Shown: piece by piece, positions 1-64,000 of the stretch
Layout of the letters: each line of letters opens with the position of its first letter
Position numbering within the stretch: position 1 is the stretch's first letter
From: Bacteroidales bacterium
Lineage (GTDB): Bacteria; Bacteroidota; Bacteroidia; Bacteroidales; UBA932
DNA: 64,000 nt
NCBI GenBank assembly: GCA_017554305.1
Contig: JAFZIN010000007.1
Coordinates: 124,001-188,000, forward strand
Direction of reading: 5' to 3'
The notes under the pieces: generated by a model
Databases searched by the model: none
What the model saw: the letters and a program-made list of their open reading frames with translations, nothing else
Told to the model about the DNA's origin: nothing
Made by a program: the position numbers and the translations under genes

Positions 1-1434
1 CTCAAAGTTCGCCAGGTTCAAAGAGCTGGTTATGAAGGAAGTGAGCAGACTTTTACGTAAGATGCCGGACTTATCATTCACAGGATCAACCAAATAGAGT
101 TTTGTCCAGGTTCTGGCACCCAGGGCCTTTATTAGAACGTTCCCGTTTGGCACATAGACCTCACGCTCAAGAACAATCAGACGGCCGTCATCCAAAGCCG
201 CCAAAGCCGGAACTCCGTGAACGTATGCATACGCCCCGGATACCTCATTCTCAGACTTATTTGGAGTGTCCATCAGATATAAGGCCCTACCAGCCGGTTT
301 AAGATTCTTTCCAAAACTCTGGAGACGGAGCAGACCTAAAAAAGTCTCTTCATCTGCCAGCAGCGGTTTCTCCGTTACAGTCCAAAAGCGCTCTGTTTTA
401 GCGTTGTAGGTTAGAGCCTCAAAACCGGCGTTCCCCTGAATTTTGTCACTCTTAAGGTCTGACGGAACATCCAGAGCTCTGCCCGTTTCCTTGCCCTGAA
501 GGGTGTACTCCCTTATGGACTGGTCTGCCTCCGCAGAGATAAAGAGCTTGCCGTTCACGTATGCTACTCCCTCATTATCTCTAGAGGAAATGGTTGAGCC
601 TGAGGTTCCTGCAGGTACGCTCTTGGTTATGCGGCCAACAGAACCATCGGGATAAAGAGGTATATCAAAGAGAGTTAGACCGCCACCGTTGAGTTTATCG
701 TGAACCACAGCATACTGATTTCCTGAGATATATGTGATGCCGGAATACTCCCCGCTTCCTACGTGAGAGGTGATATTGGTTTGATATAACGGAGTTATAT
801 TCAGATTATTATCTAAGTATTCAAAACGTACAGGCTGAGTCTCCCAAATGTAAACTCCGCCCGATTCCAACTTCTCACCCGCAATCTTTGAGGTATAGAC
901 CACCTGGCTCTCCATCTGCGTACCATATTGATTCACAAACTGTTCCGTTCCAACAACCAGAACAGCAACATCACTGTCCGCAAGATTCTGCTCCGGTAGA
1001 ACAAGCATCACCTCCACCGCCTTCCCGTCTGCATTCATAATCACCCCGTTAGGCGCATTGTCATTATCCGCAGAGGCAACTCCACCATCCCCCTCTACAG
1101 TCAGATTTTCCCTATCAATTATCAAATAACGAGTTCCAACATTTTTAACCTCCTCATAACCAGCATTCCCGCCAACGGCTCCATTCAACGCATTGCCGCC
1201 CGGCCTTTCAACCCACTCAAAACACCTTATCTCCCCCATCGTAGGCAGCAATCTCACATCACTCACACTCAGCCCGTTAGGTACCATCGCCCTCACCAGC
1301 ACAAACGCCCCCGTCTCCAAACTATCCGTCTGAGCAGAGCCCACATCCGCACCCATACCCCTCACAACCGGCTCACCATAAGCCCCTGCCGCAAGCAACA
1401 AGCACAACCCCAAAACCAATAACTTACTTTTCAT
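1..1434 (-). CDS. Secreted phytase-like (esterase-like) domain protein, 3' end cut by window
   Basis: The reading frame opens at ATG 1434 and runs without a stop to base 1, giving 478 residues. The first ~20 residues are a Sec signal peptide (MKSKLLVLGL then leucine- and alanine-rich), so it is exported, and there is no lipobox cysteine. From about residue 235 it matches the C-terminal half of the lipoprotein at 2445-4244 closely: shared stretches include KLNGGGL, DNEGVAY, EADQSIREY, GFEALTYNA and ALDDGRLIVLEREV. This is the esterase-like phytase beta-propeller family. By comparison with the paralogue only about 40 residues are missing. The N-terminal half is different and unrecognised. Its start overlaps the end of the Bro-N gene by 11 nt. 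True substrate is unknown. Confidence 0.75.
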   Translation of the reverse strand, partial: MKSKLLVLGLCLLLAAGAYGEPVVRGMGADVGSAQTDSLETGAFVLVRAMVPNGLSVSDVRLLPTMGEIRCFEWVERPGGNALNGAVGGNAGYEEVKNVGTRYLIIDRENLTVEGDGGVASADNDNAPNGVIMNADGKAVEVMLVLPEQNLADSDVAVLVVGTEQFVNQYGTQMESQVVYTSKIAGEKLESGGVYIWETQPVRFEYLDNNLNITPLYQTNITSHVGSGEYSGITYISGNQYAVVHDKLNGGGLTLFDIPLYPDGSVGRITKSVPAGTSGSTISSRDNEGVAYVNGKLFISAEADQSIREYTLQGKETGRALDVPSDLKSDKIQGNAGFEALTYNAKTERFWTVTEKPLLADEETFLGLLRLQSFGKNLKPAGRALYLMDTPNKSENEVSGAYAYVHGVPALAALDDGRLIVLEREVYVPNGNVLIKALGARTWTKLYLVDPVNDKSGILRKSLLTSFITSSLNLANFE

Positions 1435-2275
1435 CACCTATCTGCTGTACATCCTCTATTGGTGGTAAAAAATCCGATGCTTTAGACGGAGAGATAACGG
1501 AGTGTCCAATGCGCTTCTCTAACTGCTTGCGGGCATCCCCGGCAATCTGGCCACCTTCGCGGGCCACATCTGCACTCTGCTTGAAGCCCTTAGGGTTACG
1601 CGTCTTGCTGATCTCCGTGGCCGATGCCTCCGCCAACGTGTTCAGCGCCAGCTCTATGTTGGTCATATTGTCCCGCAAGTTCTCCTTATGCAGCCCCTTG
1701 AACTGCTTGAATTGCCGCGTGCTCTTGCCGCTCCAGCTGCGGGTGATAATATCCGTCAGTGACGCGTACTCCTGCCCCTGCTGCACCCCGGCCCGATCCC
1801 ACTCGTCTGTCAATTCCTTACGCACCTCAATACTGCGTAACCTCTGATTAATCCACTTATCACTGTACCCCAGCCTACGATAATCCGCATACGCCTGCTC
1901 AAAGTTGAGTTCCGGGTCCTGCATCTGGTCGATGCGCTGTGCCCCCACCTTCGCCATCCACAGCTTGAACGGCTCCGCCTTGGATGACGGAATGCTCTGA
2001 ATGATACGGAACACACCCTCCATCGTTGCCGCCTGAGTCTTATAATACTTACCGTCCGACGCCAACATTTTAGTAGGGGTACAAATTGTACCCCACCTGG
2101 TACTCAATTCCGGGTCACGACTTCGCATCTTTTTGATGTATTGCTTTACATCAGAGCTATCCGTAAGCACCTGGACTACATCCACAATCGAGAAGTACCA
2201 CTTCTCCTCCTGGTCGTCCCAAACGGTCCTAACCTTCTTTTCCTCAAACAGTTGAATCTGTTGTTTCTTAGTCAT
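1424..2275 (-). CDS. Bro-N domain protein (phage antirepressor-like)
   Basis: The N-terminal ~110 residues have the Bro-N pattern: IQLFEEKKVRTVWDD, then WYFSIVDVVQVLTDS, then a KMLASDGKYYKT segment. This DNA-binding domain is found in viral and phage antirepressors and is common as a stand-alone chromosomal gene in Bacteroidales. The rest (EPFKLWMAKVGAQRIDQ, then a GLHKENLRDNMTNIELALNTLAE segment) is typical of these chromosomal forms. I prefer ATG 2275 to the upstream ATG at 2308 because the homologous proteins usually begin MTKKxQIQLF and AGAGAAGAG lies just before it. A good promoter lies at 2320-2351. The 3' end overlaps the next exported-protein gene by 11 nt, so the two may be cotranscribed. 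Cellular role is not known. Confidence 0.75.
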   Translation of the reverse strand: MTKKQQIQLFEEKKVRTVWDDQEEKWYFSIVDVVQVLTDSSDVKQYIKKMRSRDPELSTRWGTICTPTKMLASDGKYYKTQAATMEGVFRIIQSIPSSKAEPFKLWMAKVGAQRIDQMQDPELNFEQAYADYRRLGYSDKWINQRLRSIEVRKELTDEWDRAGVQQGQEYASLTDIITRSWSGKSTRQFKQFKGLHKENLRDNMTNIELALNTLAEASATEISKTRNPKGFKQSADVAREGGQIAGDARKQLEKRIGHSVISPSKASDFLPPIEDVQQIGDEK

Positions 2276-2319
2276 CTCTTCTCTATTTTTAAAATGTTTC
2301 ACCCACAATCAGGTTTGTA

Positions 2320-2351
2320 CAAATGTAGCACTTCTTGTCCTTCCTATCAAG
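2320..2351 (-). promoter_or_regulatory. Bacteroidota-type promoter for the Bro-N gene
   Basis: On the minus strand, TACATTTG (2320-2327) matches the TAnnTTTG -7 element. CTTG (2348-2351) lies 20 nt upstream as the -33 element. Confidence 0.55.
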
Positions 2352-2361
2352 CTAATCTACT

Positions 2362-2397
2362 CAAAAAATAAACCGGCAACTGGGATGCAACTGCCGG
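2362..2397 (-). terminator. Terminator after the Mfa/phytase-like lipoprotein gene
   Basis: Imperfect hairpin with CCGGCA (2373-2378) and TGCCGG (2392-2397) arms. On the minus strand it is followed by a TTTATTTTTT run. It lies about 50 nt past the stop at 2445. Confidence 0.6.
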
Positions 2398-2444
2398 CTT
2401 ATTCATTGTGCGTTTTAAAAAATAGTTTGCAATCGACTTACAAA

Positions 2445-4244
2445 CTATTTTATTGTTACCACCTGAAGGAATTCCTTTGCGATACCCTGGGAGTCTGAGA
2501 TTAAGATGATACAACGGCTGCCGTCTGAAAGGGTTGGGCCTAAGCACATTCCTTCGTAGTTGGCTAAGCTTGCTAAATTATCACCTCCTGTAATAAATGT
2601 TGCAAGCAAGCTTTTTCGTAGGATTCCTGCAGTATCGTGTACCGGGTCTACTACATAAAGTTTTGCAACTCCGTTTGCAGATGGTGGATATAGAACAGCC
2701 CTAACCTCCCTTTCCAAGATGATCAGGCGGCCATCATCAAGTGCTGTCATAGCGGAAATTCCGTGAACATACTGATATGCTCCGGCACTGGAATATTGAG
2801 GTGCATCCATCTGGTAGAGGAAGCGGCCGGAGGATGTCATTATTGGTTGGAAGTCTTCTCCAAAGCTCTGAAGTCTATGAAGACGAGGGATGAAATTATC
2901 TTTCTGTAACGGAGCCTCTGTTGTTGTCCAAAACTTATGAGTTGCTGCATTATAGGTAAAGGCCTCAAAGCCAGCATTTGCAGTTATTTTTTCAACTGCC
3001 ATGTCTGCAGGAACTGTGAAGGAATTACCTGTAGCAACACCCGTATTATCGTACTCTCTAATAGACTGGTCTGCCTCTGCTGTTACGTAGAGTTTGCTGT
3101 TGTAATATGCTACTCCTTCATTGTCCATATTGGTAACGCCAGAACTAGAAGTTCCTGGCATAACAGAAGTTGAGATTGCACCTACAACGCCCGCTCCATC
3201 AATCGGGATGGTAAAGCTTACCAATCCGCCGCCATTTAGTTTATCATCTACTACGGCATAGTTATTTTCGCCCAACCAAACAATTGCGGAATACTGTCCG
3301 AGGCCTGTGCCAAAATTCTTCTGTTCCAGAATATTAACGGTAAAACCGTGGCTGTAACCTGTTGGTGCAATTTGGTTTGCAGCGTAACGATATGCTTTTC
3401 CGGCCTCTAAATTTTTTCCATCTACTCTAACTGAGTAAATGTCATCTCCGCTGTGAGAAACTATTGCCCAGGAATCTGTGGAGAAGTTCTGCGGAGCCAT
3501 TGCTGCCCAAAGAGTTAAGATGTTTCCAGATGGAACAGTTACTCCTGTTGTGGTCAAGGTCATCTTTGGTGATGTTGATGCTGTGGTCAGAGGATTTGTT
3601 GCCTTTGTTACATCTACATTTGCAGTCTGAATAACCTCGTTATACATCGGGATAATATCTACGCTGCTAACAGCCAGATCCTCAGTAAGTCCGCCCATCT
3701 TCATCCTTACAAATGAGCCTATGTGATTGAAACTGAAGTCTGCTCCGGAAACAGTTGCCACGGCAGAGGCGTACATATAATCTTTGCTCATCGGGGAGAC
3801 CATATCATTATCTGCTGTAAGCGTCTGCGAAGCGTAACTTATTGGTACTTCGGTCTTCTCAGTTGCAGCAGATGCGTATGGGAAGAAGGAATAATATATA
3901 TCTCCGGGTATAAGATTAAAACCTCCGCCATTAAAAGTTGCGCTGCTGGTTCCGGTTCCGCCGGTTAGGTTAAAGAGTGCGAAACCGTCTGTGGTTGAGT
4001 AAACTCCGGTCTGGTCACCGGCACTCCAAACAAAAGAGAGACCGGTTGATTCATTTACAACCATCGCGGATTTTGTTTCTCCGGCAAAGGAGACAGGCGG
4101 AGTAACCATAGTGACTTTTGCAGTTTTGCCCCCAATATCCGGCGTAATCACGTCTGGCTCAAGGCCTTGTGAGGACTGCTTTGTACATGAAAAGAGGAAG
4201 ACAACAAATGATGATGCTATGAGCAATCTTGTTATGTTTTTCAT
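2445..4244 (-). CDS. Lipoprotein: Mfa/fimbrillin-like domain fused to phytase-like domain
   Basis: 599 residues from ATG 4244, which sits 7 nt after a strong AAAGGAGG ribosome-binding site. The longer frame upstream is not needed. Residues 1-20 are a lipoprotein signal ending FLFSC, so it is lipid-anchored and probably surface-exposed. Residues about 30-290 look like the Mfa-like fimbrillin/adhesin fold (DYMYAS, FNHIGSFVRMKMGG). Residues about 300-595 are the esterase-like phytase domain (KLNGGGLVSF, DNEGVAYY, EADQSIREYD, ALDDGRLIILEREV, NYEGMCLGP). The second half is paralogous to the gene at 1-1434. A 51-aa peptide gene lies immediately upstream. The Mfa plus phytase-like fusion is unusual. 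Role is inferred to be surface hydrolysis or binding of a phosphorylated or ester substrate. Confidence 0.75.
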   Translation of the reverse strand: MKNITRLLIASSFVVFLFSCTKQSSQGLEPDVITPDIGGKTAKVTMVTPPVSFAGETKSAMVVNESTGLSFVWSAGDQTGVYSTTDGFALFNLTGGTGTSSATFNGGGFNLIPGDIYYSFFPYASAATEKTEVPISYASQTLTADNDMVSPMSKDYMYASAVATVSGADFSFNHIGSFVRMKMGGLTEDLAVSSVDIIPMYNEVIQTANVDVTKATNPLTTASTSPKMTLTTTGVTVPSGNILTLWAAMAPQNFSTDSWAIVSHSGDDIYSVRVDGKNLEAGKAYRYAANQIAPTGYSHGFTVNILEQKNFGTGLGQYSAIVWLGENNYAVVDDKLNGGGLVSFTIPIDGAGVVGAISTSVMPGTSSSGVTNMDNEGVAYYNSKLYVTAEADQSIREYDNTGVATGNSFTVPADMAVEKITANAGFEAFTYNAATHKFWTTTEAPLQKDNFIPRLHRLQSFGEDFQPIMTSSGRFLYQMDAPQYSSAGAYQYVHGISAMTALDDGRLIILEREVRAVLYPPSANGVAKLYVVDPVHDTAGILRKSLLATFITGGDNLASLANYEGMCLGPTLSDGSRCIILISDSQGIAKEFLQVVTIK

Positions 4245-4258
4245 AATGACCTCCTTTT

Positions 4259-4414
4259 TTAACCTGCCCAAGGCATGCCCGGAATATCGCCGGAACCGTT
4301 TGATGTAGCTATAACACTCTCTGTTTGAATCTTTAAAATCTCTGCGATAGGAGGAGAGTACTCCCCCAGAGACTTATTGCACTCTTTTGAATGGTGCGGA
4401 GCGTGCTTTGTCAT
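4259..4414 (-). CDS. 51-aa peptide gene just upstream of the lipoprotein
   Basis: ATG 4414 to TAA 4259 encodes 51 residues with the pattern PPIAEILKIQTESVIATSNG near the middle and DIPGMPWAG at the end. Short proteins with a P-x-I-x-x-x-x-I-x-TE-x-VIA-x-S core are frequent directly before exported lipoprotein genes in Bacteroidales; that is from memory of the group and was not searched. The stop lies just before the AAAGGAGG ribosome-binding site of the lipoprotein gene, with 14 nt between the genes. It could be a leader peptide, a secreted peptide, or simply cotranslated. A hairpin-forming GGAGGAGAGTACTCCCCC stretch lies inside it. Confidence 0.55.
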   Translation of the reverse strand: MTKHAPHHSKECNKSLGEYSPPIAEILKIQTESVIATSNGSGDIPGMPWAG

Positions 4415-4436
4415 AAGCAGTTATGTTTTTTGTTAA

Positions 4437-5639
4437 TTACTTTACGGCTTTCTGAAGTTTCTTGGGAAGGGCGTGGCGGTTGAGGAAAATGTAGGTGGTA
4501 TTCAGAGCAATGTAATCTTTTGACATATACCATGTTCCTTTGTATGGGCCAATCTCGCCCCAAGTGTTCTTAACAAGGTAAAATGGGCGGCCGTTCTCGT
4601 CAACCGCCTTGCCGTAGATAAGCATTACGTGGTCGTATGTGAAGGTCCAGTCATCCCACTGTTCCTGCCTGAGTTGCTGAAGACGAGAGGTTTGCGCCTG
4701 AGGGTCTGCAGAAGCTGCTGTCTGGCCGGTGATGATATTCAGCAGGCTGTCCGGCAGGTCTGATACTGCAGGTTGAATATTGAAGTTGCCGGAAACATCT
4801 CCGCCCCATGCAACGGTAAAGCCCTTATCCAGAGCATAATCCAAGGCAGCCATAAGTTCATCTATCGGGATATTATAGCTTGGTTTCAGACGCCACTTGT
4901 AAGGCGCTTCAATTACAAACCACTGATTAAAAGGATGATGCGTATAACTGGTAATGCTCACATAGTCATCCACATCCAACTGAAGGCTCGCTGCAAACTC
5001 CATTGGTGTCCAGGTACGGCCCTCGTACTCAAAGGTTTCCGGGCAGCGGCCAACGTACTTCTCAATCACGGCCTGCACGCTGTCTTTCCAGTGAGCCTTA
5101 GGTTCCTTGTTGCGCAGAGGCGCCTGCTCTTCTGTGGTGAAACGGTTAAGTTCACGTGGACCGTTACTCCATACCGCACTAATGACCTCACGCTCAAATT
5201 CAGGGAAGAAAACCCTAAAGTTTGCCAGCGTATCTCCTGTTAATGAGCCAGGTGCAGGCATGGCATCCTCAGGACAAATTCCGTGATTGCGGATCACATC
5301 CACCACATCATCACATGAGCCACCCTCAGATATCTGGCTGTAACCATGCATCCTCACATAGTGCGTTGCGTTGTCCATATAATCTTTGTTCACCACAAAC
5401 ATCTCACAGAGGTCATACGTCTTGCCGGTCTTTCTAAGTATCTCAGCCTCAAGGAAACCCAGCGTTCCATAATCCCAGCAGGTTCCGCTGCGCCACTGGT
5501 TCTTTATAGAGGTTATTGGAAGTTGCTTAAGGATGGTAAAGGTCTTAGTGGATGGATTTTGACCGGCTGTATGCTGAGCCAGTGCGCTCTGCCAAACCAT
5601 CGTGAAAACTAAAAGAATTGTAAGTGCGAGTCTTTTCAT
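4437..5639 (-). CDS. Exported C1-family (papain/bleomycin hydrolase-like) cysteine peptidase
   Basis: 400 residues from ATG 5639 (MKRLALTILL); ATGs at 5648 and 5684 are alternatives. A Sec signal peptide ends near ALA-Q at residue 21-22. The oxyanion Gln and catalytic Cys lie in NQWRSGTCWDY (Cys54). The catalytic His is in YDHVMLIYG and the Asn in VKNTWGE near the C-terminus, so the triad is complete. The arrangement resembles aminopeptidase C/bleomycin hydrolase more than secreted papains, as reported for several Bacteroidales C1 peptidases. It starts 29 nt after the end of the unknown gene at 5669-6262. Probably periplasmic or secreted peptide hydrolysis; the target is unknown. Confidence 0.85.
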   Translation of the reverse strand: MKRLALTILLVFTMVWQSALAQHTAGQNPSTKTFTILKQLPITSIKNQWRSGTCWDYGTLGFLEAEILRKTGKTYDLCEMFVVNKDYMDNATHYVRMHGYSQISEGGSCDDVVDVIRNHGICPEDAMPAPGSLTGDTLANFRVFFPEFEREVISAVWSNGPRELNRFTTEEQAPLRNKEPKAHWKDSVQAVIEKYVGRCPETFEYEGRTWTPMEFAASLQLDVDDYVSITSYTHHPFNQWFVIEAPYKWRLKPSYNIPIDELMAALDYALDKGFTVAWGGDVSGNFNIQPAVSDLPDSLLNIITGQTAASADPQAQTSRLQQLRQEQWDDWTFTYDHVMLIYGKAVDENGRPFYLVKNTWGEIGPYKGTWYMSKDYIALNTTYIFLNRHALPKKLQKAVK

Positions 5640-5668
5640 AACGTTCATTTTTGTAAAGATAATGAAAA

Positions 5669-6262
5669 TTACCGCAATTCCCATTGCACCAGCAACGGAC
5701 TCAGGTGAATCTTTCTTGGAAAACCGTTATTCCCCTGAATTTTATACTCTTCCGCCGTTCCGGGCGGCATAATCCTATCCAGCGTTGCATTCAGAGTGGA
5801 GGCATTTTCACTATACGCATTGCTCTCCAGACTCATCAGCCTCTGCACCCGCCTGTGCCTGTCTTCCGCTGCCACATTGGGAGAAATTACCGCATAAATT
5901 CTCTCCAGCTCATCAGTGAACAAGTCCCTATGTTTCAGCAGAATACCTTCAGGGTGCCTCAAGAACAAAATGAAAAGCGCCTTAACAAGGGGGCGGAATG
6001 GAATCGCCTGACCCTCAGCACTCTGCAAGTGTACATCATAACTTTTGTCAATGAAGAGCTTTGTTAGGTTCAAACTATTCTCTATCGCGATAGTTTTCAG
6101 CCTCTTCTGCGCCTGTTCAATTAGAGCAAGCAAATCGGCTGCCTCCATCCCCTCCAACATCCTTGAATAGTCAGATTCAACGGACTCCTCAAACAGTTCT
6201 TCCGTTCCCGCAAACAACAGCAGCCAAGCCACTTGCGCCTGTGTGCCAGCAAAATTTTCCAT
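5669..6262 (-). CDS. Uncharacterised 197-aa protein with an HPEGI module
   Basis: No family recognised. It is soluble, acidic and helical in the first half. Residues about 92-165 contain LFILFLRHPEGILLKHRDLF, then an EL-x3-Y stretch, a charged E-x-R helix and YSENASTLNATLDRI. The end reads EYKIQGNNGFPRKIHLSP. The same order of motifs is seen in the divergent gene at 6406-6756, so the two share a domain. A promoter with TAACTTTG lies at 6280-6287. The module could be a winged-helix regulator domain, because of its size and the basic Y-x-I...G-x-x-KI ending, but this is a guess. Confidence 0.6.
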   Translation of the reverse strand: MENFAGTQAQVAWLLLFAGTEELFEESVESDYSRMLEGMEAADLLALIEQAQKRLKTIAIENSLNLTKLFIDKSYDVHLQSAEGQAIPFRPLVKALFILFLRHPEGILLKHRDLFTDELERIYAVISPNVAAEDRHRRVQRLMSLESNAYSENASTLNATLDRIMPPGTAEEYKIQGNNGFPRKIHLSPLLVQWELR

Positions 6263-6279
6263 AACATCACATATCTTCT

Positions 6280-6311
6280 ACAAAGTTAAACAGATCATAC
6301 AGTAATACAAT
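6280..6311 (-). promoter_or_regulatory. Promoter for the HPEGI-module gene
   Basis: Minus-strand TAACTTTG (6280-6287) is a perfect TAnnTTTG element. An ATTG sits 20 nt upstream (6308-6311) as a weak -33 box. Confidence 0.45.
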
Positions 6312-6405
6312 ATAAATTTGATAATAAAAGTCAAGCAATTACAAGCTTGTAATCCCTTTTTTATTGCAGCTGCACACCATAGTTTTGCAATCAAACAACA
6401 CAGCA

Positions 6406-6756
6406 ATGAATATCTCCCTCAACCCAATTGAGCGAACACTATACAACCTGTTCCTTGCCCACCCGGAAGGCATCCATTCAGACAACTTGGTACTTCACTG
6501 GAAAGAGCTGTGTATCACCTATTCACGCGAATCCCACTATGATGACCCAGAACTTAGAGAAGAGAAAATTGAATCACTCTGCGCAGAATCAAAAACGGTC
6601 TTTTACACCAACGTTTCCCGCATCAAAAAGAAGTTTGTGAAAGTACTCGGCAGCCGCACCTCCAAGAGCATAATCATCAGAAGAGACCAAAAATCAGGCC
6701 TTTACAAAATCTCCAACATCCCCAAAGCCAGACTCCTTTACCCCCAAAGGGTATGA
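6406..6756 (+). CDS. Uncharacterised 116-aa protein with an HPEGI module
   Basis: I start at ATG 6406 (MNISLNPIERTLYN) rather than the TTG at 6364, because a TAGTTTTG promoter element (6380-6387) lies between them. The protein reads LYNLFLAHPEGI, an EL-x3-Y stretch, a charged helix (ELREEKIESL), YTNVSRIKKKF and SIIIRRDQKSGLYKIS. This repeats, in order, the C-terminal half of the divergent protein at 5669-6262. The basic C-terminus and short length suggest a small DNA- or RNA-binding protein, which is inference only. Confidence 0.55.
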   Translation: MNISLNPIERTLYNLFLAHPEGIHSDNLVLHWKELCITYSRESHYDDPELREEKIESLCAESKTVFYTNVSRIKKKFVKVLGSRTSKSIIIRRDQKSGLYKISNIPKARLLYPQRV

Positions 6757-6791
6757 TTTCAAAGTCTCAATTTAAGAATTTTCAATTACAA

Positions 6792-6839
6792 TTTGTGTTA
6801 ATCAAAATAATAATATAACTTTGCAATATGAATTAACAC
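6792..6839 (+). promoter_or_regulatory. Promoter and likely operator of the higBA operon
   Basis: TTTG (6792-6795), a 20-nt spacer and TAACTTTG (6816-6823) make a consensus promoter. It is bracketed by an 8-bp inverted repeat, GTGTTAAT (6795-6802) and ATTAACAC (6832-6839). Antitoxins of the HigA type usually bind an inverted repeat over their own promoter. Confidence 0.6.
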
Positions 6840-6865
6840 TTACAGTATATTAAAATGAAAACTCA

Positions 6866-7201
6866 ATGCAAGTCACATATAAAACAACAGAATTACAAAG
6901 ATACGCTGAAGACAGTAAGTACAGCTTAAGAAATCTGGGCACTATTAAGTCAAACAATTACACTAAAAGGATTGTAGCTCTAATGTCAGCTCAATCGCTT
7001 GAAGATGTAAGAAATTTACCTGGAAACTATCATGAGTTAACGGGAGATAGAAAAGGACAATGGGCATGCAGTCTTGATGGGAATAATAGAATGGTCTTTA
7101 CGCCTCATGAAGACCCCATTCCAACTAATCCAGATGGCCAGTACATCTGGAGTGAAATTAAAGGAGTAGAAATAATAGAAATAGTAGATTATCACAAATG
7201 A
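6866..7201 (+). CDS. higB: HigB/RelE-type toxin
   Basis: 111 residues. The pattern fits the RelE/ParE-superfamily HigB-like toxins, which are ribosome-dependent mRNA interferases: LEDVRNLPGNYHELTGDRKGQW, then NRMVFTPHED, then IIEIVDYHK at the end. It overlaps the next gene by the four bases ATGA (7198-7201), the usual translationally coupled toxin-first order of higBA. The inverted repeat around its promoter supports autoregulation by the antitoxin. Residue-level catalysis cannot be assigned with certainty. Confidence 0.8.
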   Translation: MQVTYKTTELQRYAEDSKYSLRNLGTIKSNNYTKRIVALMSAQSLEDVRNLPGNYHELTGDRKGQWACSLDGNNRMVFTPHEDPIPTNPDGQYIWSEIKGVEIIEIVDYHK

Positions 7202-8295
7202 GTATTAAAGCAAGTGCATCTAAACTAATTAGAGTACATCATCCCGGAGAAGCGCTTAAAGAAAAGTTAGAAGAGATGGGAATGAGTATTAAAGAATTTG
7301 CAATTCGAGCTACCAAGCCGGAAAAAACAATTATTGCCGTCATTAACGGTAAGAGTTCAGTCACAAGCGAAATGGCTGTTTCGTTTGAGTCGGTCACCAA
7401 AATCCCGGCCTCTTTCTGGTTAAGAAACCAAGCACTATTTGATGAGTATCTAGTCAGATTAAAGAGAGAAGAAGATGCAAAAGCATCTATTGAATGGATG
7501 AGACAATTCCCTTATGCTGAAATGGTGAAGCGTGGATGGATCGAGGCAGTTAAAACACCGGAAGAAAAAGTACGAAACCTTTTTGAGTTTTTTGGCGTCA
7601 GCACAGAGAAAGCATGGGCAGATTACTATCTGAATCAACAGTTAAAAGTTGCTTTCCGCATCTCTCTAGCATCCACCAAGGATCCCCACGCCATGTCAGT
7701 TTGGCTTAGACAGGGAGAACTTCAGGCACAGAAAGAAGGCTTGAATACCACATTTGACGAGAAAGCATTGAAAGCAATGCTCCAAACTATGAAACAACTT
7801 ATGGTTGATGAGCCAGATGATTTCTTCCTCCAACTCAAGGCACTCTGCCGTGCTTGCGGAGTTATCTTAATAGCTACACCAACCCTTCCCAAAGCCCCTA
7901 TTAGCGGAGCAACAAGATGGATTAGAGATACACCTGTAATTCAATTATCCGGAAGATATAAAGGATATGACTACCTATGGTTCAACTTCTTCCATGAAGT
8001 TGGGCATATCCTTCTCCACGGTAAAAAGGAAATTTTCCTAGAAAATGCAGGATTGACCAATCAAGATCAAACAAAAGAAAATGAAGCAGATACGTTTGCT
8101 TCAGATGTACTTCTTTCTCGTACCCACGAACACGAATTCCTTCGTAATTCCACGTTCACAGAGAAAGTTATTTTGGATGCTGCTAAGAAATACAACACTC
8201 ATCCGTCAATCCTTGTAGGACGGCTCAAGCATCTGGGTATAATGAAGTATTGGCAGGGACAAGCGTTAAGTAAAAATGTTGATATATGTTCATGA
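7198..8295 (+). CDS. higA: HigA-type antitoxin fused to an ImmA/IrrE metallopeptidase domain
   Basis: 365 residues, about three times the length of a minimal HigA. Residues 1-80 are an XRE-type helix-turn-helix of the HigA addiction-module family (HHPGEALKEKLEEMGMSIKEFA, then FWLRNQALFDEY). Residues about 240-340 are an ImmA/IrrE-like zinc peptidase with the motif HEVGHILLHG and a downstream ENEADTFASD stretch that supplies the third zinc ligand. The long HigA-ImmA form is common in Bacteroidales. The peptidase may cleave the antitoxin or another repressor under stress, which is an inference from ImmA. It overlaps higB by 4 nt and the next small gene by 4 nt. Confidence 0.85.
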   Translation: MSIKASASKLIRVHHPGEALKEKLEEMGMSIKEFAIRATKPEKTIIAVINGKSSVTSEMAVSFESVTKIPASFWLRNQALFDEYLVRLKREEDAKASIEWMRQFPYAEMVKRGWIEAVKTPEEKVRNLFEFFGVSTEKAWADYYLNQQLKVAFRISLASTKDPHAMSVWLRQGELQAQKEGLNTTFDEKALKAMLQTMKQLMVDEPDDFFLQLKALCRACGVILIATPTLPKAPISGATRWIRDTPVIQLSGRYKGYDYLWFNFFHEVGHILLHGKKEIFLENAGLTNQDQTKENEADTFASDVLLSRTHEHEFLRNSTFTEKVILDAAKKYNTHPSILVGRLKHLGIMKYWQGQALSKNVDICS

Positions 8296-8492
8296 AACGA
8301 AAGAATAAGAAACAACTGATAATCACCCAACTAGATTATATCCGCGCGAACAGAAAAGCAGCACGAGAGGAAGAGATTCTTGCTCACGGAAAGCAAATAA
8401 TTTTTAGAAGCAACCGTCATAAGTCCAAGAAGAAGTATGACCGAAAACAACTGAAGAAAAACATCATCGCAACAGATGATGTTTTTTCATAG
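8292..8492 (+). CDS. 66-aa basic protein coupled to higA
   Basis: The start at ATG 8292 forms an ATGA overlap with the higA stop. An in-frame ATG at 8286 is also possible. The protein is very basic: MKRKNKKQLIITQLDYIRAN at the start, then SNRHKSKKKYDRKQLKKN. No domain recognised. The coupling suggests that it belongs to the higBA operon. It could be a nucleic-acid-binding accessory protein. Nothing else convincing was seen in 8493-8768. Confidence 0.5.
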   Translation: MKRKNKKQLIITQLDYIRANRKAAREEEILAHGKQIIFRSNRHKSKKKYDRKQLKKNIIATDDVFS

Positions 8493-8768
8493 TCTGCCAG
8501 CTATAAAGAAAACACTTACACGCATCAGGAGGGCAAAAGGGCTATATCTAGAGCTATAACCAGAAGGCAGCAAGAACAAAATCTCAAACAAGAACAGAGA
8601 TGTTTTGAAATATTTGAGGGGTGCCTTCTGCCTGTTAGCTAGAATCATCATTAGCAGTGATGATATCAAGGCCAAAGCATAGCTTCTTCTAGCCTTTTGT
8701 ACAAGAACCCTCCTAATGCGCGTATTCAGGATTAGCCCCTTAAGCAGGAACCTTCTCCTTAGTGTAAC

Positions 8769-9623
8769 TTATTCTGAGGCAGCTCTGTTGACCAACTCCA
8801 CTGTTGGCTTTAAAGCTTCAGGAATCACAATCTTGAGTTTCTTTATCTTATTCTCGTATTCAAGAAGCACCTTATCACGCTTCGCTTTCATCTCCTTACA
8901 AGCCAGTTGATAATCCTCCAATTTTTCCCGAGTGCGGGCACTCGCCGTCTCTTCTATAGACGCTTTCAGTTTATTGAACTCTGCTTGCGCACGACGATAC
9001 ATTTTTTGCATAGAAAAGAAAGCCGTATCAACGTCCTCCGCAGTAAAGGTAGTGCTAAAGGTATTGATTTCTGCATCTGCCCCACTTCCTGCCACAATGG
9101 CCGGATTTTTCTTTCTCTTAAAGAACTCCTTACGAGCTTTGGCTATCACACCATCGGGATGAATGTATTGACCGAATGTTGCAGCACGGGCCTCCAATGT
9201 AAAGTAGTGAGCCTGCTCTTCCTCTGAGAGAGAGGCAACTACATCCTCCAAGGAAACATGTATTGGATACACCGGATTCACCAACTCACTATGGCCACTT
9301 TTAATCATTTGGTCAATATAATCCATCTTTGCTTTTTCCTTCATCATTTCTTCCTTTGCCTTGATTCCCTCACGAAGATAAGCAATCAAAGACTTCAATT
9401 GAGCAATTTGTTTCAGAGCCGGTTCAACAGCTGTCAAATCCTCCTTAGCAGATTCATTTTCAATTCGGAAGACTTGGCCTCCGGACGCCAGAGTATAATC
9501 TCTGTTTTGAAGTCGAAGGGAAGATAACTGAGCCTCCAACTTCTCATACATCTCTTTGGCAATATTAGCCAGGTGGTTAGCAGAGGTCTTCGTAAGACCC
9601 GTTTCATTCAGTATTGCATTCAT
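8769..9623 (-). CDS. Uncharacterised coiled-coil protein under the palindromic operator
   Basis: 284 residues from ATG 9623 (MNAILNETGLTKTSANHLAN). Long helical stretches are rich in Lys, Glu and Ala: residues about 20-45, 75-110 (LKSLIAYLREGIKAKEEMMKEKAK), and 200-265 (KMYRRAQAEFNKLKASIE, then ARTREKLEDYQLACKEMKAK). No catalytic motif or membrane segment seen. It is transcribed divergently from the metallophosphoesterase at 9821. Its TATCTTTG promoter has the -33 box inside palindrome 9676-9702, so it is predicted to be coregulated with both phosphoesterases and the RNA ligase. It could be a scaffold or partner for those enzymes. Confidence 0.65.
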   Translation of the reverse strand: MNAILNETGLTKTSANHLANIAKEMYEKLEAQLSSLRLQNRDYTLASGGQVFRIENESAKEDLTAVEPALKQIAQLKSLIAYLREGIKAKEEMMKEKAKMDYIDQMIKSGHSELVNPVYPIHVSLEDVVASLSEEEQAHYFTLEARAATFGQYIHPDGVIAKARKEFFKRKKNPAIVAGSGADAEINTFSTTFTAEDVDTAFFSMQKMYRRAQAEFNKLKASIEETASARTREKLEDYQLACKEMKAKRDKVLLEYENKIKKLKIVIPEALKPTVELVNRAASE

Positions 9624-9646
9624 ATCATTCGTATGTTTTTCTGCTG

Positions 9647-9702
9647 CAAAGATACGCCCACAACGCTCCCTCTGCAAATCGTTGCAAGGTTTGCAACAAT
9701 TT
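9647..9702 (-). promoter_or_regulatory. Promoter with palindromic operator 1 (minus)
   Basis: Minus-strand -7 element TATCTTTG (9647-9654), a 20-nt spacer and TTTG (9675-9678). The TTTG box lies in the arm of palindrome 9676-9702, AAATCGTTGCAA-GGT-TTGCAACAATTT, which has one mismatched pair. It drives the coiled-coil gene. Confidence 0.75.
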
Positions 9703-9747
9703 GGAAATCAAAAGAAAAAGCCTATTAGAAAAATCTCGCAAAGAAGC

Positions 9748-9803
9748 AAATCATTGCAAGGTTTGCAATGATTTGCAGAGCTCAAATTCAATATTCATTT
9801 TTG
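9748..9803 (+). promoter_or_regulatory. Promoter with palindromic operator 2 (plus)
   Basis: Palindrome 9748-9774 is perfect (AAATCATTGCAA-GGT-TTGCAATGATTT) and extends to 14-bp arms at 9746-9776. TTTG at 9772-9775, a 20-nt spacer and CATTTTTG (9796-9803, one base off TAnnTTTG) drive the metallophosphoesterase at 9821. It starts 72 bp from operator 1. Confidence 0.7.
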
Positions 9804-9820
9804 TAGGAAAATATTAAACT

Positions 9821-10426
9821 ATGCCAGATCAAATCTATAAATTTGCTCCGGAAGAAGTATGGTTCACATCAGACACACACTTCGGTCATGAGAACATCAT
9901 TCGCTTCTGCAACCGCCCATTCAAGAACGCAGAAGAGATGAACGCCCAACTTATCCGTCGCTGGAGAGAGACTGTCCCTGAGGATGGTATCGTTTTCCAC
10001 CTCGGCGATTTCGCACACGGTAATGCCCGTCTTTGGAATGACCTCATCAGTGCTCTACCCGGACGCAAGTATCTAATCTTAGGCAATCACGATATGAAAG
10101 CACTTCGCCAAGGCTATATGAACAGATTCGAATTTGTCACTCAACAAATGCGCATCAGAGTAGGCGGACAAGCTATTATACTAAATCACAACCCATTCCT
10201 CTGTTACGGAGGATCTTATAGAGATGTATGGCAGCTCTTTGGCCATGTGCACAGTGGTCCGGCAAGCCACACAGGCCTAGACCACCCACGCCTCCGAATG
10301 CTTTTCCCTCTGCAATATGATGTAGGCGTAGACAACAATGACTTCCGCCCCATCTCCTTCTCTGAAGTCAAGAGCAAAATTGAAGCACAGATAGCCGCTG
10401 CAAAAGCTGCCAGAAAAGAACTATAG
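9821..10426 (+). CDS. Calcineurin-like metallophosphoesterase (first of two)
   Basis: 201 residues with the full set of metallophosphoesterase motifs: SDTHFGH (Asp18, His20, His23), LGDFAHG (Asp63), LGNHD (88-91), LNHNPF (near 121) and FGHVHSG. The family hydrolyses phosphoesters with two metal ions. Small forms like this include cyclic and 2',3'-cyclic nucleotide phosphodiesterases and nucleic-acid phosphatases, and the exact substrate cannot be read from sequence. It ends 2 nt from the stop of a second, convergent phosphoesterase gene. It shares its operator type with an RNA ligase, which points to work on RNA ends. No signal peptide, so cytoplasmic. Confidence 0.85.
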   Translation: MPDQIYKFAPEEVWFTSDTHFGHENIIRFCNRPFKNAEEMNAQLIRRWRETVPEDGIVFHLGDFAHGNARLWNDLISALPGRKYLILGNHDMKALRQGYMNRFEFVTQQMRIRVGGQAIILNHNPFLCYGGSYRDVWQLFGHVHSGPASHTGLDHPRLRMLFPLQYDVGVDNNDFRPISFSEVKSKIEAQIAAAKAARKEL

Positions 10427-10428
10427 GA

Positions 10429-11196
10429 TTATACCTCAAAACAAGCCGTCCCGTTAAAAGCCTGATGTTCATTGCAGAACACATACCCAATTTGGTTACA
10501 TAGTAATGTAGTCTTCCCAATTTTGCTGCCGGAGCCACCCGCAAAATGAGTGTGACCATAGATCCAATATTCTGCACCACAGCGTTCTATGAAAGAATCC
10601 AAGTCAACATGAAACGCCGAATTTAAAACCCCTCCGGAATGGTCATCAAACTCAGGACGAAGAGTTGGGCAATGATGCGTAACAACAATCTTATGAGCCG
10701 CCGCAGAAGACTTCAAAGCCGTTTCCAACCACTCCATACACCTCTTGTGCAACCCATCCACATCGTTTGCAAAGAACTTCCCCCCATTCAAACGCCCATA
10801 TCTAAAATCATTCATACCCTGCTGAATTTCAAATAAATAAAGAGGACTAATTTTAGTCCACAGCGTAGTAAAAAACAGCTCCGTATCACCAATCACAAAA
10901 CTTTTATTATTCAGATACCTCACATTCTCCCGATAGTTAAACTCATACCCCACCATTGTCTTTTCAATATCATACCCACCATAGAACTCGTGGTTTCCAG
11001 GCACAATCAAAGTCTCCTTGAAATGCTCTGAGCACCAGTCAAAAAAACGCCTCTTCACCATCTTCCTATCCCCCAGATATGACACATCCCCCGCCAGCAC
11101 CAGCACATCCCCCACCGGCGTAATTTTCCCTCTATCAATGAATTTCACATTCTCTGCAAACTCCAAATGCAGATCCGATGCATATTGAATCTTCAT
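10429..11196 (-). CDS. Calcineurin-like metallophosphoesterase (second)
   Basis: 255 residues from ATG 11196 (MKIQYASDLHLEF), preceded by AAAAGGAG. An in-frame upstream start at 11247 lies inside the operator and is rejected. Motifs in order: SDLHLEF (Asp8, His10), LAGDVSYLGD, VPGNHEFYGG, VTHHCPT and YGHTHFAGG, a complete two-metal site. It differs enough from the neighbour at 9821 to be a separate subfamily, so this is not a recent duplication. It is convergent with that gene and divergent from the RNA ligase. Substrate is unknown; a role in RNA or nucleotide phosphate removal is suggested by the shared regulon. Confidence 0.85.
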   Translation of the reverse strand: MKIQYASDLHLEFAENVKFIDRGKITPVGDVLVLAGDVSYLGDRKMVKRRFFDWCSEHFKETLIVPGNHEFYGGYDIEKTMVGYEFNYRENVRYLNNKSFVIGDTELFFTTLWTKISPLYLFEIQQGMNDFRYGRLNGGKFFANDVDGLHKRCMEWLETALKSSAAAHKIVVTHHCPTLRPEFDDHSGGVLNSAFHVDLDSFIERCGAEYWIYGHTHFAGGSGSKIGKTTLLCNQIGYVFCNEHQAFNGTACFEV

Positions 11197-11216
11197 AATA
11201 CTACTCCTTTTTGCTG

Positions 11217-11272
11217 CAAAGTTACACCCCCGTAAAACCCTCTGCAAATCATTGCAAGGTTTGCAACAATTT
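11217..11272 (-). promoter_or_regulatory. Promoter with palindromic operator 3 (minus)
   Basis: Minus-strand TAACTTTG (11217-11224), a 20-nt spacer and TTTG (11245-11248). The TTTG box lies at the arm of palindrome 11246-11272, AAATCATTGCAA-GGT-TTGCAACAATTT. The layout is the same as operator 1. It drives the second metallophosphoesterase. Confidence 0.75.
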
Positions 11273-11317
11273 GCATTTCTTCCATCTTTTTATAATACAC
11301 ATATCTTCCTCATTTCA

Positions 11318-11373
11318 AAATCATTGCAAGGTTTGCAATGATTTGAATAAAACAGCACGGCCCCATATCTTTG
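11318..11373 (+). promoter_or_regulatory. Promoter with palindromic operator 4 (plus)
   Basis: Perfect palindrome 11318-11344, identical to operator 2 in its 27 bp. TTTG (11342-11345), a 20-nt spacer and TATCTTTG (11366-11373) follow. It drives the RNA ligase, with the ATG only 16 nt past the -7 box. It starts 72 bp from operator 3, the same distance as between operators 1 and 2. Confidence 0.75.
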
Positions 11374-11389
11374 CCAAAAACAAATCAAT

Positions 11390-12403
11390 ATGTTAACATT
11401 CAAAAAATACAGTTCTATTGAGAACTCATTTGACGGCGCCTTCATGGAAAAAGTCCGCAATCACACCCCCATCAGGAGCCGCTTTGTTGTACAGGAAAAA
11501 GTTCATGGCTCCAACTGCAGTTTTCTCTGCGATGGTGAACTAATCCAATTCGCAAAGCGCAGTGCAGTTGTTGCTGAAGATGAAGAATTCTACCAATGGC
11601 AAGAACTAACCGAACGCTACAAAGAGCGTGTATTCAAGGTATTTACAATGCTTAAAGCCAACCTCTCAGACCTCCAATCCATCATTATTTATGGTGAGAT
11701 GTTCGGCGGTGGTTATCCACACAAGGATGTTAAGAAAATCGGTGCCATGTCTGCCATTCAGAAGGGAGTTTACTACTGTCCAGGGCATGACTTCTACGGC
11801 TTTGACATTTATGTCTACACACCAGATGAAGCTTTCTATCTTAATGTAGACACTGCTAATCAGATCTTTGCAGACGCCGGTTTTCTATTTGCCCAAACAC
11901 TGTTTGAAGGAACGCTTGAAGAGTGTCTCGCATACCCTAACGCTTTCCCAAGCACAATCTACAAGCACTTCAATCTACCTGAAATAGAGGACAATATCTG
12001 CGAAGGCATAGTCATCCGTCCAAAAGATCCGCTCTACATACCCAACGGCTCACGCATCATCATAAAGAGTAAAAATGCCCGCTTTGCAGAGAAGAAAAGC
12101 ATTAAACACGAGCCGCGAAAGCCTTTACAGATTGCAGATGACGTAACCAACCTCCTACAACTGGCAGAAGACTATTTTACTCCTCAGCGCCTAGACAACG
12201 TCAAGAGCCATATTGGCCAAGTCTCTTTCCCTGAGGATCTTGGACGCGTCAGCGGCTTCCTTGCCAAAGATGTCCTGGAGGACTTTCTCAAAGAACACGC
12301 AGACGACTATAACAACCTTTCTAAGCAGGATCAAAAGACCCTAAACGGCCAACTAAACAAACGTGCCATCAGTTTCATCAAAACCCTGATAGGAATGCCA
12401 TAA
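11390..12403 (+). CDS. Rnl2-family RNA ligase
   Basis: 337 residues. The nucleotidyltransferase motifs of T4 Rnl2-like ligases are present: motif I EKVHGSN with the AMP-accepting Lys37, motif III IIIYGEMFGG (Glu103), motif IV EGIVIRP (Glu205) and motif V IIIKSKN (Lys226, Lys228). A helical C-terminal domain of ~100 residues follows (DDVTNLLQLAEDYFTPQRL, then DLGRVSGFLAKDVLEDFLKE), as in Rnl2 enzymes that seal nicks in double-stranded RNA. The enzyme would join a 3'-OH to a 5'-phosphate using ATP. It is controlled by palindrome operator 4 and is divergent from a phosphoesterase, so an end-healing plus sealing pathway is plausible. No kinase gene is adjacent. Confidence 0.85.
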   Translation: MLTFKKYSSIENSFDGAFMEKVRNHTPIRSRFVVQEKVHGSNCSFLCDGELIQFAKRSAVVAEDEEFYQWQELTERYKERVFKVFTMLKANLSDLQSIIIYGEMFGGGYPHKDVKKIGAMSAIQKGVYYCPGHDFYGFDIYVYTPDEAFYLNVDTANQIFADAGFLFAQTLFEGTLEECLAYPNAFPSTIYKHFNLPEIEDNICEGIVIRPKDPLYIPNGSRIIIKSKNARFAEKKSIKHEPRKPLQIADDVTNLLQLAEDYFTPQRLDNVKSHIGQVSFPEDLGRVSGFLAKDVLEDFLKEHADDYNNLSKQDQKTLNGQLNKRAISFIKTLIGMP

Positions 12404-12408
12404 ACCCA

Positions 12409-12478
12409 GGCGGTTATCCTCGGCTGGCGAGGAGAGCCCCTCAATAGCTCCCCACAGCCAAGACGGGAGATAACCGCC
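12409..12478 (+). repeat. 70-nt structured intergenic repeat, copy 1
   Basis: Outer inverted repeat GGCGGTTATC (12409-12418) and GATAACCGCC (12469-12478) encloses three short hairpins: CCTCG/CGAGG, AGC/GCT and CTCCC/GGGAG. A second copy lies at 23764-23832 with most bases identical. It starts 5 nt after the RNA ligase stop. It could act as a 3' RNA structure or be a small mobile palindromic element. Confidence 0.65.
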
Positions 12479-12587
12479 CACCTGCCAGACCCTCTAGGCC
12501 AAAAAACTAAAAACACAGTTTTTGAAATTTCTTCTTCTGGTTGGAATAATTTTTGTACTTTTGTACTGTGAATAAACTATTTGGATT

Positions 12588-12746
12588 ATGGCAAAACCTA
12601 TTGAACCAACGCCAGTTCTGAAAGGCGACGACGCTTACGAGTTTGTTGCTGAGATGGAAAAGCAGAAGAAGGCTTCTGCTGAGGAGAAGGCGCGTGTAGC
12701 CAAAGGGGCGTCGTTCATCCAGTCTATGCTTACATTCACATTCTAA
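12588..12746 (+). CDS. 52-aa partner of the GNAT protein (antitoxin-like)
   Basis: ATG 12588 to TAA 12746 reads MAKPIEPTPVLKGDDAYEFV, then EMEKQKKASAEEKARVAKGA and SFIQSMLTFTF. Short proteins beginning MAKPIxPTPxLxG are found before GNAT acetyltransferase or similar genes in Bacteroidales (recalled, not searched). A -7 element TACTTTTG lies at 12556-12563. It is 27 nt upstream of the acetyltransferase with a purine-rich ribosome-binding site between. The layout resembles a type II toxin-antitoxin pair, although this antitoxin is not a clear ribbon-helix-helix protein. Confidence 0.6.
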   Translation: MAKPIEPTPVLKGDDAYEFVAEMEKQKKASAEEKARVAKGASFIQSMLTFTF

Positions 12747-12773
12747 TCTTGCAGGCAGGAGGGGGAGAAGAAG

Positions 12774-13280
12774 ATGAGGATTGTACGCCTTACTCAGGAA
12801 CATACGTTTAAGCCTTTTGACTGCGGTGAGGGAGATCTGAACGAATTCCTTCTGCAGGATGCCAAGCAGTACTTGAAAGGGCTGCTTGCCGTGACGTATA
12901 TCATAGAAGATGAGGATATTACGGTGGCGTTCTTCTCGCTATCCAATGACCGTATTTCGCTAGCAGATTCGGATAAGGCAACGTGGAGAAGAATTCGCAG
13001 TATGTTCCCGCACCGCAAGCACCGGAGCGACTACCCGGCAGTAAAGATTGGCCGTCTGGGCGTGAACGTGAAGGCGCAGAACAAGCACATCGGCACGGAT
13101 ATCCTAGATTTTGTGAAACAAACCTTCATTACAAAAAACCGCACAGGTTGCTGCTTTGTGACGGTGGATGCGCTGCGAGCGGCCGTGCCTTTCTACAAGA
13201 GCAACGGCTTCAAGCCGCTATGCAAGGAAAATAAGGGCGATACAATCCCAATGTATTATGATCTGACGCAGCTGCTGTAA
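12774..13280 (+). CDS. GNAT-family N-acetyltransferase (possible toxin)
   Basis: 168 residues with the GNAT fold: LNEFLLQDAKQYLKG, then ITVAFFSLSND, KIGRLGVNVKAQNKHIGTDI as the acetyl-CoA loop region, CCFVTVDALRAAVPFYKSNGF and a final MYYDL. The DCGEGDLNEFL start and A-x-x-FY-K-x-x-GF ending are typical of the TacT/AtaT-like toxins that acetylate charged tRNAs, and also of ordinary GNAT enzymes. The acetyl-CoA motif is RLGVNVKAQNKHIG, where the canonical Q/R-x-x-G-x-G/A becomes N-K-H-I-G, so it deviates slightly. The small upstream gene makes a toxin-antitoxin role plausible. Confidence 0.8.
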   Translation: MRIVRLTQEHTFKPFDCGEGDLNEFLLQDAKQYLKGLLAVTYIIEDEDITVAFFSLSNDRISLADSDKATWRRIRSMFPHRKHRSDYPAVKIGRLGVNVKAQNKHIGTDILDFVKQTFITKNRTGCCFVTVDALRAAVPFYKSNGFKPLCKENKGDTIPMYYDLTQLL

Positions 13281-13316
13281 GGTGGTCGCTCACTTTTCCT
13301 CCGAAATAGTTTCACC

Positions 13317-14837
13317 TTACCTCATAACAAATTTAACCACCAACATCACTACGGGGATTGTAACCAGAATAATCCCCACAAGGTCTATGATGGCTCCGGA
13401 TTTAATCATCTTTGTTATTGGAATGTAGCCGGACGAATAAACAATTGCATTAGGCGGTGTAGATACCGGCAGCATAAATCCGAGAGATGACGCCAGAGCA
13501 ATTCCTACTGCAACAGGAATAGGACTGAAACCCAGAGATATTGCCGCTCCAATAGCTATAGGCCCAATAAGATTCGTAGAGGCCGTGTGAGACGTAAGTT
13601 CAGACATTACAAGGGCTACCACGCAGAAGACACCCACAAAGAGCCATTCTGAAGGATTTCCTCCCAGGGCCTCCTTTATGCCGTTCCCTATCCAGCCGGA
13701 GAGACCCGTTGTATACATCATCGCACCCATTGCCAATCCACCTCCAAAGAGCAGCAACGTTCCCCATTCAATACCCTCAACTCCATCCTTCCAGCTCAGC
13801 GTCATCTCACCCTTCTTCACGTTTACAGGCAGGAAGAACAACAACAATCCACCCACCATTGCCGCTATAGCCTCCGGAAAATGACCGTCATAGAACTTCA
13901 TCACAGCGGAGTCCGTGCCATAAACTACGCTCAGAATACTGGGCGCCACCCAAAGTGCTACGGCTACAAAGAAAGCAATGACGGTGTTCTTCTGAGCTCT
14001 TGTCCACCCGCCCAACGAACTGACTGTCTGGCGGATATACTCGCGAGCCCCCTCAATGTGCTTAACATCAGACGGAAAGAACTTCCACAGCACCGCGTAT
14101 GCAAGAATAAAGAAACAGACCATTGCAACCGTTCCCCATATCATCCATTGGAAGAAGGAAATCTTAGGAGCATCAGGAGCCAGCTGATCCACAAACCCTA
14201 TCATAATAATGTTAGGAGGAGTGCCAATAGGAGTCATCACACCACCAATGCTGCAGGCGTATGCCGTCATCAGCATCAATCCGGTAGCATATTTATAGTT
14301 CTTCAGGTCTATTGTCTTGCCGTTTCGCTCCATCATCTCTCTTATTGCCCCCAAAAGCCCAAGAGCAATAGGAAACATCATAGCAGCCGTGGCGGTATTG
14401 CTTACCCATCCGGAACAGAGAATACAGGTCAATCCAATGGCCAGAAAGATACGTTTTGGAGAATCTCCCACCCACTTCATAGACATGATGCCGTATGCTA
14501 TGCGCTTATCCAACCCATTCACCATCATTCCCTTAGCCAGAAGGAAACCACCCATAAACAGGAATATCATAGGATTGGCAAACTGATCAAACGCATCTTT
14601 CAGCGGCACAATTCCCAGCACCACGCACAAAGTTGGCCCCAGCAATGAGGTCACAGGAATAGCCACCGGCTCAGTAATCCACCAAATAGCCACCAGAGCC
14701 ATTACCGCCAGCAAGTGATGAGCCTGCTCAGATATCCCCGCAATGGGCGTCATCCACAGCAAAATAGCACACAGCGGCCCCAACACAGCCCCCGTAATTT
14801 TCCTTAGTTGATTTGTCTTATTATCAGCGTTTCCCAT
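13317..14837 (-). CDS. DASS/SLC13-family sodium-coupled anion symporter
   Basis: 506 residues and about 11-13 hydrophobic segments, the usual length for divalent anion:Na+ symporters. Both SNT signature motifs are present: SNTATAAMMFPIALG near residue 147 and SHTASTNLIGPIAIGA near residue 410, each followed by a TPIGTPPN or STPPN loop. These build the sodium and carboxylate sites. The family imports succinate, malate, fumarate, citrate or sulfate; the dicarboxylate group is the most likely from the SNT sequence. It lies 2 nt downstream of the MFS transporter gene on the same strand, so they are probably one transcript. Confidence 0.85.
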   Translation of the reverse strand: MGNADNKTNQLRKITGAVLGPLCAILLWMTPIAGISEQAHHLLAVMALVAIWWITEPVAIPVTSLLGPTLCVVLGIVPLKDAFDQFANPMIFLFMGGFLLAKGMMVNGLDKRIAYGIMSMKWVGDSPKRIFLAIGLTCILCSGWVSNTATAAMMFPIALGLLGAIREMMERNGKTIDLKNYKYATGLMLMTAYACSIGGVMTPIGTPPNIIMIGFVDQLAPDAPKISFFQWMIWGTVAMVCFFILAYAVLWKFFPSDVKHIEGAREYIRQTVSSLGGWTRAQKNTVIAFFVAVALWVAPSILSVVYGTDSAVMKFYDGHFPEAIAAMVGGLLLFFLPVNVKKGEMTLSWKDGVEGIEWGTLLLFGGGLAMGAMMYTTGLSGWIGNGIKEALGGNPSEWLFVGVFCVVALVMSELTSHTASTNLIGPIAIGAAISLGFSPIPVAVGIALASSLGFMLPVSTPPNAIVYSSGYIPITKMIKSGAIIDLVGIILVTIPVVMLVVKFVMR

Positions 14838-14838
14838 A

Positions 14839-16044
14839 TTAATGGATAAAGATACAAAAATTATTTTTGACTCTCCTTCTGCGGATGAATATAAGGCTGA
14901 TAATTATGATTGCGGGGAAGATGGATGCTCCAAGCAGACCCGTCTGGATGCTGTTTTCCGCTGATTTTGTACACAATCCAACAAGTGACGGGCCCAAAGT
15001 GCCACCCGCATCTCCGGCAAGAGCAAGCAGTGCAAAAAGAGCAGTTCCTCCGCCGGGAATTCTGGCAGAGGTCAGGCTGATTGCGCCGGGCCACATTATT
15101 GCAACAGCCAGGCCGCTAGCCATACAACCGGTAAAGGCAACTATCGGGATGGAAGAAAGAGAGGCAGTCAGATATGCCGCAAAGCACAGAATACCAGCCC
15201 ATAGCATGTAAGATGAGAGCTCCAGCTTCTGCCCCTTCTTGCCGTACCATAGCCGCCCAAGACCCATGCAAAATGCAAAGCCGCAAGGCCCGGCCAGATC
15301 TCCCACGGCCTTGTCTACGCCCAGAGAGGCCTCGGCAAAAGCAGATGTCCACTGAGCCATTGAACTCTCAGATGCGCCCGCTGCTACCATCAAGATTAGA
15401 AAGACCCAAAACCTCTTGTTTCCAAGCAGTTGAGTCATGCTCATCCCCTCACTTCCCTGCACTATAGGCTCAATTGGGCAAGTGGCAAAATTCGCAATGT
15501 TATATAGCGGAATCAGGGCCCAAAGGCATGCCAGAAGCCGCCAGTTTTCCAGCCCGAACAGCGCAAAAAAGAGCGTGGATCCCCAAATTACGCCCACGGC
15601 ACCCCAGCAGTAGAAGGAGTGTAACAGGCTCATAGAGGCCTCTTTATCGGGAAAAGGACAGGCTTCAATAATGGGACTGCAAAGCACCTCAATAAGCCCG
15701 CTGCCCACAGCATAAACGCTCACACAGATGAGAATTCCCACCATGGGAGTGGAAAAAAGCTGCGGCAAAAAGGCCATTCCGGCAAGACCCAGGGCAGATG
15801 TCACTTCTGAGATTATTATGCTTTTGCGGTAGTTCAAGTTCTTGAATTTGGCGCAGAGCAAGTCTGTAACCAGCTGAACCACATAGAAAACGGCCGGAAT
15901 CAGCGCCAGGCTGGCTATAGAGACCTTGTACTCACGGTGAAACGCCAAAAAGAGCAGCGGCGTGAAGTTGGCCACAATGGCCTGGGTCACAAAGCCCAGG
16001 TAGCACGCCCGCTTAGTCTTCCGGAAATCTTTGGTTGGGTTCAT
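14839..16044 (-). CDS. MFS transporter
   Basis: 401 residues from ATG 16044; an in-frame ATG lies at 16062. Twelve predicted membrane segments, with the central cytoplasmic loop around CPIEPIVQGSEGMSM. The N-terminus has a basic start and VANFTPLLFLAFHREYKVSIASLALI. The position-68-region loop KNLNYRKSII resembles the D-R-x-G-R-R loop but is degenerate. A repeated loop GRLWYGKKGQ follows segment 8. Substrate cannot be assigned. It lies between the Fic gene and the DASS gene with short gaps on the same strand. Confidence 0.75.
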   Translation of the reverse strand: MNPTKDFRKTKRACYLGFVTQAIVANFTPLLFLAFHREYKVSIASLALIPAVFYVVQLVTDLLCAKFKNLNYRKSIIISEVTSALGLAGMAFLPQLFSTPMVGILICVSVYAVGSGLIEVLCSPIIEACPFPDKEASMSLLHSFYCWGAVGVIWGSTLFFALFGLENWRLLACLWALIPLYNIANFATCPIEPIVQGSEGMSMTQLLGNKRFWVFLILMVAAGASESSMAQWTSAFAEASLGVDKAVGDLAGPCGFAFCMGLGRLWYGKKGQKLELSSYMLWAGILCFAAYLTASLSSIPIVAFTGCMASGLAVAIMWPGAISLTSARIPGGGTALFALLALAGDAGGTLGPSLVGLCTKSAENSIQTGLLGASIFPAIIIISLIFIRRRRVKNNFCIFIH

Positions 16045-16064
16045 GGGGCAAACTACTAACATTA

Positions 16065-17189
16065 TTACCTAAACAAATCCAAATATGATTGCATAGCATA
16101 AAAGCAATTCCTTTTTCCTCCTGTGATTTCAGTGAGAATACCTCTCTTCTCAAGTTCGGAAATAAGATTGTATGCTGAGGCAACAGAAATATCGCACACC
16201 TTCGCAATTTTTTTAGCATCCACTACAGGTCTCATATACAACTCCTTAATTACAGTCATTGCATTTGCAGAACGGCTACCCATCTGCCGAACAATAGCCT
16301 CCTGTTCCTTCTCAAGAGAAAGAATTTTATTAAACGTATTAACTCCTTTTTCAGCAGTTTCTATGATACCTTGTAAAAAGAAACTGAGCCATTGAGAAAG
16401 ATCATTATCAGTTCTTACCTTCATTATGGAGGAATAATAAGAATTCCTGTGTTTTTCAAGGTAATCAGACATATACAAAACAGGACGCTTCAAAAGTCCC
16501 TTACTTACTAGATATAATGTTATCAGCAATCTTCCTGTACGTCCGTTCCCATCATTAAACGGATGGATTGTCTCAAATTGATAATGAATAATGGCTATCT
16601 TCAATAAATCCGGCAACTGCGTCTCTGAATTATGAATAAACTTCTCAATATCGGACATTAAATCATAAATCATATTGGCTGGCGGTGGAATAAAAATGGC
16701 ATCGTTAATATTTGCTCCGCCAATCCAGTTCTGAGATAATCTAAACTCTCCTGGCTGCTTATTCTTCCCCCTTACACCTTTCATCAACTCTGAATGTACT
16801 TCTCTAATCAACCTTGAGGACAATGGCAAAGACTCCAATCTCGGAATTGCTTGGTTTATGGCAGAAATGTAATTCTGAATCTCAGCCCAATCATCCCTTT
16901 TGTCCAACGGAACAGACTCTTCCGGCATAACTGCTTGTTGAATATTGGTCTGAGTGCCCTCTATTTTGCTAGATAAAGTTGCCTCTTTAGCAATATGCAT
17001 TGAAATGAACAAATCTATGTTTGGGATATACTCCGAGAACATATCCAACCTACCTAACATCCTATCAGCCTTGCTCAATAATGACAAAACATTCATATCG
17101 TTTATTGTCCATGCCCTATTGATTAAGGACGGAACAAAACTCTTAAATGACCCTTGGTTAACGAATACCCCTGATTTGAACAAGTTCAT
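16065..17189 (-). CDS. Fic-family protein (AMP-transferase) with its own inhibitory helix
   Basis: 374 residues. The Fic active-site motif HPFNDGNGRTGR (about residues 208-219) is complete, with catalytic His and the anion-binding Asn-Gly loop. SSKIEGTQ (about residues 71-78) fits the [S/T]xxxE[G/N] inhibitory helix, so this is class II (autoinhibited at the N-terminus). The C-terminal ~100 residues contain a winged-helix segment (KKIAKVCDISVASAYNLISE, then LEKRGILTE) as in common Fic-HTH proteins. The family transfers AMP from ATP to hydroxyl side chains of target proteins. The promoter at 17213-17243 is close to consensus. The cellular target is unknown. Confidence 0.9.
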   Translation of the reverse strand: MNLFKSGVFVNQGSFKSFVPSLINRAWTINDMNVLSLLSKADRMLGRLDMFSEYIPNIDLFISMHIAKEATLSSKIEGTQTNIQQAVMPEESVPLDKRDDWAEIQNYISAINQAIPRLESLPLSSRLIREVHSELMKGVRGKNKQPGEFRLSQNWIGGANINDAIFIPPPANMIYDLMSDIEKFIHNSETQLPDLLKIAIIHYQFETIHPFNDGNGRTGRLLITLYLVSKGLLKRPVLYMSDYLEKHRNSYYSSIMKVRTDNDLSQWLSFFLQGIIETAEKGVNTFNKILSLEKEQEAIVRQMGSRSANAMTVIKELYMRPVVDAKKIAKVCDISVASAYNLISELEKRGILTEITGGKRNCFYAMQSYLDLFR

Positions 17190-17212
17190 AGCCGTTATTT
17201 TAAAAATCTGCG

Positions 17213-17243
17213 CAAATGTAAAATAAAGTTTTTACTATTCAAA
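17213..17243 (-). promoter_or_regulatory. Promoter of the fic gene
   Basis: Minus-strand TACATTTG (17213-17220), a 19-nt spacer and TTTG (17240-17243). All positions match the Bacteroidota consensus. Confidence 0.6.
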
Positions 17244-17299
17244 GAAATTTATGATTTTTAGAATAATCCTTTTACTAATCCAAAAGAATGGAAGTTTTT

Positions 17300-17337
17300 A
17301 AAAACAAAAGCCGGCTACTGGACACCCAGCAACCGGC
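17300..17337 (-). terminator. Terminator downstream of DUF3307/SatD
   Basis: Minus-strand hairpin with arms 17310-17321 and 17326-17337 (GCCGG...CCGGC, inner mismatches), followed by TTTTGTTTTT. It lies past repeat copy A. Confidence 0.6.
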
Positions 17338-17350
17338 TACTTTAAATTCA

Positions 17351-17412
17351 TCCTTTTTTCCTCCGCGATAGTTCCCCTTCCACTCTCTCGCCCTATCACT
17401 CTCACCACACCT
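17351..17412 (-). repeat. Intergenic repeat family, copy A
   Basis: Core TCCTCCGCGATAGTTCCCC followed by CACTCTC and TATCACTCTCACC. It matches copies B (18881), C (22865), D (23852), E (25948) and F (27937). It sits between the DUF3307 stop and its terminator. Read on the minus strand the core can encode GTIAEE, like the WbuC remnant at 28027-28114. Confidence 0.65.
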
Positions 17413-17451
17413 TATCAACCATTCTCGTCGGCATACTATTGTATTATAATT

Positions 17452-18141
17452 CTATTTCACCCCTATCACCATCATCCCGGCCAGCACCGCAATAAATATA
17501 CTCAGCAGCGTTCCGGCCAGCACATACTGCGTCTTGGCAGTATCCTTCTCGCTGAATCTTATAATCGACTTTGCCGCAATCAGTAGACCCAGCGCATCGT
17601 AATGCCCCAAGCAAACAAATAACAGAATCAGCCACCGCTCAATAGTTCCAATCAAAGCACCGGCATTAAATCCGCTCTCCTTTTCAGCAGGCATATTCAC
17701 ACTATAGTGCTTCAACATCAGCTTGATAAAGATATTCGCCGGTTTCCAGCAAACCAGTACGGCAACCGCACCAGCAACATATCTAAGTTCTATTCCTAGC
17801 GGCAAGTTCCAATCGTACAACAGACTCCACAACCATGCCACCAAGGCAAGCGTTCCAACGTGCAGCGCCTGATCTAAGGCAAACCACGTCACCTTATCCG
17901 GCCGATAAGACTTCCATATATCAATGCCCAAATGAGCCACTCCTATAATCAGCGCACCCCACCATAAGCAAACATCCCATGACGCCAGCCATGTCAGCGC
18001 GAACACAATCAGCGCATGAACATACTGTTGACCACTACGCCAGTGCTTATCGGCCTTACTCTTGCAGGATGCTGTTGTCTGAAAAAAGAAATCAGCAACC
18101 ACGTGTGCCAACAATAAACAAAGAAACAATTCTACCCACAT
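17452..18141 (-). CDS. DUF3307 membrane protein
   Basis: 229 residues, almost all hydrophobic, about six membrane segments. The N-terminus LLLAHVVADFFFQT with HVVADF, the HALIVF segment, HLGIDIWK and the DQALH motif are the conserved His/Asp signatures of the DUF3307 family. The His and Asp pattern suggests metal or proton coordination within the membrane, but no function is established. It overlaps the SatD-like gene by 10 nt, which is the standard pairing of these two families. Confidence 0.8.
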   Translation of the reverse strand: MWVELFLCLLLAHVVADFFFQTTASCKSKADKHWRSGQQYVHALIVFALTWLASWDVCLWWGALIIGVAHLGIDIWKSYRPDKVTWFALDQALHVGTLALVAWLWSLLYDWNLPLGIELRYVAGAVAVLVCWKPANIFIKLMLKHYSVNMPAEKESGFNAGALIGTIERWLILLFVCLGHYDALGLLIAAKSIIRFSEKDTAKTQYVLAGTLLSIFIAVLAGMMVIGVK

Positions 18142-18800
18142 ATCTGATCAAAGTTAAAATGTTCAAAGTCTTTGATTGCCATATCTAATAGGCCCCATTT
18201 AGCCAAAGAAGAACGACTGTTTACTGCCGATTGATAAATATTCAGCATCTCGCTAATCTGTCGTTCCTTATACCCAATAAGTTTATAAAAGACCACTTCC
18301 ACCTGCTTGATGGAATATGACCCGATGAGGTTGTCAATCAACGATACGTATGACTCCAAAATCCAATGAACCCCAACCAAGTCCGACTCTATACCAATTG
18401 CAGAAAACACATCTCTTTCTGCACTAATAGCATCAAGATTCCTTCCTGAAATATAGATTGCCGGACCATCCATAATATCTTCTTTCTTATCAACATATTT
18501 TAGGCTCCCAAGTCCTATTGAAAAGCGAATCCCCAAACGACGCGTAAGATATGAGCTACCAATACTATCAGCATACATGCGAACGAACAACTTAATGATG
18601 ATTGCTATTCTCAGTACCTTTCCGCATTCCGGAACATAACACTCTATCGTATCCCCTCTGACAATCCTCCCCCAGAATCCAGGAAGAATCTCGGCCTCAA
18701 TGCGCTCAAAGAGAGATTGCAATCGCTTCCTCAGCTCAATCAGGTCTCTTGTTTCAAGAGAAGTAGAATTAACAATATCTGCAGAAATAGTGGCAACCAT
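18132..18800 (-). CDS. SatD-like protein
   Basis: 222 residues. The start MVATISADIVNSTSLETRDL and the GRIVRGDTIECYVPE segment match the SatD family, whose fold resembles nucleotide-cyclase domains (AD-x-VNST at the first strand). Residues about 175-215 form a helix-turn-helix (LIGYKERQISEMLNIYQSAV), like a sigma-70 region 4. The gene lies upstream of and overlaps the DUF3307 gene. The pair may sense a signal through the cyclase-like domain. SatD in streptococci was linked to acid tolerance with SatC-E; for Bacteroidales forms no role is known to me. Confidence 0.75.
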   Translation of the reverse strand: MVATISADIVNSTSLETRDLIELRKRLQSLFERIEAEILPGFWGRIVRGDTIECYVPECGKVLRIAIIIKLFVRMYADSIGSSYLTRRLGIRFSIGLGSLKYVDKKEDIMDGPAIYISGRNLDAISAERDVFSAIGIESDLVGVHWILESYVSLIDNLIGSYSIKQVEVVFYKLIGYKERQISEMLNIYQSAVNSRSSLAKWGLLDMAIKDFEHFNFDQICG

Positions 18801-18824
18801 TTTTCTTTAATTATTTGTTCATGA

Positions 18825-18855
18825 CAAAAATATCAAAATTTTATTAGATAACCAA
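18825..18855 (-). promoter_or_regulatory. Promoter of satD-DUF3307
   Basis: Minus-strand TATTTTTG (18825-18832) with TTG (18853-18855) 20 nt upstream. Confidence 0.5.
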
Positions 18856-18880
18856 GATTTATCAAAGAATTATTAGATAT

Positions 18881-18977
18881 TCCTTCTCCGCGATAGTTTC
18901 CCCATCCACTCTCTTCTCTCCCCTTTTCACTATCCCAAACCGCTATCACCCCTAACACCCTTCGGCTCAATCTGTTC
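18881..18977 (-). repeat. Intergenic repeat family, copy B
   Basis: About 97 nt. A stretch of 46 nt from CTCCGCGATAGTTTCCCC through CCCCTTTTCACT is identical to copy F at 27937. The far end ATCACCCCTAACACCC plus GGCTCAATCTGTT is shared with C, E and F. It lies in the 366-nt gap between satD and the 43-aa gene. The rest of that gap holds only the hairpins listed next. Confidence 0.7.
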
Positions 18978-18979
18978 CA

Positions 18980-19003
18980 CCACTTTCTTCAAAAAGAAAG
19001 TGG
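18980..19003. repeat. Inverted repeat adjoining copy B
   Basis: Perfect 10-bp stem C-CACTTTCTT / AAGAAAGTG-G with a 4-nt CAAA loop. It immediately follows the GGCTCAATCTGTT end of repeat copy B. No T-run on either strand, so it is not an obvious terminator. Confidence 0.45.
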
Positions 19004-19066
19004 CGTTCTAATAAATTACTCTTCTCCCAACCACTTCACAACCTCCAACCGCCATACTTCTTCCGA

Positions 19067-19099
19067 CAAAAAAAGTCGGCTAACGTTCTGATAGCCGAC
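19067..19099 (-). terminator. Strong intrinsic terminator
   Basis: Minus-strand perfect 8-bp stem GTCGGCTA/TAGCCGAC (19075-19099) with a 9-nt loop, followed by TTTTTTT. It lies 68 nt past the 43-aa gene. Confidence 0.8.
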
Positions 19100-19166
19100 C
19101 TTGAAATCAAACGAGAGTTATTATCTCAAACACTAACAATCTCATCTTCAAAATAATCAAAGACTT

Positions 19167-19298
19167 TTAATCTCCTTTCTTATGAAAGTGAGGCTTTAGC
19201 GAAGATGTATTGCCTGGCGTCTTCTTATTGTCGTGTTGACGCCTATCGGGTTTCCCCGTTGATTTCGCGATTCTCTTTGGTCCTGGTTTAATTCCCAT
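19167..19298 (-). CDS. 43-aa highly basic peptide
   Basis: ATG 19298 to TAA 19167. The sequence begins MGIKPGPKRIAKSTGKPDRR and ends LKPHFHKKGD; it is rich in Lys, Arg, His and Pro with no hydrophobic core. No family recognised. It lies between the zinc-finger gene and a strong terminator, which supports a real transcript. It could be a small RNA-binding protein, or a spurious frame in a noncoding RNA. Confidence 0.4.
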   Translation of the reverse strand: MGIKPGPKRIAKSTGKPDRRQHDNKKTPGNTSSLKPHFHKKGD

Positions 19299-19392
19299 AA
19301 AATCAAAGTTTTAATTAAACAATTTTGGTACTGGAGCCAGCCAGACAAATCAAATTACAAATGGTAATTTGTACCCATTTGACATCCAAACC

Positions 19393-19683
19393 CTACCACA
19401 AGATTGCATTGTTCGGATTCACAGGAACAAGCGGTCCCTCTACATAAAAACTCGCGCCACGTTGTGTATTACATTCATGGCAAAGAGGAACAATGTACCA
19501 TTCATCACCGCCGTATACGAGTTGAACATGAGCACCGTCCGTTGATGTTCTATAACATCCTACACGATGACATGTACCTGCATTGAGGCCCGTTTTCTTT
19601 TCCCAGTAATCTAACCAGGATGAATAACCAGCAGGAGCGGGTCTCGATCCCTCTTGCAAGTTTTTAACATAAAATTTTGACAT
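19393..19683 (-). CDS. 96-aa zinc-finger/HNH-like protein
   Basis: I start at ATG 19683 (MSKFYVKNLQEGSRPAPAGY) rather than the in-frame start at 19845, because the added 54 residues look like translated intergenic sequence. CHRVGC at residues 41-46, H60 or so, and LCHECN form a C-x4-C...C-x2-C metal site as in HNH endonuclease folds. The histidine and asparagine that would complete an HNH active site (DGAHVQL and CNTQRG) are partly present. So it may be a nuclease or a structural zinc finger. It is divergent from RloA, next to it. Confidence 0.5.
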   Translation of the reverse strand: MSKFYVKNLQEGSRPAPAGYSSWLDYWEKKTGLNAGTCHRVGCYRTSTDGAHVQLVYGGDEWYIVPLCHECNTQRGASFYVEGPLVPVNPNNAILW

Positions 19684-19860
19684 AAAAAATTCCCCATCAA
19701 GCTTGCGGTTACTGCAGCCCGTCAGTTTTTTGTTATAATGAAGGTGACAGTGCCTTTGCCATAAGTTCTTGGCAACCCCTATGCCAAAAATAAAAATGTG
19801 CCACTTTGGCATTTTATTTTGCTCATTTGTCATTATAGCGCCCAAAATCTAAAATAAAGT

Positions 19861-19912
19861 TTTGATTTTATTTGATTTTATTTGATTATTTCAAACATTT
19901 CTTTTACTTTTG
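19861..19912 (+). promoter_or_regulatory. Promoter of rloAB with three 10-bp direct repeats
   Basis: TTTG (19881-19884), a 20-nt spacer and TACTTTTG (19905-19912). Three tandem units TTTGATTTTA, TTTGATTTTA, TTTGATTATT (19861-19890) run up to and across the -33 box, one per helical turn. Confidence 0.6.
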
Positions 19913-19934
19913 TTGACCAATTAGACTGACACAT

Positions 19935-21221
19935 ATGATTCAAGAAATTCGTTTCAAGAATTTTTTATCCTTTAGAGATGAGGCTGTATTTTCCTTTGAA
20001 CCATCTAAGGATGAACCCATTAACCGTGTGGTAATCATGCCTGACGGCACTAAGTTACTTCGATTTGCCGTAGTGTTTGGAGCTAACGCATCTGGCAAGT
20101 CCAATTTTATGGAAGCGTTTAATTTCCTGCGCCGGTTTTGGACTCAGGTACCAAACAGGAATGACCTGTCAACTCGCGTAGTCCCCTTCTTACTGGACAA
20201 AGAGACACCCAACGAAGACTCCTCTTTTGAGATGAAGTTCTACGTAGGCGATGCACGTTATTGGTACAAACTCAGCCTAAACAAAGAGCGAGTCTACAGC
20301 GAATCCTTGTTATTCTATGAGTCCAACCGTCCTACCCGCATATTCTGGAGAGAGTATGCAGATGGAACTTCCGTGGTCAACTTTAACCCCGCAGCCGTGA
20401 AGCTCAAAGCAGCTGAGGTTGAGGCCATTAATATCAACTGTTGGAAAAACATGTCGCTCTTCGCCTCTATGACTAAGGTAAACGTCAGCATTCCTCACAT
20501 CAGCAATGTTATTGAATGGATTAACGAGAAGCTGTTACCTAGAATTGATGACCGTACAGAACTATCTGGCTATGCGAAAGAGAAGATGCTCAAGGAGGAG
20601 GGATTCCGCCAGTATCTCCAGGAATTCATCAAAAAAGCCGACTTGAGAATCGCCGAAATCAAAGTAAAAGAGACAGTGCACACACTCAATGAGCAGCAAC
20701 TGAAGGTCGTTTCGGATGCCCCTTTCTTGGATGAAGAACAGAAGAAGGAAATCCTGTCCAACGGATCTATCAGCGACATAAATGCCGGATTCCTGATACA
20801 AGTTAAGAATGTCCGTGGCATAGAAGAGTATATTTTGCCGGAAAACCGTCAATCTTCTGGAACAACACGTGTGATTGAATTGGAATCAGCCATATACACT
20901 ACCATTAAAGAGCAAGCTTTTCTGCCTGTTGATGAGATAGAAGCCTCCTTGCACCCATTCCTAATTGATTTCATCCTAGACCGATTTCTCAAAGAGGATA
21001 ACAATAGGTCGCAACTCCTGGTTGCCACACACTACGACCCACTTCTTGATAATATTGATGACCTCTTTGGAAAAGATTCCGTCTGGTTCACAGACAAGAA
21101 AGAAGATGGTAATACAGAACTCTATCCTTTAACAGATTTCAAAGGTTTGAATAAGTTATCATCCATCCGTAAATCCTATAAGAATGGCCAGTTTGGCGCC
21201 GTTCCTGAAATATATGTATAA
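19935..21221 (+). CDS. rloA: RloA-like AAA ATPase
   Basis: 428 residues. N-terminal FKNFLSFRDEAVFSF is the usual start of the SMC/ABC-like AAA_15/AAA_21 ATPases. Walker A GANASGKSN lies at residues 49-57. The ABC-type signature region and Walker B follow near residue 330 (LPVDEIEASLHP), with the switch His in LVATHYDPLLD. A helical insert lies between. The gene pairs with RloB 17 nt downstream. RloA-RloB pairs are restriction-linked and resemble the ATPase plus Toprim-nuclease logic of OLD and PARIS defence systems, so an antiphage role is likely but inferred. Confidence 0.8.
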   Translation: MIQEIRFKNFLSFRDEAVFSFEPSKDEPINRVVIMPDGTKLLRFAVVFGANASGKSNFMEAFNFLRRFWTQVPNRNDLSTRVVPFLLDKETPNEDSSFEMKFYVGDARYWYKLSLNKERVYSESLLFYESNRPTRIFWREYADGTSVVNFNPAAVKLKAAEVEAININCWKNMSLFASMTKVNVSIPHISNVIEWINEKLLPRIDDRTELSGYAKEKMLKEEGFRQYLQEFIKKADLRIAEIKVKETVHTLNEQQLKVVSDAPFLDEEQKKEILSNGSISDINAGFLIQVKNVRGIEEYILPENRQSSGTTRVIELESAIYTTIKEQAFLPVDEIEASLHPFLIDFILDRFLKEDNNRSQLLVATHYDPLLDNIDDLFGKDSVWFTDKKEDGNTELYPLTDFKGLNKLSSIRKSYKNGQFGAVPEIYV

Positions 21222-21238
21222 GAGGAAGGAGGCAAGCT

Positions 21239-21880
21239 ATGGGTAGAGTCATAAAGGAAAGGGAATTAAAGAAATCACGTATCACCGTGATTGGAGAAGG
21301 GTTAACGGAACGCTGGTACTTTGAACATCTGCGCACTGTTATGGGCTATCGTTATGACTGCAAGCCCCGTTTCTTCTCTCATCAGTCATATGATGAGATG
21401 AGAAAACTCATTGAATGGGTTCTTCAGAACGATGGTATTGCCGTTTGTGTTTGCGACGCGGATATCACACGCACTAACGTTGTAGAGAACCAAAGGCTCG
21501 AGGAAATGAAAAAGAAATATGCCGAAAAAGAGAATGTCATTATCTGTGACAGCATGCCTTCTATTGAGTTCTGGTTCCTGCTCCACTATTTAGAAACCAG
21601 CCGTCATTTCCGTGATTCTGCCGAAGTAGCCAGCGTTCTACGTCGTTGGCTACCTGCATTCCAGAAAAACGGAACCTTCCTAGAAAAGCCTCAGTGGGTA
21701 TCGAACTTGTGTGCTGATGGCAAAATGGAGTTAGCACAGTCCCGTGCAGAAATACTTTCTCAAAAAGCACAAAACGAATCTTATTCCAACATTTATAAGG
21801 CCATCAAATTATTCACCGAAAGGAAAAAAGGTAGTGACACAAAATTTATCAACAATAACACCAACTCGTCACTCCTTTAG
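21239..21880 (+). CDS. rloB: RloB-family Toprim-like protein
   Basis: 213 residues. VIGEGLTERWYFEHL near residue 17 carries the Toprim glutamate (E-G-x-T-E), and VCVCDADITRTNV supplies the D-x-D pair. PSIEFWFLLHYLETSRHF is the conserved core of the RloB family (Pfam RloB). A nuclease or sensor role is expected. It starts 17 nt after rloA with an AGGAAGGAGG-like ribosome-binding site between. Its end overlaps the convergent membrane-protein gene by 12 nt. Confidence 0.8.
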   Translation: MGRVIKERELKKSRITVIGEGLTERWYFEHLRTVMGYRYDCKPRFFSHQSYDEMRKLIEWVLQNDGIAVCVCDADITRTNVVENQRLEEMKKKYAEKENVIICDSMPSIEFWFLLHYLETSRHFRDSAEVASVLRRWLPAFQKNGTFLEKPQWVSNLCADGKMELAQSRAEILSQKAQNESYSNIYKAIKLFTERKKGSDTKFINNNTNSSLL

Positions 21881-22609
21881 CCATTTAATTCTTGCAGAGA
21901 GAACTAACACTACATACGCAGCATTCTCAAAAAGAAGAAAGAAAAGAAGAAAAGTCTTTATTGTAACCTTACCAAAGAGAAACTCATTTGTCCCAAAAAG
22001 AAGGATTAGAGGAAAGACTATTATGTCAAATATCACTAGCGGAGTCAGAGCCTGTTTAACTCTGATTTCTGGTCGTTTAATAGTTTTAATTCCGTCTGCT
22101 CGAACATCAAATCTTATGAAGGATGAATTTTTTACTTCCCCTTCCACAACAACACAGATATCAAAAAACTCATCTCTCTTTAATAGGTCCCATTTTAGAG
22201 AGTAACGGTTCCGACTCTTTTGAATAGTAGGATTAATACCTTCTTTCTCACAACACGCATAAATATCAACAACCTCATACTTATCAATCAATATGTAAAC
22301 AGGTCGACTACATCTTTGAGAATAAAGGATATCATTATCTCCATCATTCTTCAATCGTATCTTTATGACGGATAGAGAACCCGTGAAGTTCTTTCCGTCA
22401 TAAGAAACGGAAATTTTAAGTTTATCCTTTGACAAGTTTTGACAAACAGTTGAAGAAGGTGTTGTCCTGGATATGTTAAAGGGTCTTCTCTTGGTAATAA
22501 ACAGATACTTAAGCAATGGGTAAAGGAGAACAATTGCATAACCAATAACTCCCGCAATAATAAAACCTGTAATGTCGTATTCTTTCAATAAGTCAATCAA
22601 GTATTTCAT
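21869..22609 (-). CDS. Membrane protein with a cytoplasmic or exposed beta-rich domain
   Basis: 246 residues. One N-terminal membrane segment (GFIIAGVIGYAIVLLYPLLK), a ~130-residue soluble middle with repeated I-x-L-x-N-D-G-D and KWDLLKRDEF-like strands, and two C-terminal segments (LVIFDIIVFPLILLF and TFLLFFLLFENAAYVVLVL). No family recognised. The organisation (short anchor, soluble domain, two C-terminal segments) recalls effectors or sensors in two-gene membrane systems. Promoter at 22660-22692. It converges with rloB. Confidence 0.6.
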   Translation of the reverse strand: MKYLIDLLKEYDITGFIIAGVIGYAIVLLYPLLKYLFITKRRPFNISRTTPSSTVCQNLSKDKLKISVSYDGKNFTGSLSVIKIRLKNDGDNDILYSQRCSRPVYILIDKYEVVDIYACCEKEGINPTIQKSRNRYSLKWDLLKRDEFFDICVVVEGEVKNSSFIRFDVRADGIKTIKRPEIRVKQALTPLVIFDIIVFPLILLFGTNEFLFGKVTIKTFLLFFLLFENAAYVVLVLSARIKWLKE

Positions 22610-22659
22610 ATCTAATTTGTTTTAACCCGCCCTATTTTCTTTGCATCATCATGTTTTTG

Positions 22660-22692
22660 CAAAGTTAACCTCTACCCTCCTTCAATTGCAAA
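22660..22692 (-). promoter_or_regulatory. Promoter of the membrane-protein gene
   Basis: Minus-strand TAACTTTG (22660-22667) and TTTG (22689-22692), 21-nt spacer. Confidence 0.5.
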
Positions 22693-22810
22693 TAAACAAA
22701 CTAACAAGTTGCTAACATATTCATAGATATCTGATTCTCTTCCGATTACGCCATTAGTAACTATAACAAAATCAATCTAGTTTATAATAATCTTACCAAC
22801 CCCACTCCCA

Positions 22811-22850
22811 CACAAAACAAAAGCCAGCCGCTGAAATCCAGCAATCGGCT
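22811..22850 (-). terminator. Terminator downstream of the HEPN-like gene
   Basis: Minus-strand imperfect hairpin AGCCGATTGCTG...CAGCGGCTGGCT followed by TTTTGTTTTG. It has the same position relative to repeat copy C as the 17300 terminator has to copy A. The 341-nt gap 22610-22950 otherwise holds only the promoter and copy C. Confidence 0.5.
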
Positions 22851-22864
22851 ACTATAACTTATTT

Positions 22865-22966
22865 CTCTTCCTCCCCGATAGTCACCCTTCCACTCTCTTC
22901 TCTCCACCTTTCACTCTCACACAACCGCATCACCACTAACGCCAACCAGCTCAATCTGTTTCGCTA
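22865..22966 (-). repeat. Intergenic repeat family, copy C
   Basis: TCTTCCTCCCCGATAG, then CCACTCTCTTCTCTCC, CATCACCACTAACGCC and AGCTCAATCTGTTTCGCT. It runs into the last codons of the HEPN-like gene (its final SETD and stop use the repeat). TCTTCCTCCCCGATAG also occurs unchanged in the WbuC remnant (28043-28058). Confidence 0.7.
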
Positions 22967-23724
22967 AACACCCGAGCCTTAACATTATCTGGTGTATAGA
23001 ACGGTTCAGTAAGCGCTTTGTTTTCTAATGTAATACTCTGAAAAACATATTCTATGCTGTTATGCAAAACATACATTAAAAAAGAAGAATAAAGAAAACG
23101 ACTTTGGAAATCATCAAATGATAGCATCTCCAAAGGAGATGAACTTGTGTGAATATGTATCTTTCTTTGGCCTTCATAAATGGAGTAGTTGGAATGGGCA
23201 AATGCATTTCTAATACTTGATTTATATCCCTTTGCAATGATTTCACCCAGTTTATATCCATTCGCCTTTAAAGGAGTAATTATCTCATTATTAATCCATT
23301 TATACATACCAGTCTCCGGAATCTTCACATTCCACTCATAACCTCTTCCAGATAAGATAGATGAAATCCTGTGAAGTAACTCCAAATGATAATCCGAATT
23401 CCACAGGTGAGAATAAATCATCATCTCAATTGAAAGATCATCAATACCACTATCCCCCAGGTATTTGAATCCCTCCCTGTGGTAATTTCTATTCATATAT
23501 CTTAGCCAAAACTTCTTTCTTGTATTATCGTAATAAAGATCACGATTGTCATCTATCACATATACAGACGCAATAAAATCTTTATCCTTCAAATTAGGAT
23601 CAATATCAGCCCTCCCAACTAGCAAGACAAAAGAGAGCCAGTCTCTTTTAGAAATAGCCTTAAGTACTTCACCAATAGTATCTTTTACCTCACACTGAAT
23701 CTCTTCTATCATATCACAATACAT
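22951..23724 (-). CDS. 257-aa protein with HEPN-like RNAF-x-H motif
   Basis: No family matched with certainty. Residues near 170-176 read RNAFAHSNY, which is the R-x4-H signature of HEPN RNases (R, four residues, H), set in a helical context as in Apea-like HEPN proteins (GYKSSIRNAFAHSNY). The N-terminal part is acidic and helical. No membrane segment. HEPN proteins often cleave RNA in toxin-antitoxin or abortive-infection systems. An alternative start is ATG 23712. Its 3' end lies inside repeat copy C. It is single, with no small antitoxin gene beside it. Confidence 0.55.
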   Translation of the reverse strand: MYCDMIEEIQCEVKDTIGEVLKAISKRDWLSFVLLVGRADIDPNLKDKDFIASVYVIDDNRDLYYDNTRKKFWLRYMNRNYHREGFKYLGDSGIDDLSIEMMIYSHLWNSDYHLELLHRISSILSGRGYEWNVKIPETGMYKWINNEIITPLKANGYKLGEIIAKGYKSSIRNAFAHSNYSIYEGQRKIHIHTSSSPLEMLSFDDFQSRFLYSSFLMYVLHNSIEYVFQSITLENKALTEPFYTPDNVKARVFSETD

Positions 23725-23763
23725 TTAACACTCAATAATACATCTTTTCAAAAAAGTAGCACA

Positions 23764-23832
23764 GCGGTTATCCTCGGCTGACGAGGAAAGCCCCTCAATG
23801 GCTCCCCACAGCCCAAAGGGGAGATAACCGCC
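23764..23832 (+). repeat. 70-nt structured intergenic repeat, copy 2
   Basis: Outer stem GCGGTTATC (23764-23772) and GATAACCGC (23823-23831), inner hairpins CCTCG/CGAGG, AGCC/GGCT and CTCCCC/GGGGAG. Compared with copy 1 at 12409, differences fall in loops or restore pairing: hairpin 2 is AGC/GCT in copy 1 and AGCC/GGCT here. It lies in a 482-nt gap between genes. Confidence 0.65.
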
Positions 23833-23851
23833 CCATAAGGTTGTATCACAC

Positions 23852-23910
23852 TTTTTTATCTGCTATAGTTTGCCTCTAGTCTCTTCACTCTCCCTATCAC
23901 TCTCTACTCA
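23852..23910 (-). repeat. Intergenic repeat family, copy D (diverged)
   Basis: TCTGCTATAGTTTGCC, then CTAGTCTCTTCACTC and CCTATCACTCTCTACTC. It aligns with copy A at the core and the TATCACTCTC part, but is degraded. The rest of 23725-24206 shows no gene; a -7-like TATATTTG (24178-24185) precedes the next gene. Confidence 0.45.
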
Positions 23911-24206
23911 CATTAATAAGCAAACCATATTTCACCTCTATAATACGCAGTTATTCATTATTTTATACAACAAATAGCCTCAGCTCAAGCTCAAATATTA
24001 TAATCACTTTTCAACTGCTTAAGCAATAAAAGAGATTTCAGCAAGTCTCAGAAGACCCGAACAGTCACCCTAAAAAATAGTTATAACTGCCTCTTATTGA
24101 AACTAGTCTTGACATTTAACGTTTATCGTTAATCAAAAACGACTCTAACAAAGTTAACCATTTAGGCTTTATTTTTGTATATTTGTTGGTACTTAACAGA
24201 GTAAAT

Positions 24207-24947
24207 ATGAAAAGAATTCCTATAAAACTTGACAACTGCCCAATTGTTGAGTCCGTCCTTGAATTCAGGTTTGATTCTCATGTAGCTAGAGAAGTAGTTT
24301 TTCCTATTCTCTTTAGTTCCATAAACAGTGACTTTCAGTCACCAATTGCTTTACCTACACTTCAAATACCTGATAGTGTAAAAGCTATGGATCCGAATTT
24401 AAAAGATCAACCTAGCTACCGTCTTTTGCTAAAGGAGAATCCAAATTTCTCTTTGCAAATAGGACCTCGAGTTGTGTCTTTTAGTTTCAATCAAAATTAT
24501 CGTGGGTGGGACGCATTTCAAGATTATGTAATATCCTATTTTACAAGGCTTAAGCAGACTAATATAATAAATAGGGTAACGCGAATGGGGTTCCGAGTTA
24601 TTAATTTTTTTGAGTGGGATATATTTAAAAGGGGTACAGAAGTTAGTATTTTTCTTCAAGGCAAAGAAATACCGTATAGGGAAACTACATTGAGAACAAA
24701 GTTTATAAACGGAGACTATCAATCTGTGGTTAACATCATTAACAATGCGCAGTTAAACTCTCCTTCTGGCAAAAAAACAGGTTCAATAATAGATATTGAC
24801 ACATGTTTAATGAATTGCGAAAACTTTTTCCAAAAATTGCCTGAATATATGGGAAAAGCTCATTCGATTGAAAAGGAGATTTTCTTTAATCTTTTAAATG
24901 ACGATTTAATAGAATCTTTTAAACCATCCTACAATGACTCAATTTGA
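24207..24947 (+). CDS. TIGR04255-family protein
   Basis: 246 residues from ATG 24207 (MKRIPIKLDNCPIVESVLEF). The start (N-C-P-I-V-E-S-V-L-E-F-R-F), the central SLQIGPRVVSFSF and GWDAFQDYVISYF, and the C-terminal AHSIEKEIFFNLLND pattern are characteristic of the TIGR04255 family, of unknown function. The upstream TATATTTG is a plausible promoter. The next gene overlaps by 14 nt and a third follows, giving a compact three-gene unit. The family occurs in defence islands, so a defence or toxin role is possible but not shown. Confidence 0.7.
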   Translation: MKRIPIKLDNCPIVESVLEFRFDSHVAREVVFPILFSSINSDFQSPIALPTLQIPDSVKAMDPNLKDQPSYRLLLKENPNFSLQIGPRVVSFSFNQNYRGWDAFQDYVISYFTRLKQTNIINRVTRMGFRVINFFEWDIFKRGTEVSIFLQGKEIPYRETTLRTKFINGDYQSVVNIINNAQLNSPSGKKTGSIIDIDTCLMNCENFFQKLPEYMGKAHSIEKEIFFNLLNDDLIESFKPSYNDSI

Positions 24948-25230
24948 GAATTTATTATATTTGAGTGTTGGTATAGTCTGTTCTATATCAGACCAAACAT
25001 CTGTTGACATTGATTTTCAACAGGTAAGAAGGCCTATTGTTGCACCTATCGAAAAGCTATACTCACAAGACTATTCTCCATCAAATGCATCAGTTTATAC
25101 GATAAAAGATTTCTCAGAAACGCCTAAACGTAGTTATATGCTACGGTATAAAGCCATAGCAGAATCTTCGTGGTACGAAAAAGCATATAAAGGTAAATCA
25201 TTAGGAGATTTTATTGAGGTAGATAATTGA
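24934..25230 (+). CDS. 98-aa protein of the TIGR04255 module
   Basis: Begins MTQFENLLYLSVGIVCSISD and ends with WYEKAYKGKSLGDFIEVDN. No family recognised. No clear membrane segment; the N-terminal stretch is weakly hydrophobic. It overlaps the TIGR04255 gene by 14 nt, which implies coexpression. Could be a partner or chaperone. Confidence 0.55.
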   Translation: MTQFENLLYLSVGIVCSISDQTSVDIDFQQVRRPIVAPIEKLYSQDYSPSNASVYTIKDFSETPKRSYMLRYKAIAESSWYEKAYKGKSLGDFIEVDN

Positions 25231-25241
25231 AGGTAATATTT

Positions 25242-25799
25242 ATGGCTCATCTGGTTGATTGCGTGAAACTCTGTCAAGGTTCTATACTTGATGGTGTAGA
25301 TTGGGGGCAAGGAGAATCTAATCCCTTAAGTATTGTATTGACTTATGATTGTGACATAATCAACGATAAGGCGTCTTATATTATTTTAGCTGCTCTTATA
25401 CCAGCTAAGCCGACTATTGTCACCTCTAAGGAATATTTATCTAGAATACAAGGATATAATAACGGGGAAATCAGCAAGGAAAAGTGGAAGAAAATAAAAG
25501 AATTTATTGAGGGTTATATATACAACAAAGGGGTAACTAGATATTATTTCATCGACCCCCATCCTATACTAGATGCACCATACCTATTGGTTGATTTTCA
25601 ACACATAATGTCTATCCCTTTTGATCAAAGTAACCAATTAGAAACGATAGCACAACTTCCTTCCCCTTATAAGGAACAAATGATGGTTCAGTTTGCCTCA
25701 TATGCCGCAAGAATACCAGTTGATAGAGAAGAAGATACCACTCCTATTGTGAGCGATATCGTATCACCCATAAGACAAAAAAATAGTGATTCGATTTAG
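25242..25799 (+). CDS. 185-aa protein with a TYDCDI motif, third gene of the TIGR04255 module
   Basis: I start at ATG 25242; a TTG at 25227 is also in frame. Key segments are VLTYDCDIINDKASYIILAAL and VDFQHIMSIPF. The T-x-D-C-D-I plus Q-H-I-M pattern is reminiscent of families whose conserved Cys/Asp/His may form a catalytic or metal site, but I cannot name one. It follows the 98-aa gene after 11 nt. Confidence 0.55.
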   Translation: MAHLVDCVKLCQGSILDGVDWGQGESNPLSIVLTYDCDIINDKASYIILAALIPAKPTIVTSKEYLSRIQGYNNGEISKEKWKKIKEFIEGYIYNKGVTRYYFIDPHPILDAPYLLVDFQHIMSIPFDQSNQLETIAQLPSPYKEQMMVQFASYAARIPVDREEDTTPIVSDIVSPIRQKNSDSI

Positions 25800-25840
25800 T
25801 ATAATGGTAGATAGTAAATGGTGGTATTAACCAGCCCCCA

Positions 25841-25878
25841 CTCCAAAACAAAAACTGGCAACCATCATCGGTTTCCAG
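25841..25878 (-). terminator. Terminator downstream of the PIN-like gene
   Basis: Minus-strand CTGGAAACC (25870-25878) and GGTTGCCAG (25855-25863), one mismatch, followed by TTTTTGTTTTG. It lies 70 nt past repeat copy E, like the terminators after copies A and C. Confidence 0.6.
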
Positions 25879-25947
25879 CTTCTAACCATTCCTTCATAGT
25901 AATCCTTTACACCCCTCTTAGTCAACAGTCATCCCAACAACTACTTA

Positions 25948-26050
25948 TTTTTTATCCTCGATGGTTTTCCCCTCTACTCTCTTCTGTCTCCCAATCACTC
26001 TCAAACCACAGCATCACCACTAACGCCCAACAGCTCAATCTGTTTCGCTA
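25948..26050 (-). repeat. Intergenic repeat family, copy E
   Basis: TATCCTCGATGGTTTTCCCC, CTCTACTCTCTTCTGTCTCC, CATCACCACTAACGCCC and AGCTCAATCTGTTTCGCTA. The far end is identical to copy C over the last ~15 nt. It is followed by a hairpin GCTACGGGC/GCCCATAGC. It fills much of the 318-nt gap 25800-26117. Confidence 0.65.
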
Positions 26051-26117
26051 CGGGCATAGCCCATAGCGAGCTAAAAAACACTCATTTCACACCGCCATCA
26101 CAAACTTCCCTCCCCTA

Positions 26118-27455
26118 TCATTTTTGGTTCTTGTCTTTTCCTTTAGGCTTGTCATTTACATTATCCTTTTCACTATCTCTTTCGTTGGTATTATCCTCCG
26201 TTGAATATAATTCTTTGTTATCTAAGTTGTACTTGCCCTTTGATTGTACATCTAATAGATTCGGGAAATCAGGATCATAAAGAACATCATTTGGGTCTCT
26301 ATAACGATCGAGCAATGTTTTAGATACAAAATTGAACGGAGATCCAGATGTTGAGACACTTAGATTTACAGGACCTATTGGTGTATCAAAAAGACCAATA
26401 TGTTCTAATTTATCCGTATATCTAATAATTCCATCTTTATCTACATATGCATATGGTCTATCATAAGATGGAACTCTGGATGGATCCATTAAAGTAACAT
26501 CTACTCTATTCCCAACAGGCTTGTAAAATGAATAAACTCTTTGAGTTTCAGTATCAGCAGATATACTATAATCGATAGACCCTGTTGATTCTGCCTCTTT
26601 AATAGAAGAAGCAGATACATTTGCACCATCTAACATCTTTGCCATCTTCATGAATTGGTGTGTTTTATACATCAAAAAAGACTGGCCATTTGTTTTCCTA
26701 TTAAATTCACGAACCAATTCAACACGCGGGCCAATAGTCTTACCCGAAACCATATACCACCAATCCTCTTTTTCGTCATCAGTGACTATAACAAGGTTAC
26801 ACTTTTTATCTTTGGCATAATCAATAACTTGCATCCACCAAATCAAGTCTCCATAGAGATGACGGCTTCCTCTCTTCTCCTTTTCTTTCCTATCAGCAAA
26901 TCCAGGAGGGATACTCTCTTTATAGCGTTTTGCTCCTTCAGAAAAAAGTGCATTTAAACGATCATCTTCGTAGTCATCCCCTACCTTTCCCTTATAGAGT
27001 GATAGAATTTCTTTTAATATTTTTTCTTTATCGTTCTCTTCAAAATCTTTCTTCCATTTTTGAATCTTTTTCTCTTCCCGTTTTTGAAAAGCCTTAATGT
27101 CTTCTTTAAGCAACTCTATATTATGAGCCGTATCATTTTTGAAATCGTTTAATTGCAGAGCACTAGTGAACGATTTATCAATACTACTAAGGCCCTTCAA
27201 CAAATCATCAAAGCCTTTCTTTACACTTTCAATTACAACCAAACGATTGTTAAAGAACTCCATTCCAATCTGATAAGGCAACCAAAGATTATCTTTATGA
27301 TTCTTGAGAATGCCCAATAGTTCATCACAACTCTTTTTGGAATAACGGAAAATGTTCAGCAGAACATTTGCATCAAGAATGAATACGCCTTCCTTCCAAA
27401 TCTTTTCGCGCTGTGTTTCAGTAAGCGAAAGGTACTCTTTGAATTTATTTTTCAT
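26118..27455 (-). CDS. PIN-like domain protein (putative RNase)
   Basis: 445 residues. The N-terminal ~250 residues form a PIN-like domain: FILDANVLLNIFRY holds the first Asp, WLPYQIGMEFFNNR the Glu, RHLYGDLIWWMQVIDYAKD and VIVTDDEKEDWW the remaining acidic residues. This is the large PIN_8-like type usually found alone in defence islands. The C-terminal half is different: several charged repeats and a long tail rich in Lys, Asp and Asn. A likely metal-dependent RNase, target unknown. It lies between repeat copies E and F. Confidence 0.75.
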   Translation of the reverse strand: MKNKFKEYLSLTETQREKIWKEGVFILDANVLLNIFRYSKKSCDELLGILKNHKDNLWLPYQIGMEFFNNRLVVIESVKKGFDDLLKGLSSIDKSFTSALQLNDFKNDTAHNIELLKEDIKAFQKREEKKIQKWKKDFEENDKEKILKEILSLYKGKVGDDYEDDRLNALFSEGAKRYKESIPPGFADRKEKEKRGSRHLYGDLIWWMQVIDYAKDKKCNLVIVTDDEKEDWWYMVSGKTIGPRVELVREFNRKTNGQSFLMYKTHQFMKMAKMLDGANVSASSIKEAESTGSIDYSISADTETQRVYSFYKPVGNRVDVTLMDPSRVPSYDRPYAYVDKDGIIRYTDKLEHIGLFDTPIGPVNLSVSTSGSPFNFVSKTLLDRYRDPNDVLYDPDFPNLLDVQSKGKYNLDNKELYSTEDNTNERDSEKDNVNDKPKGKDKNQK

Positions 27456-27478
27456 TATCTAAAAGACCTAATATGAAT

Positions 27479-28030
27479 CTACCACTCCCACTCAAACCTC
27501 TCAATATCCTCCTCAATCAGCGGGCTCCCAACCTGAACCTCAATAAACGTCAAAGGCTCATCACCTGCCTTAATAGCGTGATAGTGACCCACTGGAATTA
27601 CAAGAACGTCATCCGGTTTAACGGAACGCTTTTCGCCATCCAGAACAAACGTTCCCTCACCCTGAACAACAGTCCACACCTCCGTTCTATGATGATGCAC
27701 CTGGTAACTGATATTCTTCCCCGGATTCAGAGTAATAGACTTTGTAAGAGACTGACGCCCATCCTCATACGTCACAGAATCCAAAACTCTGTAAGTACCC
27801 CAACGGCGCTCCTCGTACATCGGCCTGGTTATCAGGCGGTCCGCATAGTCCTTAATCTTTTCGCTCTCCTCCTTCCCACTAACCATAATGCCATCCGGAC
27901 TCTCAGCAATCACCACATCCTTCCCACCAACCCTACTTTTTTCCTCCGCGATAGTTTCCCCATCCACTCTCTTCTCTCCCCTTTTCACTTTCACACCGCC
28001 ATCACCCCTAACGCCCACTGGCTCAATCAT
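27479..28030 (-). pseudogene. C-terminal fragment of ManC-like mannose-1-phosphate guanylyltransferase
   Basis: From about 27940 down to the stop at 27479 the frame reads VVIAESPDGIMVSGKEESEKI, then RPMYEERRWGTYRVLD, QVHHHRTEVWTVVQGEGTF and IPVGHYHAI. These are the final ~150 residues of ManC (type II phosphomannose isomerase cupin). The nucleotidyltransferase half, about 270 residues, is missing. The first ~30 residues of the open frame are repeat copy F read in frame. Its start codon makes an ATGA overlap with the stop of the WbuC remnant. I regard it as a relic of a polysaccharide operon, although the frame is open and could be expressed as a cupin. Confidence 0.6.
27937..28030 (-). repeat. 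Intergenic repeat family, copy F
   Basis: TTTCCTCCGCGATAGTTTC through CCATCACCCCTAACGCCC and GGCTCAATCAT. It shares 46 identical nt with copy B. Here, unlike the other copies, it is in frame with the ManC remnant, so it may be the source form or a fusion junction. Confidence 0.7.
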
Positions 28031-28114
28031 AGACTCAACATATCTTCCTCCCCGATAGGTTCATACGCCCCTTCCTTCATCTCCAGAATCACAGAGCCGC
28101 TCTCTAACGCCTTA
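28027..28114 (-). pseudogene. 3' remnant of a WbuC-type cupin gene
   Basis: Minus-strand frame LIKALESGSVILEMKEGAYEPIGEEDML ends in TGA at 28027. Compare the end of the intact gene at 38547-38933: LKCLESGTILFEAKDGPYHPLEEDE. Only the last ~28 codons remain. The remnant abuts the TIR gene stop at 28116, so the TIR module may have replaced its 5' part. Confidence 0.6.
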
Positions 28115-28115
28115 A

Positions 28116-28967
28116 TCAAAACTCATAATAGTTCTCCTTCCACAACGCAACCAATTCATCAATCTCTCCATCGCTAAGTTGTACACCTGTAAGTTCACTA
28201 TAACCAATGCTAAGTGCCAGGAGCACTTTGAAATAGTCCTCTCTATCCCTTACAGTAGCATCCGAGTGGTGCTCCAGCATTTCCAGATAACAGGCATTCA
28301 TGATTTCCCACGATTGCAACTCACGCTCCGGCACAACATCCAACTCATACTGGTCAACATAGTCATAAAACGTTTTATTCAGATGCTTGCCTATGCCATA
28401 ATAGACAGCTTTGCTCCTGATAAGCTGCTGCTTGGTCAGTTTGCTATGTTTGGTTGTTGCGCTCTTTATTTCTGACATTTTTGCCAGTTTGGGAGTCCCT
28501 TCTGCTACAGCCTTTCTCAACACGCCTCGCATCCTCAGTTCCTGATATATTTCAGGACGTACCTTTTTGAGAATTGCAGGTACTATCTTCCCGAAATTGG
28601 CTCTCGATATAGGCAGAGCCATAATGTCTGCCAGATAAAGCGAGAAACTCTTAACATCTTCCTTAGTAACATCATACCACAACGGCAATATAACCCTTTC
28701 TCCGTCTATCTCTCTCGTCATCAACGAACGATATTCATAGTCCGTCCATTTCTTCGCGAGGAAAGCTTTCGACAATACCACCAAGCCATATTTAGATTCT
28801 TGTAGGCCTCTGTCTATCGAGGCTGTTAGGCTGTCGCCCGGCTGCAATGAAAACTCATCATACCAAACACGCACCGACATCCTCTCAAGTATGGTTGCCA
28901 TTGGCCGCACTATCGCATCTTTATCCTCGCTTGCGTGTGATATGAATATGTCATACTTCTTGTCCAT
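28116..28967 (-). CDS. TIR-domain protein
   Basis: 283 residues from ATG 28967 (MDKKYDIFISHASEDKD). TIR motifs: YDIFISHASEDKD at the first strand, VWYDEF, a GLQESKYGLVVLSKAFLAK stretch, and KKWTDYEYRSLM with the catalytic Glu of NAD-consuming TIRs. The C-terminal ~140 residues are helical and unrecognised; they could sense the trigger. Bacterial TIR proteins commonly deplete NAD+ during infection. It stands alone, with no Thoeris ThsA or CBASS gene next to it. It overwrote the 5' end of a WbuC-like gene. Confidence 0.8.
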   Translation of the reverse strand: MDKKYDIFISHASEDKDAIVRPMATILERMSVRVWYDEFSLQPGDSLTASIDRGLQESKYGLVVLSKAFLAKKWTDYEYRSLMTREIDGERVILPLWYDVTKEDVKSFSLYLADIMALPISRANFGKIVPAILKKVRPEIYQELRMRGVLRKAVAEGTPKLAKMSEIKSATTKHSKLTKQQLIRSKAVYYGIGKHLNKTFYDYVDQYELDVVPERELQSWEIMNACYLEMLEHHSDATVRDREDYFKVLLALSIGYSELTGVQLSDGEIDELVALWKENYYEF

Positions 28968-29219
28968 AACCATTAAGTTAACTCTACACCATCCACCCCT
29001 TCCCTCTCATCTCACCCTTTCACCCCCTTAATCTACACCTCCAACCTTTGTTTCATTCAACGCCTCCTTTCTTCTTTCTCTTGATATGAGAGCTGAGAAT
29101 GGTCTATCGTCGCCTCACAATAATGCGAGATGTTTCTTTGATGATATCTATTTGCCATTCAGTTATAGGGCCACTCGTAAAGTTCGCCCAAGATAGGCAA
29201 CGGTTTACGCACTAAATTA

Positions 29220-29438
29220 TTAAAGCCTCTTCATTATTGATTCATAGGAATCTTTACAGAAAAACTCTTCTTTAAGATCTATTAATCGAATTATAGCGCA
29301 TGCATTCATACCTCTTAAATCTGGAATATTCTTAATTTCCTCTTCTGTAAATGCATGTCTATTAATAACCATCTCTATGCGATCTTTTCGAAAGGACCAT
29401 GTACTACCGCCAATGCTTGTTACTGTTATAAACTCCAT
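29220..29438 (-). CDS. 72-aa protein downstream of the RES-like gene
   Basis: Starts MEFITVTSIGGSTWSFRKDR and ends EEFFCKDSYESIMKRL. The fold pattern (short strands, then a final helix after a C/V-x-ES motif) resembles small beta proteins such as FlbD-like ones. It sits 13 nt after the RES-like gene stop on the same strand, so it could be its antitoxin or partner. The 246-nt region to its left up to 28968 shows no gene. Confidence 0.45.
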   Translation of the reverse strand: MEFITVTSIGGSTWSFRKDRIEMVINRHAFTEEEIKNIPDLRGMNACAIIRLIDLKEEFFCKDSYESIMKRL

Positions 29439-29451
29439 AATTATATCCGTT

Positions 29452-30495
29452 TTAAATGGTTAAATACTTAGTTTCTTTTCGTATAGGGGAAAGTCCCATT
29501 TTCTCATCCAAGAGTGCATCCATTAATCCAAACTGAGAATTAAGGTACGCATCATCATTATTTCCTTCTATCAATCTATTAAGAGACAACAATTTCTCTC
29601 TAAACATAGCAATTGTATTAGTTCTTGAAAAAAAGGATTTAAGGCTATTGCTATAACCAGCTTTTTGTGATTCGGCAGCAGGAAAAACATAGTTGATATA
29701 TCGTTCTATCTCCTCCTTTGAGAAATTGCACTTAAAACAATCCGCATCTCCATTCAAGAGATGTGTAGAGATATATCTTATACAAAAACCTTTATGTTTA
29801 TAGTGACGTCTTAAAATTAAAACTTGGAAAATATTTTGTGGAAGAATATATTCCTCTTTAAACAGTGCATCTCTTTTGGCGGACAAACTACATGCGAGGA
29901 TGATACACACCCGTTTAATATCTGCTAATGACGAGATTGATAAAGGAAGTGATAAGTCGAAAACCATGATGGGAAGAGCATTGGTGTAACCACAATAATT
30001 ACACATATCGAAATCTACACGACCAAGTTCCTCCCAACATATATAGGATGAAGACCCAAGATATAAACAGGGAATTCCAGAGATGCTATATCGCTGATTA
30101 CCAATTAAATCTCTATGATCAAAAGGGATATGAAACATTTCATTCTCAGAAAACAGATAAAGAGACTCACCTTTCCTCGCCTTATACAATCTAAGACCCT
30201 TTTGAATCTTTATGGTTCTCATATTCTTCACTAAATTTCTCGTATACTTCAGCGCACTGAATTGATCACCTTTTAAAAAAGCTTTTAAGATATTACTAAT
30301 GTCGGTTCTACATGAATTAATAGAACTCAATATTTCTTCGAACGAGGTTCCAGTAATAGATTCCAACTCATCTTTATTTTTATTCACATAATTCTGAAAC
30401 TTGGTGATTATCGCCATTGTTCTATCTTGAATATCGCCTTGCAGGCAATCTTCTCCTCTTAACCAGCTTGATGATAATTCTATAAGATTTTCCAT
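29452..30495 (-). CDS. RES-domain-like protein (possible NAD+-degrading toxin)
   Basis: 347 residues from ATG 30495 (MENLIELSSSWLRGE); an in-frame start at 30540 is weaker. The middle third has LYKARKGESL, then MFHIPF, RYSISGIPCLYLGSSSYICWEEL: Arg, Glu and Ser in the order typical of RES domains, with the R-x-S-x-x-G-x-P-x-LYL core. RES toxins cleave NAD+ with phosphate. N-terminal helices and the C-terminal third are unrecognised. TACCTTTG at 30560-30567 is a likely -7 element. The 72-aa neighbour may neutralise it, but classical RES antitoxins (Xre-family) are absent. Confidence 0.6.
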   Translation of the reverse strand: MENLIELSSSWLRGEDCLQGDIQDRTMAIITKFQNYVNKNKDELESITGTSFEEILSSINSCRTDISNILKAFLKGDQFSALKYTRNLVKNMRTIKIQKGLRLYKARKGESLYLFSENEMFHIPFDHRDLIGNQRYSISGIPCLYLGSSSYICWEELGRVDFDMCNYCGYTNALPIMVFDLSLPLSISSLADIKRVCIILACSLSAKRDALFKEEYILPQNIFQVLILRRHYKHKGFCIRYISTHLLNGDADCFKCNFSKEEIERYINYVFPAAESQKAGYSNSLKSFFSRTNTIAMFREKLLSLNRLIEGNNDDAYLNSQFGLMDALLDEKMGLSPIRKETKYLTI

Positions 30496-30774
30496 TTTAT
30501 TATGAACAAATAAAGGTCTTTTTTGACAACCTTTTAACAACTACATTTATTACACTTCTCAAAGGTATCATCAAAAAAAAACGTTTCCCTATTAATCAGA
30601 CCTGACAAAAAAGAACACCTTACGAGCATCAAGAATAGCAACTATAGAAGCATCTAATCCAAGTTCATCTAGTAGAAAAAAGAAACGCTTCCTTATCTTA
30701 TGATAAGCCTCACAAGTAGATCGACAAGAAATATAATTTGGTAGTATGCAGACATTTAGTTATTCTCTTCAACT

Positions 30775-31959
30775 TTAAAAGCTTCCCGATAGTCCCCTCT
30801 CAACCTCTTCCCCCTTAAACGCCCTCACAATCCTTGAGCAAGCTTTGCCATCACCGTAAGGATTCACCGCCTTACTCATCCTCTCGTATGCCGCAACATC
30901 ATCCAGCAAGGTCGAAACCTCCGAGACAATCAAATCATGATTGGTTCCCACCAAATGCACCGTACCATTCTTCAACGCCTCAGGCCTCTCCGTAGTATCA
31001 CGCATAACAAGCACTGGCTTACCCAAACCAGGAGCCTCCTCCTGAATGCCACCGCTATCCGTCAGCACCACAGTGCTCTTCTCCATCAAATAAACAAATT
31101 CCAAGTATTGCAACGGCTCAATGAAGAAGAAATTCTTGTAAACAGTCAAATCCTCCCCAAACACCTCATGAATAGGCTTGCGAACATTCGGATTCAGGTG
31201 CATAGGATAAACAAAGTCCACATCCGCATACTTCTCACTAAGATCCTTCATGGCCGTCACCATACTAATGAACCCCTCACCAAAGTTCTCTCTTCTGTGA
31301 CCTGTAATCAAAACCAGCTTCTTACCACCCTCCAAACGCGTCACATCGTACCCTGCATTAGCCAGCACCTTCACCTGCTCCTCCGCCAAGGCCTTATCCG
31401 TCCTAAGCTTCTCCACCACCATGTGCAGCGCATCAATCACCGTATTACCAGTAACAAAAATTTGCCCCTGCGCCTTCTCATCCAGCAAATTCTTCTCGCT
31501 CAAAGGCGTAGGCGCAAAATTATACGTAGCAATCCTACCAGTTATCTGCCTGTTCATCTCCTCCGGCCAAGGACTATAAATGTTGTGCGTACGCAACCCA
31601 GCCTCCACATGCCCCACCGGAATCTGCTGATAGAAAGCCGCCAACGCCGATGCAGTACTAGTTGTAGTATCACCATGAACCAGCACAACATCCGGCTTGC
31701 ACTTAGCAAAAACATCCCTCATCCCCGTCAACACCCTTGCCGTCACATCATACAAATCCTGCCCCTGCTTCATAATATTCAAGTCATAATCCGGCTTCAC
31801 ATCAAATATGGTCAGCACTTGATCCAGCATCTCCCTATGCTGCCCCGTCACACAAACTATTGTCTCAAATTCGTCTGAATGATTCTGGAACTCCTTCACC
31901 AGCGGGCACATCTTAATTGCCTCAGGCCGAGTCCCAAACACTAGCATAACTTTTTTCAT
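30775..31959 (-). CDS. wecB: UDP-N-acetylglucosamine 2-epimerase (non-hydrolysing)
   Basis: 394 residues, the full length of WecB. It interconverts UDP-GlcNAc and UDP-ManNAc. Motifs: VFGTRPEAIKMCPLVKE at the N-terminus, VHGDTTTSTASALAAFY, GHVEAGLRTHNIYSPWPEE with the catalytic His/Glu pair, LITGHRRENFG, and LTDSGGIQEEAPGLGKPVLV. Cytoplasmic. It stands alone, with the RES-like gene downstream and the DGQHR gene upstream, so the nearest polysaccharide genes are several kb away. The 3' end (residues GEEVERGLSGSF) is purine-rich and weakly similar to the intergenic repeat family. The 234-nt gap 30541-30774 holds only a promoter-like site. Confidence 0.9.
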   Translation of the reverse strand: MKKVMLVFGTRPEAIKMCPLVKEFQNHSDEFETIVCVTGQHREMLDQVLTIFDVKPDYDLNIMKQGQDLYDVTARVLTGMRDVFAKCKPDVVLVHGDTTTSTASALAAFYQQIPVGHVEAGLRTHNIYSPWPEEMNRQITGRIATYNFAPTPLSEKNLLDEKAQGQIFVTGNTVIDALHMVVEKLRTDKALAEEQVKVLANAGYDVTRLEGGKKLVLITGHRRENFGEGFISMVTAMKDLSEKYADVDFVYPMHLNPNVRKPIHEVFGEDLTVYKNFFFIEPLQYLEFVYLMEKSTVVLTDSGGIQEEAPGLGKPVLVMRDTTERPEALKNGTVHLVGTNHDLIVSEVSTLLDDVAAYERMSKAVNPYGDGKACSRIVRAFKGEEVERGLSGSF

Positions 31960-32116
31960 AACTGTATATCTTTTTCAAATTTCTATTTATACTCCAAATA
32001 GCCAACTTCCTATCATCTTAAACAACTTCTACACTTCATAAAACTCAGCATCTAAATCACCTCATGCACAAAATCCAACCATATAAGTAGAAAGGAGGAG
32101 TAGACTATAAGGAAGT

Positions 32117-33232
32117 TTAAAGCATACTGTCCTGCGAAATCTTTATATAACCAGCCAATTTATTTTGTAACTGTTCTCCACCGCCCGAAAAGAATTTACT
32201 TGAGAAATCTTCGTTCTTTTTCTCCATATAATTACGCAAATGATTAAAGCACGTTATAAAATAATCCTTAGATAAATCCTTAATCCCTACTCCCTTATCA
32301 TAGAGAAATGGAAAAGATTTTATAATTGCTCCATATCCAGTAGTCTTCCAAAGAATATTATTATGCGGGTCTCGCCAGTCATTTGGAAAAACATCTTTTA
32401 AAGCTGTAAAGCAATTCATTAGTATTTTTAAAATAATATCATCATTCCCCTCAATAAAATAGCGTCTGAATGGCAAATAATACTTCGACAACGAAAGACC
32501 TTGTTTTATTCTTGATGTATCTTCATCCGGATCTTTAGATATAAGCGTGAGTAGTTGTTTTACAAAAGTCCCTTGAGAAAGAGTTGCATAATACTGATCT
32601 TCTTCTTTTTTCCCTAGCATTTTTAGCCGATTATAGAAAGGGGATGATTCTAGCTTGTTAAGAGAACGAGCTATCTCGTGAGCCGTCTTTTGCGGACTAC
32701 GTTTAGATGACAAATCAAACAAATCATAAATAAGACTCATACTGACTTTTGTTTGAGTGCTATTAATGATTGAAAAGATATATGCTTTTTCTTCTGTAGT
32801 AAGATTAAACAAAAGAGCAACAGGCAAATTGAATCTATCACTATGGCCGGATTTTGCAATTCCTAAAAGTCTATGTTGTCCATCTATAACATCACCAATT
32901 TTTTCACCGTCACCTATATCAAACAAGAAAGAAGTACCATCATCAATAACTTTAACATCAGAGTAAACGTTTACAATGATTGGAGTTGGAAATGTAGCAT
33001 CTGGATCATTGCAATATTTACTTATTTTCTTCACTCGTTCTTCTGACTGTTGACGTTGAATGCCATCCTCTCGATTCTTTGTCCTATTATTCCAAAGGAA
33101 GAATCCGTCAATAGATTTATATCCCCTTCTGTTGATATTAACTATATCAATCAGATTCGTTGCATTCATAATTGTCATATAAAAAACGCCAACTGGTTGT
33201 TCGTACTCAAGATATGTAACTTTAAATTTCAT
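32117..33232 (-). CDS. DGQHR-domain protein
   Basis: 371 residues with VIDGQHRLLGIAKSG (D-G-Q-H-R) near residue 115. The family includes DndB, the regulator of DNA phosphorothioation, and many proteins of unknown role in defence islands. Upstream is NINRRGYKSIDGFFLWNNRT. Downstream a helical C-terminal domain (KTAHEIARSLNKLE, YLPFRRYFIEG) is present. The start overlaps the stop of the preceding membrane-protein gene by 4 nt (ATGA), so they form an operon. No dndA or dndC/D/E gene is seen in the window. Confidence 0.8.
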   Translation of the reverse strand: MKFKVTYLEYEQPVGVFYMTIMNATNLIDIVNINRRGYKSIDGFFLWNNRTKNREDGIQRQQSEERVKKISKYCNDPDATFPTPIIVNVYSDVKVIDDGTSFLFDIGDGEKIGDVIDGQHRLLGIAKSGHSDRFNLPVALLFNLTTEEKAYIFSIINSTQTKVSMSLIYDLFDLSSKRSPQKTAHEIARSLNKLESSPFYNRLKMLGKKEEDQYYATLSQGTFVKQLLTLISKDPDEDTSRIKQGLSLSKYYLPFRRYFIEGNDDIILKILMNCFTALKDVFPNDWRDPHNNILWKTTGYGAIIKSFPFLYDKGVGIKDLSKDYFITCFNHLRNYMEKKNEDFSSKFFSGGGEQLQNKLAGYIKISQDSML

Positions 33233-33822
33233 AATTTTATCTCCTCACTATCTTTAGTTAAACCTGCTTGACTATTTGTAATATGTTCTATATTTTGCTC
33301 TTCTATTCTATCATAATCATCGCTAATAGAAGCAAAATCAGGATCTTTAGCTTCCATTACGACAAGGCAATATGCATAAATACTGAGAATGATCGAGAGA
33401 ACAAAGAAGAGTAACTGCCAAACATTTAGACAATTATTACTTGTAAAAGGGGGCAACTGGGCACTCATATAACTAGCGTATTCTACGCCACATAAAATCC
33501 AGACTATCACGGAAACACCTAGCCAAATAACTTTGGGCTTGAAAAAATCTCTATCATTCTTTGAGATAAAGTTAGTCAAAACCGAACCAAATGATGAAGA
33601 GAGTAACACAATGGAAAAAAGAAATAAGCTACCAAGTCTTAAGTCCTGAGACAAAGATTCCCAAATAGATAAACCATTCACATTACCTCGGATAATGATA
33701 TTGAAGACCAACCCAAAATTGCCTGCAATAAGTGTAGAAAGTACCCAAAGTATAAAAGGGGTTCTATTTTTCTTTACAACAAGTAAAGGTTTTAAAAAAT
33801 AGCCTACTAACCTTGATTTCAT
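33229..33822 (-). CDS. Membrane protein partnered with the DGQHR protein
   Basis: 197 residues from ATG 33822. Four hydrophobic segments: FILWVLSTLIAGNFGLVFNI, LGSLFLFSIVLLSSSFGSVL, VIWLGVSVIVWILCGVEYA and WQLLFFVLSIILSIYAYCLV, then an acidic cytoplasmic tail rich in Asp and Glu. No family recognised. The ATGA coupling with the DGQHR gene suggests that they work together. Possibly a membrane effector or anchor. Confidence 0.65.
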   Translation of the reverse strand: MKSRLVGYFLKPLLVVKKNRTPFILWVLSTLIAGNFGLVFNIIIRGNVNGLSIWESLSQDLRLGSLFLFSIVLLSSSFGSVLTNFISKNDRDFFKPKVIWLGVSVIVWILCGVEYASYMSAQLPPFTSNNCLNVWQLLFFVLSIILSIYAYCLVVMEAKDPDFASISDDYDRIEEQNIEHITNSQAGLTKDSEEIKL

Positions 33823-33998
33823 AGAATTTAACAAAAAACTACCCTAATAAGAATTTGTCGACATAATAATACGCATAAACACATCATTACTTATAAAGAA
33901 ACTCTCTCAATGCTTCCCATGACAATAAAATACCATTAATGATGCAATACAAATCTAAAATGGTCATCCTCTTTCGATCAGTCAGATACGTATAGACC

Positions 33999-34499
33999 TT
34001 ACAACGTCGTTTTAAAAAGGGAATCGGCCAGATCTCGGTCTTTACCATATAGCATCTTTGACCTCATTGCAAAAAAGCACCCCTCAGTAATAATCTCCTC
34101 AATTATGACCATACTATTGCCAAGAAATTCGTTAAACTTCCAATTATTCGTTGGATGCCAATATTCCCTAACCACATCATCTATTTGGCAAGAGTCTTTG
34201 CCAAGCCTCCTCAATTTATCTGTCAAAACCATAGGAAAACCACCATGCGCATCCATTTCTACTAAATAGCAATGCAAATTAGGATTATTATTAAATGCCA
34301 GACAATGTCCCAGTTCATTAAATGCATATATACACCTTTTCCTACTAGGGCAATCAGCATCTTTTCCTTCATCTAATACTTCATTTATCCATGTATTTAT
34401 TGGGTTGTTTTTATGATAAAAACATGATTCTCCAAAATCTTCCGCAGAAACGGTTTCTCCTATTCTATAGACCTTGTCTGTAATGTGAAATAATCTCAT
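33999..34499 (-). CDS. Possible ADP-ribosyltransferase-like (DUF2441-like) protein
   Basis: 166 residues. MRLFHITDKVYRIGETVSAE at the start, PSRKRCIYAFNELGHCLAF in the middle, and YLVEMDAHGG and EYWHP further on. The arrangement (H-I-T, then a short P-S-R, then a Y-x-F segment) is seen in DUF2441-type proteins, distantly related to ART/RES folds. I am not sure. AAAGGAAG lies 6 nt before ATG 34499. Single gene between the DGQHR pair and a polysaccharide gene remnant. Confidence 0.45.
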   Translation of the reverse strand: MRLFHITDKVYRIGETVSAEDFGESCFYHKNNPINTWINEVLDEGKDADCPSRKRCIYAFNELGHCLAFNNNPNLHCYLVEMDAHGGFPMVLTDKLRRLGKDSCQIDDVVREYWHPTNNWKFNEFLGNSMVIIEEIITEGCFFAMRSKMLYGKDRDLADSLFKTTL

Positions 34500-34649
34500 A
34501 TTACTTCCTTTTATGAAATGATATAAAAAACTTATGCATTATGTCCTAATAAAAAAAGTTATTTCGTATCTATTAGTTACGAAGCTTGTATCATTTCTCT
34601 GACAACTATCATTGAGATGATTGAGACCTAAACGATGTTAGAATCCTAT

Positions 34650-34991
34650 CTACTTCCCCCTCAACGCAACCCCAATTCCACCAACAAACATCCGCCACCA
34701 CACTCTAACAGAATCCACAGGAAAGATAAAGAACCGCTTCACGCTATCACAAGTATGCCTCCAAAGAGAGATAGTCTTCCTAACCACGTACGAGTACTTC
34801 CGGAAATAACTGTTATCCCTATTATGCCCAAAGTTTCCCGTCTCCATAATGAAACTTACAATCCGCTTAGCCTTCCGCTTCCATCTACTTGAATCATAGT
34901 ACAAAGGCATTGCCTCAACAGGCATCCCCAACCAGTCGACCGCAACAGCCGCAAAAGCCTTCCACTCAGACATCAACCCCATCTTACGCAA
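34650..34991 (-). pseudogene. C-terminal remnant of a nucleotidyltransferase-family polysaccharide gene
   Basis: 113 codons beginning MRKMGLMSEWKAFAAVAVDW, with LGMPVEAMPLYY, METGNFGHNRD and a VDSVRVWWRM-like end. These match, in order, the C-terminal third of the intact gene at 38946-40034: EALGMPDKWMLWE, MNGGNFGHHDK, and VWVPVWIVWHKLW-like end. The nucleotidyltransferase domain (~240 residues) is absent. It lies 56 nt after the fnlC-type stop. Confidence 0.65.
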
Positions 34992-35047
34992 GCGAGAACA
35001 AGTGCATTATAAGAGACCTATGTTAGTATAAACAAATGGTGCGGAGG

Positions 35048-36208
35048 TTAGTACTTCCGCCACACCATCTTGTTTACAACTCCAGTATAGGACTGTATTA
35101 TCTTAACCACCTTAGTGGAAACGTTTTCGTCTACATAGTTTGGAACTGGGATACCGTGGTCGCCGGCAAGGTTCATAGAGACTGCCGTGTCAACTGCCTG
35201 AAGAAGAGACTTTTCGTCTATACCGGCAAGGATGAAGCAAGCTTTGTCCAAAGCCTCGGGGCGCTCGGTGCTGGTGCGAATGCAGACTGCCGGGAATGGT
35301 TTGCCAATTGAAGTGAAGAAGCTACTTTCCTCTGGAAGTGTTCCGCTATCGGAAACCACGGCAAAAGCATTCATCTGCAAGCAGTTGTAATCATGGAATC
35401 CGAGAGGCTCATGCTGGATAACACGTGAATCTAATTTGAAGCCACTAGCTTCCAGACGTTTGCGACTACGAGGATGACAACTATAAAGAATTGGCATATC
35501 ATACTTCTTTGCCATAGCATTGATGGCATTGAACAAGCTCAAGAAGTTCTTTTCAGTGTCTATATTCTCCTCTCTATGAGCGGAAAGAAGAATGTATTTT
35601 CCTTTCTCAAGTCCCAATCTCTTATGAACATCTGATGCTTCAATATCAGCCAAATTAGCATGTAAAACCTCTGCCATTGGAGAACCGGTAACGTATGTGC
35701 GTTCTTTTGGTAATCCACAGTCTGCCAGATATCTACGAGCATGCTCGCTATACGCAAGATTAACATCAGAAATGATATCTACAATCCTTCTATTTGTTTC
35801 TTCTGGAAGACATTCATCCTTGCAACGGTTACCCGCCTCCATGTGGAAGATTGGTATATGAAGACGCTTTGCACCAATAACTGATAAACAGGAGTTTGTG
35901 TCACCAAGAACCAATACAGCATCTGGTTTAACTTCAACCATTAACTTATAACTCTTATCAATAATATTGCCCATAGTTGCGCCCAAATCGTCCCCTACCG
36001 CATCCATATAAACATCCGGATCCGCAAGCTTTAAGTCCTTGAAGAACACTCCGTTAAGATTATAGTCATAATTCTGACCCGTGTGTGCCAGCAAGCAATC
36101 AAAGTACTCTCGGCATTTATTAATTACCGCTGCAAGTCTTATTATTTCAGGTCTGGTACCTACTATTATCAGCAGCTTCAACTTTCCATTATCTTTAAAC
36201 TGTGCCAT
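35048..36208 (-). CDS. fnlC: UDP-sugar 2-epimerase of the UDP-L-FucNAc pathway
   Basis: 386 residues, WecB-like fold: VGTRPEIIRLAAVINKC, LVLGDTNSCLSVIGAKR, FHMEAGNRCKDECLPEE (His/Glu), LSAHREENID and VSDSGTLPEESSFF. It follows directly after FnlB and FnlA genes. The three make UDP-L-FucNAc from UDP-GlcNAc, with this enzyme doing the last 2-epimerisation (CapG/FnlC). It is distinct from the WecB at 30775. Gap to fnlB is 9 nt. Confidence 0.85.
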   Translation of the reverse strand: MAQFKDNGKLKLLIIVGTRPEIIRLAAVINKCREYFDCLLAHTGQNYDYNLNGVFFKDLKLADPDVYMDAVGDDLGATMGNIIDKSYKLMVEVKPDAVLVLGDTNSCLSVIGAKRLHIPIFHMEAGNRCKDECLPEETNRRIVDIISDVNLAYSEHARRYLADCGLPKERTYVTGSPMAEVLHANLADIEASDVHKRLGLEKGKYILLSAHREENIDTEKNFLSLFNAINAMAKKYDMPILYSCHPRSRKRLEASGFKLDSRVIQHEPLGFHDYNCLQMNAFAVVSDSGTLPEESSFFTSIGKPFPAVCIRTSTERPEALDKACFILAGIDEKSLLQAVDTAVSMNLAGDHGIPVPNYVDENVSTKVVKIIQSYTGVVNKMVWRKY

Positions 36209-36217
36209 ATTTAAAAC

Positions 36218-37426
36218 TTATTTTACTGGGTCAAAAAAAGTGTCTGGTTTATTAGGATCAAAGATTTCATTGCAATACATCACTGTCACTAAATCCTCTG
36301 TATCCGAAAGGTTTATAATATTATGCGTATATCCAGGAAGCATGTGAACGGCCTCTATTTTATCTCCGCTAACTTCCCATTCAAGAACTCGGCCATCCGG
36401 ATCATTAAGATTTCTCTGTTGAATCAAACCGTGACCTTTCACAACAATGAACTGCTCAAACTTTGAATTATGCCAATGCTGTCCCTTAGTAATTCCTGGT
36501 TTTGAGATATTTATGGAAACCTGCCCGGCATTCAAGGTATGAACCAACTCGGTAAATGAACCACGCTCATCCACATTCATTTTCAACGGGAATGAGGTTT
36601 TTTCGTATGGAAGGTAACTCAAGTATGTGCTATATAGTTTCTTAGCAAAACTTCCGGTAGGAATCTCTGGAATCATCAACGTCTTTGGTTGCTCTGCAAA
36701 ACTCTTTAACAATTCTACAATCTCTCCAAGCGTTACTTTATGAGTTGTAGGCACATAGCAATATCGCCCTTCTTCTGATGGAATAACATCTAACCCTTCA
36801 AACTCACACCTATGCTCCTCTCCTTTTAAGCAAGCAATCATCTCATCCACAAGGTCATCAATATAGAGCAACTCCAACTCCACAGAAGGATCATTCACCG
36901 TATAAGGCAAGTCATTTGCAAACGCATTGCAGAAAGTAGCAACCGCAGAATTATAGTTTGGTCTGCACCACTTTCCAAAGAGATTCGGGAATCTGTATAC
37001 AAGCACTTTAGCCCCTGTCTTCTTGCCATATTCCAGGAACAGGTCTTCACCGGCTTTCTTAGATCGGCCATATTCACTGTTACCAAACCGTCCAGTCAAC
37101 GAAGCTTGCTGAGAAGACGATAGCATCACCGGACATTTATTCTTGTGCTTCTTAAGGGTATCCAGCAAAGTCGATGCAAACCCAAAGTTCCCCTGCATGA
37201 ACTCTTCCTGATTCTGCGGCCTATTCACTCCCGCCAGATTGAATACAAAATCTGCCTCTGAACACCATTTATCCAACTCCTCTGGAGTACTATCCAGATC
37301 ATACTCAAGCACCTCAGAGACCTTCACGTCACCATAGCAATGTGCTTTGCCGTCTTGGATATTATTCAGTTGAGCACATAAGTTCTTGCCCACAAAACCT
37401 TTTGCTCCAGTTACTAATATCTTCAT
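36218..37426 (-). CDS. fnlB: Bifunctional 3-epimerase/4-reductase of the UDP-L-FucNAc pathway
   Basis: 402 residues. N-terminal short-chain dehydrogenase domain (VTGAKGFVGKNL, SSSQQASLTGRFGNSEYGRSK) and C-terminal cupin (about residues 285-400) with GQHWHNSKFEQF and GYTHNIIN. This two-domain layout is that of CapF/FnlB, where the zinc cupin does C3 epimerisation and the SDR domain does C4 reduction. It is 1 nt from fnlA. Cytoplasmic. Confidence 0.9.
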   Translation of the reverse strand: MKILVTGAKGFVGKNLCAQLNNIQDGKAHCYGDVKVSEVLEYDLDSTPEELDKWCSEADFVFNLAGVNRPQNQEEFMQGNFGFASTLLDTLKKHKNKCPVMLSSSQQASLTGRFGNSEYGRSKKAGEDLFLEYGKKTGAKVLVYRFPNLFGKWCRPNYNSAVATFCNAFANDLPYTVNDPSVELELLYIDDLVDEMIACLKGEEHRCEFEGLDVIPSEEGRYCYVPTTHKVTLGEIVELLKSFAEQPKTLMIPEIPTGSFAKKLYSTYLSYLPYEKTSFPLKMNVDERGSFTELVHTLNAGQVSINISKPGITKGQHWHNSKFEQFIVVKGHGLIQQRNLNDPDGRVLEWEVSGDKIEAVHMLPGYTHNIINLSDTEDLVTVMYCNEIFDPNKPDTFFDPVK

Positions 37427-37427
37427 A

Positions 37428-38483
37428 TTATACCAAGTTAGGTATACCGTTCAATTCATTCTGGATATATGTCAAAGATGCAATCTTATCCTTGGTCTCC
37501 TCCAGATTCAATCTCTTGGTATTGTTTGAGTTAAACTCCTCAATGGTAGCGCGCTTCACGTCACCCTCCTTGAAATACTTATCGTAGTTCAGGTCGCGAT
37601 TGTCAGCTGGCACGGCATAGAAGTTACCCATATCAATGGCCTTAGCGGCCTCTTCTTTGGTGAGCAGAGTCTCGTACATCTTCTCACCGTGACGGATGCC
37701 GATCACGCGAATCTCGGGAGTGGCAGGTGCCTGATGCTTAAACAGCTCCACCACCGCCTCTGCCTGCGTCTGGATAGTGCAAGCCGGAGCCTTCTGCACC
37801 AGGATGTCACCATTCTTGCCGTTCTCGAAGGCAAACAGCACCAAATCCACCGCCTCCTCCAGACTCATGATGAAACGCGTCATCGAAGGCTCGGTGATGG
37901 TGATGGGGTTGCCCTTACGGATCTGGTCAATCCAGAGAGGAATTACACTGCCGCGGCTGCACATCACGTTACCGTAACGTGTGCAGCAGATCTTGGTGTC
38001 GCCACTCATACGGCTTTTGGCCACGGCAATCTTCTCCTCAATAGCCTTGGTAATACCCATTGCATTGATGGGATATGCCGCTTTATCGGTAGAGAGGCAG
38101 ATCACGCACTTCACACCAGCATCAATAGCCGCATCCAGCGTGTTGTCCGTACCAATCACGTTGGTCTTCACTGCTTCCATCGGGAAGAACTCACAACTGG
38201 GCACCTGCTTCAAAGCAGCAGCATGGAACACATAGTCAACGCCCTTCATGGCATACTTCAGCGTACTCTTGTTGCGCACGTCACCAATATAGAACTTAAT
38301 CTTGTTCGCAACCTCCGGCATCCGCGCCTGAAAGTCGTGACGCATATCGTCCTGCTTCTTCTCATCGCGGCTGAAGATACGAATCTCGCCGATGTCCGTG
38401 CGCAGAAACCTGTTCAACACTGCATTTCCAAAACTACCCGTGCCTCCTGTAATTAGGAGGGTTTTACCAGTAAATACTCCCAT
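37428..38483 (-). CDS. fnlA: UDP-GlcNAc 4,6-dehydratase/5-epimerase
   Basis: 351 residues. SDR glycine-rich motif LITGGTGSFGNAVLNRF, HAAALKQVPSCE, then the unusual catalytic triad with Met in the Y-x3-K position (INAMGITKAIEEKI), typical of CapE, FnlA and FlaA1. RYGNVMCSRGSVIP follows. It makes the 4-keto-6-deoxy intermediate that starts UDP-L-FucNAc synthesis. The sequence is visibly richer in G and C than nearby Wzx/Wzy genes. Confidence 0.9.
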   Translation of the reverse strand: MGVFTGKTLLITGGTGSFGNAVLNRFLRTDIGEIRIFSRDEKKQDDMRHDFQARMPEVANKIKFYIGDVRNKSTLKYAMKGVDYVFHAAALKQVPSCEFFPMEAVKTNVIGTDNTLDAAIDAGVKCVICLSTDKAAYPINAMGITKAIEEKIAVAKSRMSGDTKICCTRYGNVMCSRGSVIPLWIDQIRKGNPITITEPSMTRFIMSLEEAVDLVLFAFENGKNGDILVQKAPACTIQTQAEAVVELFKHQAPATPEIRVIGIRHGEKMYETLLTKEEAAKAIDMGNFYAVPADNRDLNYDKYFKEGDVKRATIEEFNSNNTKRLNLEETKDKIASLTYIQNELNGIPNLV

Positions 38484-38546
38484 AATTGTTTATGTATTCT
38501 TTAATTGTTTTATCTATTATTGACACTTTTGGGTCAAAAAAATACT

Positions 38547-38933
38547 TCATTTCCAAATCTCGTCTTCTTCCAAAGGATGGTACGGACCATCTTTAGCCTC
38601 AAAAAGTATTGTTCCTGATTCCAAGCACTTCAAGCTATGCCACTGCCCTTTTTCAATATTCAGAACGACTCCACCAGGAACCATATCCACAGTATCCGTC
38701 AGCCGTCCTTCAGAATCATAAAAGTATTCTTCAAAATGCCCACGAATGCATATACACGTTTCCGACGATCCCTTATGTCTGTGAATAGGCATTATTGTAC
38801 CAGACTCTAAAGCGTTAAGCATGCGTTGAGAATTATCCTCTGCACTATTCCTCATATCTAGATTGCAGCGCAGCCTCTCGGAAGCCTGGGCCTTCTCACT
38901 TAACTCGTCTAATATCTCTTTTGTAATAATCAT
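38547..38933 (-). CDS. wbuC: WbuC-family cupin metalloprotein
   Basis: 128 residues. MPIHRHKGSSETCICIRGHFEEYFYD and IEKGQWHSLKCLESGTILFE are cupin motifs 1 and 2, with metal-binding HRH and H at QWH. The family sits next to FnlA-C and WbuB genes in O-antigen and capsule loci; its reaction is unknown. The C-terminal DGPYHPLEEDE identifies the relic at 28027-28114 as a sister gene. Confidence 0.8.
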   Translation of the reverse strand: MIITKEILDELSEKAQASERLRCNLDMRNSAEDNSQRMLNALESGTIMPIHRHKGSSETCICIRGHFEEYFYDSEGRLTDTVDMVPGGVVLNIEKGQWHSLKCLESGTILFEAKDGPYHPLEEDEIWK

Positions 38934-38945
38934 GTTCCCTGATGC

Positions 38946-40034
38946 TCAATTATTTAGAGTCAGTCCCGTTCTAATCTTCCACAGTTTATGCCACACTATC
39001 CAAACAGGCACCCAAAGAGTATCAGAAGGATAATGAGTTAGCAAATGAATGTTATGTGTCAAGATGTTTTTTACTGAACTAAGCTTACCGTTACCATGAT
39101 TCAATCGCTTATCATGATGGCCAAAGTTCCCCCCATTCATTACTTGCTTCAAAATATACTCACATTCCTTATGGTCAGGCTCCCATAACATCCATTTGTC
39201 AGGCATCCCTAACGCTTCTTTCATTACCCACATTAATCCTTTGGCGAACTTCTCCATTCCAAACTCACGTACTGCCTCAACATATTCTTGAGCCATCAAC
39301 TGAGAATTGTGGACCTTACACAGAACCATATAGTAATCAACAATCTGCCTAAGCCCAACACCCTCATACAAGAAATGCCTATAGATATGCAGCAGGATAT
39401 AGAATACATTGAACTCCACAGTTGGAGTCGCAATCTCGCCCCCCTGAAATTTAAATCTTGATCCCCGAATCGCTTCTTGATGCTCATAGAACCACTTTTG
39501 AAGTTTCCGGTTCTTTCTCAAGTTCAACAACACCTCAACCCGATAATGCATCTCCACCTCAGTGTCTTCCCATACGTTCAGGTGTAAATGCTTATAATCC
39601 CAGTCAATATCTTGCTGCCCTATCGCCTTCGCAAAGGCAAGAGACTTTTCGAGACCACAGTCAACGTAAACATCTATATCTCCATTCTGTCTAAGTTGCC
39701 TCAACTCGTTATCATATAATTGGGCTATACCTTGACCCTTTAAGATTGAACCTCGCACCTCCTGTTCGGTGAGTTTTTCAAGCAATTCACCACAACGTAA
39801 ATCCATCAACTTGTTACGTTGTTCTATTATCTGCCCTACCCCGATCCACTGAAGCAACAAAGTTTGCGGTGGTCTTTGTTCTAAAGGCAATTTATCTATT
39901 CCATGTAGAAGAATACCAGTTATTGCTTGCCGCTGAGACTCCTTATAAATGTCAGCCCATTCCTTTGCTGAGGGAACTGCACTTAAACTTTCTCTATTTC
40001 CTAATGTGATTTGTAAGAGCTCAAAAAACAGCAT
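38946..40034 (-). CDS. Nucleotidyltransferase-family protein (NTP_transf_5-like)
   Basis: 362 residues. ILKGQGIAQLYDNELRQLRQ then NGDIDVYVDC (G-D-x-D, the metal-binding aspartates of the DNA polymerase beta fold), HLHLNVWEDTEVEMHYR and a helical C-terminal half. The family is frequent in polysaccharide loci, but its substrate is not established. Its last base is shared with the start of the upstream GT4 gene (40034). It is the intact counterpart of the relic at 34650-34991. Confidence 0.75.
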   Translation of the reverse strand: MLFFELLQITLGNRESLSAVPSAKEWADIYKESQRQAITGILLHGIDKLPLEQRPPQTLLLQWIGVGQIIEQRNKLMDLRCGELLEKLTEQEVRGSILKGQGIAQLYDNELRQLRQNGDIDVYVDCGLEKSLAFAKAIGQQDIDWDYKHLHLNVWEDTEVEMHYRVEVLLNLRKNRKLQKWFYEHQEAIRGSRFKFQGGEIATPTVEFNVFYILLHIYRHFLYEGVGLRQIVDYYMVLCKVHNSQLMAQEYVEAVREFGMEKFAKGLMWVMKEALGMPDKWMLWEPDHKECEYILKQVMNGGNFGHHDKRLNHGNGKLSSVKNILTHNIHLLTHYPSDTLWVPVWIVWHKLWKIRTGLTLNN

Positions 40035-41257
40035 TACTCAAAGTGCTTCATAATAGCATTGTACGTATGCTCAACAAGGTAATTGTTCTTTAAATACTCA
40101 TACCCTTTTTCGCCCATCGCCTTTTTATCTGAATGAATCATTTTATTGAGTATTGTAGTGAAGGCCTCAACCGAATTACTTTCACACCAATATCCAAATC
40201 CATTTTCTTCCGCAATCCTTCCCATATCCGTATTAGGATCTGTAGCACAAAGTACTGGCATCTTATTCTCAAGATAGCTCAATAATCTAGATGGGAAATT
40301 AGGAATCGTGAACCTATGGTCCAAGAAAATAAGGCCAACATCACAATGCTTCACTAACAAATCATAGTCGGTCTTTGGTAACGATTTCATCAATTTCACA
40401 TTAGCATCATTGTTTCTGTCATACCAGTCAGAAATCAGGCCATAATGGGTACCGGAACCAACGACAACAAAATAACAATCCTCCCTATTCTTATTTGCAT
40501 TAAGGCATTTCACTAAATAGTCAATACCTTGTGGTTTGCCAAGATTCCCACCATAAATAAAGATGGGCTTATTTGTTGGCAAATTATACTTACTCCTTAT
40601 ATAGTATCTTTCTTCCTTCCCCAGACGTGGCTCCATTTCTTTTTCGCGTAATTCTACCGAATTCGGAGCCACCTCAACCCTTGAAGGAGCAATCTCTGGA
40701 TTATGCTTCAATACAAACTCAACATTTGCAGGACTCATGCAACCAATAAAATCTGAAGCCGCATAAAGTTTCTTCTCTTTGTTCCTGAAGAACCTGTATA
40801 ACAGACCTTTTATTCCTGTTGTGCTCATCATCCCGATATCAACCGCATTCTGAGGGAAGATATCTTTGAGCTGTAGATATGTGATAGACTGAGGATTTTG
40901 CTTTTTTAAATATCTGACTACATTCGTGAATGTGATTGGAGGTGTGGAATAGGTAATGAGATCAAACTTAACTCCTCCAAGATACTTCTTAATTGCTCTC
41001 TTATACTGACTCTCAAGCAACAAAGTGCCTATACCCTTCTCAACAATATTGGTTTTCTGGATGTTGAGCGTCTTCACATTCAGGATATGAACACCTTTAC
41101 TCTCCACAAGAGAGGTGTCCTTACCCATCTTTCGCTCATAAGGAGTAACTATATACACATTGTGTCCTTCATCTCTGAACTTGCGCATTAGGTCTTGATA
41201 AATACCCCGCCCTTCAATGTCAGAGATACGAACCAGTGTAAGAAAGATAACGTTCAT
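40034..41257 (-). CDS. GT4-family glycosyltransferase (WbuB-like)
   Basis: 407 residues. The GT-B fold has IYGGNLGKPQGIDYLVKCL and FVVVGSGTHY in the C-terminal half, and FPSRLLSYLENKMPVLCATD as the donor site region. The start FLTLVRISDIEGRGIYQDLM is the form seen in WbuB-type L-FucNAc transferases. Its place beside fnlA-C and wbuC supports adding L-FucNAc to the repeat unit. The linkage cannot be read from sequence. Confidence 0.8.
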   Translation of the reverse strand: MNVIFLTLVRISDIEGRGIYQDLMRKFRDEGHNVYIVTPYERKMGKDTSLVESKGVHILNVKTLNIQKTNIVEKGIGTLLLESQYKRAIKKYLGGVKFDLITYSTPPITFTNVVRYLKKQNPQSITYLQLKDIFPQNAVDIGMMSTTGIKGLLYRFFRNKEKKLYAASDFIGCMSPANVEFVLKHNPEIAPSRVEVAPNSVELREKEMEPRLGKEERYYIRSKYNLPTNKPIFIYGGNLGKPQGIDYLVKCLNANKNREDCYFVVVGSGTHYGLISDWYDRNNDANVKLMKSLPKTDYDLLVKHCDVGLIFLDHRFTIPNFPSRLLSYLENKMPVLCATDPNTDMGRIAEENGFGYWCESNSVEAFTTILNKMIHSDKKAMGEKGYEYLKNNYLVEHTYNAIMKHFE

Positions 41258-42507
41258 TAGATAATAGCGCTCTTGATTGTCTCAACGATATATCTTACAT
41301 CCTCGTCCTTCACAAAAGGACCGGCTGGCAAGCACATTCCAACCTTGAAGACAGCTTCCGATACCCCATTAACGTACGCAAGAGCATTTTTATATACCGG
41401 CTGTTTATGCATTGGTTTCCATACAGGTCGAGCCTCAATTCCTGCCTGATCCATAAACACACGGAGAGCTTCCACATTGTCATTTGGCTGACAGTCTGTA
41501 GTAGCACTATCAGCCACATGAATAACACCGGCAGCTCCTCCTACTGCACCCTGAATAATGGTTTTGTATGCATTCTCTTGTCCCTTAATCTTTACTTCCG
41601 GATCAATCGTAATCGTGCATAGCCAGTAATTAGAGTCATACTCGCCAGTGGCAGGCTGGCTATGAACCTTTATCCCATGAACATCCTTCAGCAGTTCCTC
41701 ATAAAGTTTTTGAACGTGCTTATGGTGTGCAATATGATCATTAGCCACCGTCATTTGTCCACGGCCAATACCCGCACAAATATTAGACATACGATAATTG
41801 TACCCTATCTTCTCATGCTGGTAGTATGGATAGCTCTCACGATATTGTGTGGCATACATCATTATTTCACGCCACTCATCCTCATTAGCGGTAATAAGAG
41901 CACCTCCTCCTGAGGTAGTTATCATTTTATTGCCGTTGAAAGAGAGAACTCCGTACTTACCGAATGTGCCCAACACTTGTCCTTTGAACTTTGAGCCAAA
42001 GCCCTCGGCAGCATCTTCTACCACAGGGATGTCATACTTGTTGGCAATCTCCAAAATACTGTTAATCTTGTACGGCATACCGTATAAAGCTACAGGAACA
42101 ATGGCCTTGGGCTTCTTGCCCGTCTTAGCAATACGATCCTTTATGGCTTCTTCAAGAAGCTCAGGATCCATATTCCAGGTATCCTTCTCGGAATCGATGA
42201 ATACCGGTGTCGCACCAAGATAAGTAATAGGGTGTGAACTTGCACAGAAAGTAAAGCTCTGCACACACACCTCATCCCCAGGGCCAACACCGCAGGCAAT
42301 CAGTGCCAAATGAACAGCAGCAGTACCTGCTGATAATGCTACTACCCGCTTATTCTTCCCAACGAACTCTTCAAGGTCTTTTTCGAATCCGTTTACGTTT
42401 GGACCCAGAGGCACTACCCAATTAGTATCAAAAGCCTCTTTAATATACTTCTGTTCAAGACCTGCCTCACTCATGTGAGCAAGGCATAGATAAATTCTGT
42501 TTGCCAT
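41257..42507 (-). CDS. DegT/DnrJ/EryC1-type PLP aminotransferase (PglE-like)
   Basis: 416 residues, the sugar aminotransferase family. NWVVPLGPNVNGFEKDLEEF, VVALSAGTAAVHLALIACGVG, VEDAAEGFGSKFKGQ and LSFNGNKMITTSGGGALIT with the PLP-binding Lys (N-G-N-K). It lies with an acetyltransferase and a PglC-like phosphoglycosyltransferase, the gene set of UDP-N,N'-diacetylbacillosamine synthesis (PglF, E, D, C). The PglF dehydratase itself is not adjacent. Confidence 0.85.
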   Translation of the reverse strand: MANRIYLCLAHMSEAGLEQKYIKEAFDTNWVVPLGPNVNGFEKDLEEFVGKNKRVVALSAGTAAVHLALIACGVGPGDEVCVQSFTFCASSHPITYLGATPVFIDSEKDTWNMDPELLEEAIKDRIAKTGKKPKAIVPVALYGMPYKINSILEIANKYDIPVVEDAAEGFGSKFKGQVLGTFGKYGVLSFNGNKMITTSGGGALITANEDEWREIMMYATQYRESYPYYQHEKIGYNYRMSNICAGIGRGQMTVANDHIAHHKHVQKLYEELLKDVHGIKVHSQPATGEYDSNYWLCTITIDPEVKIKGQENAYKTIIQGAVGGAAGVIHVADSATTDCQPNDNVEALRVFMDQAGIEARPVWKPMHKQPVYKNALAYVNGVSEAVFKVGMCLPAGPFVKDEDVRYIVETIKSAII

Positions 42508-42523
42508 ATATTTATATTTCTAA

Positions 42524-43171
42524 CTATTCGTGGAATTTGATCGGTTTAGCTGGTATTCCTACAGCGGTACATTTTGCGGGTAGTGTTTTGGCAACGACTG
42601 CACCAGCTCCTACAATAGTATAATTTCCTATTTCAATTTTATTGATAATCTTGGCGCCCGTACCTACATATACACCTTCGCCAATAGTCACCTCACCTGA
42701 GATGTTGACCGACGGCATAAAGGAAGCATAATCCTTGATAATTGAATCGTGTCCAACTGTACACTGTAAGTTCAAAATAATAAAGTCTTTAATTTTGACG
42801 TTGGTAGTAATCATCACACCGGCACAAAAGATACCGCCCTTCCCTATTTCAACAAACTCTTTATCACCTATCCAAACGGAAGGATGAATCAGTGTAGGAT
42901 AATCTACTAGGGGATTCGTTATCTTGTCTATAATCTTCTTCTTGATAACCGGACTGCCTATTGATACTGCAAGACTGATAGGTGTTGGCCAATTATTCAA
43001 GTCCTCGGTCTTCCCTAAGTTAGTATAACCATTTACCATAATTCCCTTCTCATAACCGTCATCGAAGAAACCAATGATGTTCCATATTGGTTCTTCCTTG
43101 TTGATGTCTTTGATTAGAGCAAGTACTTCACGACCAAAGCCACCTACTCCAAAGATTGCTATATCTTTCAT
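42524..43171 (-). CDS. Sugar O/N-acetyltransferase (PglD/NeuD-like)
   Basis: 215 residues. N-terminal Rossmann-like part (AIFGVGGFGREVLALIKD) and C-terminal left-handed beta-helix hexapeptide repeats (VEIGKGGIFCAGVMITTNVKI, IGEGVYVGTGAKIINKI). NLQCTVGHDS supplies the catalytic His. PglD acetylates UDP-4-amino sugars with acetyl-CoA. It lies between the PglE-like and PglC-like genes. Confidence 0.85.
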   Translation of the reverse strand: MKDIAIFGVGGFGREVLALIKDINKEEPIWNIIGFFDDGYEKGIMVNGYTNLGKTEDLNNWPTPISLAVSIGSPVIKKKIIDKITNPLVDYPTLIHPSVWIGDKEFVEIGKGGIFCAGVMITTNVKIKDFIILNLQCTVGHDSIIKDYASFMPSVNISGEVTIGEGVYVGTGAKIINKIEIGNYTIVGAGAVVAKTLPAKCTAVGIPAKPIKFHE

Positions 43172-43176
43172 TCAAA

Positions 43177-43785
43177 TTAATTATGTCCGTTAAAAGCTTC
43201 CATTGTCGCGGCTGTTGCAGAGTTTATATCCTTCCGCATCAGTACGTTTTTGATGGTTATGAATATAACCCTAATGTCCGTCCATAGAGTACAGTGATCC
43301 ACATACCACACATCCAGTTTAAACTTCTCTGTCCAGCTGATAGCATTACGACCATGGCACTGAGCCCAGCCACTAATACCAGGTCTAACCTCATGACGTC
43401 GAGCCTGTTCCGGAGAATATAATGATAAATATTGTGGTAATAAAGGTCTTGGTCCTATCAATGCCATATCACCCTTAAAAACATTAATGAGCTGTGGAAG
43501 TTCATCGATGGAAGTACTCCTCACAAACTTCCCAACTTTGGTTAAACGCTTCCCATCAGGCAAAAGTTTACCCTCAGCATCTCTCTCGTCCGTCATGGTC
43601 TTGAACTTGATGACTTTGAATATCTTCGCATTTTTGCCTGGACGCTCTTGAAGGAAGAATGAACCAGCTCCTTTGTTCGCAAAATAAAGCCAAATAGCGA
43701 TGATTATCAAAAACCATCCGATAAGCAATAGGGCAATAAAAGATATTATTAAGTCAAAGACTCGCTTAAAAAAATGTTTATACAT
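43177..43785 (-). CDS. Monotopic phosphoglycosyltransferase (PglC/WcaJ-like)
   Basis: 202 residues. One N-terminal membrane-re-entrant helix (DLIISFIALLLIGWFLIII), GSFFLQERPGKNAKIFKVIKF, SIDELPQLINVFKGDMALIG with the catalytic Asp-Glu dyad, and RPGISGWAQCHGRN. It transfers a sugar-1-phosphate to undecaprenyl phosphate and so starts repeat-unit synthesis at the inner membrane. The short form without extra N-terminal segments is PglC-like. Confidence 0.9.
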   Translation of the reverse strand: MYKHFFKRVFDLIISFIALLLIGWFLIIIAIWLYFANKGAGSFFLQERPGKNAKIFKVIKFKTMTDERDAEGKLLPDGKRLTKVGKFVRSTSIDELPQLINVFKGDMALIGPRPLLPQYLSLYSPEQARRHEVRPGISGWAQCHGRNAISWTEKFKLDVWYVDHCTLWTDIRVIFITIKNVLMRKDINSATAATMEAFNGHN

Positions 43786-43925
43786 AGACTAATGTTTGCG
43801 TTTGGTACTATCCCCATATACTTCTATAGGTCACACACGGCCAAAAACCTTCTTTTTGAGGGCTTTATCGCTTTCTTCATACCGAAGTAGATACTTCTGG
43901 AATTATCTGTTCTGTTTTATGTCTT

Positions 43926-45023
43926 TTATAAACTTTCCCATATTCTAGTTAGTTTATCCCATACGATGGGCATAGAATATTGTTCATTTACACGTTTTTG
44001 AGCGTTCATTCCACAATAAGTGGCATACTCCTCATCTACTATCATTTTCTTGATGGCTTCGTGGAGTGCTGCGACGTCATGTGGCTTTACGCAGATTCCA
44101 CAATTGCCTTCATGCTTTATATCAAGCATTTCAGGTATAGCTCCAACATCAGTCGTTATTATAGGACATCCGCAAGCCATACTTTCGAGAATAACATTAG
44201 GAAATCCTTCTGTGTAGGTAGGCAACACAAAAACTGTACATCGCTTCATCTCCCTTATAACTAGATCATAGGGTTTCTCTCCTTGAATAACAATATTTGC
44301 CACGCCACATTCTCTCGCTTTTTTCCCCATCTTTTCCAAAATTTGTTCATTGATTGGTCCAATAAAATTCACGGTAATATTCTCAATCCCCCTACTTGCC
44401 TCTATTAATTCAAAAATGCCTTTTTGAGGATAGCACTGACCAACAAATAGCACATAACCTTTTTGTCTCTCTTCCTTTCTTTCTGAGATAACACTCAGAA
44501 CGTCTGGAGCAATCGGATTGGGTATGTTTTGCACATTTTCATATCCTTCTGACAGTAACACCTTGTAAGACCTTTCATCAATGGTTATTACAACATTGGC
44601 CATTTTAACCACCTTTTGCAATAATTTCCATTCCCAGTTGTTTTGTTCCTTCAATTCTGGTATTCTTCCAAATCTGAAATGGACAATGGATGCAACATGG
44701 AAGTGCTGGGAAATCTTCAACATCAGAAGATCTTTAAGAAGTCCCCACGATGCACTGCTACAGATATGAACAATATCAAATCGTTCTCTTCTAAGGTATT
44801 TTATCTGATTGTTTATGATACCCAGATAATTGTAAATGCCAACAACAAACCTCCTAATTTTATTCTGATTATTGAAACTATTAAAAAGTGGTGTCGGTTC
44901 AGGGAGTACTTCTATAAAGATGTCTTTCGTAGGCAGTTTTTGCCAATATTTTATTAGGTGTCCCGTCCATCTCGCAATACCCCCAGCCTTTTTTATTGGT
45001 GCCACCAATAGTATTCTTTTCAT
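43926..45023 (-). CDS. GT4-family glycosyltransferase
   Basis: 365 residues, GT-B fold. LFVGQCYPQKGIFELIEA, VIQGEKPYDLVIREMKRCTV and YTEGFPNVILESMACGCPII, which holds the E-x7-E donor-binding motif. KRILLVAPIKKAGGIARWTG starts it. The gap of 140 nt to the upstream neighbour at 43785 shows no gene. Donor sugar unknown. Confidence 0.85.
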   Translation of the reverse strand: MKRILLVAPIKKAGGIARWTGHLIKYWQKLPTKDIFIEVLPEPTPLFNSFNNQNKIRRFVVGIYNYLGIINNQIKYLRRERFDIVHICSSASWGLLKDLLMLKISQHFHVASIVHFRFGRIPELKEQNNWEWKLLQKVVKMANVVITIDERSYKVLLSEGYENVQNIPNPIAPDVLSVISERKEERQKGYVLFVGQCYPQKGIFELIEASRGIENITVNFIGPINEQILEKMGKKARECGVANIVIQGEKPYDLVIREMKRCTVFVLPTYTEGFPNVILESMACGCPIITTDVGAIPEMLDIKHEGNCGICVKPHDVAALHEAIKKMIVDEEYATYCGMNAQKRVNEQYSMPIVWDKLTRIWESL

Positions 45024-45035
45024 ACTTTGTTATTC

Positions 45036-45851
45036 TTATTTCCAATATACACTGGATGGATGTACCTTCCTTTCGCTCTCTGGTGGTATAACCATATATT
45101 CTCCATACATCTGGGTCAAATAACTATGACTATCGTTTGGCCCTGAAAAAGCATGCCCCTCAAAAAGAACCTCACTGGGCTCGTCAAACTGTCTACTCTC
45201 CGTATACTCTTTTTCAATCCCTTCACCAAAAATAATAATTCCACTGTGTGATGTTGGTTTCCTATTGTATTTCTGCGCAAACTCGCTGTATTTCTTCAAG
45301 TAATATTTATATCCTTTGTACTTACATACAATCATTATAGGGATTCGACCTAAAAAATTGAAAACAGACCTACTTGGTGCCCTGAAAGATCGTATCGCCA
45401 TTCCCCATTGTGTTCTGATTTGCTGGCTTGTATCATAAAACGCTGCCGCTTCAGTATAGTCATCGGGCAGTTTGTCTATGACAAAAACATCAATATATAC
45501 ACCGTATGGTTGCTTCTCTATCTGTCCATACTCCTGATGTAATAGGGTCCTATCATCATACAACTTTCCAAGAGGTGCGAAATAGCGTGAGTCAGTTTCC
45601 ATAGAGGCAAATTTATAATAGGGATGTAAGGTGTTATCCCATAAAGAAACAAACTTTTCATATTCTCCTCGCTTCATCATTACATCCACATCGTCATCCC
45701 ACGGTATAAATCCTTTATGACGTACCGCGCCAAGCAGTGTTCCATAAGCTAACATGAACTTTATCTGGTTCTGCTCACAGAACTCTTTAAAATGTAATAA
45801 TACGCCAAAGGCTATGCCTTGTCTTTCCTTTATGCTTTCAATTTTTCTCAT
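45036..45851 (-). CDS. LicD-family phosphotransferase
   Basis: 271 residues. MLAYGTLLGAVRHKGFIPWDDDVDVMM is the LicD nucleotidyltransferase-fold motif with catalytic D-D-D-V-D. LicD moves phosphocholine or similar head groups from CDP/CMP carriers to sugars. With the complete 2-aminoethylphosphonate plus cytidylyltransferase genes a few kb away, the likely substrate is CMP-2-aminoethylphosphonate. This is inference from context. It overlaps the next gene by 4 nt. Confidence 0.85.
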   Translation of the reverse strand: MRKIESIKERQGIAFGVLLHFKEFCEQNQIKFMLAYGTLLGAVRHKGFIPWDDDVDVMMKRGEYEKFVSLWDNTLHPYYKFASMETDSRYFAPLGKLYDDRTLLHQEYGQIEKQPYGVYIDVFVIDKLPDDYTEAAAFYDTSQQIRTQWGMAIRSFRAPSRSVFNFLGRIPIMIVCKYKGYKYYLKKYSEFAQKYNRKPTSHSGIIIFGEGIEKEYTESRQFDEPSEVLFEGHAFSGPNDSHSYLTQMYGEYMVIPPESERKVHPSSVYWK

Positions 45852-46858
45852 TTTGCAAGTTCCAAAAAAATGTTGGATATTTCGCTGATATATTTGTCAT
45901 CTGAGAAATATCTGTCAAAGACTTTCTTGTACTCTGCCAATACATCGGCGTTGTCAATATCTTTTTTCATCATACTTAAAACACCGGACAAATCATTCGT
46001 TTCCATGTTCCAGGGTATCGCATAATTCATATCTTCACTCTGTAGCTTGAACGATTTGATACTATCGCCGAATATAGGTATCAAACCACATGATAGGTAG
46101 GATGATATTTTTGTCGGTGTGCTGACTTTATTAACAGGGTTGTCTTTTCTAATCACAAAACCAAATTTAGCAGAGGCTAGGACTTGGGGAAGTTCTTCCT
46201 TGGCAACGAAGCCAATTTCATAGTTTTGTATTCCTCTTTTTTCTATTTTCTTTGTTGCGGTTGCTTTATCTTTAGTCAGAATCAGAAGTTTTGTATCTGG
46301 GGTGATTTCTTCTATCCTCCTGTATATATCCAACATCTCGTCAAAGCATTGCCATTCTGCCAAACCACCGGCATATACGAACACATTGTTTTTGTATTTT
46401 TCCTTCGGTGTAAAGGCAGTTTCGTCAAGATAGGCGTTATAGCAAGGGAACACCATTGATTTTCCTTGAAACGACATCTTATATTTCTCATTATAGTGTT
46501 CTTCCATCGCCTTACTCACGAAAGCAATGAACTTTGAACTTTTAAGCGCATATTTCTCCATAACAGACAGCACCTTCAATCTTAGTTTGCTCTGATGTCG
46601 CATATAAGATTCCTCTGGTATTATTCCTTGTACCCAAAAGAATATCTTCTTTTTTCCACGAACGTATAAACCGATAACATCACTAAGGGTTGTCGCAACA
46701 TAAATATCAAATTTAGAACCTTTCTTTTTGCAGAAAGCTAGGTCTACACCATCAAATACTTCGCATCCGCATTTTGCAGCAGCTGCATTCATAATATCGA
46801 AGTTATGGGATGTCACAGTTGCATTACATGACTTCCTCAGCAAAAATATTTTTGGCAT
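45848..46858 (-). CDS. GT-B glycosyltransferase
   Basis: 336 residues. VFVYAGGLAEWQCFDEMLDI, LILTKDKATATKKIEKR and SSYLSCGLIPIFGD in the C-terminal domain suit a GT4-like retaining enzyme. The N-terminal acceptor domain is less conserved. It overlaps the polymerase gene by 35 nt. Donor unknown. Confidence 0.75.
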   Translation of the reverse strand: MPKIFLLRKSCNATVTSHNFDIMNAAAAKCGCEVFDGVDLAFCKKKGSKFDIYVATTLSDVIGLYVRGKKKIFFWVQGIIPEESYMRHQSKLRLKVLSVMEKYALKSSKFIAFVSKAMEEHYNEKYKMSFQGKSMVFPCYNAYLDETAFTPKEKYKNNVFVYAGGLAEWQCFDEMLDIYRRIEEITPDTKLLILTKDKATATKKIEKRGIQNYEIGFVAKEELPQVLASAKFGFVIRKDNPVNKVSTPTKISSYLSCGLIPIFGDSIKSFKLQSEDMNYAIPWNMETNDLSGVLSMMKKDIDNADVLAEYKKVFDRYFSDDKYISEISNIFLELAK

Positions 46859-48050
46859 ATTGTTTTGTTGAATATAATAAAAAGATATACAATGGCCATT
46901 GTTCCATCATAAATACAGATGAAGAAAACATTGGCACTACAATTACTACGATAAGCATTTTATATCCCCAAAAGACATTTTCCCTCCATAAGATTAACAA
47001 CCACCAAAAGAATAACAATAACCCAATTATTCCAGAATAAATTAGAATGCCAGCAATAGAATTAAAATACTCAAAATTTTCTATATAGAAAAAATTATAT
47101 GCGGCACTTTTTTTTGCAGAAAAATAACTTTCCGCATTTCTCCACCCTATACCAGTCACCATATCTCTTAAATCCATCTGAGAAAACAAGGCAAAACCCC
47201 GATAAACTCGAGCATCAGCTCTACTTTCGGTCGTATTAGACTCCTTTACGAAGAGGCCATAAGTCATTGACTCAAAGTATGAAGTTCTCGGTATTATTAC
47301 AAGGGCTGCTGCTACTATTACTCCACCAACTAGATATTTAACAAAGGATGCTTTTGAAAAATAGCGATGTATTATGTAAAAACCATAAATTGCGACCAAC
47401 AATATCATACCGTTACCGGAACGTGAAAGTAACAATGCAGTTGTCAATATTATACATCTGCGTAATGAACTTTTATTATTCACTCCCCATAATGAAATAG
47501 CCAATGCAGGAGCAACATAAAGTGCAAAGTGACTTGGTTCAGTAAAAACAGATGAAGCTCTTAAAAGACGACCTTCGCTAATTGACATGAATTCTGTTCC
47601 TGTTACATAAAAATCCAAAAAAGGAATGAAGCCACTTAATCTAATTCCAAATGGAATTAATAATAATTGAAATATTAAAAGATAAGAGAATAATTCTGAC
47701 AGTATTAAATAATATCGAAAAATATAATTCGAGCTATTAACGTTGCTTATTACGAAAAATAGAATTATTGTGTATTCAACAAATTGAACAAGTGCTCGCA
47801 TATCGGAGCTATATCCACCAGCAATAGGAACAAATAATGAAACCAATAATATATAAATGGATAAATTAAGGTATCTTCTTAGATCCTTTGTCGTTTTATT
47901 CCTTTTTTGGCAATATTCAATTAGGGCAATTGGGAACACCATGAACAATAATATAGCATGACCTAAATTATTAATTAAAATAGGAAATGCATATATGTTG
48001 GCAACCGGTAGAATAGCAATCAGAAATGAAAGTAGTTTCCGTCGACTCAT
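46824..48050 (-). CDS. O-antigen polymerase Wzy-like
   Basis: 408 residues and about ten hydrophobic segments. A central stretch SVFTEPSHFALYVAPALAISL and ESRADARVYRGFALF lie in the periplasmic loops that typify Wzy-family polymerases. A+T-rich, and of poor conservation as usual for Wzy. With the Wzx flippase at 53598 it completes a Wzx/Wzy-type pathway. Inner membrane. Confidence 0.7.
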   Translation of the reverse strand: MSRRKLLSFLIAILPVANIYAFPILINNLGHAILLFMVFPIALIEYCQKRNKTTKDLRRYLNLSIYILLVSLFVPIAGGYSSDMRALVQFVEYTIILFFVISNVNSSNYIFRYYLILSELFSYLLIFQLLLIPFGIRLSGFIPFLDFYVTGTEFMSISEGRLLRASSVFTEPSHFALYVAPALAISLWGVNNKSSLRRCIILTTALLLSRSGNGMILLVAIYGFYIIHRYFSKASFVKYLVGGVIVAAALVIIPRTSYFESMTYGLFVKESNTTESRADARVYRGFALFSQMDLRDMVTGIGWRNAESYFSAKKSAAYNFFYIENFEYFNSIAGILIYSGIIGLLLFFWWLLILWRENVFWGYKMLIVVIVVPMFSSSVFMMEQWPLYIFLLYSTKQYAKNIFAEEVM

Positions 48051-48080
48051 AATGTTCTAATCCTTCTTTTCGTCAGTATA

Positions 48081-49232
48081 TTATGTCTCTGGTAAAAATG
48101 AATCGTATCTTTTTACACAGAAATCAATCAATGCGCCCCTTAATACTACAAAGAAATCCTCAATATCCTTAACGTCAATCGTACCTAACGAACAAAGGCG
48201 GAAAGTATTGGTTGTAGTAATCTTCCCAGGATAGATAGTAAAACCACGTTCATAGCAGTAATCGTGTACCTTCTCAAAATCCCAGTTAGGATCGTCCGGA
48301 TACTTCACAGAAACCACAAGGCCAGACTCAATCTTAGGATCAATCACTGTCTCAAAGCCCAGTTCCTTAACACCCTTACGAATTGCCTTATATACCCTAC
48401 GATGACGAGCAAACTTGGCTTCTTCACCGACCTCAAAGTACTCTTTCAAAGCCTGAATAGTAGCATAAATAGTCTGTACTGGGGGTGTAAAGTGCATTTC
48501 GCCAGTTTTCTCAAAGCATTCGTACTGCATATAGAGGTTGCAATAATAGGAACGTGTCGGATAGTTCTTAGATGATTCAATGATATCCCTGCGTCCAATG
48601 ACGAATGAAAGACCAGACATAGCCATCAATCCCTTCTGGGCTGAAGCCATGCAGAAATCAACATTATCCTTCACCATATCAAAAGGAACCATTCCAAGGC
48701 TGGAAGTTGTATCAGAGATAAAGATAGCTCCATACTTATGTGCCAAAGCGCCAATCTCACGGATAGGGTTCAAAACACCTGTACCAGTCTCATGATGACA
48801 ACAATATACAACAGCCACATCAGGATTCTCTTTCAAAGTCTTTTCCACATCAGCCAAATTGGGCTGTTCAAAGACACTTGATTTGAGGTCAATGTGTGGG
48901 ATGTGATACATCTGGCATACCTCAACAGCACGGCTGTTATAAGCACCATTATTCACAACCAGAATCTTCTTTCCTTCCGGAACTAAAGAGTTGATGCAAA
49001 TATCAATATTGATAGTACCCGAGCCGCAGAAGAGAACCGAAGTGTATTCGGGTTCCGGCGCATGAGCGACTTTACACAGGTCACTTCGTAAACCTTTCAT
49101 TAGTCCAGCAAACTCTTTCTCACGCGGACAGATATCAGGAACCACCTGAGCTAGTTTCACACTATCCGTGGTCGTTGCAGGCCCCGGGTTCAACAACACA
49201 TTGCGCTTAATCTTTATATCTTTCAATTCCAT
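48081..49232 (-). CDS. phnW: 2-aminoethylphosphonate:pyruvate aminotransferase
   Basis: 383 residues, class V aminotransferase. LLNPGPATTTDSVK, VVYCCHHETGTGVLNP, ISDTTSSLGMVPFDM and CMASAQKGLMAMSGL with the PLP-binding Lys. It makes 2-aminoethylphosphonate from phosphonoacetaldehyde (AepZ/PhnW). It is directly downstream of phosphonopyruvate decarboxylase and PEP mutase with gaps of 4 and 3 nt, so the biosynthetic direction is clear. Confidence 0.9.
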   Translation of the reverse strand: MELKDIKIKRNVLLNPGPATTTDSVKLAQVVPDICPREKEFAGLMKGLRSDLCKVAHAPEPEYTSVLFCGSGTINIDICINSLVPEGKKILVVNNGAYNSRAVEVCQMYHIPHIDLKSSVFEQPNLADVEKTLKENPDVAVVYCCHHETGTGVLNPIREIGALAHKYGAIFISDTTSSLGMVPFDMVKDNVDFCMASAQKGLMAMSGLSFVIGRRDIIESSKNYPTRSYYCNLYMQYECFEKTGEMHFTPPVQTIYATIQALKEYFEVGEEAKFARHRRVYKAIRKGVKELGFETVIDPKIESGLVVSVKYPDDPNWDFEKVHDYCYERGFTIYPGKITTTNTFRLCSLGTIDVKDIEDFFVVLRGALIDFCVKRYDSFLPET

Positions 49233-49236
49233 TGTC

Positions 49237-50355
49237 TTATTTCTTGAGGAAATCCATTAATGCTTCTTTATTCTGAATAGGTGTAGTTGTAGGTCTGCCA
49301 AGATCTTTGCGATTGCCCTTCTTGACTTTGACCTCCACAAGGACAGGCCCTTCTGCAAGATTCTTCAATGCAGCTACCAACTCTTCCTTATTATCCACAG
49401 AGATAGTTGCCTTATAGCCAACAGCCTTAGCAACAGCAGGCAGGTCAATCTTTAAACCAACCGTAGGCTGACCACCAACACTATCATGAGCACCATTATT
49501 GAATACCACATGCACATAATTCTTGGGAGCCTTGTTGGCCACAATAGCCATAGAACCCATGTGCATAATGGCAGCACCATCACCATCAAAGCACCACACC
49601 TTGCGGTCAGGCTTTGCCATTGCAATACCAAGAGCAATCTGAGAGGCATGGCCCATAGAACCAACGGTCAGGAAGTCACGCTCGTGACCTTGGTTCATAG
49701 CAGCACGGTACTCAAAGAGTTCACGGCTAATCATACCGGTAGTGCTAACAATGCAATCCTTCTCACCAAGAGCAGCGGCCACGGTCTGGATAGCCTCTTC
49801 ACGACTCATGATAAGGTCGTTCTTTTCTACATTCTGGAGCTTATAGTCCTCAAAGGTATCCTTCTCAATCACCAAAGCATAGACATCCTTTTTCTTAAGG
49901 GCGTCAATGGCCTTGGCAATCTGCTTTTCAGCTTTATCCTCTTCTTTGCTCAACACATCGAAGTTGATACCCATCGTGTTCAGCAGACCGGTGGTAACCT
50001 TGCCCTGTTTTACGTGCTGGGGCTCATCATGAACACCAGGGCGGCCACGCCAGCCAATCAGTAGGAGAACCGGGATGTTGTACACCTCAGGATCAGTAAG
50101 TGAGGCCAGCGGGTTAATGATATTACCCTCACCACTATTTTGCATATACACACAGGCGGGCTGGCCAGTTGCCAGATAATGACCGGCAGCAAGACCTACT
50201 GCTGCACCTTCATTGGCGGCAATGATGTTATGCTCTGCATCACAATGGTCTGTGATATATGCACAGATGTTCTTCAACAGACTGTCGGGCACACCAGCGA
50301 AGCAGTCAATACCGTTCTCTCTAAGTTTCTCTATAAAGAATTCAGGTCTAATCAT
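49237..50355 (-). CDS. aepY: Phosphonopyruvate decarboxylase
   Basis: 372 residues, TPP-dependent. AGVPDSLLKNICAYI and ANEGAAVGLAAGHYLA (conserved Glu) form the PYR domain. WCFDGDGAAIMHMGSMAIVA and FNNGAHDSVGGQPT give the TPP-binding GDG...NN signature. It drives the unfavourable PEP mutase step by decarboxylating phosphonopyruvate. AepY is a known gene in Bacteroides fragilis capsule loci. Confidence 0.9.
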   Translation of the reverse strand: MIRPEFFIEKLRENGIDCFAGVPDSLLKNICAYITDHCDAEHNIIAANEGAAVGLAAGHYLATGQPACVYMQNSGEGNIINPLASLTDPEVYNIPVLLLIGWRGRPGVHDEPQHVKQGKVTTGLLNTMGINFDVLSKEEDKAEKQIAKAIDALKKKDVYALVIEKDTFEDYKLQNVEKNDLIMSREEAIQTVAAALGEKDCIVSTTGMISRELFEYRAAMNQGHERDFLTVGSMGHASQIALGIAMAKPDRKVWCFDGDGAAIMHMGSMAIVANKAPKNYVHVVFNNGAHDSVGGQPTVGLKIDLPAVAKAVGYKATISVDNKEELVAALKNLAEGPVLVEVKVKKGNRKDLGRPTTTPIQNKEALMDFLKK

Positions 50356-50358
50356 GGC

Positions 50359-51669
50359 TTACTTCTTTTTAGTACCGGGAATGAGGTTCAAGATCTGTTT
50401 AATAGGCATGCAGTATTCCTCAGAAGCCTCCTGGCAACGGGTAGTCTCAAGAATACGCTCTGCACACTTCACCATTGCAGGATAAGCAGAACGCAACATG
50501 TGGTTAGCATAAATCACAATGTTGATACCCCACTCTGCAAGCTCAGCTTCAGTGAATTGACCATAGGTAGTAGGAACAGCCACAATAGGAGTATGATTGT
50601 CTACCTCACGGAAACGCTGGCAGAACTCCTTGATGTCCTGACCGTCCTTGTTCTTAGAGTGAATCATGATACCGTCAGCACCTGCAGCCACATAAGCATG
50701 GCAACGCTCCAGAGCATCCTCAACAGGCTTTCCTGCAATCAGAGATTCACATCGGGCAATAATCATGAAGTCACGGGTAACCTGTGCTTCCTTACCAGCT
50801 TGGATCTTCGAGCAGAAACCCTCAATGGTATCCTGTGTCTGAACAGCATCAGTACCAAACAGGCTGTTCTGCTTCAAACCCACCTTATCCTCTATGATAA
50901 CTGCGGACACACCCAAGCGCTCCAGAGTACGTACTGTGAACACAAAGTGCTCAGTCTTGCCACCAGTATCACCATCATAGATAACGGGTTTGGTGGTAAC
51001 TTCCAGTGAGTCGTTCAGGTCGTGCAGACGGGTTGTTAAGTCAACAGCCTCAATATCAGGCTTACCCTTGCTAGTTGAGTCAGTCAGTGAACTAGCCCAC
51101 ATACCATCAAACTCACGGATTTCATTACCCACTTCAACCTTGGTGTGCTCAATGATAAGACCGGTCAGACCACAGTGAGACTCCATAATGCGGACAATAG
51201 GCTTGGCCGTAATCAAGCGACGGAGGCTCTTCAAGCGTGCTTGGGGGGTAGTTCCCAATGATTCCAGTTCATCTGCAAGACCAGAGGATGTAATACCCTT
51301 AGTATAAGGAATTTCAATCACCTTACCGCCAAGGCCTTCCATCACCTTGAACACTTCATCACGGATGTACTTATCTGGTCCTTCCAACCAATCATCACCA
51401 TGAATGATATAGTCGGGTTTGTATTTCACCAGATTGGGCACATAGCTCCAATCGTCCTGGGGCACTACATCAGATACTCCATGAATTGAGCGAACCACGG
51501 TTTCACGCTGTTCGTATGTCAGGTAAGGAAGACGTTTGTGCGTTGCAATAGCCTTGTCCGTGTAAAGCCCAATGATTACATCTCCGTACTTGGCACCCTC
51601 GTTAATGATATTGATAAGGCCAGGGTGCATAATGTCGGCTATCATGCCGAGATAGACTTTCTTTGCCAT
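50359..51669 (-). CDS. aepX: PEP mutase with an N-terminal cytidylyltransferase-like domain
   Basis: 436 residues. The C-terminal ~290 form the isocitrate-lyase-type barrel with the PEP mutase motif EDKVGLKQNS, and GDTGGKTEHF. The N-terminal ~130 residues (YLGMIADIMHPGLINIINEG, then IIHGDDW) have a TagD-like cytidylyltransferase fold. The expected H-x-G-H site is HPGL, so the second His is lost and this domain is probably not catalytic or has drifted. A separate PntC-like enzyme lies 18 nt upstream. The fusion is known for Bacteroides AepX-type proteins. Confidence 0.9.
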   Translation of the reverse strand: MAKKVYLGMIADIMHPGLINIINEGAKYGDVIIGLYTDKAIATHKRLPYLTYEQRETVVRSIHGVSDVVPQDDWSYVPNLVKYKPDYIIHGDDWLEGPDKYIRDEVFKVMEGLGGKVIEIPYTKGITSSGLADELESLGTTPQARLKSLRRLITAKPIVRIMESHCGLTGLIIEHTKVEVGNEIREFDGMWASSLTDSTSKGKPDIEAVDLTTRLHDLNDSLEVTTKPVIYDGDTGGKTEHFVFTVRTLERLGVSAVIIEDKVGLKQNSLFGTDAVQTQDTIEGFCSKIQAGKEAQVTRDFMIIARCESLIAGKPVEDALERCHAYVAAGADGIMIHSKNKDGQDIKEFCQRFREVDNHTPIVAVPTTYGQFTEAELAEWGINIVIYANHMLRSAYPAMVKCAERILETTRCQEASEEYCMPIKQILNLIPGTKKK

Positions 51670-51687
51670 ATTATTGAATTTTGTTAT

Positions 51688-52404
51688 TTATACTTGAATG
51701 TTTTCTTCTGCGTATTTAAGGTCTTGTTCGTCATCAATCTCATACCATTGCAAATCGTTCAACTTAAGAACGTGCATGGGAGTAATTCTCTGAGATACAT
51801 CCAGCAACTGGAACTCATAACCTAACTTAGGTTTCTCATCTACAATCTTTTCATACTCTGAACAAAGTATCTTGTAGAATGAATTGCTGATTTTATGAAT
51901 ACCGACCAACTCCCCGGAAGGCGTAATCTCATCTTTATTCACAGAACAGTTAATCAACTCGCACTTTTCGTTCATCTGCACATAATACTGATCCTGGAAC
52001 TTTGTAACTGGAGTAATCAGCATTGCAGAGTCAAATGCACAATTAATCAGCTCGGTAACAGCCTTCTTTTCAAACACCAAATCTGACTCAAACAGCAGGA
52101 AATCATTCTCCCCTATTGCCTCACGGCAATTCCAAAGGGTGTACATGCTGTTAGTCTCTGCAAAACGGGGAGAGAAAACACATTGCACCCTACCAGGATA
52201 CTCCTTCTCTAATGCCTCGTACCATTCCTTGTGATAGCCGGTACCTATGATAATCTTTTCAATACCGGCATCAAACATTGTTTCAATGGCACGTATCACC
52301 ATTGGTTTCCCATTGAATGGAATGAAACCTTTGGGTTTCAGCTCTGTTTGTTCACCAAAGCGGGTGCCCATGCCCGCTGCCATTATAACAGACGTATTTA
52401 TCAT
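51688..52404 (-). CDS. Nucleotidyltransferase for 2-aminoethylphosphonate (PntC-like)
   Basis: 238 residues. MAAGMGTRFGEQTELKPKGFIPFNGKP is the nucleotidyltransferase signature (G-x-G-T-R and P-K-x-F). FAETNSMYTLWN and FLLFESDLVFEKKAV follow. The family includes LicC/PntC cytidylyltransferases that activate choline phosphate or aminoethylphosphonate with CTP. Its position directly upstream of AepX/Y/PhnW makes CMP-2-aminoethylphosphonate the likely product. It overlaps the next GT gene by 4 nt. Confidence 0.85.
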   Translation of the reverse strand: MINTSVIMAAGMGTRFGEQTELKPKGFIPFNGKPMVIRAIETMFDAGIEKIIIGTGYHKEWYEALEKEYPGRVQCVFSPRFAETNSMYTLWNCREAIGENDFLLFESDLVFEKKAVTELINCAFDSAMLITPVTKFQDQYYVQMNEKCELINCSVNKDEITPSGELVGIHKISNSFYKILCSEYEKIVDEKPKLGYEFQLLDVSQRITPMHVLKLNDLQWYEIDDEQDLKYAEENIQV

Positions 52405-53597
52405 ATTATTTTGTTTAGCATTTTAAAAAACCATAATTCTCTACTATTGAGAGTATTCGCCCCAACAGAATTATCTTGAAGAAGTCTGATAAAATCGTTT
52501 ATGTTATAAGCATTTCTTACATTTAAAAATTGCCTTTCTACCAATAAATTAAATTCATCATCCTCCAATGCTAACAAATAGGATAATATGCCTTCGAATG
52601 GCTTTTCATCCATTTTATCAAAGAGCAACCATTCAACTTTATCAAGGAACAAAGCCGAAACGACCAGATCGTTTGTATACGAACGAACCGGCACCGCTAA
52701 AACTTTATTAATAGAGGCATCTAATAACATAGTACCCATACCTAACGCCAAATCACACTGAGAATAGAAGTTACCTATTTCGGAATAAGGTAAGCTCCTT
52801 ATATATTCTATTTTCCCTCTGTTATTAGTTGGTAAACAATTCAATTTTTCTTCTACAAGCACGCGCCCCGGCCCATCGCCAACAAGAATTAGACGGATAT
52901 CATAAACGTTTGATAACTCACATATTTTATCAATAAGGCCAAGGACATAGCCCTTCATAGGAAATTCCATTCTACACATTGTGCCTATTGTGAAAGGTTT
53001 ATGCCGTTTTATCACTTTAAAATCCTCAGGCAGCAAATTGGGAATATTTATCGGAAGTAGTTGTACTATTGATGGTAAATTACCAATTCTTAAATTTTTC
53101 TTGGTCTCCATTAATGATATGTCATCCATAAAAACGATAGAACGATTAACCATCAATGTACTCACCAATTTTCTATATTTAAGACGTTGAAATACAGGTA
53201 TTATAGTGCGTCTAAATTTGTTAAGTTGTAATGAAGGTGGTATTGAAAAAGCGTAGTCGTGAACAACATAATAGATAACTCTTTTAATCTTATCACATTT
53301 ATTTCTCAACGTACTAATTGCAACGTATTCCGCTATGCTATAAGTGAGAAAACAAAATGATTTATATTTGTTCTTAATACTATCAAACTGTTTTGTAAAA
53401 CTAATATCTTGAACGCAAACAATCTCATCTACAACTCTCTCCATCAAAGCATAATTCTGGGGTGCGTTGTTCTCGCAACATAAATAGACGCACCTTCCCC
53501 CTTCTTGTTTAATGTATTCAAATAATCTAAGCGACAGTGTTCCAGTACCACCACTTACGCCCTCTCTTGCTATGATAAAACACTCTTCTTTAGCCAT
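52401..53597 (-). CDS. GT-B glycosyltransferase
   Basis: 398 residues. GVSGGTGTLSLRLFEYIKQ near the start (glycine-rich acceptor loop), FTIGTMCRMEFPMKGYVLGL and LVGDGPGRVLVEEKL in the C-terminal half, typical of GT4-like enzymes. Donor site E-x7-E is not obvious. It ends 4 nt into the cytidylyltransferase gene and starts next to Wzx, so it is operonic. A+T-rich. Confidence 0.7.
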   Translation of the reverse strand: MAKEECFIIAREGVSGGTGTLSLRLFEYIKQEGGRCVYLCCENNAPQNYALMERVVDEIVCVQDISFTKQFDSIKNKYKSFCFLTYSIAEYVAISTLRNKCDKIKRVIYYVVHDYAFSIPPSLQLNKFRRTIIPVFQRLKYRKLVSTLMVNRSIVFMDDISLMETKKNLRIGNLPSIVQLLPINIPNLLPEDFKVIKRHKPFTIGTMCRMEFPMKGYVLGLIDKICELSNVYDIRLILVGDGPGRVLVEEKLNCLPTNNRGKIEYIRSLPYSEIGNFYSQCDLALGMGTMLLDASINKVLAVPVRSYTNDLVVSALFLDKVEWLLFDKMDEKPFEGILSYLLALEDDEFNLLVERQFLNVRNAYNINDFIRLLQDNSVGANTLNSRELWFFKMLNKII

Positions 53598-55127
53598 TTA
53601 TTTATTATTCTTCAATATTCTTTTTACCATCGATTTTAAATCCATGCGATTATCCAATTCTTTAATAGAATACGCTAATGATATTATAATAAGAATTGAC
53701 CCAACAGGGTATAAAAAAAAAGCAAAATGAAAGCGGCTTACCCCAAAGCAGATTAAAAGCAAAACTGTCTGTATGAAAAAAATCTTTTTTAGTTCGTTTG
53801 AAAAACAGTAATTGTACCGCTTTTGTGCAATTAAATAGACCTGTATAAAATATATTAAATAGCTTAGTGTAAAAGAAATTCCCAGACCAGATAACCCGAA
53901 GAGTTTATAACCAATCAGATTTAGTAATAAGAAGTATATGTTAGTTATGGTCTCATTAATTACAAAAAGCTTTGACTCGCCCTTTGCTATGAACTGAAAG
54001 GCGATAAGCCAAGAACCTAATTTAAAAATCATACCAACAGCTGCAATTGATATGAAGCTATTAGCTCCCAAAAACTGTTCGGAATAAAGAATCCGAACAA
54101 TAATGGGCATGAAAATAATACAAATCAACAGCAACGGAGCCATAATTAATACCGCTACTTCACCTTGCTGATTCACAGTAGCAGTAGTAAGCTTATTATC
54201 ATTATTCACAGCCGCTAATCTAGGATAATAATCTGTCCCAATCGCTGTAAAAATCATACCTACGTAAGTATTAATTATTGTAAATCCCGCTGTATATAAA
54301 CCCACTGCTTCAGTTCCGGTTTCAGATCTGATAAACCACCTTAGGGCATATGCACAACCTAAAACAAGAATACTACTCCAACTCATAGCAAACCCCATCT
54401 TTAGCATTCCTTTACCATGAAGAATGGTTTCTTTTATAGTTAATTTGACTGGAGGTAAAGAAATATGCCTTGCATACAACCAAGAAAGGAAAAGAAGAGT
54501 TAGTGAATTAAGTATCAATGTTGGTACAATACCTTCTATTCCATACAAATAATATAAAGGAACAGAAACTAAAAGACTTAATGTGGAACCAATGGCGGAA
54601 GCTTTTGCCAGCTGGCCTAATCGTCTCATCCCTTGTAACAAGACCTTTTGTCCTGCACAAATTTGATCTATCAGTAATGTTATAGACAGAATGATAAAAG
54701 GCACAATATGCTTCTTGTCGCCAAAAGACGTCTCACTAAGCATCGGAGAAAACAGGATAACAGCCATAACGCCCAGAAGACCGGTACACCATACTAATCT
54801 TCGCAGAGTCTTAACAATTATGGCTACCCTACTTAAATCACCGCTTCCATTTACCTCAGACACATCTCTTACGGCACTAGACGACAAACCCATGGCTGTA
54901 ACGCTTTGTACAAATAGAAGTGCAGATTGATAAAGGCCTTGGATTCCAACGCCCAAAGGCCCCAAAAGTACAGCAATAAATTTGCTTTTTACAACACTAA
55001 CAAGTATCTGATACACTTGGACACCTCCAAATAATGAAGTTGCCTTAAATATACCTTTATACGAAGTTAGTTGTTCTTTATTATTTGCTTCAGTCACAGA
55101 ATAGCTATTTGAAACAATTAATAACAC
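53598..55127 (-). CDS. Wzx-type polysaccharide flippase
   Basis: 509 residues and 12-14 hydrophobic segments. [20 protein letters not shown] and [20 protein letters not shown] near the start are typical of MATE-like/MVF Wzx flippases, and [25 protein letters not shown] follows. It flips undecaprenyl-linked repeat units across the inner membrane. The start is uncertain because the first ~20 codons overlap the end of the aminotransferase gene; a start ten codons in is possible. Confidence 0.85.
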
Positions 55128-56226
55128 GAATAATAGTAGTTACATCATGTTCTGTTATTGTCGGGCCAATCGGCAAACTTAATTCGGTGTCATGAATCTT
55201 CTCTGTAATAGGAAGAGACAATTGCGGAATATTCCAATCCTCTTTTGCATAGCATTCCTGCTTAAAAGGAGGAATGGGATAATGAATCACGGTACCAACA
55301 CCATTTTCCTTGAGATAGGCCTGCAACTCATCACGACGTTCGCATAAAACAGGGAAAAGATGATATACATTCTGGTCATCAGCGAGACGGTCGGGCAATG
55401 TGATCAATGGATTTTTGATGCCTTCATAATAGAGCTTAGCCATTGCCTTGCGATGAGCATTGTCCTCATCCAAATACTTGAGCTTTACATCAAGCACGGC
55501 TGCATGGATTTCATCCAAGCGGCTATTACGACCAGCATACTTGAACACATACTTCTTTTGGGAGCCATAGTTGGCCAAAGCACGCACAGCTGCAGCCAGT
55601 TCAGGATCGTTGGTAGTAACAGCACCACCATCACCTAGTGCTCCAAGATTCTTACCAGGATAAAAGCTATGACCAGCTGCATCACCAATAGAACCAGTCC
55701 TACGTCCATCAGTATGCTTGCAACCGTGTGCCTGGGCATTATCCTCTACCAACTTCAGATTGTACTTCTTGCACAGTTCACCAATCTTATCTGTATAAGC
55801 ATTACGTCCATAGAGGTGAACAATCGCAATTGCCTTAGTCTTAGGAGTGATAGCGGCCTCAATCAGGTCATCATCTATCTCCAGAGTGTTGAGTTTTGGT
55901 TCAACCAGAACTGGTTTCAAGCCATTTTCAGTAATGCCAAGAATAGTGGCAATATATGTGTTTGCCGGAACAATCACCTCATCACCCGGCTGCATCACCC
56001 CCATCTCGATGTATGCACGGAATATCCAGATAAGAGCATCCAGACCATTTGCGCACCCGATACAATACTGGGAACCTATATAATTGGCATAATTCTCTTC
56101 AAAACGCTTATTCTCTTCGCCCTGAAGATACCAGCCGCCTCGTACTACCCGTAATACGGCCTCTTCGATTTCAGCTCCATGTTGAGCCGTAACGTCCTTT
56201 AATGAAAGAAATGGAATAATGTTCAT
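55105..56226 (-). CDS. dTDP-3-keto-6-deoxyhexose aminotransferase (FdtB/QdtB-like)
   Basis: 373 residues, DegT/DnrJ family. [55 protein letters not shown] and [19 protein letters not shown] with the PLP Lys. It follows an acyltransferase and the FdtA-like isomerases, so the product is a dTDP-3-amino-3,6-dideoxyhexose (Fuc3N or Qui3N type). Overlaps Wzx by 23 nt. Confidence 0.85.
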
Positions 56227-56228
56227 TG

Positions 56229-56927
56229 CTATTGAATATCTTTAAAATATTTTGCGGGACTACCCATCCAAACCTGATTATCTGGAATGTCTTTTGTTAC
56301 AATACTGCCTGCTCCAACAAGACTATTGACACCAACCGTAACTTTCGGAAGCAAAATAGCACCAGCACCAATTGTTACACCTTTTTTAATGTGTGGGCCA
56401 CAAACATGGTCTTCATTATAAGCCTCTCTACCCATAGTGTTATCATTAGTTGAAGACACCAATACACTGATGAATACATCGTCCTCAACAATCATATCAC
56501 CGGTAATATGCGAATTATCCATAATTTTTACTCGATTACCAATCATTGTATTATAATTCACACTAACATTACGACTAATGATACAATAGTCACCCACTTT
56601 ACATTCTTCACGAATTGAACAATAGTCACCCAAAAGAGTGTGTGCACCTATAGTGGTTCCCGTATACAAAACAACCGATGGACAAAGAATAGTATATTCG
56701 CCAACTTCCAAAGGAGCATATTCCATTTTCAGTTGTCTTGCGACCGATCCAGGAGATGTTGGCAACTTACCTAACACGCAATGGTCATAAATTTCAACAT
56801 TGTTACTAATAATTGTATTAGGATAAATCACTACATAGTCGTGAATAATGACATTGTCACCTATTTCAACATTATCATGGATAATTGCTGTATTTGCGAT
56901 TTTCGCAGCACTACTAATCTTATTCAT
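56229..56927 (-). CDS. Left-handed beta-helix N-acyltransferase (FdtC/QdtC-like)
   Basis: 232 residues, almost all hexapeptide repeats ([57 protein letters not shown]). It is the last step after FdtB. Length exceeds a plain acetyltransferase and fits the acyl-transfer role with a longer acyl-CoA. The MaoC gene lies next to it, suggesting a hydroxyacyl donor. Confidence 0.8.
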
Positions 56928-56928
56928 A

Positions 56929-57330
56929 TCAAATTAATTCTTTATGTTTAATCTTTGCAAATCCTGAAATACATTGATGTTTTTCACCATCAACGAGCGT
57001 TGTTGAAAACACCGCGTTGTGCTTTTCTTTTATTATCTCTGTGACTTCTACTCTGGCAACATACTCCACATTTGGAAATACAGGAGCCAAAAACTTTAAG
57101 TCTTGCGATAAATATATTGTTCCTTCGCCAGGAAACTTGGTGCCAAAAATCTTGGAAAAAACTGATGCAGCCAACATACCATGAACTATAGTTCCTCCAA
57201 AAATTGAAGATTTTGCATATTGTTCATTGATATGAATCGGATTAAAATCGCCCGAAACTCCCGCAAATATTTTTATATCCTCTTTTGAAAAAGATATTAT
57301 CTCTTCGTAGAAATCCCCAATTTTAATCAT
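56929..57330 (-). CDS. MaoC-like (R)-enoyl-CoA hydratase in a sugar cluster
   Basis: 133 residues. FAGVSGDFNPIHINEQYAKS matches the hydratase-2 motif (G-D-x-N-P-x-H-x5-A) with catalytic Asp and His. Enzymes of this type make (R)-3-hydroxyacyl-CoA. It lies between the acyltransferase and the isomerase genes with 1 nt and 4 nt overlap, so it is part of the aminosugar unit. Likely role is to supply an (R)-3-hydroxybutyryl-like group to the amino sugar. Confidence 0.8.
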   Translation of the reverse strand: MIKIGDFYEEIISFSKEDIKIFAGVSGDFNPIHINEQYAKSSIFGGTIVHGMLAASVFSKIFGTKFPGEGTIYLSQDLKFLAPVFPNVEYVARVEVTEIIKEKHNAVFSTTLVDGEKHQCISGFAKIKHKELI

Positions 57331-57752
57331 TTTTGAATTAGCTTTAAATAATCATCATAATCACGAATATAATCCTCTTTCTCATAGCCATGAGATGCCA
57401 ATACCAAACAAATGCTTCCTGATGAAAAACCTTGTTCCGCAGCCCATATCCCAGGTGGAACATGGAGCCCATAGAAGGGTCGGTTCAACAAAACAGTTCT
57501 TTTATTTACGCCATCATCAAGAGCAACCTCAAATGCCCCACTAGCTGCAATCAGGAACTGATGGCACTGCTTATGAGCATGGGCACCACGACTCTCACCG
57601 CCAGGGATGTCATAACTATAAAACACACGCTTTACATCGAAAGGAAGATGAACGTTGTTATAAACATATGTCAGATTCCCTTCCGGGAAATGATTCTTAG
57701 GCAACTCAATGAACGAGCAGTCATAGACAGTTGGTTTCTTCTTTTCCATCAT
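57327..57752 (-). CDS. dTDP-4-keto-6-deoxyglucose 3,4-ketoisomerase (FdtA/QdtA-like), copy 1
   Basis: 141 residues, cupin (WxcM-like). YDIPGGESRGAHAHKQCHQF holds the catalytic H-A-H pair, followed by FYGLHVPPGIWAAEQGF. Moves the keto group from C4 to C3 for later transamination. It overlaps the MaoC gene by 4 nt and the second copy by 4 nt. In copy 2 the second His of the pair is Tyr. Confidence 0.85.
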   Translation of the reverse strand: MMEKKKPTVYDCSFIELPKNHFPEGNLTYVYNNVHLPFDVKRVFYSYDIPGGESRGAHAHKQCHQFLIAASGAFEVALDDGVNKRTVLLNRPFYGLHVPPGIWAAEQGFSSGSICLVLASHGYEKEDYIRDYDDYLKLIQK

Positions 57753-58147
57753 TTCACAAGCTTTAGAAATACATCATAATCCCTTATATAATCATCCGCA
57801 TCATATTTCGTGGAGGAAAGGACCAGCGCCAATGAATTGGTTGAAAAGTTCTCCATTTCACGCCACATGCCTTTGGGTACATACAAACCATTATATGAGC
57901 GATTCAGAGAGAAAGTCTGTTTCACCTTTCCATCATCAAGGATGACATCAAAGCTTCCACTTAAGGCGACTATAAACTCCTGATTCTCTTTATATGCGTG
58001 ACCGCCACGTTTTTCGCCACCTGGCACATCATAAATCCAATACGTTCTCTCTATCTTGAAAGGGATATCCTTCAACTCCTCAATCACCGACAGATTACCC
58101 CTTGGATCAGAAATCTTAGGTAATTGTATAATCCTTGGTTCTTCCAT
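57749..58147 (-). CDS. FdtA/QdtA-like ketoisomerase, copy 2 (HAH to HAY)
   Basis: 132 residues and the same fold as copy 1: YDVPGGEKRGGHAYKENQEF, SYNGLYVPKGMWREMENF. The pair that is H-A-H in copy 1 and in known FdtA and QdtA reads H-A-Y here, so a catalytic His is changed. It may have altered regio- or stereochemistry, or act as a partner of copy 1. It is 1 nt from the rmlA stop at 58149. Confidence 0.75.
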   Translation of the reverse strand: MEEPRIIQLPKISDPRGNLSVIEELKDIPFKIERTYWIYDVPGGEKRGGHAYKENQEFIVALSGSFDVILDDGKVKQTFSLNRSYNGLYVPKGMWREMENFSTNSLALVLSSTKYDADDYIRDYDVFLKLVK

Positions 58148-58148
58148 A

Positions 58149-59060
58149 TTACTTTGCTAATGTTCGTGAGTTAATCTCTTCCTTCATCTCATCAATCACC
58201 TTGAGGAGGTACTGTCCATACTGATTCTTCAACATGGGCTTGGCAAGCTCACGCATCTTCTCCTCAGAAATCCAACCATTACGATATGCTATGCCTTCTA
58301 AACAGGCGACTTTCAGACCCTGGCGCTTCTCAATGACTTCTACAAAGGTACTTGCCTCTGCTAGGCTGTCATGAGTACCGGTATCAAGCCATGCAAATCC
58401 GCGGCCGAAGACTTGAACTTTCAGTTCACCATCGTTCAGGAACTCCTGATTAACAGTGGTGATTTCCAGTTCACCACGTGCACTAGGTTTGATATGCTTC
58501 GCCACATCAACCACCTTATTGGGATAGAAGTAGAGACCCACAACAGCATAGTTGGATTTAGGCTCCTTAGGTTTTTCCTCAATACTGAGGCAGTTACCTT
58601 GTTTGTCAAACTCAGCTACGCCATAACGCTCTGGATCTGATACCCAATAGCCAAAGACAGTTGCCTTATTATTCTTCTCCGCATCTTCTACGGCCTTGCG
58701 GAGAAGACCAGTGAAGCCGCTTCCATAGAAGATATTATCTCCCAGCACAAGGCAAGCAGAATCATTGCCTATAAACTTTTCACCTATGATGAATGCTTGA
58801 GCTAAGCCGTCTGGTGAGGGTTGCTCTGCATACTCAAAGTGTACACCGTAATCAGAGCCGTCACCAAGCAAGCGCTTGAACCCAGGCAAGTCGTATGGAG
58901 TAGAGATAATGAGTATATCTCTAATCCCCGCCAGCATCAAAGCACTGATGGGATAATACACCATCGGTTTGTCGTAAATAGGTAGCAATTGCTTGCTCAC
59001 ACCTTTAGTGATTGGATAGAGGCGGGTGCCGGAACCTCCGGCTAGTACTATTCCTTTCAT
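58149..59060 (-). CDS. rmlA: Glucose-1-phosphate thymidylyltransferase
   Basis: 303 residues from ATG 59060 ([20 protein letters not shown]); the upstream extension is not conserved in the family. [31 protein letters not shown] and [10 protein letters not shown] are RmlA signatures. Makes dTDP-glucose for the 3-amino-6-deoxyhexose branch. RmlB (4,6-dehydratase) is not in the window and must be supplied from elsewhere. Confidence 0.9.
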
Positions 59061-59139
59061 ATATTTGAGATTTATTTGTTCTGGCAGGCAGTATCGAACT
59101 GCAAACTTTCGTTCCACCTGTGCTGCCAGAAATAATTAT

Positions 59140-60408
59140 TTACAGTCTGCCGTCAACAATACTTCTATCAAGCGTGCACTTCACATCAAAGATTACATGC
59201 TTTTCCTTAAGCAATGCAGGGACATCAAGACCCTCAAACTTCTTGTGAGCCACAGCGGCAATAGCAGCATCAAATTTCTCCGTAGGCAGCTCATTCACCA
59301 CCTTGATACCATACTCATGCTCAACAATAGCAGGATTAGCCCAAGGATCATAAACAGTAATGTTAAGGTTGTACTCCTTCAGAGCCTTATAGATGTCAAT
59401 AACCTTAGTATTACGAACATCCGGGCAGTTCTCCTTAAAGGTGAAGCCTAGGATAATGATATTAGAGTTCAGAACCTGAATACCTTTCTTCAGCATCAAC
59501 TTGATGGTCTCTGTTGCCACATACTCACCCATGCCGTCATTCATACGACGGCCAGCAAGGATGATCTCAGGGTTGTAACCGTGACGTTGAGCGCACTGAG
59601 CCAAATAGTAAGGGTCAACACCAATGCAGTGACCACCTACCAGACCAGGACGGAAAGGAAGGAAGTTCCACTTTGTGCCAGCTGCTTCAAGAACATCAAG
59701 GGTATCAATACCCATCTTGTTGAAGATCTTAGAGAGCTCGTTTACGAATGCGATGTTGATGTCACGCTGGCTGTTCTCAATAACCTTAGCAGCCTCAGCG
59801 ACCTTGATGGTGGGAGCCAAGTGAGTACCAGCAGTAATCACTGAGCTGTAAACCTCGTTGATGTACTTACCAATCTCAGGTGTAGAGCCGGAGGTGACTT
59901 TCTTGATATGCTCTACCGTGTGCTGCTTGTCGCCAGGATTGATACGCTCAGGAGAGTAGCCACCATAGAAATCAACATTCATCTTCAGGCCTGACACCTT
60001 CTCAACGACAGGGATGCATTCATCTTCAGTAACGCCAGGATAAACGGTGGATTCGTAAACCACTACATCACCCTTGCTAATGACTTTACCAACAGTTGTT
60101 GAAGCTCCAACAAGTGGGGTCAAGTCAGGATTGTTATCAGCATCTACTGGAGTAGGAACGGCAACAATGTAGAAGTTGCAATCCTTAATCTTCTCAATGT
60201 CGCTGGTGCAGATAAAACCATGATTCTTGATAGCATCCTGCAGGATGTCATCAGCGACTTCAAGTGTTGCATCGTGACCAGCCATCAAGGCCTCACAACG
60301 CTTCTGGTTCATATCAAATCCCACAGTGGGATACTTCGTTGAAAACAGGCGAGCAAGGGGAAGACCCACATAGCCCAGACCAATGACACAAATCTTTGTC
60401 TCTTTCAT
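59140..60408 (-). CDS. UDP-N-acetyl-hexosamine 6-dehydrogenase (TviB/WbpA-like)
   Basis: 422 residues. Three domains: N-terminal NAD (VIGLGYVGLPLARLF), central (YESTVYPGVTEDECIPVVEK), and C-terminal substrate domain (IILGFTFKENCPDVRNTK), with the catalytic Cys in VGGHCIGVDPYYL. It oxidises UDP-GlcNAc to UDP-GlcNAcA. A TviC-like epimerase follows upstream, giving UDP-GalNAcA. Confidence 0.9.
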   Translation of the reverse strand: MKETKICVIGLGYVGLPLARLFSTKYPTVGFDMNQKRCEALMAGHDATLEVADDILQDAIKNHGFICTSDIEKIKDCNFYIVAVPTPVDADNNPDLTPLVGASTTVGKVISKGDVVVYESTVYPGVTEDECIPVVEKVSGLKMNVDFYGGYSPERINPGDKQHTVEHIKKVTSGSTPEIGKYINEVYSSVITAGTHLAPTIKVAEAAKVIENSQRDINIAFVNELSKIFNKMGIDTLDVLEAAGTKWNFLPFRPGLVGGHCIGVDPYYLAQCAQRHGYNPEIILAGRRMNDGMGEYVATETIKLMLKKGIQVLNSNIIILGFTFKENCPDVRNTKVIDIYKALKEYNLNITVYDPWANPAIVEHEYGIKVVNELPTEKFDAAIAAVAHKKFEGLDVPALLKEKHVIFDVKCTLDRSIVDGRL

Positions 60409-60431
60409 TGCTATATGTACTTTATAATTAT

Positions 60432-61406
60432 TTACAAATTTGCTTTATACCATTCGATTGCTTCTGCAAGTCCCTTTGCAAAGTCATACTGGGGATCGTA
60501 ACCCAACAAACGTTTTGCCTTGCTAATGTCTGCATTGGAGTGCTTAATGTCGCCAGCACGGTCAGGGCCAAAGTGAGGCTCAATGTTTTTACCCAAAGCC
60601 TTAGTCAATTCGTAATAAATATCAATCAGATATTCACGACCACCGTATGCCACATTGAAAGATTCACCACTTGCTTCATCAGGGGCCAAGCAGGCTTTAA
60701 GATTGGCTTCAATAACATTTTCTACATACGTAAAGTCACGGCTCTGTTTGCCATCACCATTGATTGTGGGCTGCTCATCGTTCAAGAGTTGCTTTATAAA
60801 CTTGGGAATCACAGCAGCATAAACCCCATGAGGATCTTGACGACGGCCAAAAACATTAAAGTAACGTAGACCAATAGTCTTTAATCCGTAGTGCCTGCTG
60901 TACTGCTTTGCCCACTCTTCATCACAACGCTTGGTAAGAGCATAAGGACTGAGTAGGTTGCCTTCTACACCTTCCTGCTTAGGCAGGTGTGCCTCATCAC
61001 CATAAACGGAGCTGGAAGAAGCATAAACGAACGTCTTCACTCCTTTCTGGCGTGCTGCCTCCATCATATTCAGCGTACCCTGGATATTGTTAGCACAGTA
61101 GAAAAGAGGCATCTCTATGCTGCGAGGTACACTACCCCATGCTGCTTCATTGAGAACATAATCTACGCCTTCACAAGCTTTCATACAAGTATCAAGGTCT
61201 TTGATGTCTCCTTTTATGAACTCGTAATTGGGATTATCTTTGAACAAATCCACGTTGGCTTGTTTGCCGGTGCTCAGGTCATCAAGGCAACGGACCTTGT
61301 AACCCATATTCAAGATTGCCTCACACAGGTTGGAGCCGATGAAGCCGGCTCCACCGGTCACTAAGAACAGACTGTCCTTTTGAAATAATAATTCTGTATA
61401 TAACAT
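60432..61406 (-). CDS. SDR-family UDP-HexNAc(A) C4 epimerase (TviC/WbpP-like)
   Basis: 324 residues. VTGGAGFIGSNLCEAIL (NAD), ASSSSVYGDEAHLPKQEG, SPYALTKRCDEEWAKQY with Y-x3-K, and SRDFTYVENVIEANLKA. The WbpP/TviC type with an NAD-tight site epimerises UDP-GlcNAc or UDP-GlcNAcA. It is the most upstream polysaccharide gene, after the 181-nt structured region, so the operon may begin here. Confidence 0.85.
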   Translation of the reverse strand: MLYTELLFQKDSLFLVTGGAGFIGSNLCEAILNMGYKVRCLDDLSTGKQANVDLFKDNPNYEFIKGDIKDLDTCMKACEGVDYVLNEAAWGSVPRSIEMPLFYCANNIQGTLNMMEAARQKGVKTFVYASSSSVYGDEAHLPKQEGVEGNLLSPYALTKRCDEEWAKQYSRHYGLKTIGLRYFNVFGRRQDPHGVYAAVIPKFIKQLLNDEQPTINGDGKQSRDFTYVENVIEANLKACLAPDEASGESFNVAYGGREYLIDIYYELTKALGKNIEPHFGPDRAGDIKHSNADISKAKRLLGYDPQYDFAKGLAEAIEWYKANL

Positions 61407-61587
61407 CGTCTTTTGATTAATTACTATTTAACTATATTTTCTTACTAGCAAGAAATTGAACCATAATTAGAGAGACCAACGAGTTCCCACCCTTATGGTT
61501 GGGGCATACAGGTCGAATGGATGACCGGAACTAGTCCCATCGCGGCTCCTCCTGCGCGTAAGAGCGGAAGCCACTTAATCTTATTAA
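61407..61587. other. 181-nt structured intergenic region before the polysaccharide operon
   Basis: No protein-coding frame of note. Several short inverted repeats: CCAAC/GTTGG around the TTCCCACCCTTATG loop, GGTC/GACC around GAATGGAT, and GGCT...AGCC on the minus strand around GCTCCTCC. G+C is well above that of its flanks. I do not recognise a riboswitch or known leader. It lies between the upstream membrane operon and the first polysaccharide gene, so a 5' leader or antitermination target is possible. Confidence 0.4.
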
Positions 61588-62664
61588 CTATTCATTTGCG
61601 ACCTGCCTTAAAGCCTCCATACTGTTCTGATTAAACTTCTCAACTGCTTGCGCATCCATGCCATTAAGGTAATCAGATATAGTATTGCTCATTTGAGCAT
61701 TATCACCCTCTACACCAAAGAAGTCAGATACTTTTTGTACTAACTCTGTAAAGGTTTCGCTTACTCCGTGCATCACATTATCATAAGCAATATCCCCTCC
61801 ACTGCACGATGTCAAAATAGCCATCATTAATACAGCTATTAGCATCGTAGACTTGAAATCAATTCTGCCCGGGCTGTTAAGGTTCATTGTCAGATTGATG
61901 TCTCTGACATCTATTTGAAGGTCGTATTGTTCAGAAATAAGTTGAAGAGTTCGCAGTAGGGTCTGACCAAGTCCAAAAAACTTGTCTGCGGGGATTTGCT
62001 CACTATTGAAAGTTATAACATAATGACATACGCCATCCATCATAAAACAACTACCAAAGTTGCGTTCCAATGACTCCGAATACTTAGAGATATTCGTCAT
62101 TGCCTGATGATTGCCAATAGCTCTATAAAGTCCAGGTTCAAGGCGATTCTTTGAAATTTGATTTATCCACCTAACTCTTCTAGCAATTGGATATTGATTG
62201 TTTAACCGCTCGTCAATCAACATTTCATCTCCATCAACGACCCCAATACTAATATTAGAGGAGTCACTAGAGGGGATTAATACAATGTCTCCAGACCGCA
62301 TTTTAAGACAAAAAGAATACAATTGAGAAGCTCTTTTGCTTAGTGTAGAAGGTTCGCGAATTTCCTGCAAATCTTCCATTTCTGCAATATTGGGATTGTT
62401 AATCAATCCTAGAAAATGGGCTTTAATATGGTTGATATACTCCATCTCGGGCATATTCATGTTCTCCATTTGGGATACGAAAGCCGTACTCACGTATGGC
62501 ATACGTAGAGCTACTATTCCATGCTGTAGAAATGGGTCATAGTTCTTACCGCGATCTGTTCGTACCATCCAATAGTCGCGGCGTGGGGTCAAATCCACTT
62601 CATTAACAATCCTGTCAAGGAGTTGACGGATATCATCTCTATTTCCTCTCATATGGTCTCTCAA
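61588..62664 (-). CDS. Mrr-N-like domain protein with a C-terminal membrane segment
   Basis: 358 residues. YWMVRTDRGKNYDPFLQHGIVAL, then QLYSFCLKMRSGDIVLIPSSD, ISIGVVDGD and ARRVRWINQISKNRLEPGLY are the motifs of the N-terminal sensor-like domain found in Mrr-type and related restriction proteins. A hydrophobic segment (STMLIAVLMMAILTSCSGG) near residue 280 anchors it. The C-terminal tail is helical. The start overlaps the upstream gene by 26 nt. No nuclease motif is visible in this protein. Confidence 0.5.
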   Translation of the reverse strand: MRDHMRGNRDDIRQLLDRIVNEVDLTPRRDYWMVRTDRGKNYDPFLQHGIVALRMPYVSTAFVSQMENMNMPEMEYINHIKAHFLGLINNPNIAEMEDLQEIREPSTLSKRASQLYSFCLKMRSGDIVLIPSSDSSNISIGVVDGDEMLIDERLNNQYPIARRVRWINQISKNRLEPGLYRAIGNHQAMTNISKYSESLERNFGSCFMMDGVCHYVITFNSEQIPADKFFGLGQTLLRTLQLISEQYDLQIDVRDINLTMNLNSPGRIDFKSTMLIAVLMMAILTSCSGGDIAYDNVMHGVSETFTELVQKVSDFFGVEGDNAQMSNTISDYLNGMDAQAVEKFNQNSMEALRQVANE

Positions 62665-63424
62665 CTATATAATGATATGTATTCTTCTCTTGTTTATTTA
62701 CATAGCCCAACTGCAATTCGACCTTGTCGCTATTGAAAAAGTTGGGAAGCACAAAAGCATTGATGCCACTCTGAGGTACATACGACTGCTCATAAAGCAC
62801 TGTATCCTTGTCTGTCTGAACTATACGCACTAACAATATGTTGTTATTGCGGAATGTGGAAATCTCATCTATCGTGAGGCCGGCACTTATATAAGCCCCA
62901 TTTAGACCTTCCGGTTTTATAGAGCGGAGTTCGTCGGCAGAGTTCAAATAAATTGAAGGTGTAAAATGTTCAAAGCTTTTACAATTTACATTCTGCGCTC
63001 TAAATAACTGGGCTTCAAGAAAACGATCCATCTGATTAATTAAAGAATCAGTAGACCCAGAACGTCCCAACATCTTTGTAATCATTGAATTCTTTCCCTT
63101 TAGTAATTCCAAACGGCTCTTCTGCTGATTCAGTTCATAAATAACAGAATCTGGGCGGTTGCAATTTGCCAGTCGTTCATCCACTGTTTTGTTATAGTCA
63201 ACCATCGAGACTAGTGTATGCAGAGAATCTCTGACTTGATAACGCTGAATGGAAAACAAAACATAATAAACCAATAGCAGACCAACTATCACGTAAACTG
63301 TTTTACGAGAAAAGAGAGCCTTCGGTTGCAACTTCTTTCCTAAAAGAACCAGCACAAAATAGCATATTACAATTGCTAGAGCAATGTAACGCAAACTAAA
63401 TATGTATGACTGAATATCACCCAT
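62639..63424 (-). CDS. Two-TM protein with a coiled-coil extracytoplasmic domain
   Basis: 261 residues. Two N-terminal membrane segments (YIALAIVICYFVLVLLGK and TVYVIVGLLLVYYVLFSIQ), then a coiled coil (YELNQQKSRLELLKGKNSMI) and a beta-rich domain (SAGLTIDEISTFRNNNILLV, YVNKQEKNTYHYI). No family recognised. Overlaps its neighbours by 8 and 26 nt, implying a stable complex. Confidence 0.55.
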   Translation of the reverse strand: MGDIQSYIFSLRYIALAIVICYFVLVLLGKKLQPKALFSRKTVYVIVGLLLVYYVLFSIQRYQVRDSLHTLVSMVDYNKTVDERLANCNRPDSVIYELNQQKSRLELLKGKNSMITKMLGRSGSTDSLINQMDRFLEAQLFRAQNVNCKSFEHFTPSIYLNSADELRSIKPEGLNGAYISAGLTIDEISTFRNNNILLVRIVQTDKDTVLYEQSYVPQSGINAFVLPNFFNSDKVELQLGYVNKQEKNTYHYIVERPYERK

Positions 63425-63704
63425 TATTTTTATTCAGTTTGTTTAAGATTGTGCTTATTCCCATATTCCAAGCAGCCCCAGAAGTGATTTGTGCCATAGC
63501 ATCCTGAGGATGAACAAAGAAAAGGATAAGAACCAGACCTAACAAGGGCATTATGCACTCTTCAAGTTTGGTCAATGCGCTTTCCGACCAAGAAAGGTGC
63601 CTTTTCACAAAATCCATAAAAGGCGCTGACACCTCCTTGTTCTTGATGTATATCTGCGCTATTATTGTTCCTAACAATATGAATATTACGTCCCAGAATG
63701 TCAT
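63417..63704 (-). CDS. 95-aa membrane protein
   Basis: Two hydrophobic segments (FWDVIFILLGTIIAQIYI and MPLLGLVLILFFVHPQDAM) joined by a short helical loop (VKRHLSWSESALTKLEECI). No family recognised. Overlaps the next gene by 8 nt and lies 2 nt from the previous one. Confidence 0.55.
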   Translation of the reverse strand: MTFWDVIFILLGTIIAQIYIKNKEVSAPFMDFVKRHLSWSESALTKLEECIMPLLGLVLILFFVHPQDAMAQITSGAAWNMGISTILNKLNKNNG

Positions 63705-63706
63705 AA

Positions 63707-64000
63707 CTAAAACGTTATCGGATTTTGTAGACCAAGGTCACTAACCATCTGAAGGTACTGATCTTTGTGCAAATCTCCGCCTCTTAAAGCGGAGGCAAAC
63801 CAGTTGCCTAATGCATAAGGGAATGCCTTATTTTCAGCAACGCGACTACAATACACCTCAACCCACCGTTTATCTACGCCCATCAATGTTATCAATGAAA
63901 CATAAAACGACATACTCTGATTCATCTCTTTATAGTTGCGGGAGATAAAATCATCGTTATAGTATTCATCAAAGAATGCTTCCACAAAACCATTGGCCTT
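63707..64000 (-). CDS. Partial protein at the window edge
   Basis: The frame is open to base 64000 (KANGF before the GTG-MEAFF start at 63985), so the 5' end is outside the window. The visible part is helical, with MDKxxV-like WVEVYCSRVAENKAFPYALG and a final LGLQNPITF. No family recognised. First visible gene of a four-gene overlapping operon. Confidence 0.45.
   Translation of the reverse strand, partial: KANGFVEAFFDEYYNDDFISRNYKEMNQSMSFYVSLITLMGVDKRWVEVYCSRVAENKAFPYALGNWFASALRGGDLHKDQYLQMVSDLGLQNPITF

What the first reader, a model, noticed from the sequence alone, without database searches (positions are those of the whole stretch)
9647..11373. Two divergent promoter pairs share identical palindromic operators placed 72 bp apart
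Four 27-bp palindromes (9676, 9748, 11246, 11318) have the form AAATCATTGCAA-GGT-TTGCAATGATTT or one to two bases off. In both intergenic regions the two copies start exactly 72 bp apart (9676 to 9748, 11246 to 11318), about seven helical turns. In every case the TTTG -33 box lies at the outer edge of a palindrome arm, exactly 20 nt from the -7 box (TATCTTTG, CATTTTTG, TAACTTTG, TATCTTTG). So the same DNA-binding dimer would cover the -33 box of each of the four genes. In each pair the left copy is the imperfect one and the right copy the perfect one. The regulator is not obvious in the window.
Basis: seen in the sequence. Interest (0 to 1): 0.88.

Follow-up and report, generated by a model that had tools for sequence, protein, structure and literature searches.

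The report
Shared operators of RNA-repair regulon
Four near-identical mirror-image DNA sites sit on the promoters of an RNA ligase, two phosphoesterases and an unknown gene, and the same sites recur at the same spacing in related gut bacteria in front of RNA-repair and spare-tRNA genes, so they look like the switch of an RNA-damage response.

Summary
The site is a 33-bp palindrome (consensus TGCAAATCTTTGCAAGGTTTGCAAAGATTTGCA). The genome holds five, all on promoters: four in the window, one before a KilA-N gene. In 26 genomes I collected 67 sites: 26 of 27 neighbouring pairs are exactly 72 bp apart, and a -7-type TTTG box lies exactly 20 nt from the outer arm on 57 of 75 outward sides. First genes include metallophosphoesterases, Rnl2-like RNA ligases, AAA ATPases, tRNA genes, and DUF7873 followed by a structured RNA and a tRNA. 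This reads as one RNA-repair/tRNA regulon.

A candidate regulator lies inside the window: a small uncharacterised protein (6406-6756) with a relative at 5669-6262. Island-type relatives occur in 17 of 19 site-bearing genomes and 1 of 52 others. Regions of 17 genomes chosen by this protein alone held new sites in 7. Its own promoter carries variant palindromes at nearly the same position. I infer an autoregulated repressor covering -33; activation is not excluded, binding is untested, and its DNA-binding fold is weakly supported. Ten paper searches listed no such regulon.

The parts
9673..9705 (.).
9706..9744 (.). 39-bp AT-rich spacer of pair 1, with the conserved AAT.A....TATTAGAAAAA pattern; the AAT end faces the 8769-9623 gene
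9745..9777 (.).
9647..9654 (-). -7 box TATCTTTG of the 8769-9623 gene, 20 nt from the outer TTTG
9796..9803 (+). -7 box CATTTTTG of the 9821 gene, 20 nt from the outer TTTG
8769..9623 (-). unknown 284-aa protein, first gene left of pair 1
9821..10426 (+). metallophosphoesterase (PF00149; phrog_547)
10429..11196 (-). metallophosphoesterase (PF00149; phrog_1649), first gene left of pair 2
11243..11275 (.).
11276..11314 (.). 39-bp spacer of pair 2; its AAT end faces the RNA ligase
11315..11347 (.).
11217..11224 (-). -7 box TAACTTTG of the 10429-11196 gene
11366..11373 (+). -7 box TATCTTTG of the RNA ligase gene
11390..12403 (+). Rnl2-like RNA ligase (PF09414, PF18043; closest solved relative T4 RNA ligase 2)
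5669..6262 (-). long relative of the candidate regulator, 197 aa
6339..6352 (.). variant A palindrome TTACAAGCTTGTAA in the promoter of the candidate regulator; -7-type box TAGTTTTG starts 27 nt after it (6380-6387)
6406..6756 (+). candidate regulator (short form), 116 aa; the ATG at 6406 is preferred over the TTG at 6364 because the -7 box lies at 6380-6387 (inference)

Best explanation
The palindromes are operators of an inducible RNA-repair/tRNA regulon. A dimeric regulator, most likely the small protein at 6406-6756 (possibly with its long relative at 5669-6262), binds each 33-bp site. The outer arm of the site carries the TTTG used as the -33 box of a housekeeping-type Bacteroidota promoter, so binding covers -33 and shuts the promoter. 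Where two operators flank a 39-bp AT-rich spacer, the 72-bp (about seven-turn) spacing puts both dimers on one face of the DNA, so they could bridge and lock both divergent promoters together. RNA or tRNA damage, or translation stress, would release them and turn on ligase, phosphoesterases, ATPases, spare tRNAs and Y-like RNAs. Shown: sites, geometry, conservation, gene content. Strongly inferred: one regulon (about 0.85). Inferred: this regulator (about 0.6), repression rather than activation (about 0.55), bridging (about 0.4), damage as the signal (about 0.5).
For: 26 of 27 neighbouring pairs at 72 bp, including 5 of 5 found without any spacing filter; 23 distinct spacers, mean identity 59%, minimum 33%, no length change. 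TTTG box exactly 20 nt from the outer arm on 57 of 75 sides, 21 nt on 4 more. First genes on 61 promoter sides: 18 metallophosphoesterases, 5 Rnl2-like ligases, 7 AAA ATPases, 4 DUF7873; five sides read straight into tRNA-Met(CAU) genes. Island-type regulator relatives in 17 of 19 site-bearing and 1 of 52 other genomes (Fisher 2.9e-13). Regions of 17 genomes chosen only by the protein: main sites in 7, variant A in 6, 2 of these with both; 306 kb of other loci: 0. The regulator's own promoter carries related palindromes; in 23 of 24 A sites examined a -7-type box starts 27 nt after the palindrome, so its axis lies 34.5 bp from the box against 35 bp for the main motif (arithmetic mine). In G456 a main site lies upstream of the short gene itself. 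The promoters match the published Bacteroides consensus TTTG and TAnnTTTG (PMC7366714, passages), so they look strong without an activator (inference).
Against: No binding data. The DNA-binding fold is weakly supported: PhoB E=0.5, Trans_reg_C E=0.03 for one of 29 members, hhalign 12%, no PDB hit of note for the long form or the wide profile. G478 and G481 have main sites but no island-type regulator; G412 has the regulator pair but no main site in its genome; 6 of the 17 protein-chosen regions hold neither main nor A sites. The autoregulatory palindrome in this genome (A) differs from the operators it is said to bind. A operators keep a fixed position with a poorer -33, which would also suit an activator. 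Exact A matches also occur inside coding frames (G000 C11, G037 C20, G484 C120, G019). 14 of 75 sides lack the promoter; L063 2006 has a box farther away and L075 1274 has lost the outer TTTG.
Confidence: 0.6

Rival explanations
1. Same regulon and regulator, but the protein is an activator that sits just upstream of and over -33 and helps polymerase, as PhoB-type or class II activators do.
For: The operator axis keeps its distance to the -7 box while the operator sequence changes (34.5 bp in A, 35 bp in main); A promoters have a poorer -33; the only fold hints are to PhoB-type domains.
Against: Main-type promoters carry a full TTTG-20-TAnnTTTG consensus, complete with TA on 42 of 75 sides; one palindrome often serves two divergent promoters (e.g. 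L193 3333, L344 10613).
Confidence: 0.4
2. The regulon is real but its regulator is another, unlinked protein; the small proteins are only neighbours carried in the same gene islands.
For: Any gene of a co-inherited island would co-occur; G478 and G481 have sites without island-type copies, G412 copies without main sites.
Against: Of the conserved island proteins examined, these carry their own palindromes at the same place; relatives sit beside RNA ligases, phosphoesterases or AAA ATPases in other lineages too; KilA-N, the other DNA-binding candidate, has the site only in G000 and G037.
Confidence: 0.3
3. The sites are mobile or recombining repeats (REP-like hairpins or the ends of an invertible promoter segment) that happen to lie at promoters.
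For: Gene partners around the same promoter cassette differ between genomes. RAYT-like transposase frames lie near some islands (recognised by eye). Each palindrome can form a hairpin.
Against: Few copies per genome, at promoters with fixed geometry. The asymmetric spacer faces the RNA ligase in 5 of 5 ligase pairs (related genomes, not independent), against flipping. None of the 10 window proteins from 4437 to 13280 that were scanned matched a recombinase.
Confidence: 0.06

Closest known systems
RtcR-controlled rsr-yrlBA-rtcBA RNA repair operon (PMC7790460, passages read)
   Same: Inducible RNA ligase and end-processing enzymes, in some bacteria with Y RNAs; damaged tRNA is the signal there.
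   Different: There one operon, RtcB ligase, and a CARF-AAA-HTH activator (RtcR) that binds tRNA ends. Here several divergent operons, Rnl2-like ligase, a small uncharacterised protein, housekeeping-type promoters.
TrcR of Anabaena (PMC10272220, passages read)
   Same: An autoregulated repressor that controls an RNA ligase gene and a normally silent array of spare tRNA genes, released by translation stress; nearest working analogue.
   Different: TrcR is a ribbon-helix-helix protein with an 8-bp site near -10 and controls rtcB; here 33-bp palindromes over -33, another protein family, Rnl2-like ligase.
PhoB/OmpR-type winged-helix regulators (Trans_reg_C, PF00486)
   Same: Weak sequence resemblance of the candidate regulator.
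   Different: Below every cut-off, hhalign not significant, no receiver domain, palindromic rather than direct-repeat sites (the last from general knowledge).
Looping repressors with paired operators (Lac, Gal; recalled, no call)
   Same: Two operators on one helical face around a short spacer.
   Different: Both operators sit on -33 boxes of divergent promoters, and the spacing was 72 bp in 26 of 27 neighbouring pairs.

Membership tests
Rnl2-type RNA ligase (11390-12403) | RNA_ligase and T4_Rnl2_C domains over the curated cut-offs | tested here: met
   PF09414 87.6 bits (cut-off 27), PF18043 61.2 bits (cut-off 27); T4 RNA ligase 2 E=8.3e-30
Rnl2-type RNA ligase (11390-12403) | score over the NCBIfam equivalog cut-off TIGR02307 | tested here: not met
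   171.5 bits against 197.15; hence 'Rnl2-like'
Rtc RNA-repair operon | RtcB-type ligase | tested here: not met
   the ligase under these operators is Rnl2-like
Rtc RNA-repair operon | CARF-AAA-HTH activator RtcR | tested here: not met
   the candidate regulators have 116 and 197 aa and no AAA domain; the short one weakly matches the C-terminal part of a CARF5 profile, E=8.7e-4
TrcR-type repressor | ribbon-helix-helix protein | tested here: inconclusive
   no Pfam family reached its cut-off for the candidates
OmpR/PhoB winged-helix family | Trans_reg_C domain over cut-off | tested here: not met
   none; E=0.03, one of 29; hhalign 12%
DNA-binding regulator of these operators | binds the 33-bp site | not testable with these tools
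   needs gel shift or footprint
Invertible promoter | both orientations of the segment relative to its genes | tested here: not met
   spacer orientation toward the ligase is the same in 5 of 5 ligase pairs; assemblies only, no reads
REP/BIME repeats | many scattered intergenic copies | tested here: not met
   5 copies in 1.82 Mb, all on promoters

The most novel reading that the evidence does not exclude
A new class of RNA-damage regulon: a previously undescribed small-regulator family that changes its operator sequence from lineage to lineage (main, A and B palindromes) while keeping the operator axis about 35 bp from the -7 box, uses a rigid two-operator bidirectional promoter, and controls RNA ligase, Thg1, phosphoesterases, ATPases, spare tRNAs that share one body with different anticodons, and Y-like RNAs.
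Probability: 0.5. Interest if true: 0.85.

Novelty: new variant of a known kind. Interest (0 to 1): 0.74.

Why it matters
The RNA-repair gene sets with a known regulator that I met in the papers seen are Rtc under RtcR and TrcR. This gives another architecture with a candidate regulator, a defined operator and a list of targets, including spare tRNAs and Y-like RNAs, in gut Bacteroidales. It turns the question of when these cells repair or replace cut tRNAs into a direct test. The 72-bp spacing, kept while the spacer sequence diverges, offers a natural series for studying short-range coupling of two operators at a divergent promoter.

Tried and rejected
KilA-N as the regulator: not the main candidate, because only the copies of G000 and G037 carry the site; the 28 homologue loci L120-L147 (best matches among 77 of 398 genomes) do not. 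The HigB/HigA-like pair at 6866-8295 as regulator: absent from the fetched G037 island. Sites as phage elements: the viral scan gave 26 stretches, none with the CAAAT/ATTTG outer arms by inspection; its three 87-bp hits are tandem repeats. Chance or tandem repeats: 9 of the 28 87-bp hits in genome contigs, and all hits of other lengths, were set aside because they lack the arms (by inspection). Function as an RNA hairpin: each copy can fold, but the fixed promoter geometry and mismatched arms point to DNA. Invertible promoter and REP element: see rivals. Known fold for the regulator: hhalign against 10 Trans_reg_C domains was not significant, and PDB searches gave nothing convincing. CARF link: a weak match to the C-terminal part of a CARF5 profile; the one passage on CARF5 that I saw concerns CARF-fused adenosine deaminases (PMC12669630), so its meaning is unclear. 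Papers: ten searches were answered; none listed a Bacteroidales regulon of this kind. A DOI recalled for an RNA-repair review led to an unrelated yeast paper and was not used.

Full report
Observation. All four palindromes, their 72-bp spacing and their promoter position are in the sequence as described. None of 100 shuffles of the window held a match. The own genome (1.82 Mb, 32 contigs, 89% complete) has five sites: four in the window and one before a KilA-N gene on contig C29. All five have TTTG in the outer arm and a second TTTG in a box that starts exactly 20 nt on.

The family. A paired pattern that allowed 57 to 87 bp between site starts was run on 398 genomes of the bacterial family. 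It hit 6 genomes with 9 pairs, and every pair was 72 bp. In the genome-contig collection (84,980 species) it hit 57 stretches. By inspection 16 of them hold 19 true pairs, all 72 bp, all titled as Bacteroidales, Bacteroidia or Prevotellaceae; 9 of the 16 titles name a ruminant host. The other hits lack the outer arms. A weight matrix built from 42 sites (21 pairs, identical sites counted once) gives a 33-bp palindrome, TGCAAATCTTTGCAAGGTTTGCAAAGATTTGCA.

Geometry. From 26 genomes I collected 67 sites: 26 of 27 neighbouring pairs are 72 bp apart, the other 254 bp. Most pairs came through a pattern limited to 57-87 bp. Five could not match that pattern and came from the matrix without a spacing filter (L051 2299, L193 13615, L194 10404, L328 9576, L337 14151), and all five are 72 bp. 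The 23 distinct 39-bp spacers are on average 59% identical (minimum 33%) and do not differ in length. They share a pattern, AAT.AG.AA..TA..T.TA.TAGAAAA, so the cassette has a direction, and in 5 of 5 RNA-ligase pairs the AAT end faces the ligase (related genomes). The -7-type TTTG follows the outer arm at exactly 20 nt on 39 of 46 pair sides and 18 of 29 single-site sides, so on 57 of 75; four more have 21 nt. On 13 of the remaining 14 sides the first frame is unclassified or absent; the exception, L075 1274, leads to a phosphoesterase but has lost the outer TTTG. L063 2006 leads to a TSCPD gene with a box farther away. On L036 and L344 the outer arm has decayed on the side without a promoter.

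What the promoters drive. On the 61 sides with the promoter at 20 or 21 nt, first genes by blastp are: metallophosphoesterases of four types 18, Rnl2-like ligase 5, 706-aa AAA ATPase 5, 390-aa AAA ATPase 2, DUF7873 4, a 547-aa unknown family 4, another unknown family 3, single cases 7, unclassified 13. The query families were taken from genes seen at such sites, so the count describes the regulon and is no blind test. Five sides read directly into tRNA-Met(CAU) genes (L193, L344, L069, L327, L338). Thg1 lies in one run of genes behind such a promoter (L082 6935-7675). Behind DUF7873 comes in 4 of 4 cases a conserved RNA and then a tRNA with nearly the same body but anticodon AAU, AGU or GCA. 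The RNA matches Y RNA YrlA below the curated threshold in two of the four (32.6 and 33.6 bits against 69). Its T-arm and 3' acceptor strand precede the 5' acceptor strand and D-arm, a permuted tRNA order, with two-sided changes that keep pairing in 5 of 49 pairs over only four sequences. The window itself has no tRNA.

Regulator. A family of small proteins sits beside these islands: short (window 6406-6756) and long (window 5669-6262). One search covered 71 genomes: 11 reached through site loci, plus the 60 hand-picked (39 of the genus and 21 others, several chosen for KilA-N hits). Island-type copies (E below 1e-39, cut chosen afterwards) occur in 17 of 19 genomes with main sites (missing G478, G481) and in 1 of 52 without (G412); Fisher p=2.9e-13, not corrected for relatedness. 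Three genomes with only poor 3-mismatch matches (G022, G423, G472) were counted as without. In the 398-genome draw 37 have a match at E<=1e-30, including all 6 with pairs. Of 27 of these not looked at before I fetched regions of 17: 7 hold main sites (G334, G394, G405, G349, G272, G467, G456), 6 hold variant A (two of them both), 6 hold neither; 306 kb of other loci and 20 resampled copies gave none. Five site-bearing genomes (G371, G432, G473, G480, G485) have the short form but no island-type long form, so the short form is the better candidate. In other lineages relatives sit beside RNA ligases, phosphoesterases or AAA ATPases.

Variant operators. The short gene's promoter carries TTACAAGCTTGTAA (A) or TTGGCAAGSCTTGCCAA-like (B) palindromes; the three long-only upstream regions looked at carry neither. 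Exact B was found in 5 of 71 genomes, all with main sites; exact A in 15 of 71, of which 11 have main sites. In 23 of 24 A sites examined a -7-type box starts 27 nt after the palindrome on at least one side, in the other 28 nt; this puts the axis 34.5 bp from the box against 35 bp for the main motif (my arithmetic). In G011 contig C30 an A pair 70 bp apart lies between a 520-aa gene resembling the 547-aa family (by eye) and the 706-aa AAA gene. Not every A match is an operator: in G000 C11, G037 C20, G484 C120 and G019 it lies inside a coding frame. B also lies before HNH-GrpE-DnaJ-like genes in G371 and G481 (names by eye). So related systems seem to change the operator sequence and keep its position.

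Limits. The fold of the regulator is weakly supported; it also weakly resembles the C-terminal part of a CARF5 profile (E 8.7e-4 for the window protein, 3 of 29 relatives, best 7.7e-6). No tool here shows binding, direction of control or signal. Repression, bridging and RNA damage as the signal are inferences; TrcR and RtcR are precedents for the biology, not evidence of kinship.

Verdict. Real, conserved and promoter-locked; best read as the operator system of an RNA-repair/tRNA regulon with a candidate regulator inside the window. In the ten paper searches listed I found no description of it.

Noticed in passing
L025 8832-9066; L331 16959-17345; L336 13770-14154; L063 3012-3390: Behind DUF7873 a conserved RNA with permuted tRNA order (YrlA-like below threshold in 2 of 4) is followed by a tRNA whose body is nearly constant while the anticodon is AAU, AGU or GCA: possible decoy or spare tRNAs.
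   Followed up: partly
L195 6350-6440, L075 about 1190-1270, L196 about 7480-7540: Remnants of the tRNA-Met-like gene between promoter and first gene: one deleted to acceptor plus T-arm, one apparently turned into the start of a phosphoesterase frame (by eye).
   Followed up: no
window 6866-8295: HigB-like frame (below cut-off) followed by a protein with helix-turn-helix (below cut-off) and Peptidase_M78 domains: a toxin-antitoxin-like pair between the candidate regulator and the operators; absent from the G037 island.
   Followed up: no
L038, L075, L193, L326, L331 (1219-1222-aa frames): Large ATPase frames with neighbours that look like a Wadjet/Jet system near the islands (by eye; one weak JetB match among relatives).
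   Followed up: no
L202 4229, L268 3477; L203 3969, L206 4037: B-type palindromes before HNH-GrpE-DnaJ-like genes and before a small HicB-like gene in genomes of another genus: possibly a wider stress regulon (names by eye).
   Followed up: partly
L036 5551-5616, L054 2409-2474 and 2485-2551: DUF3800-VIII RNAs near these islands; the first two over the Rfam threshold, the third below it.
   Followed up: no
L267 3661-4776, L263 3370-3777, L344 1160-2026: Antirepressor-like (Bro-N-like by eye) proteins; the first two lie behind B and A operators, as the KilA-N gene of G000 lies behind a main operator.
   Followed up: no
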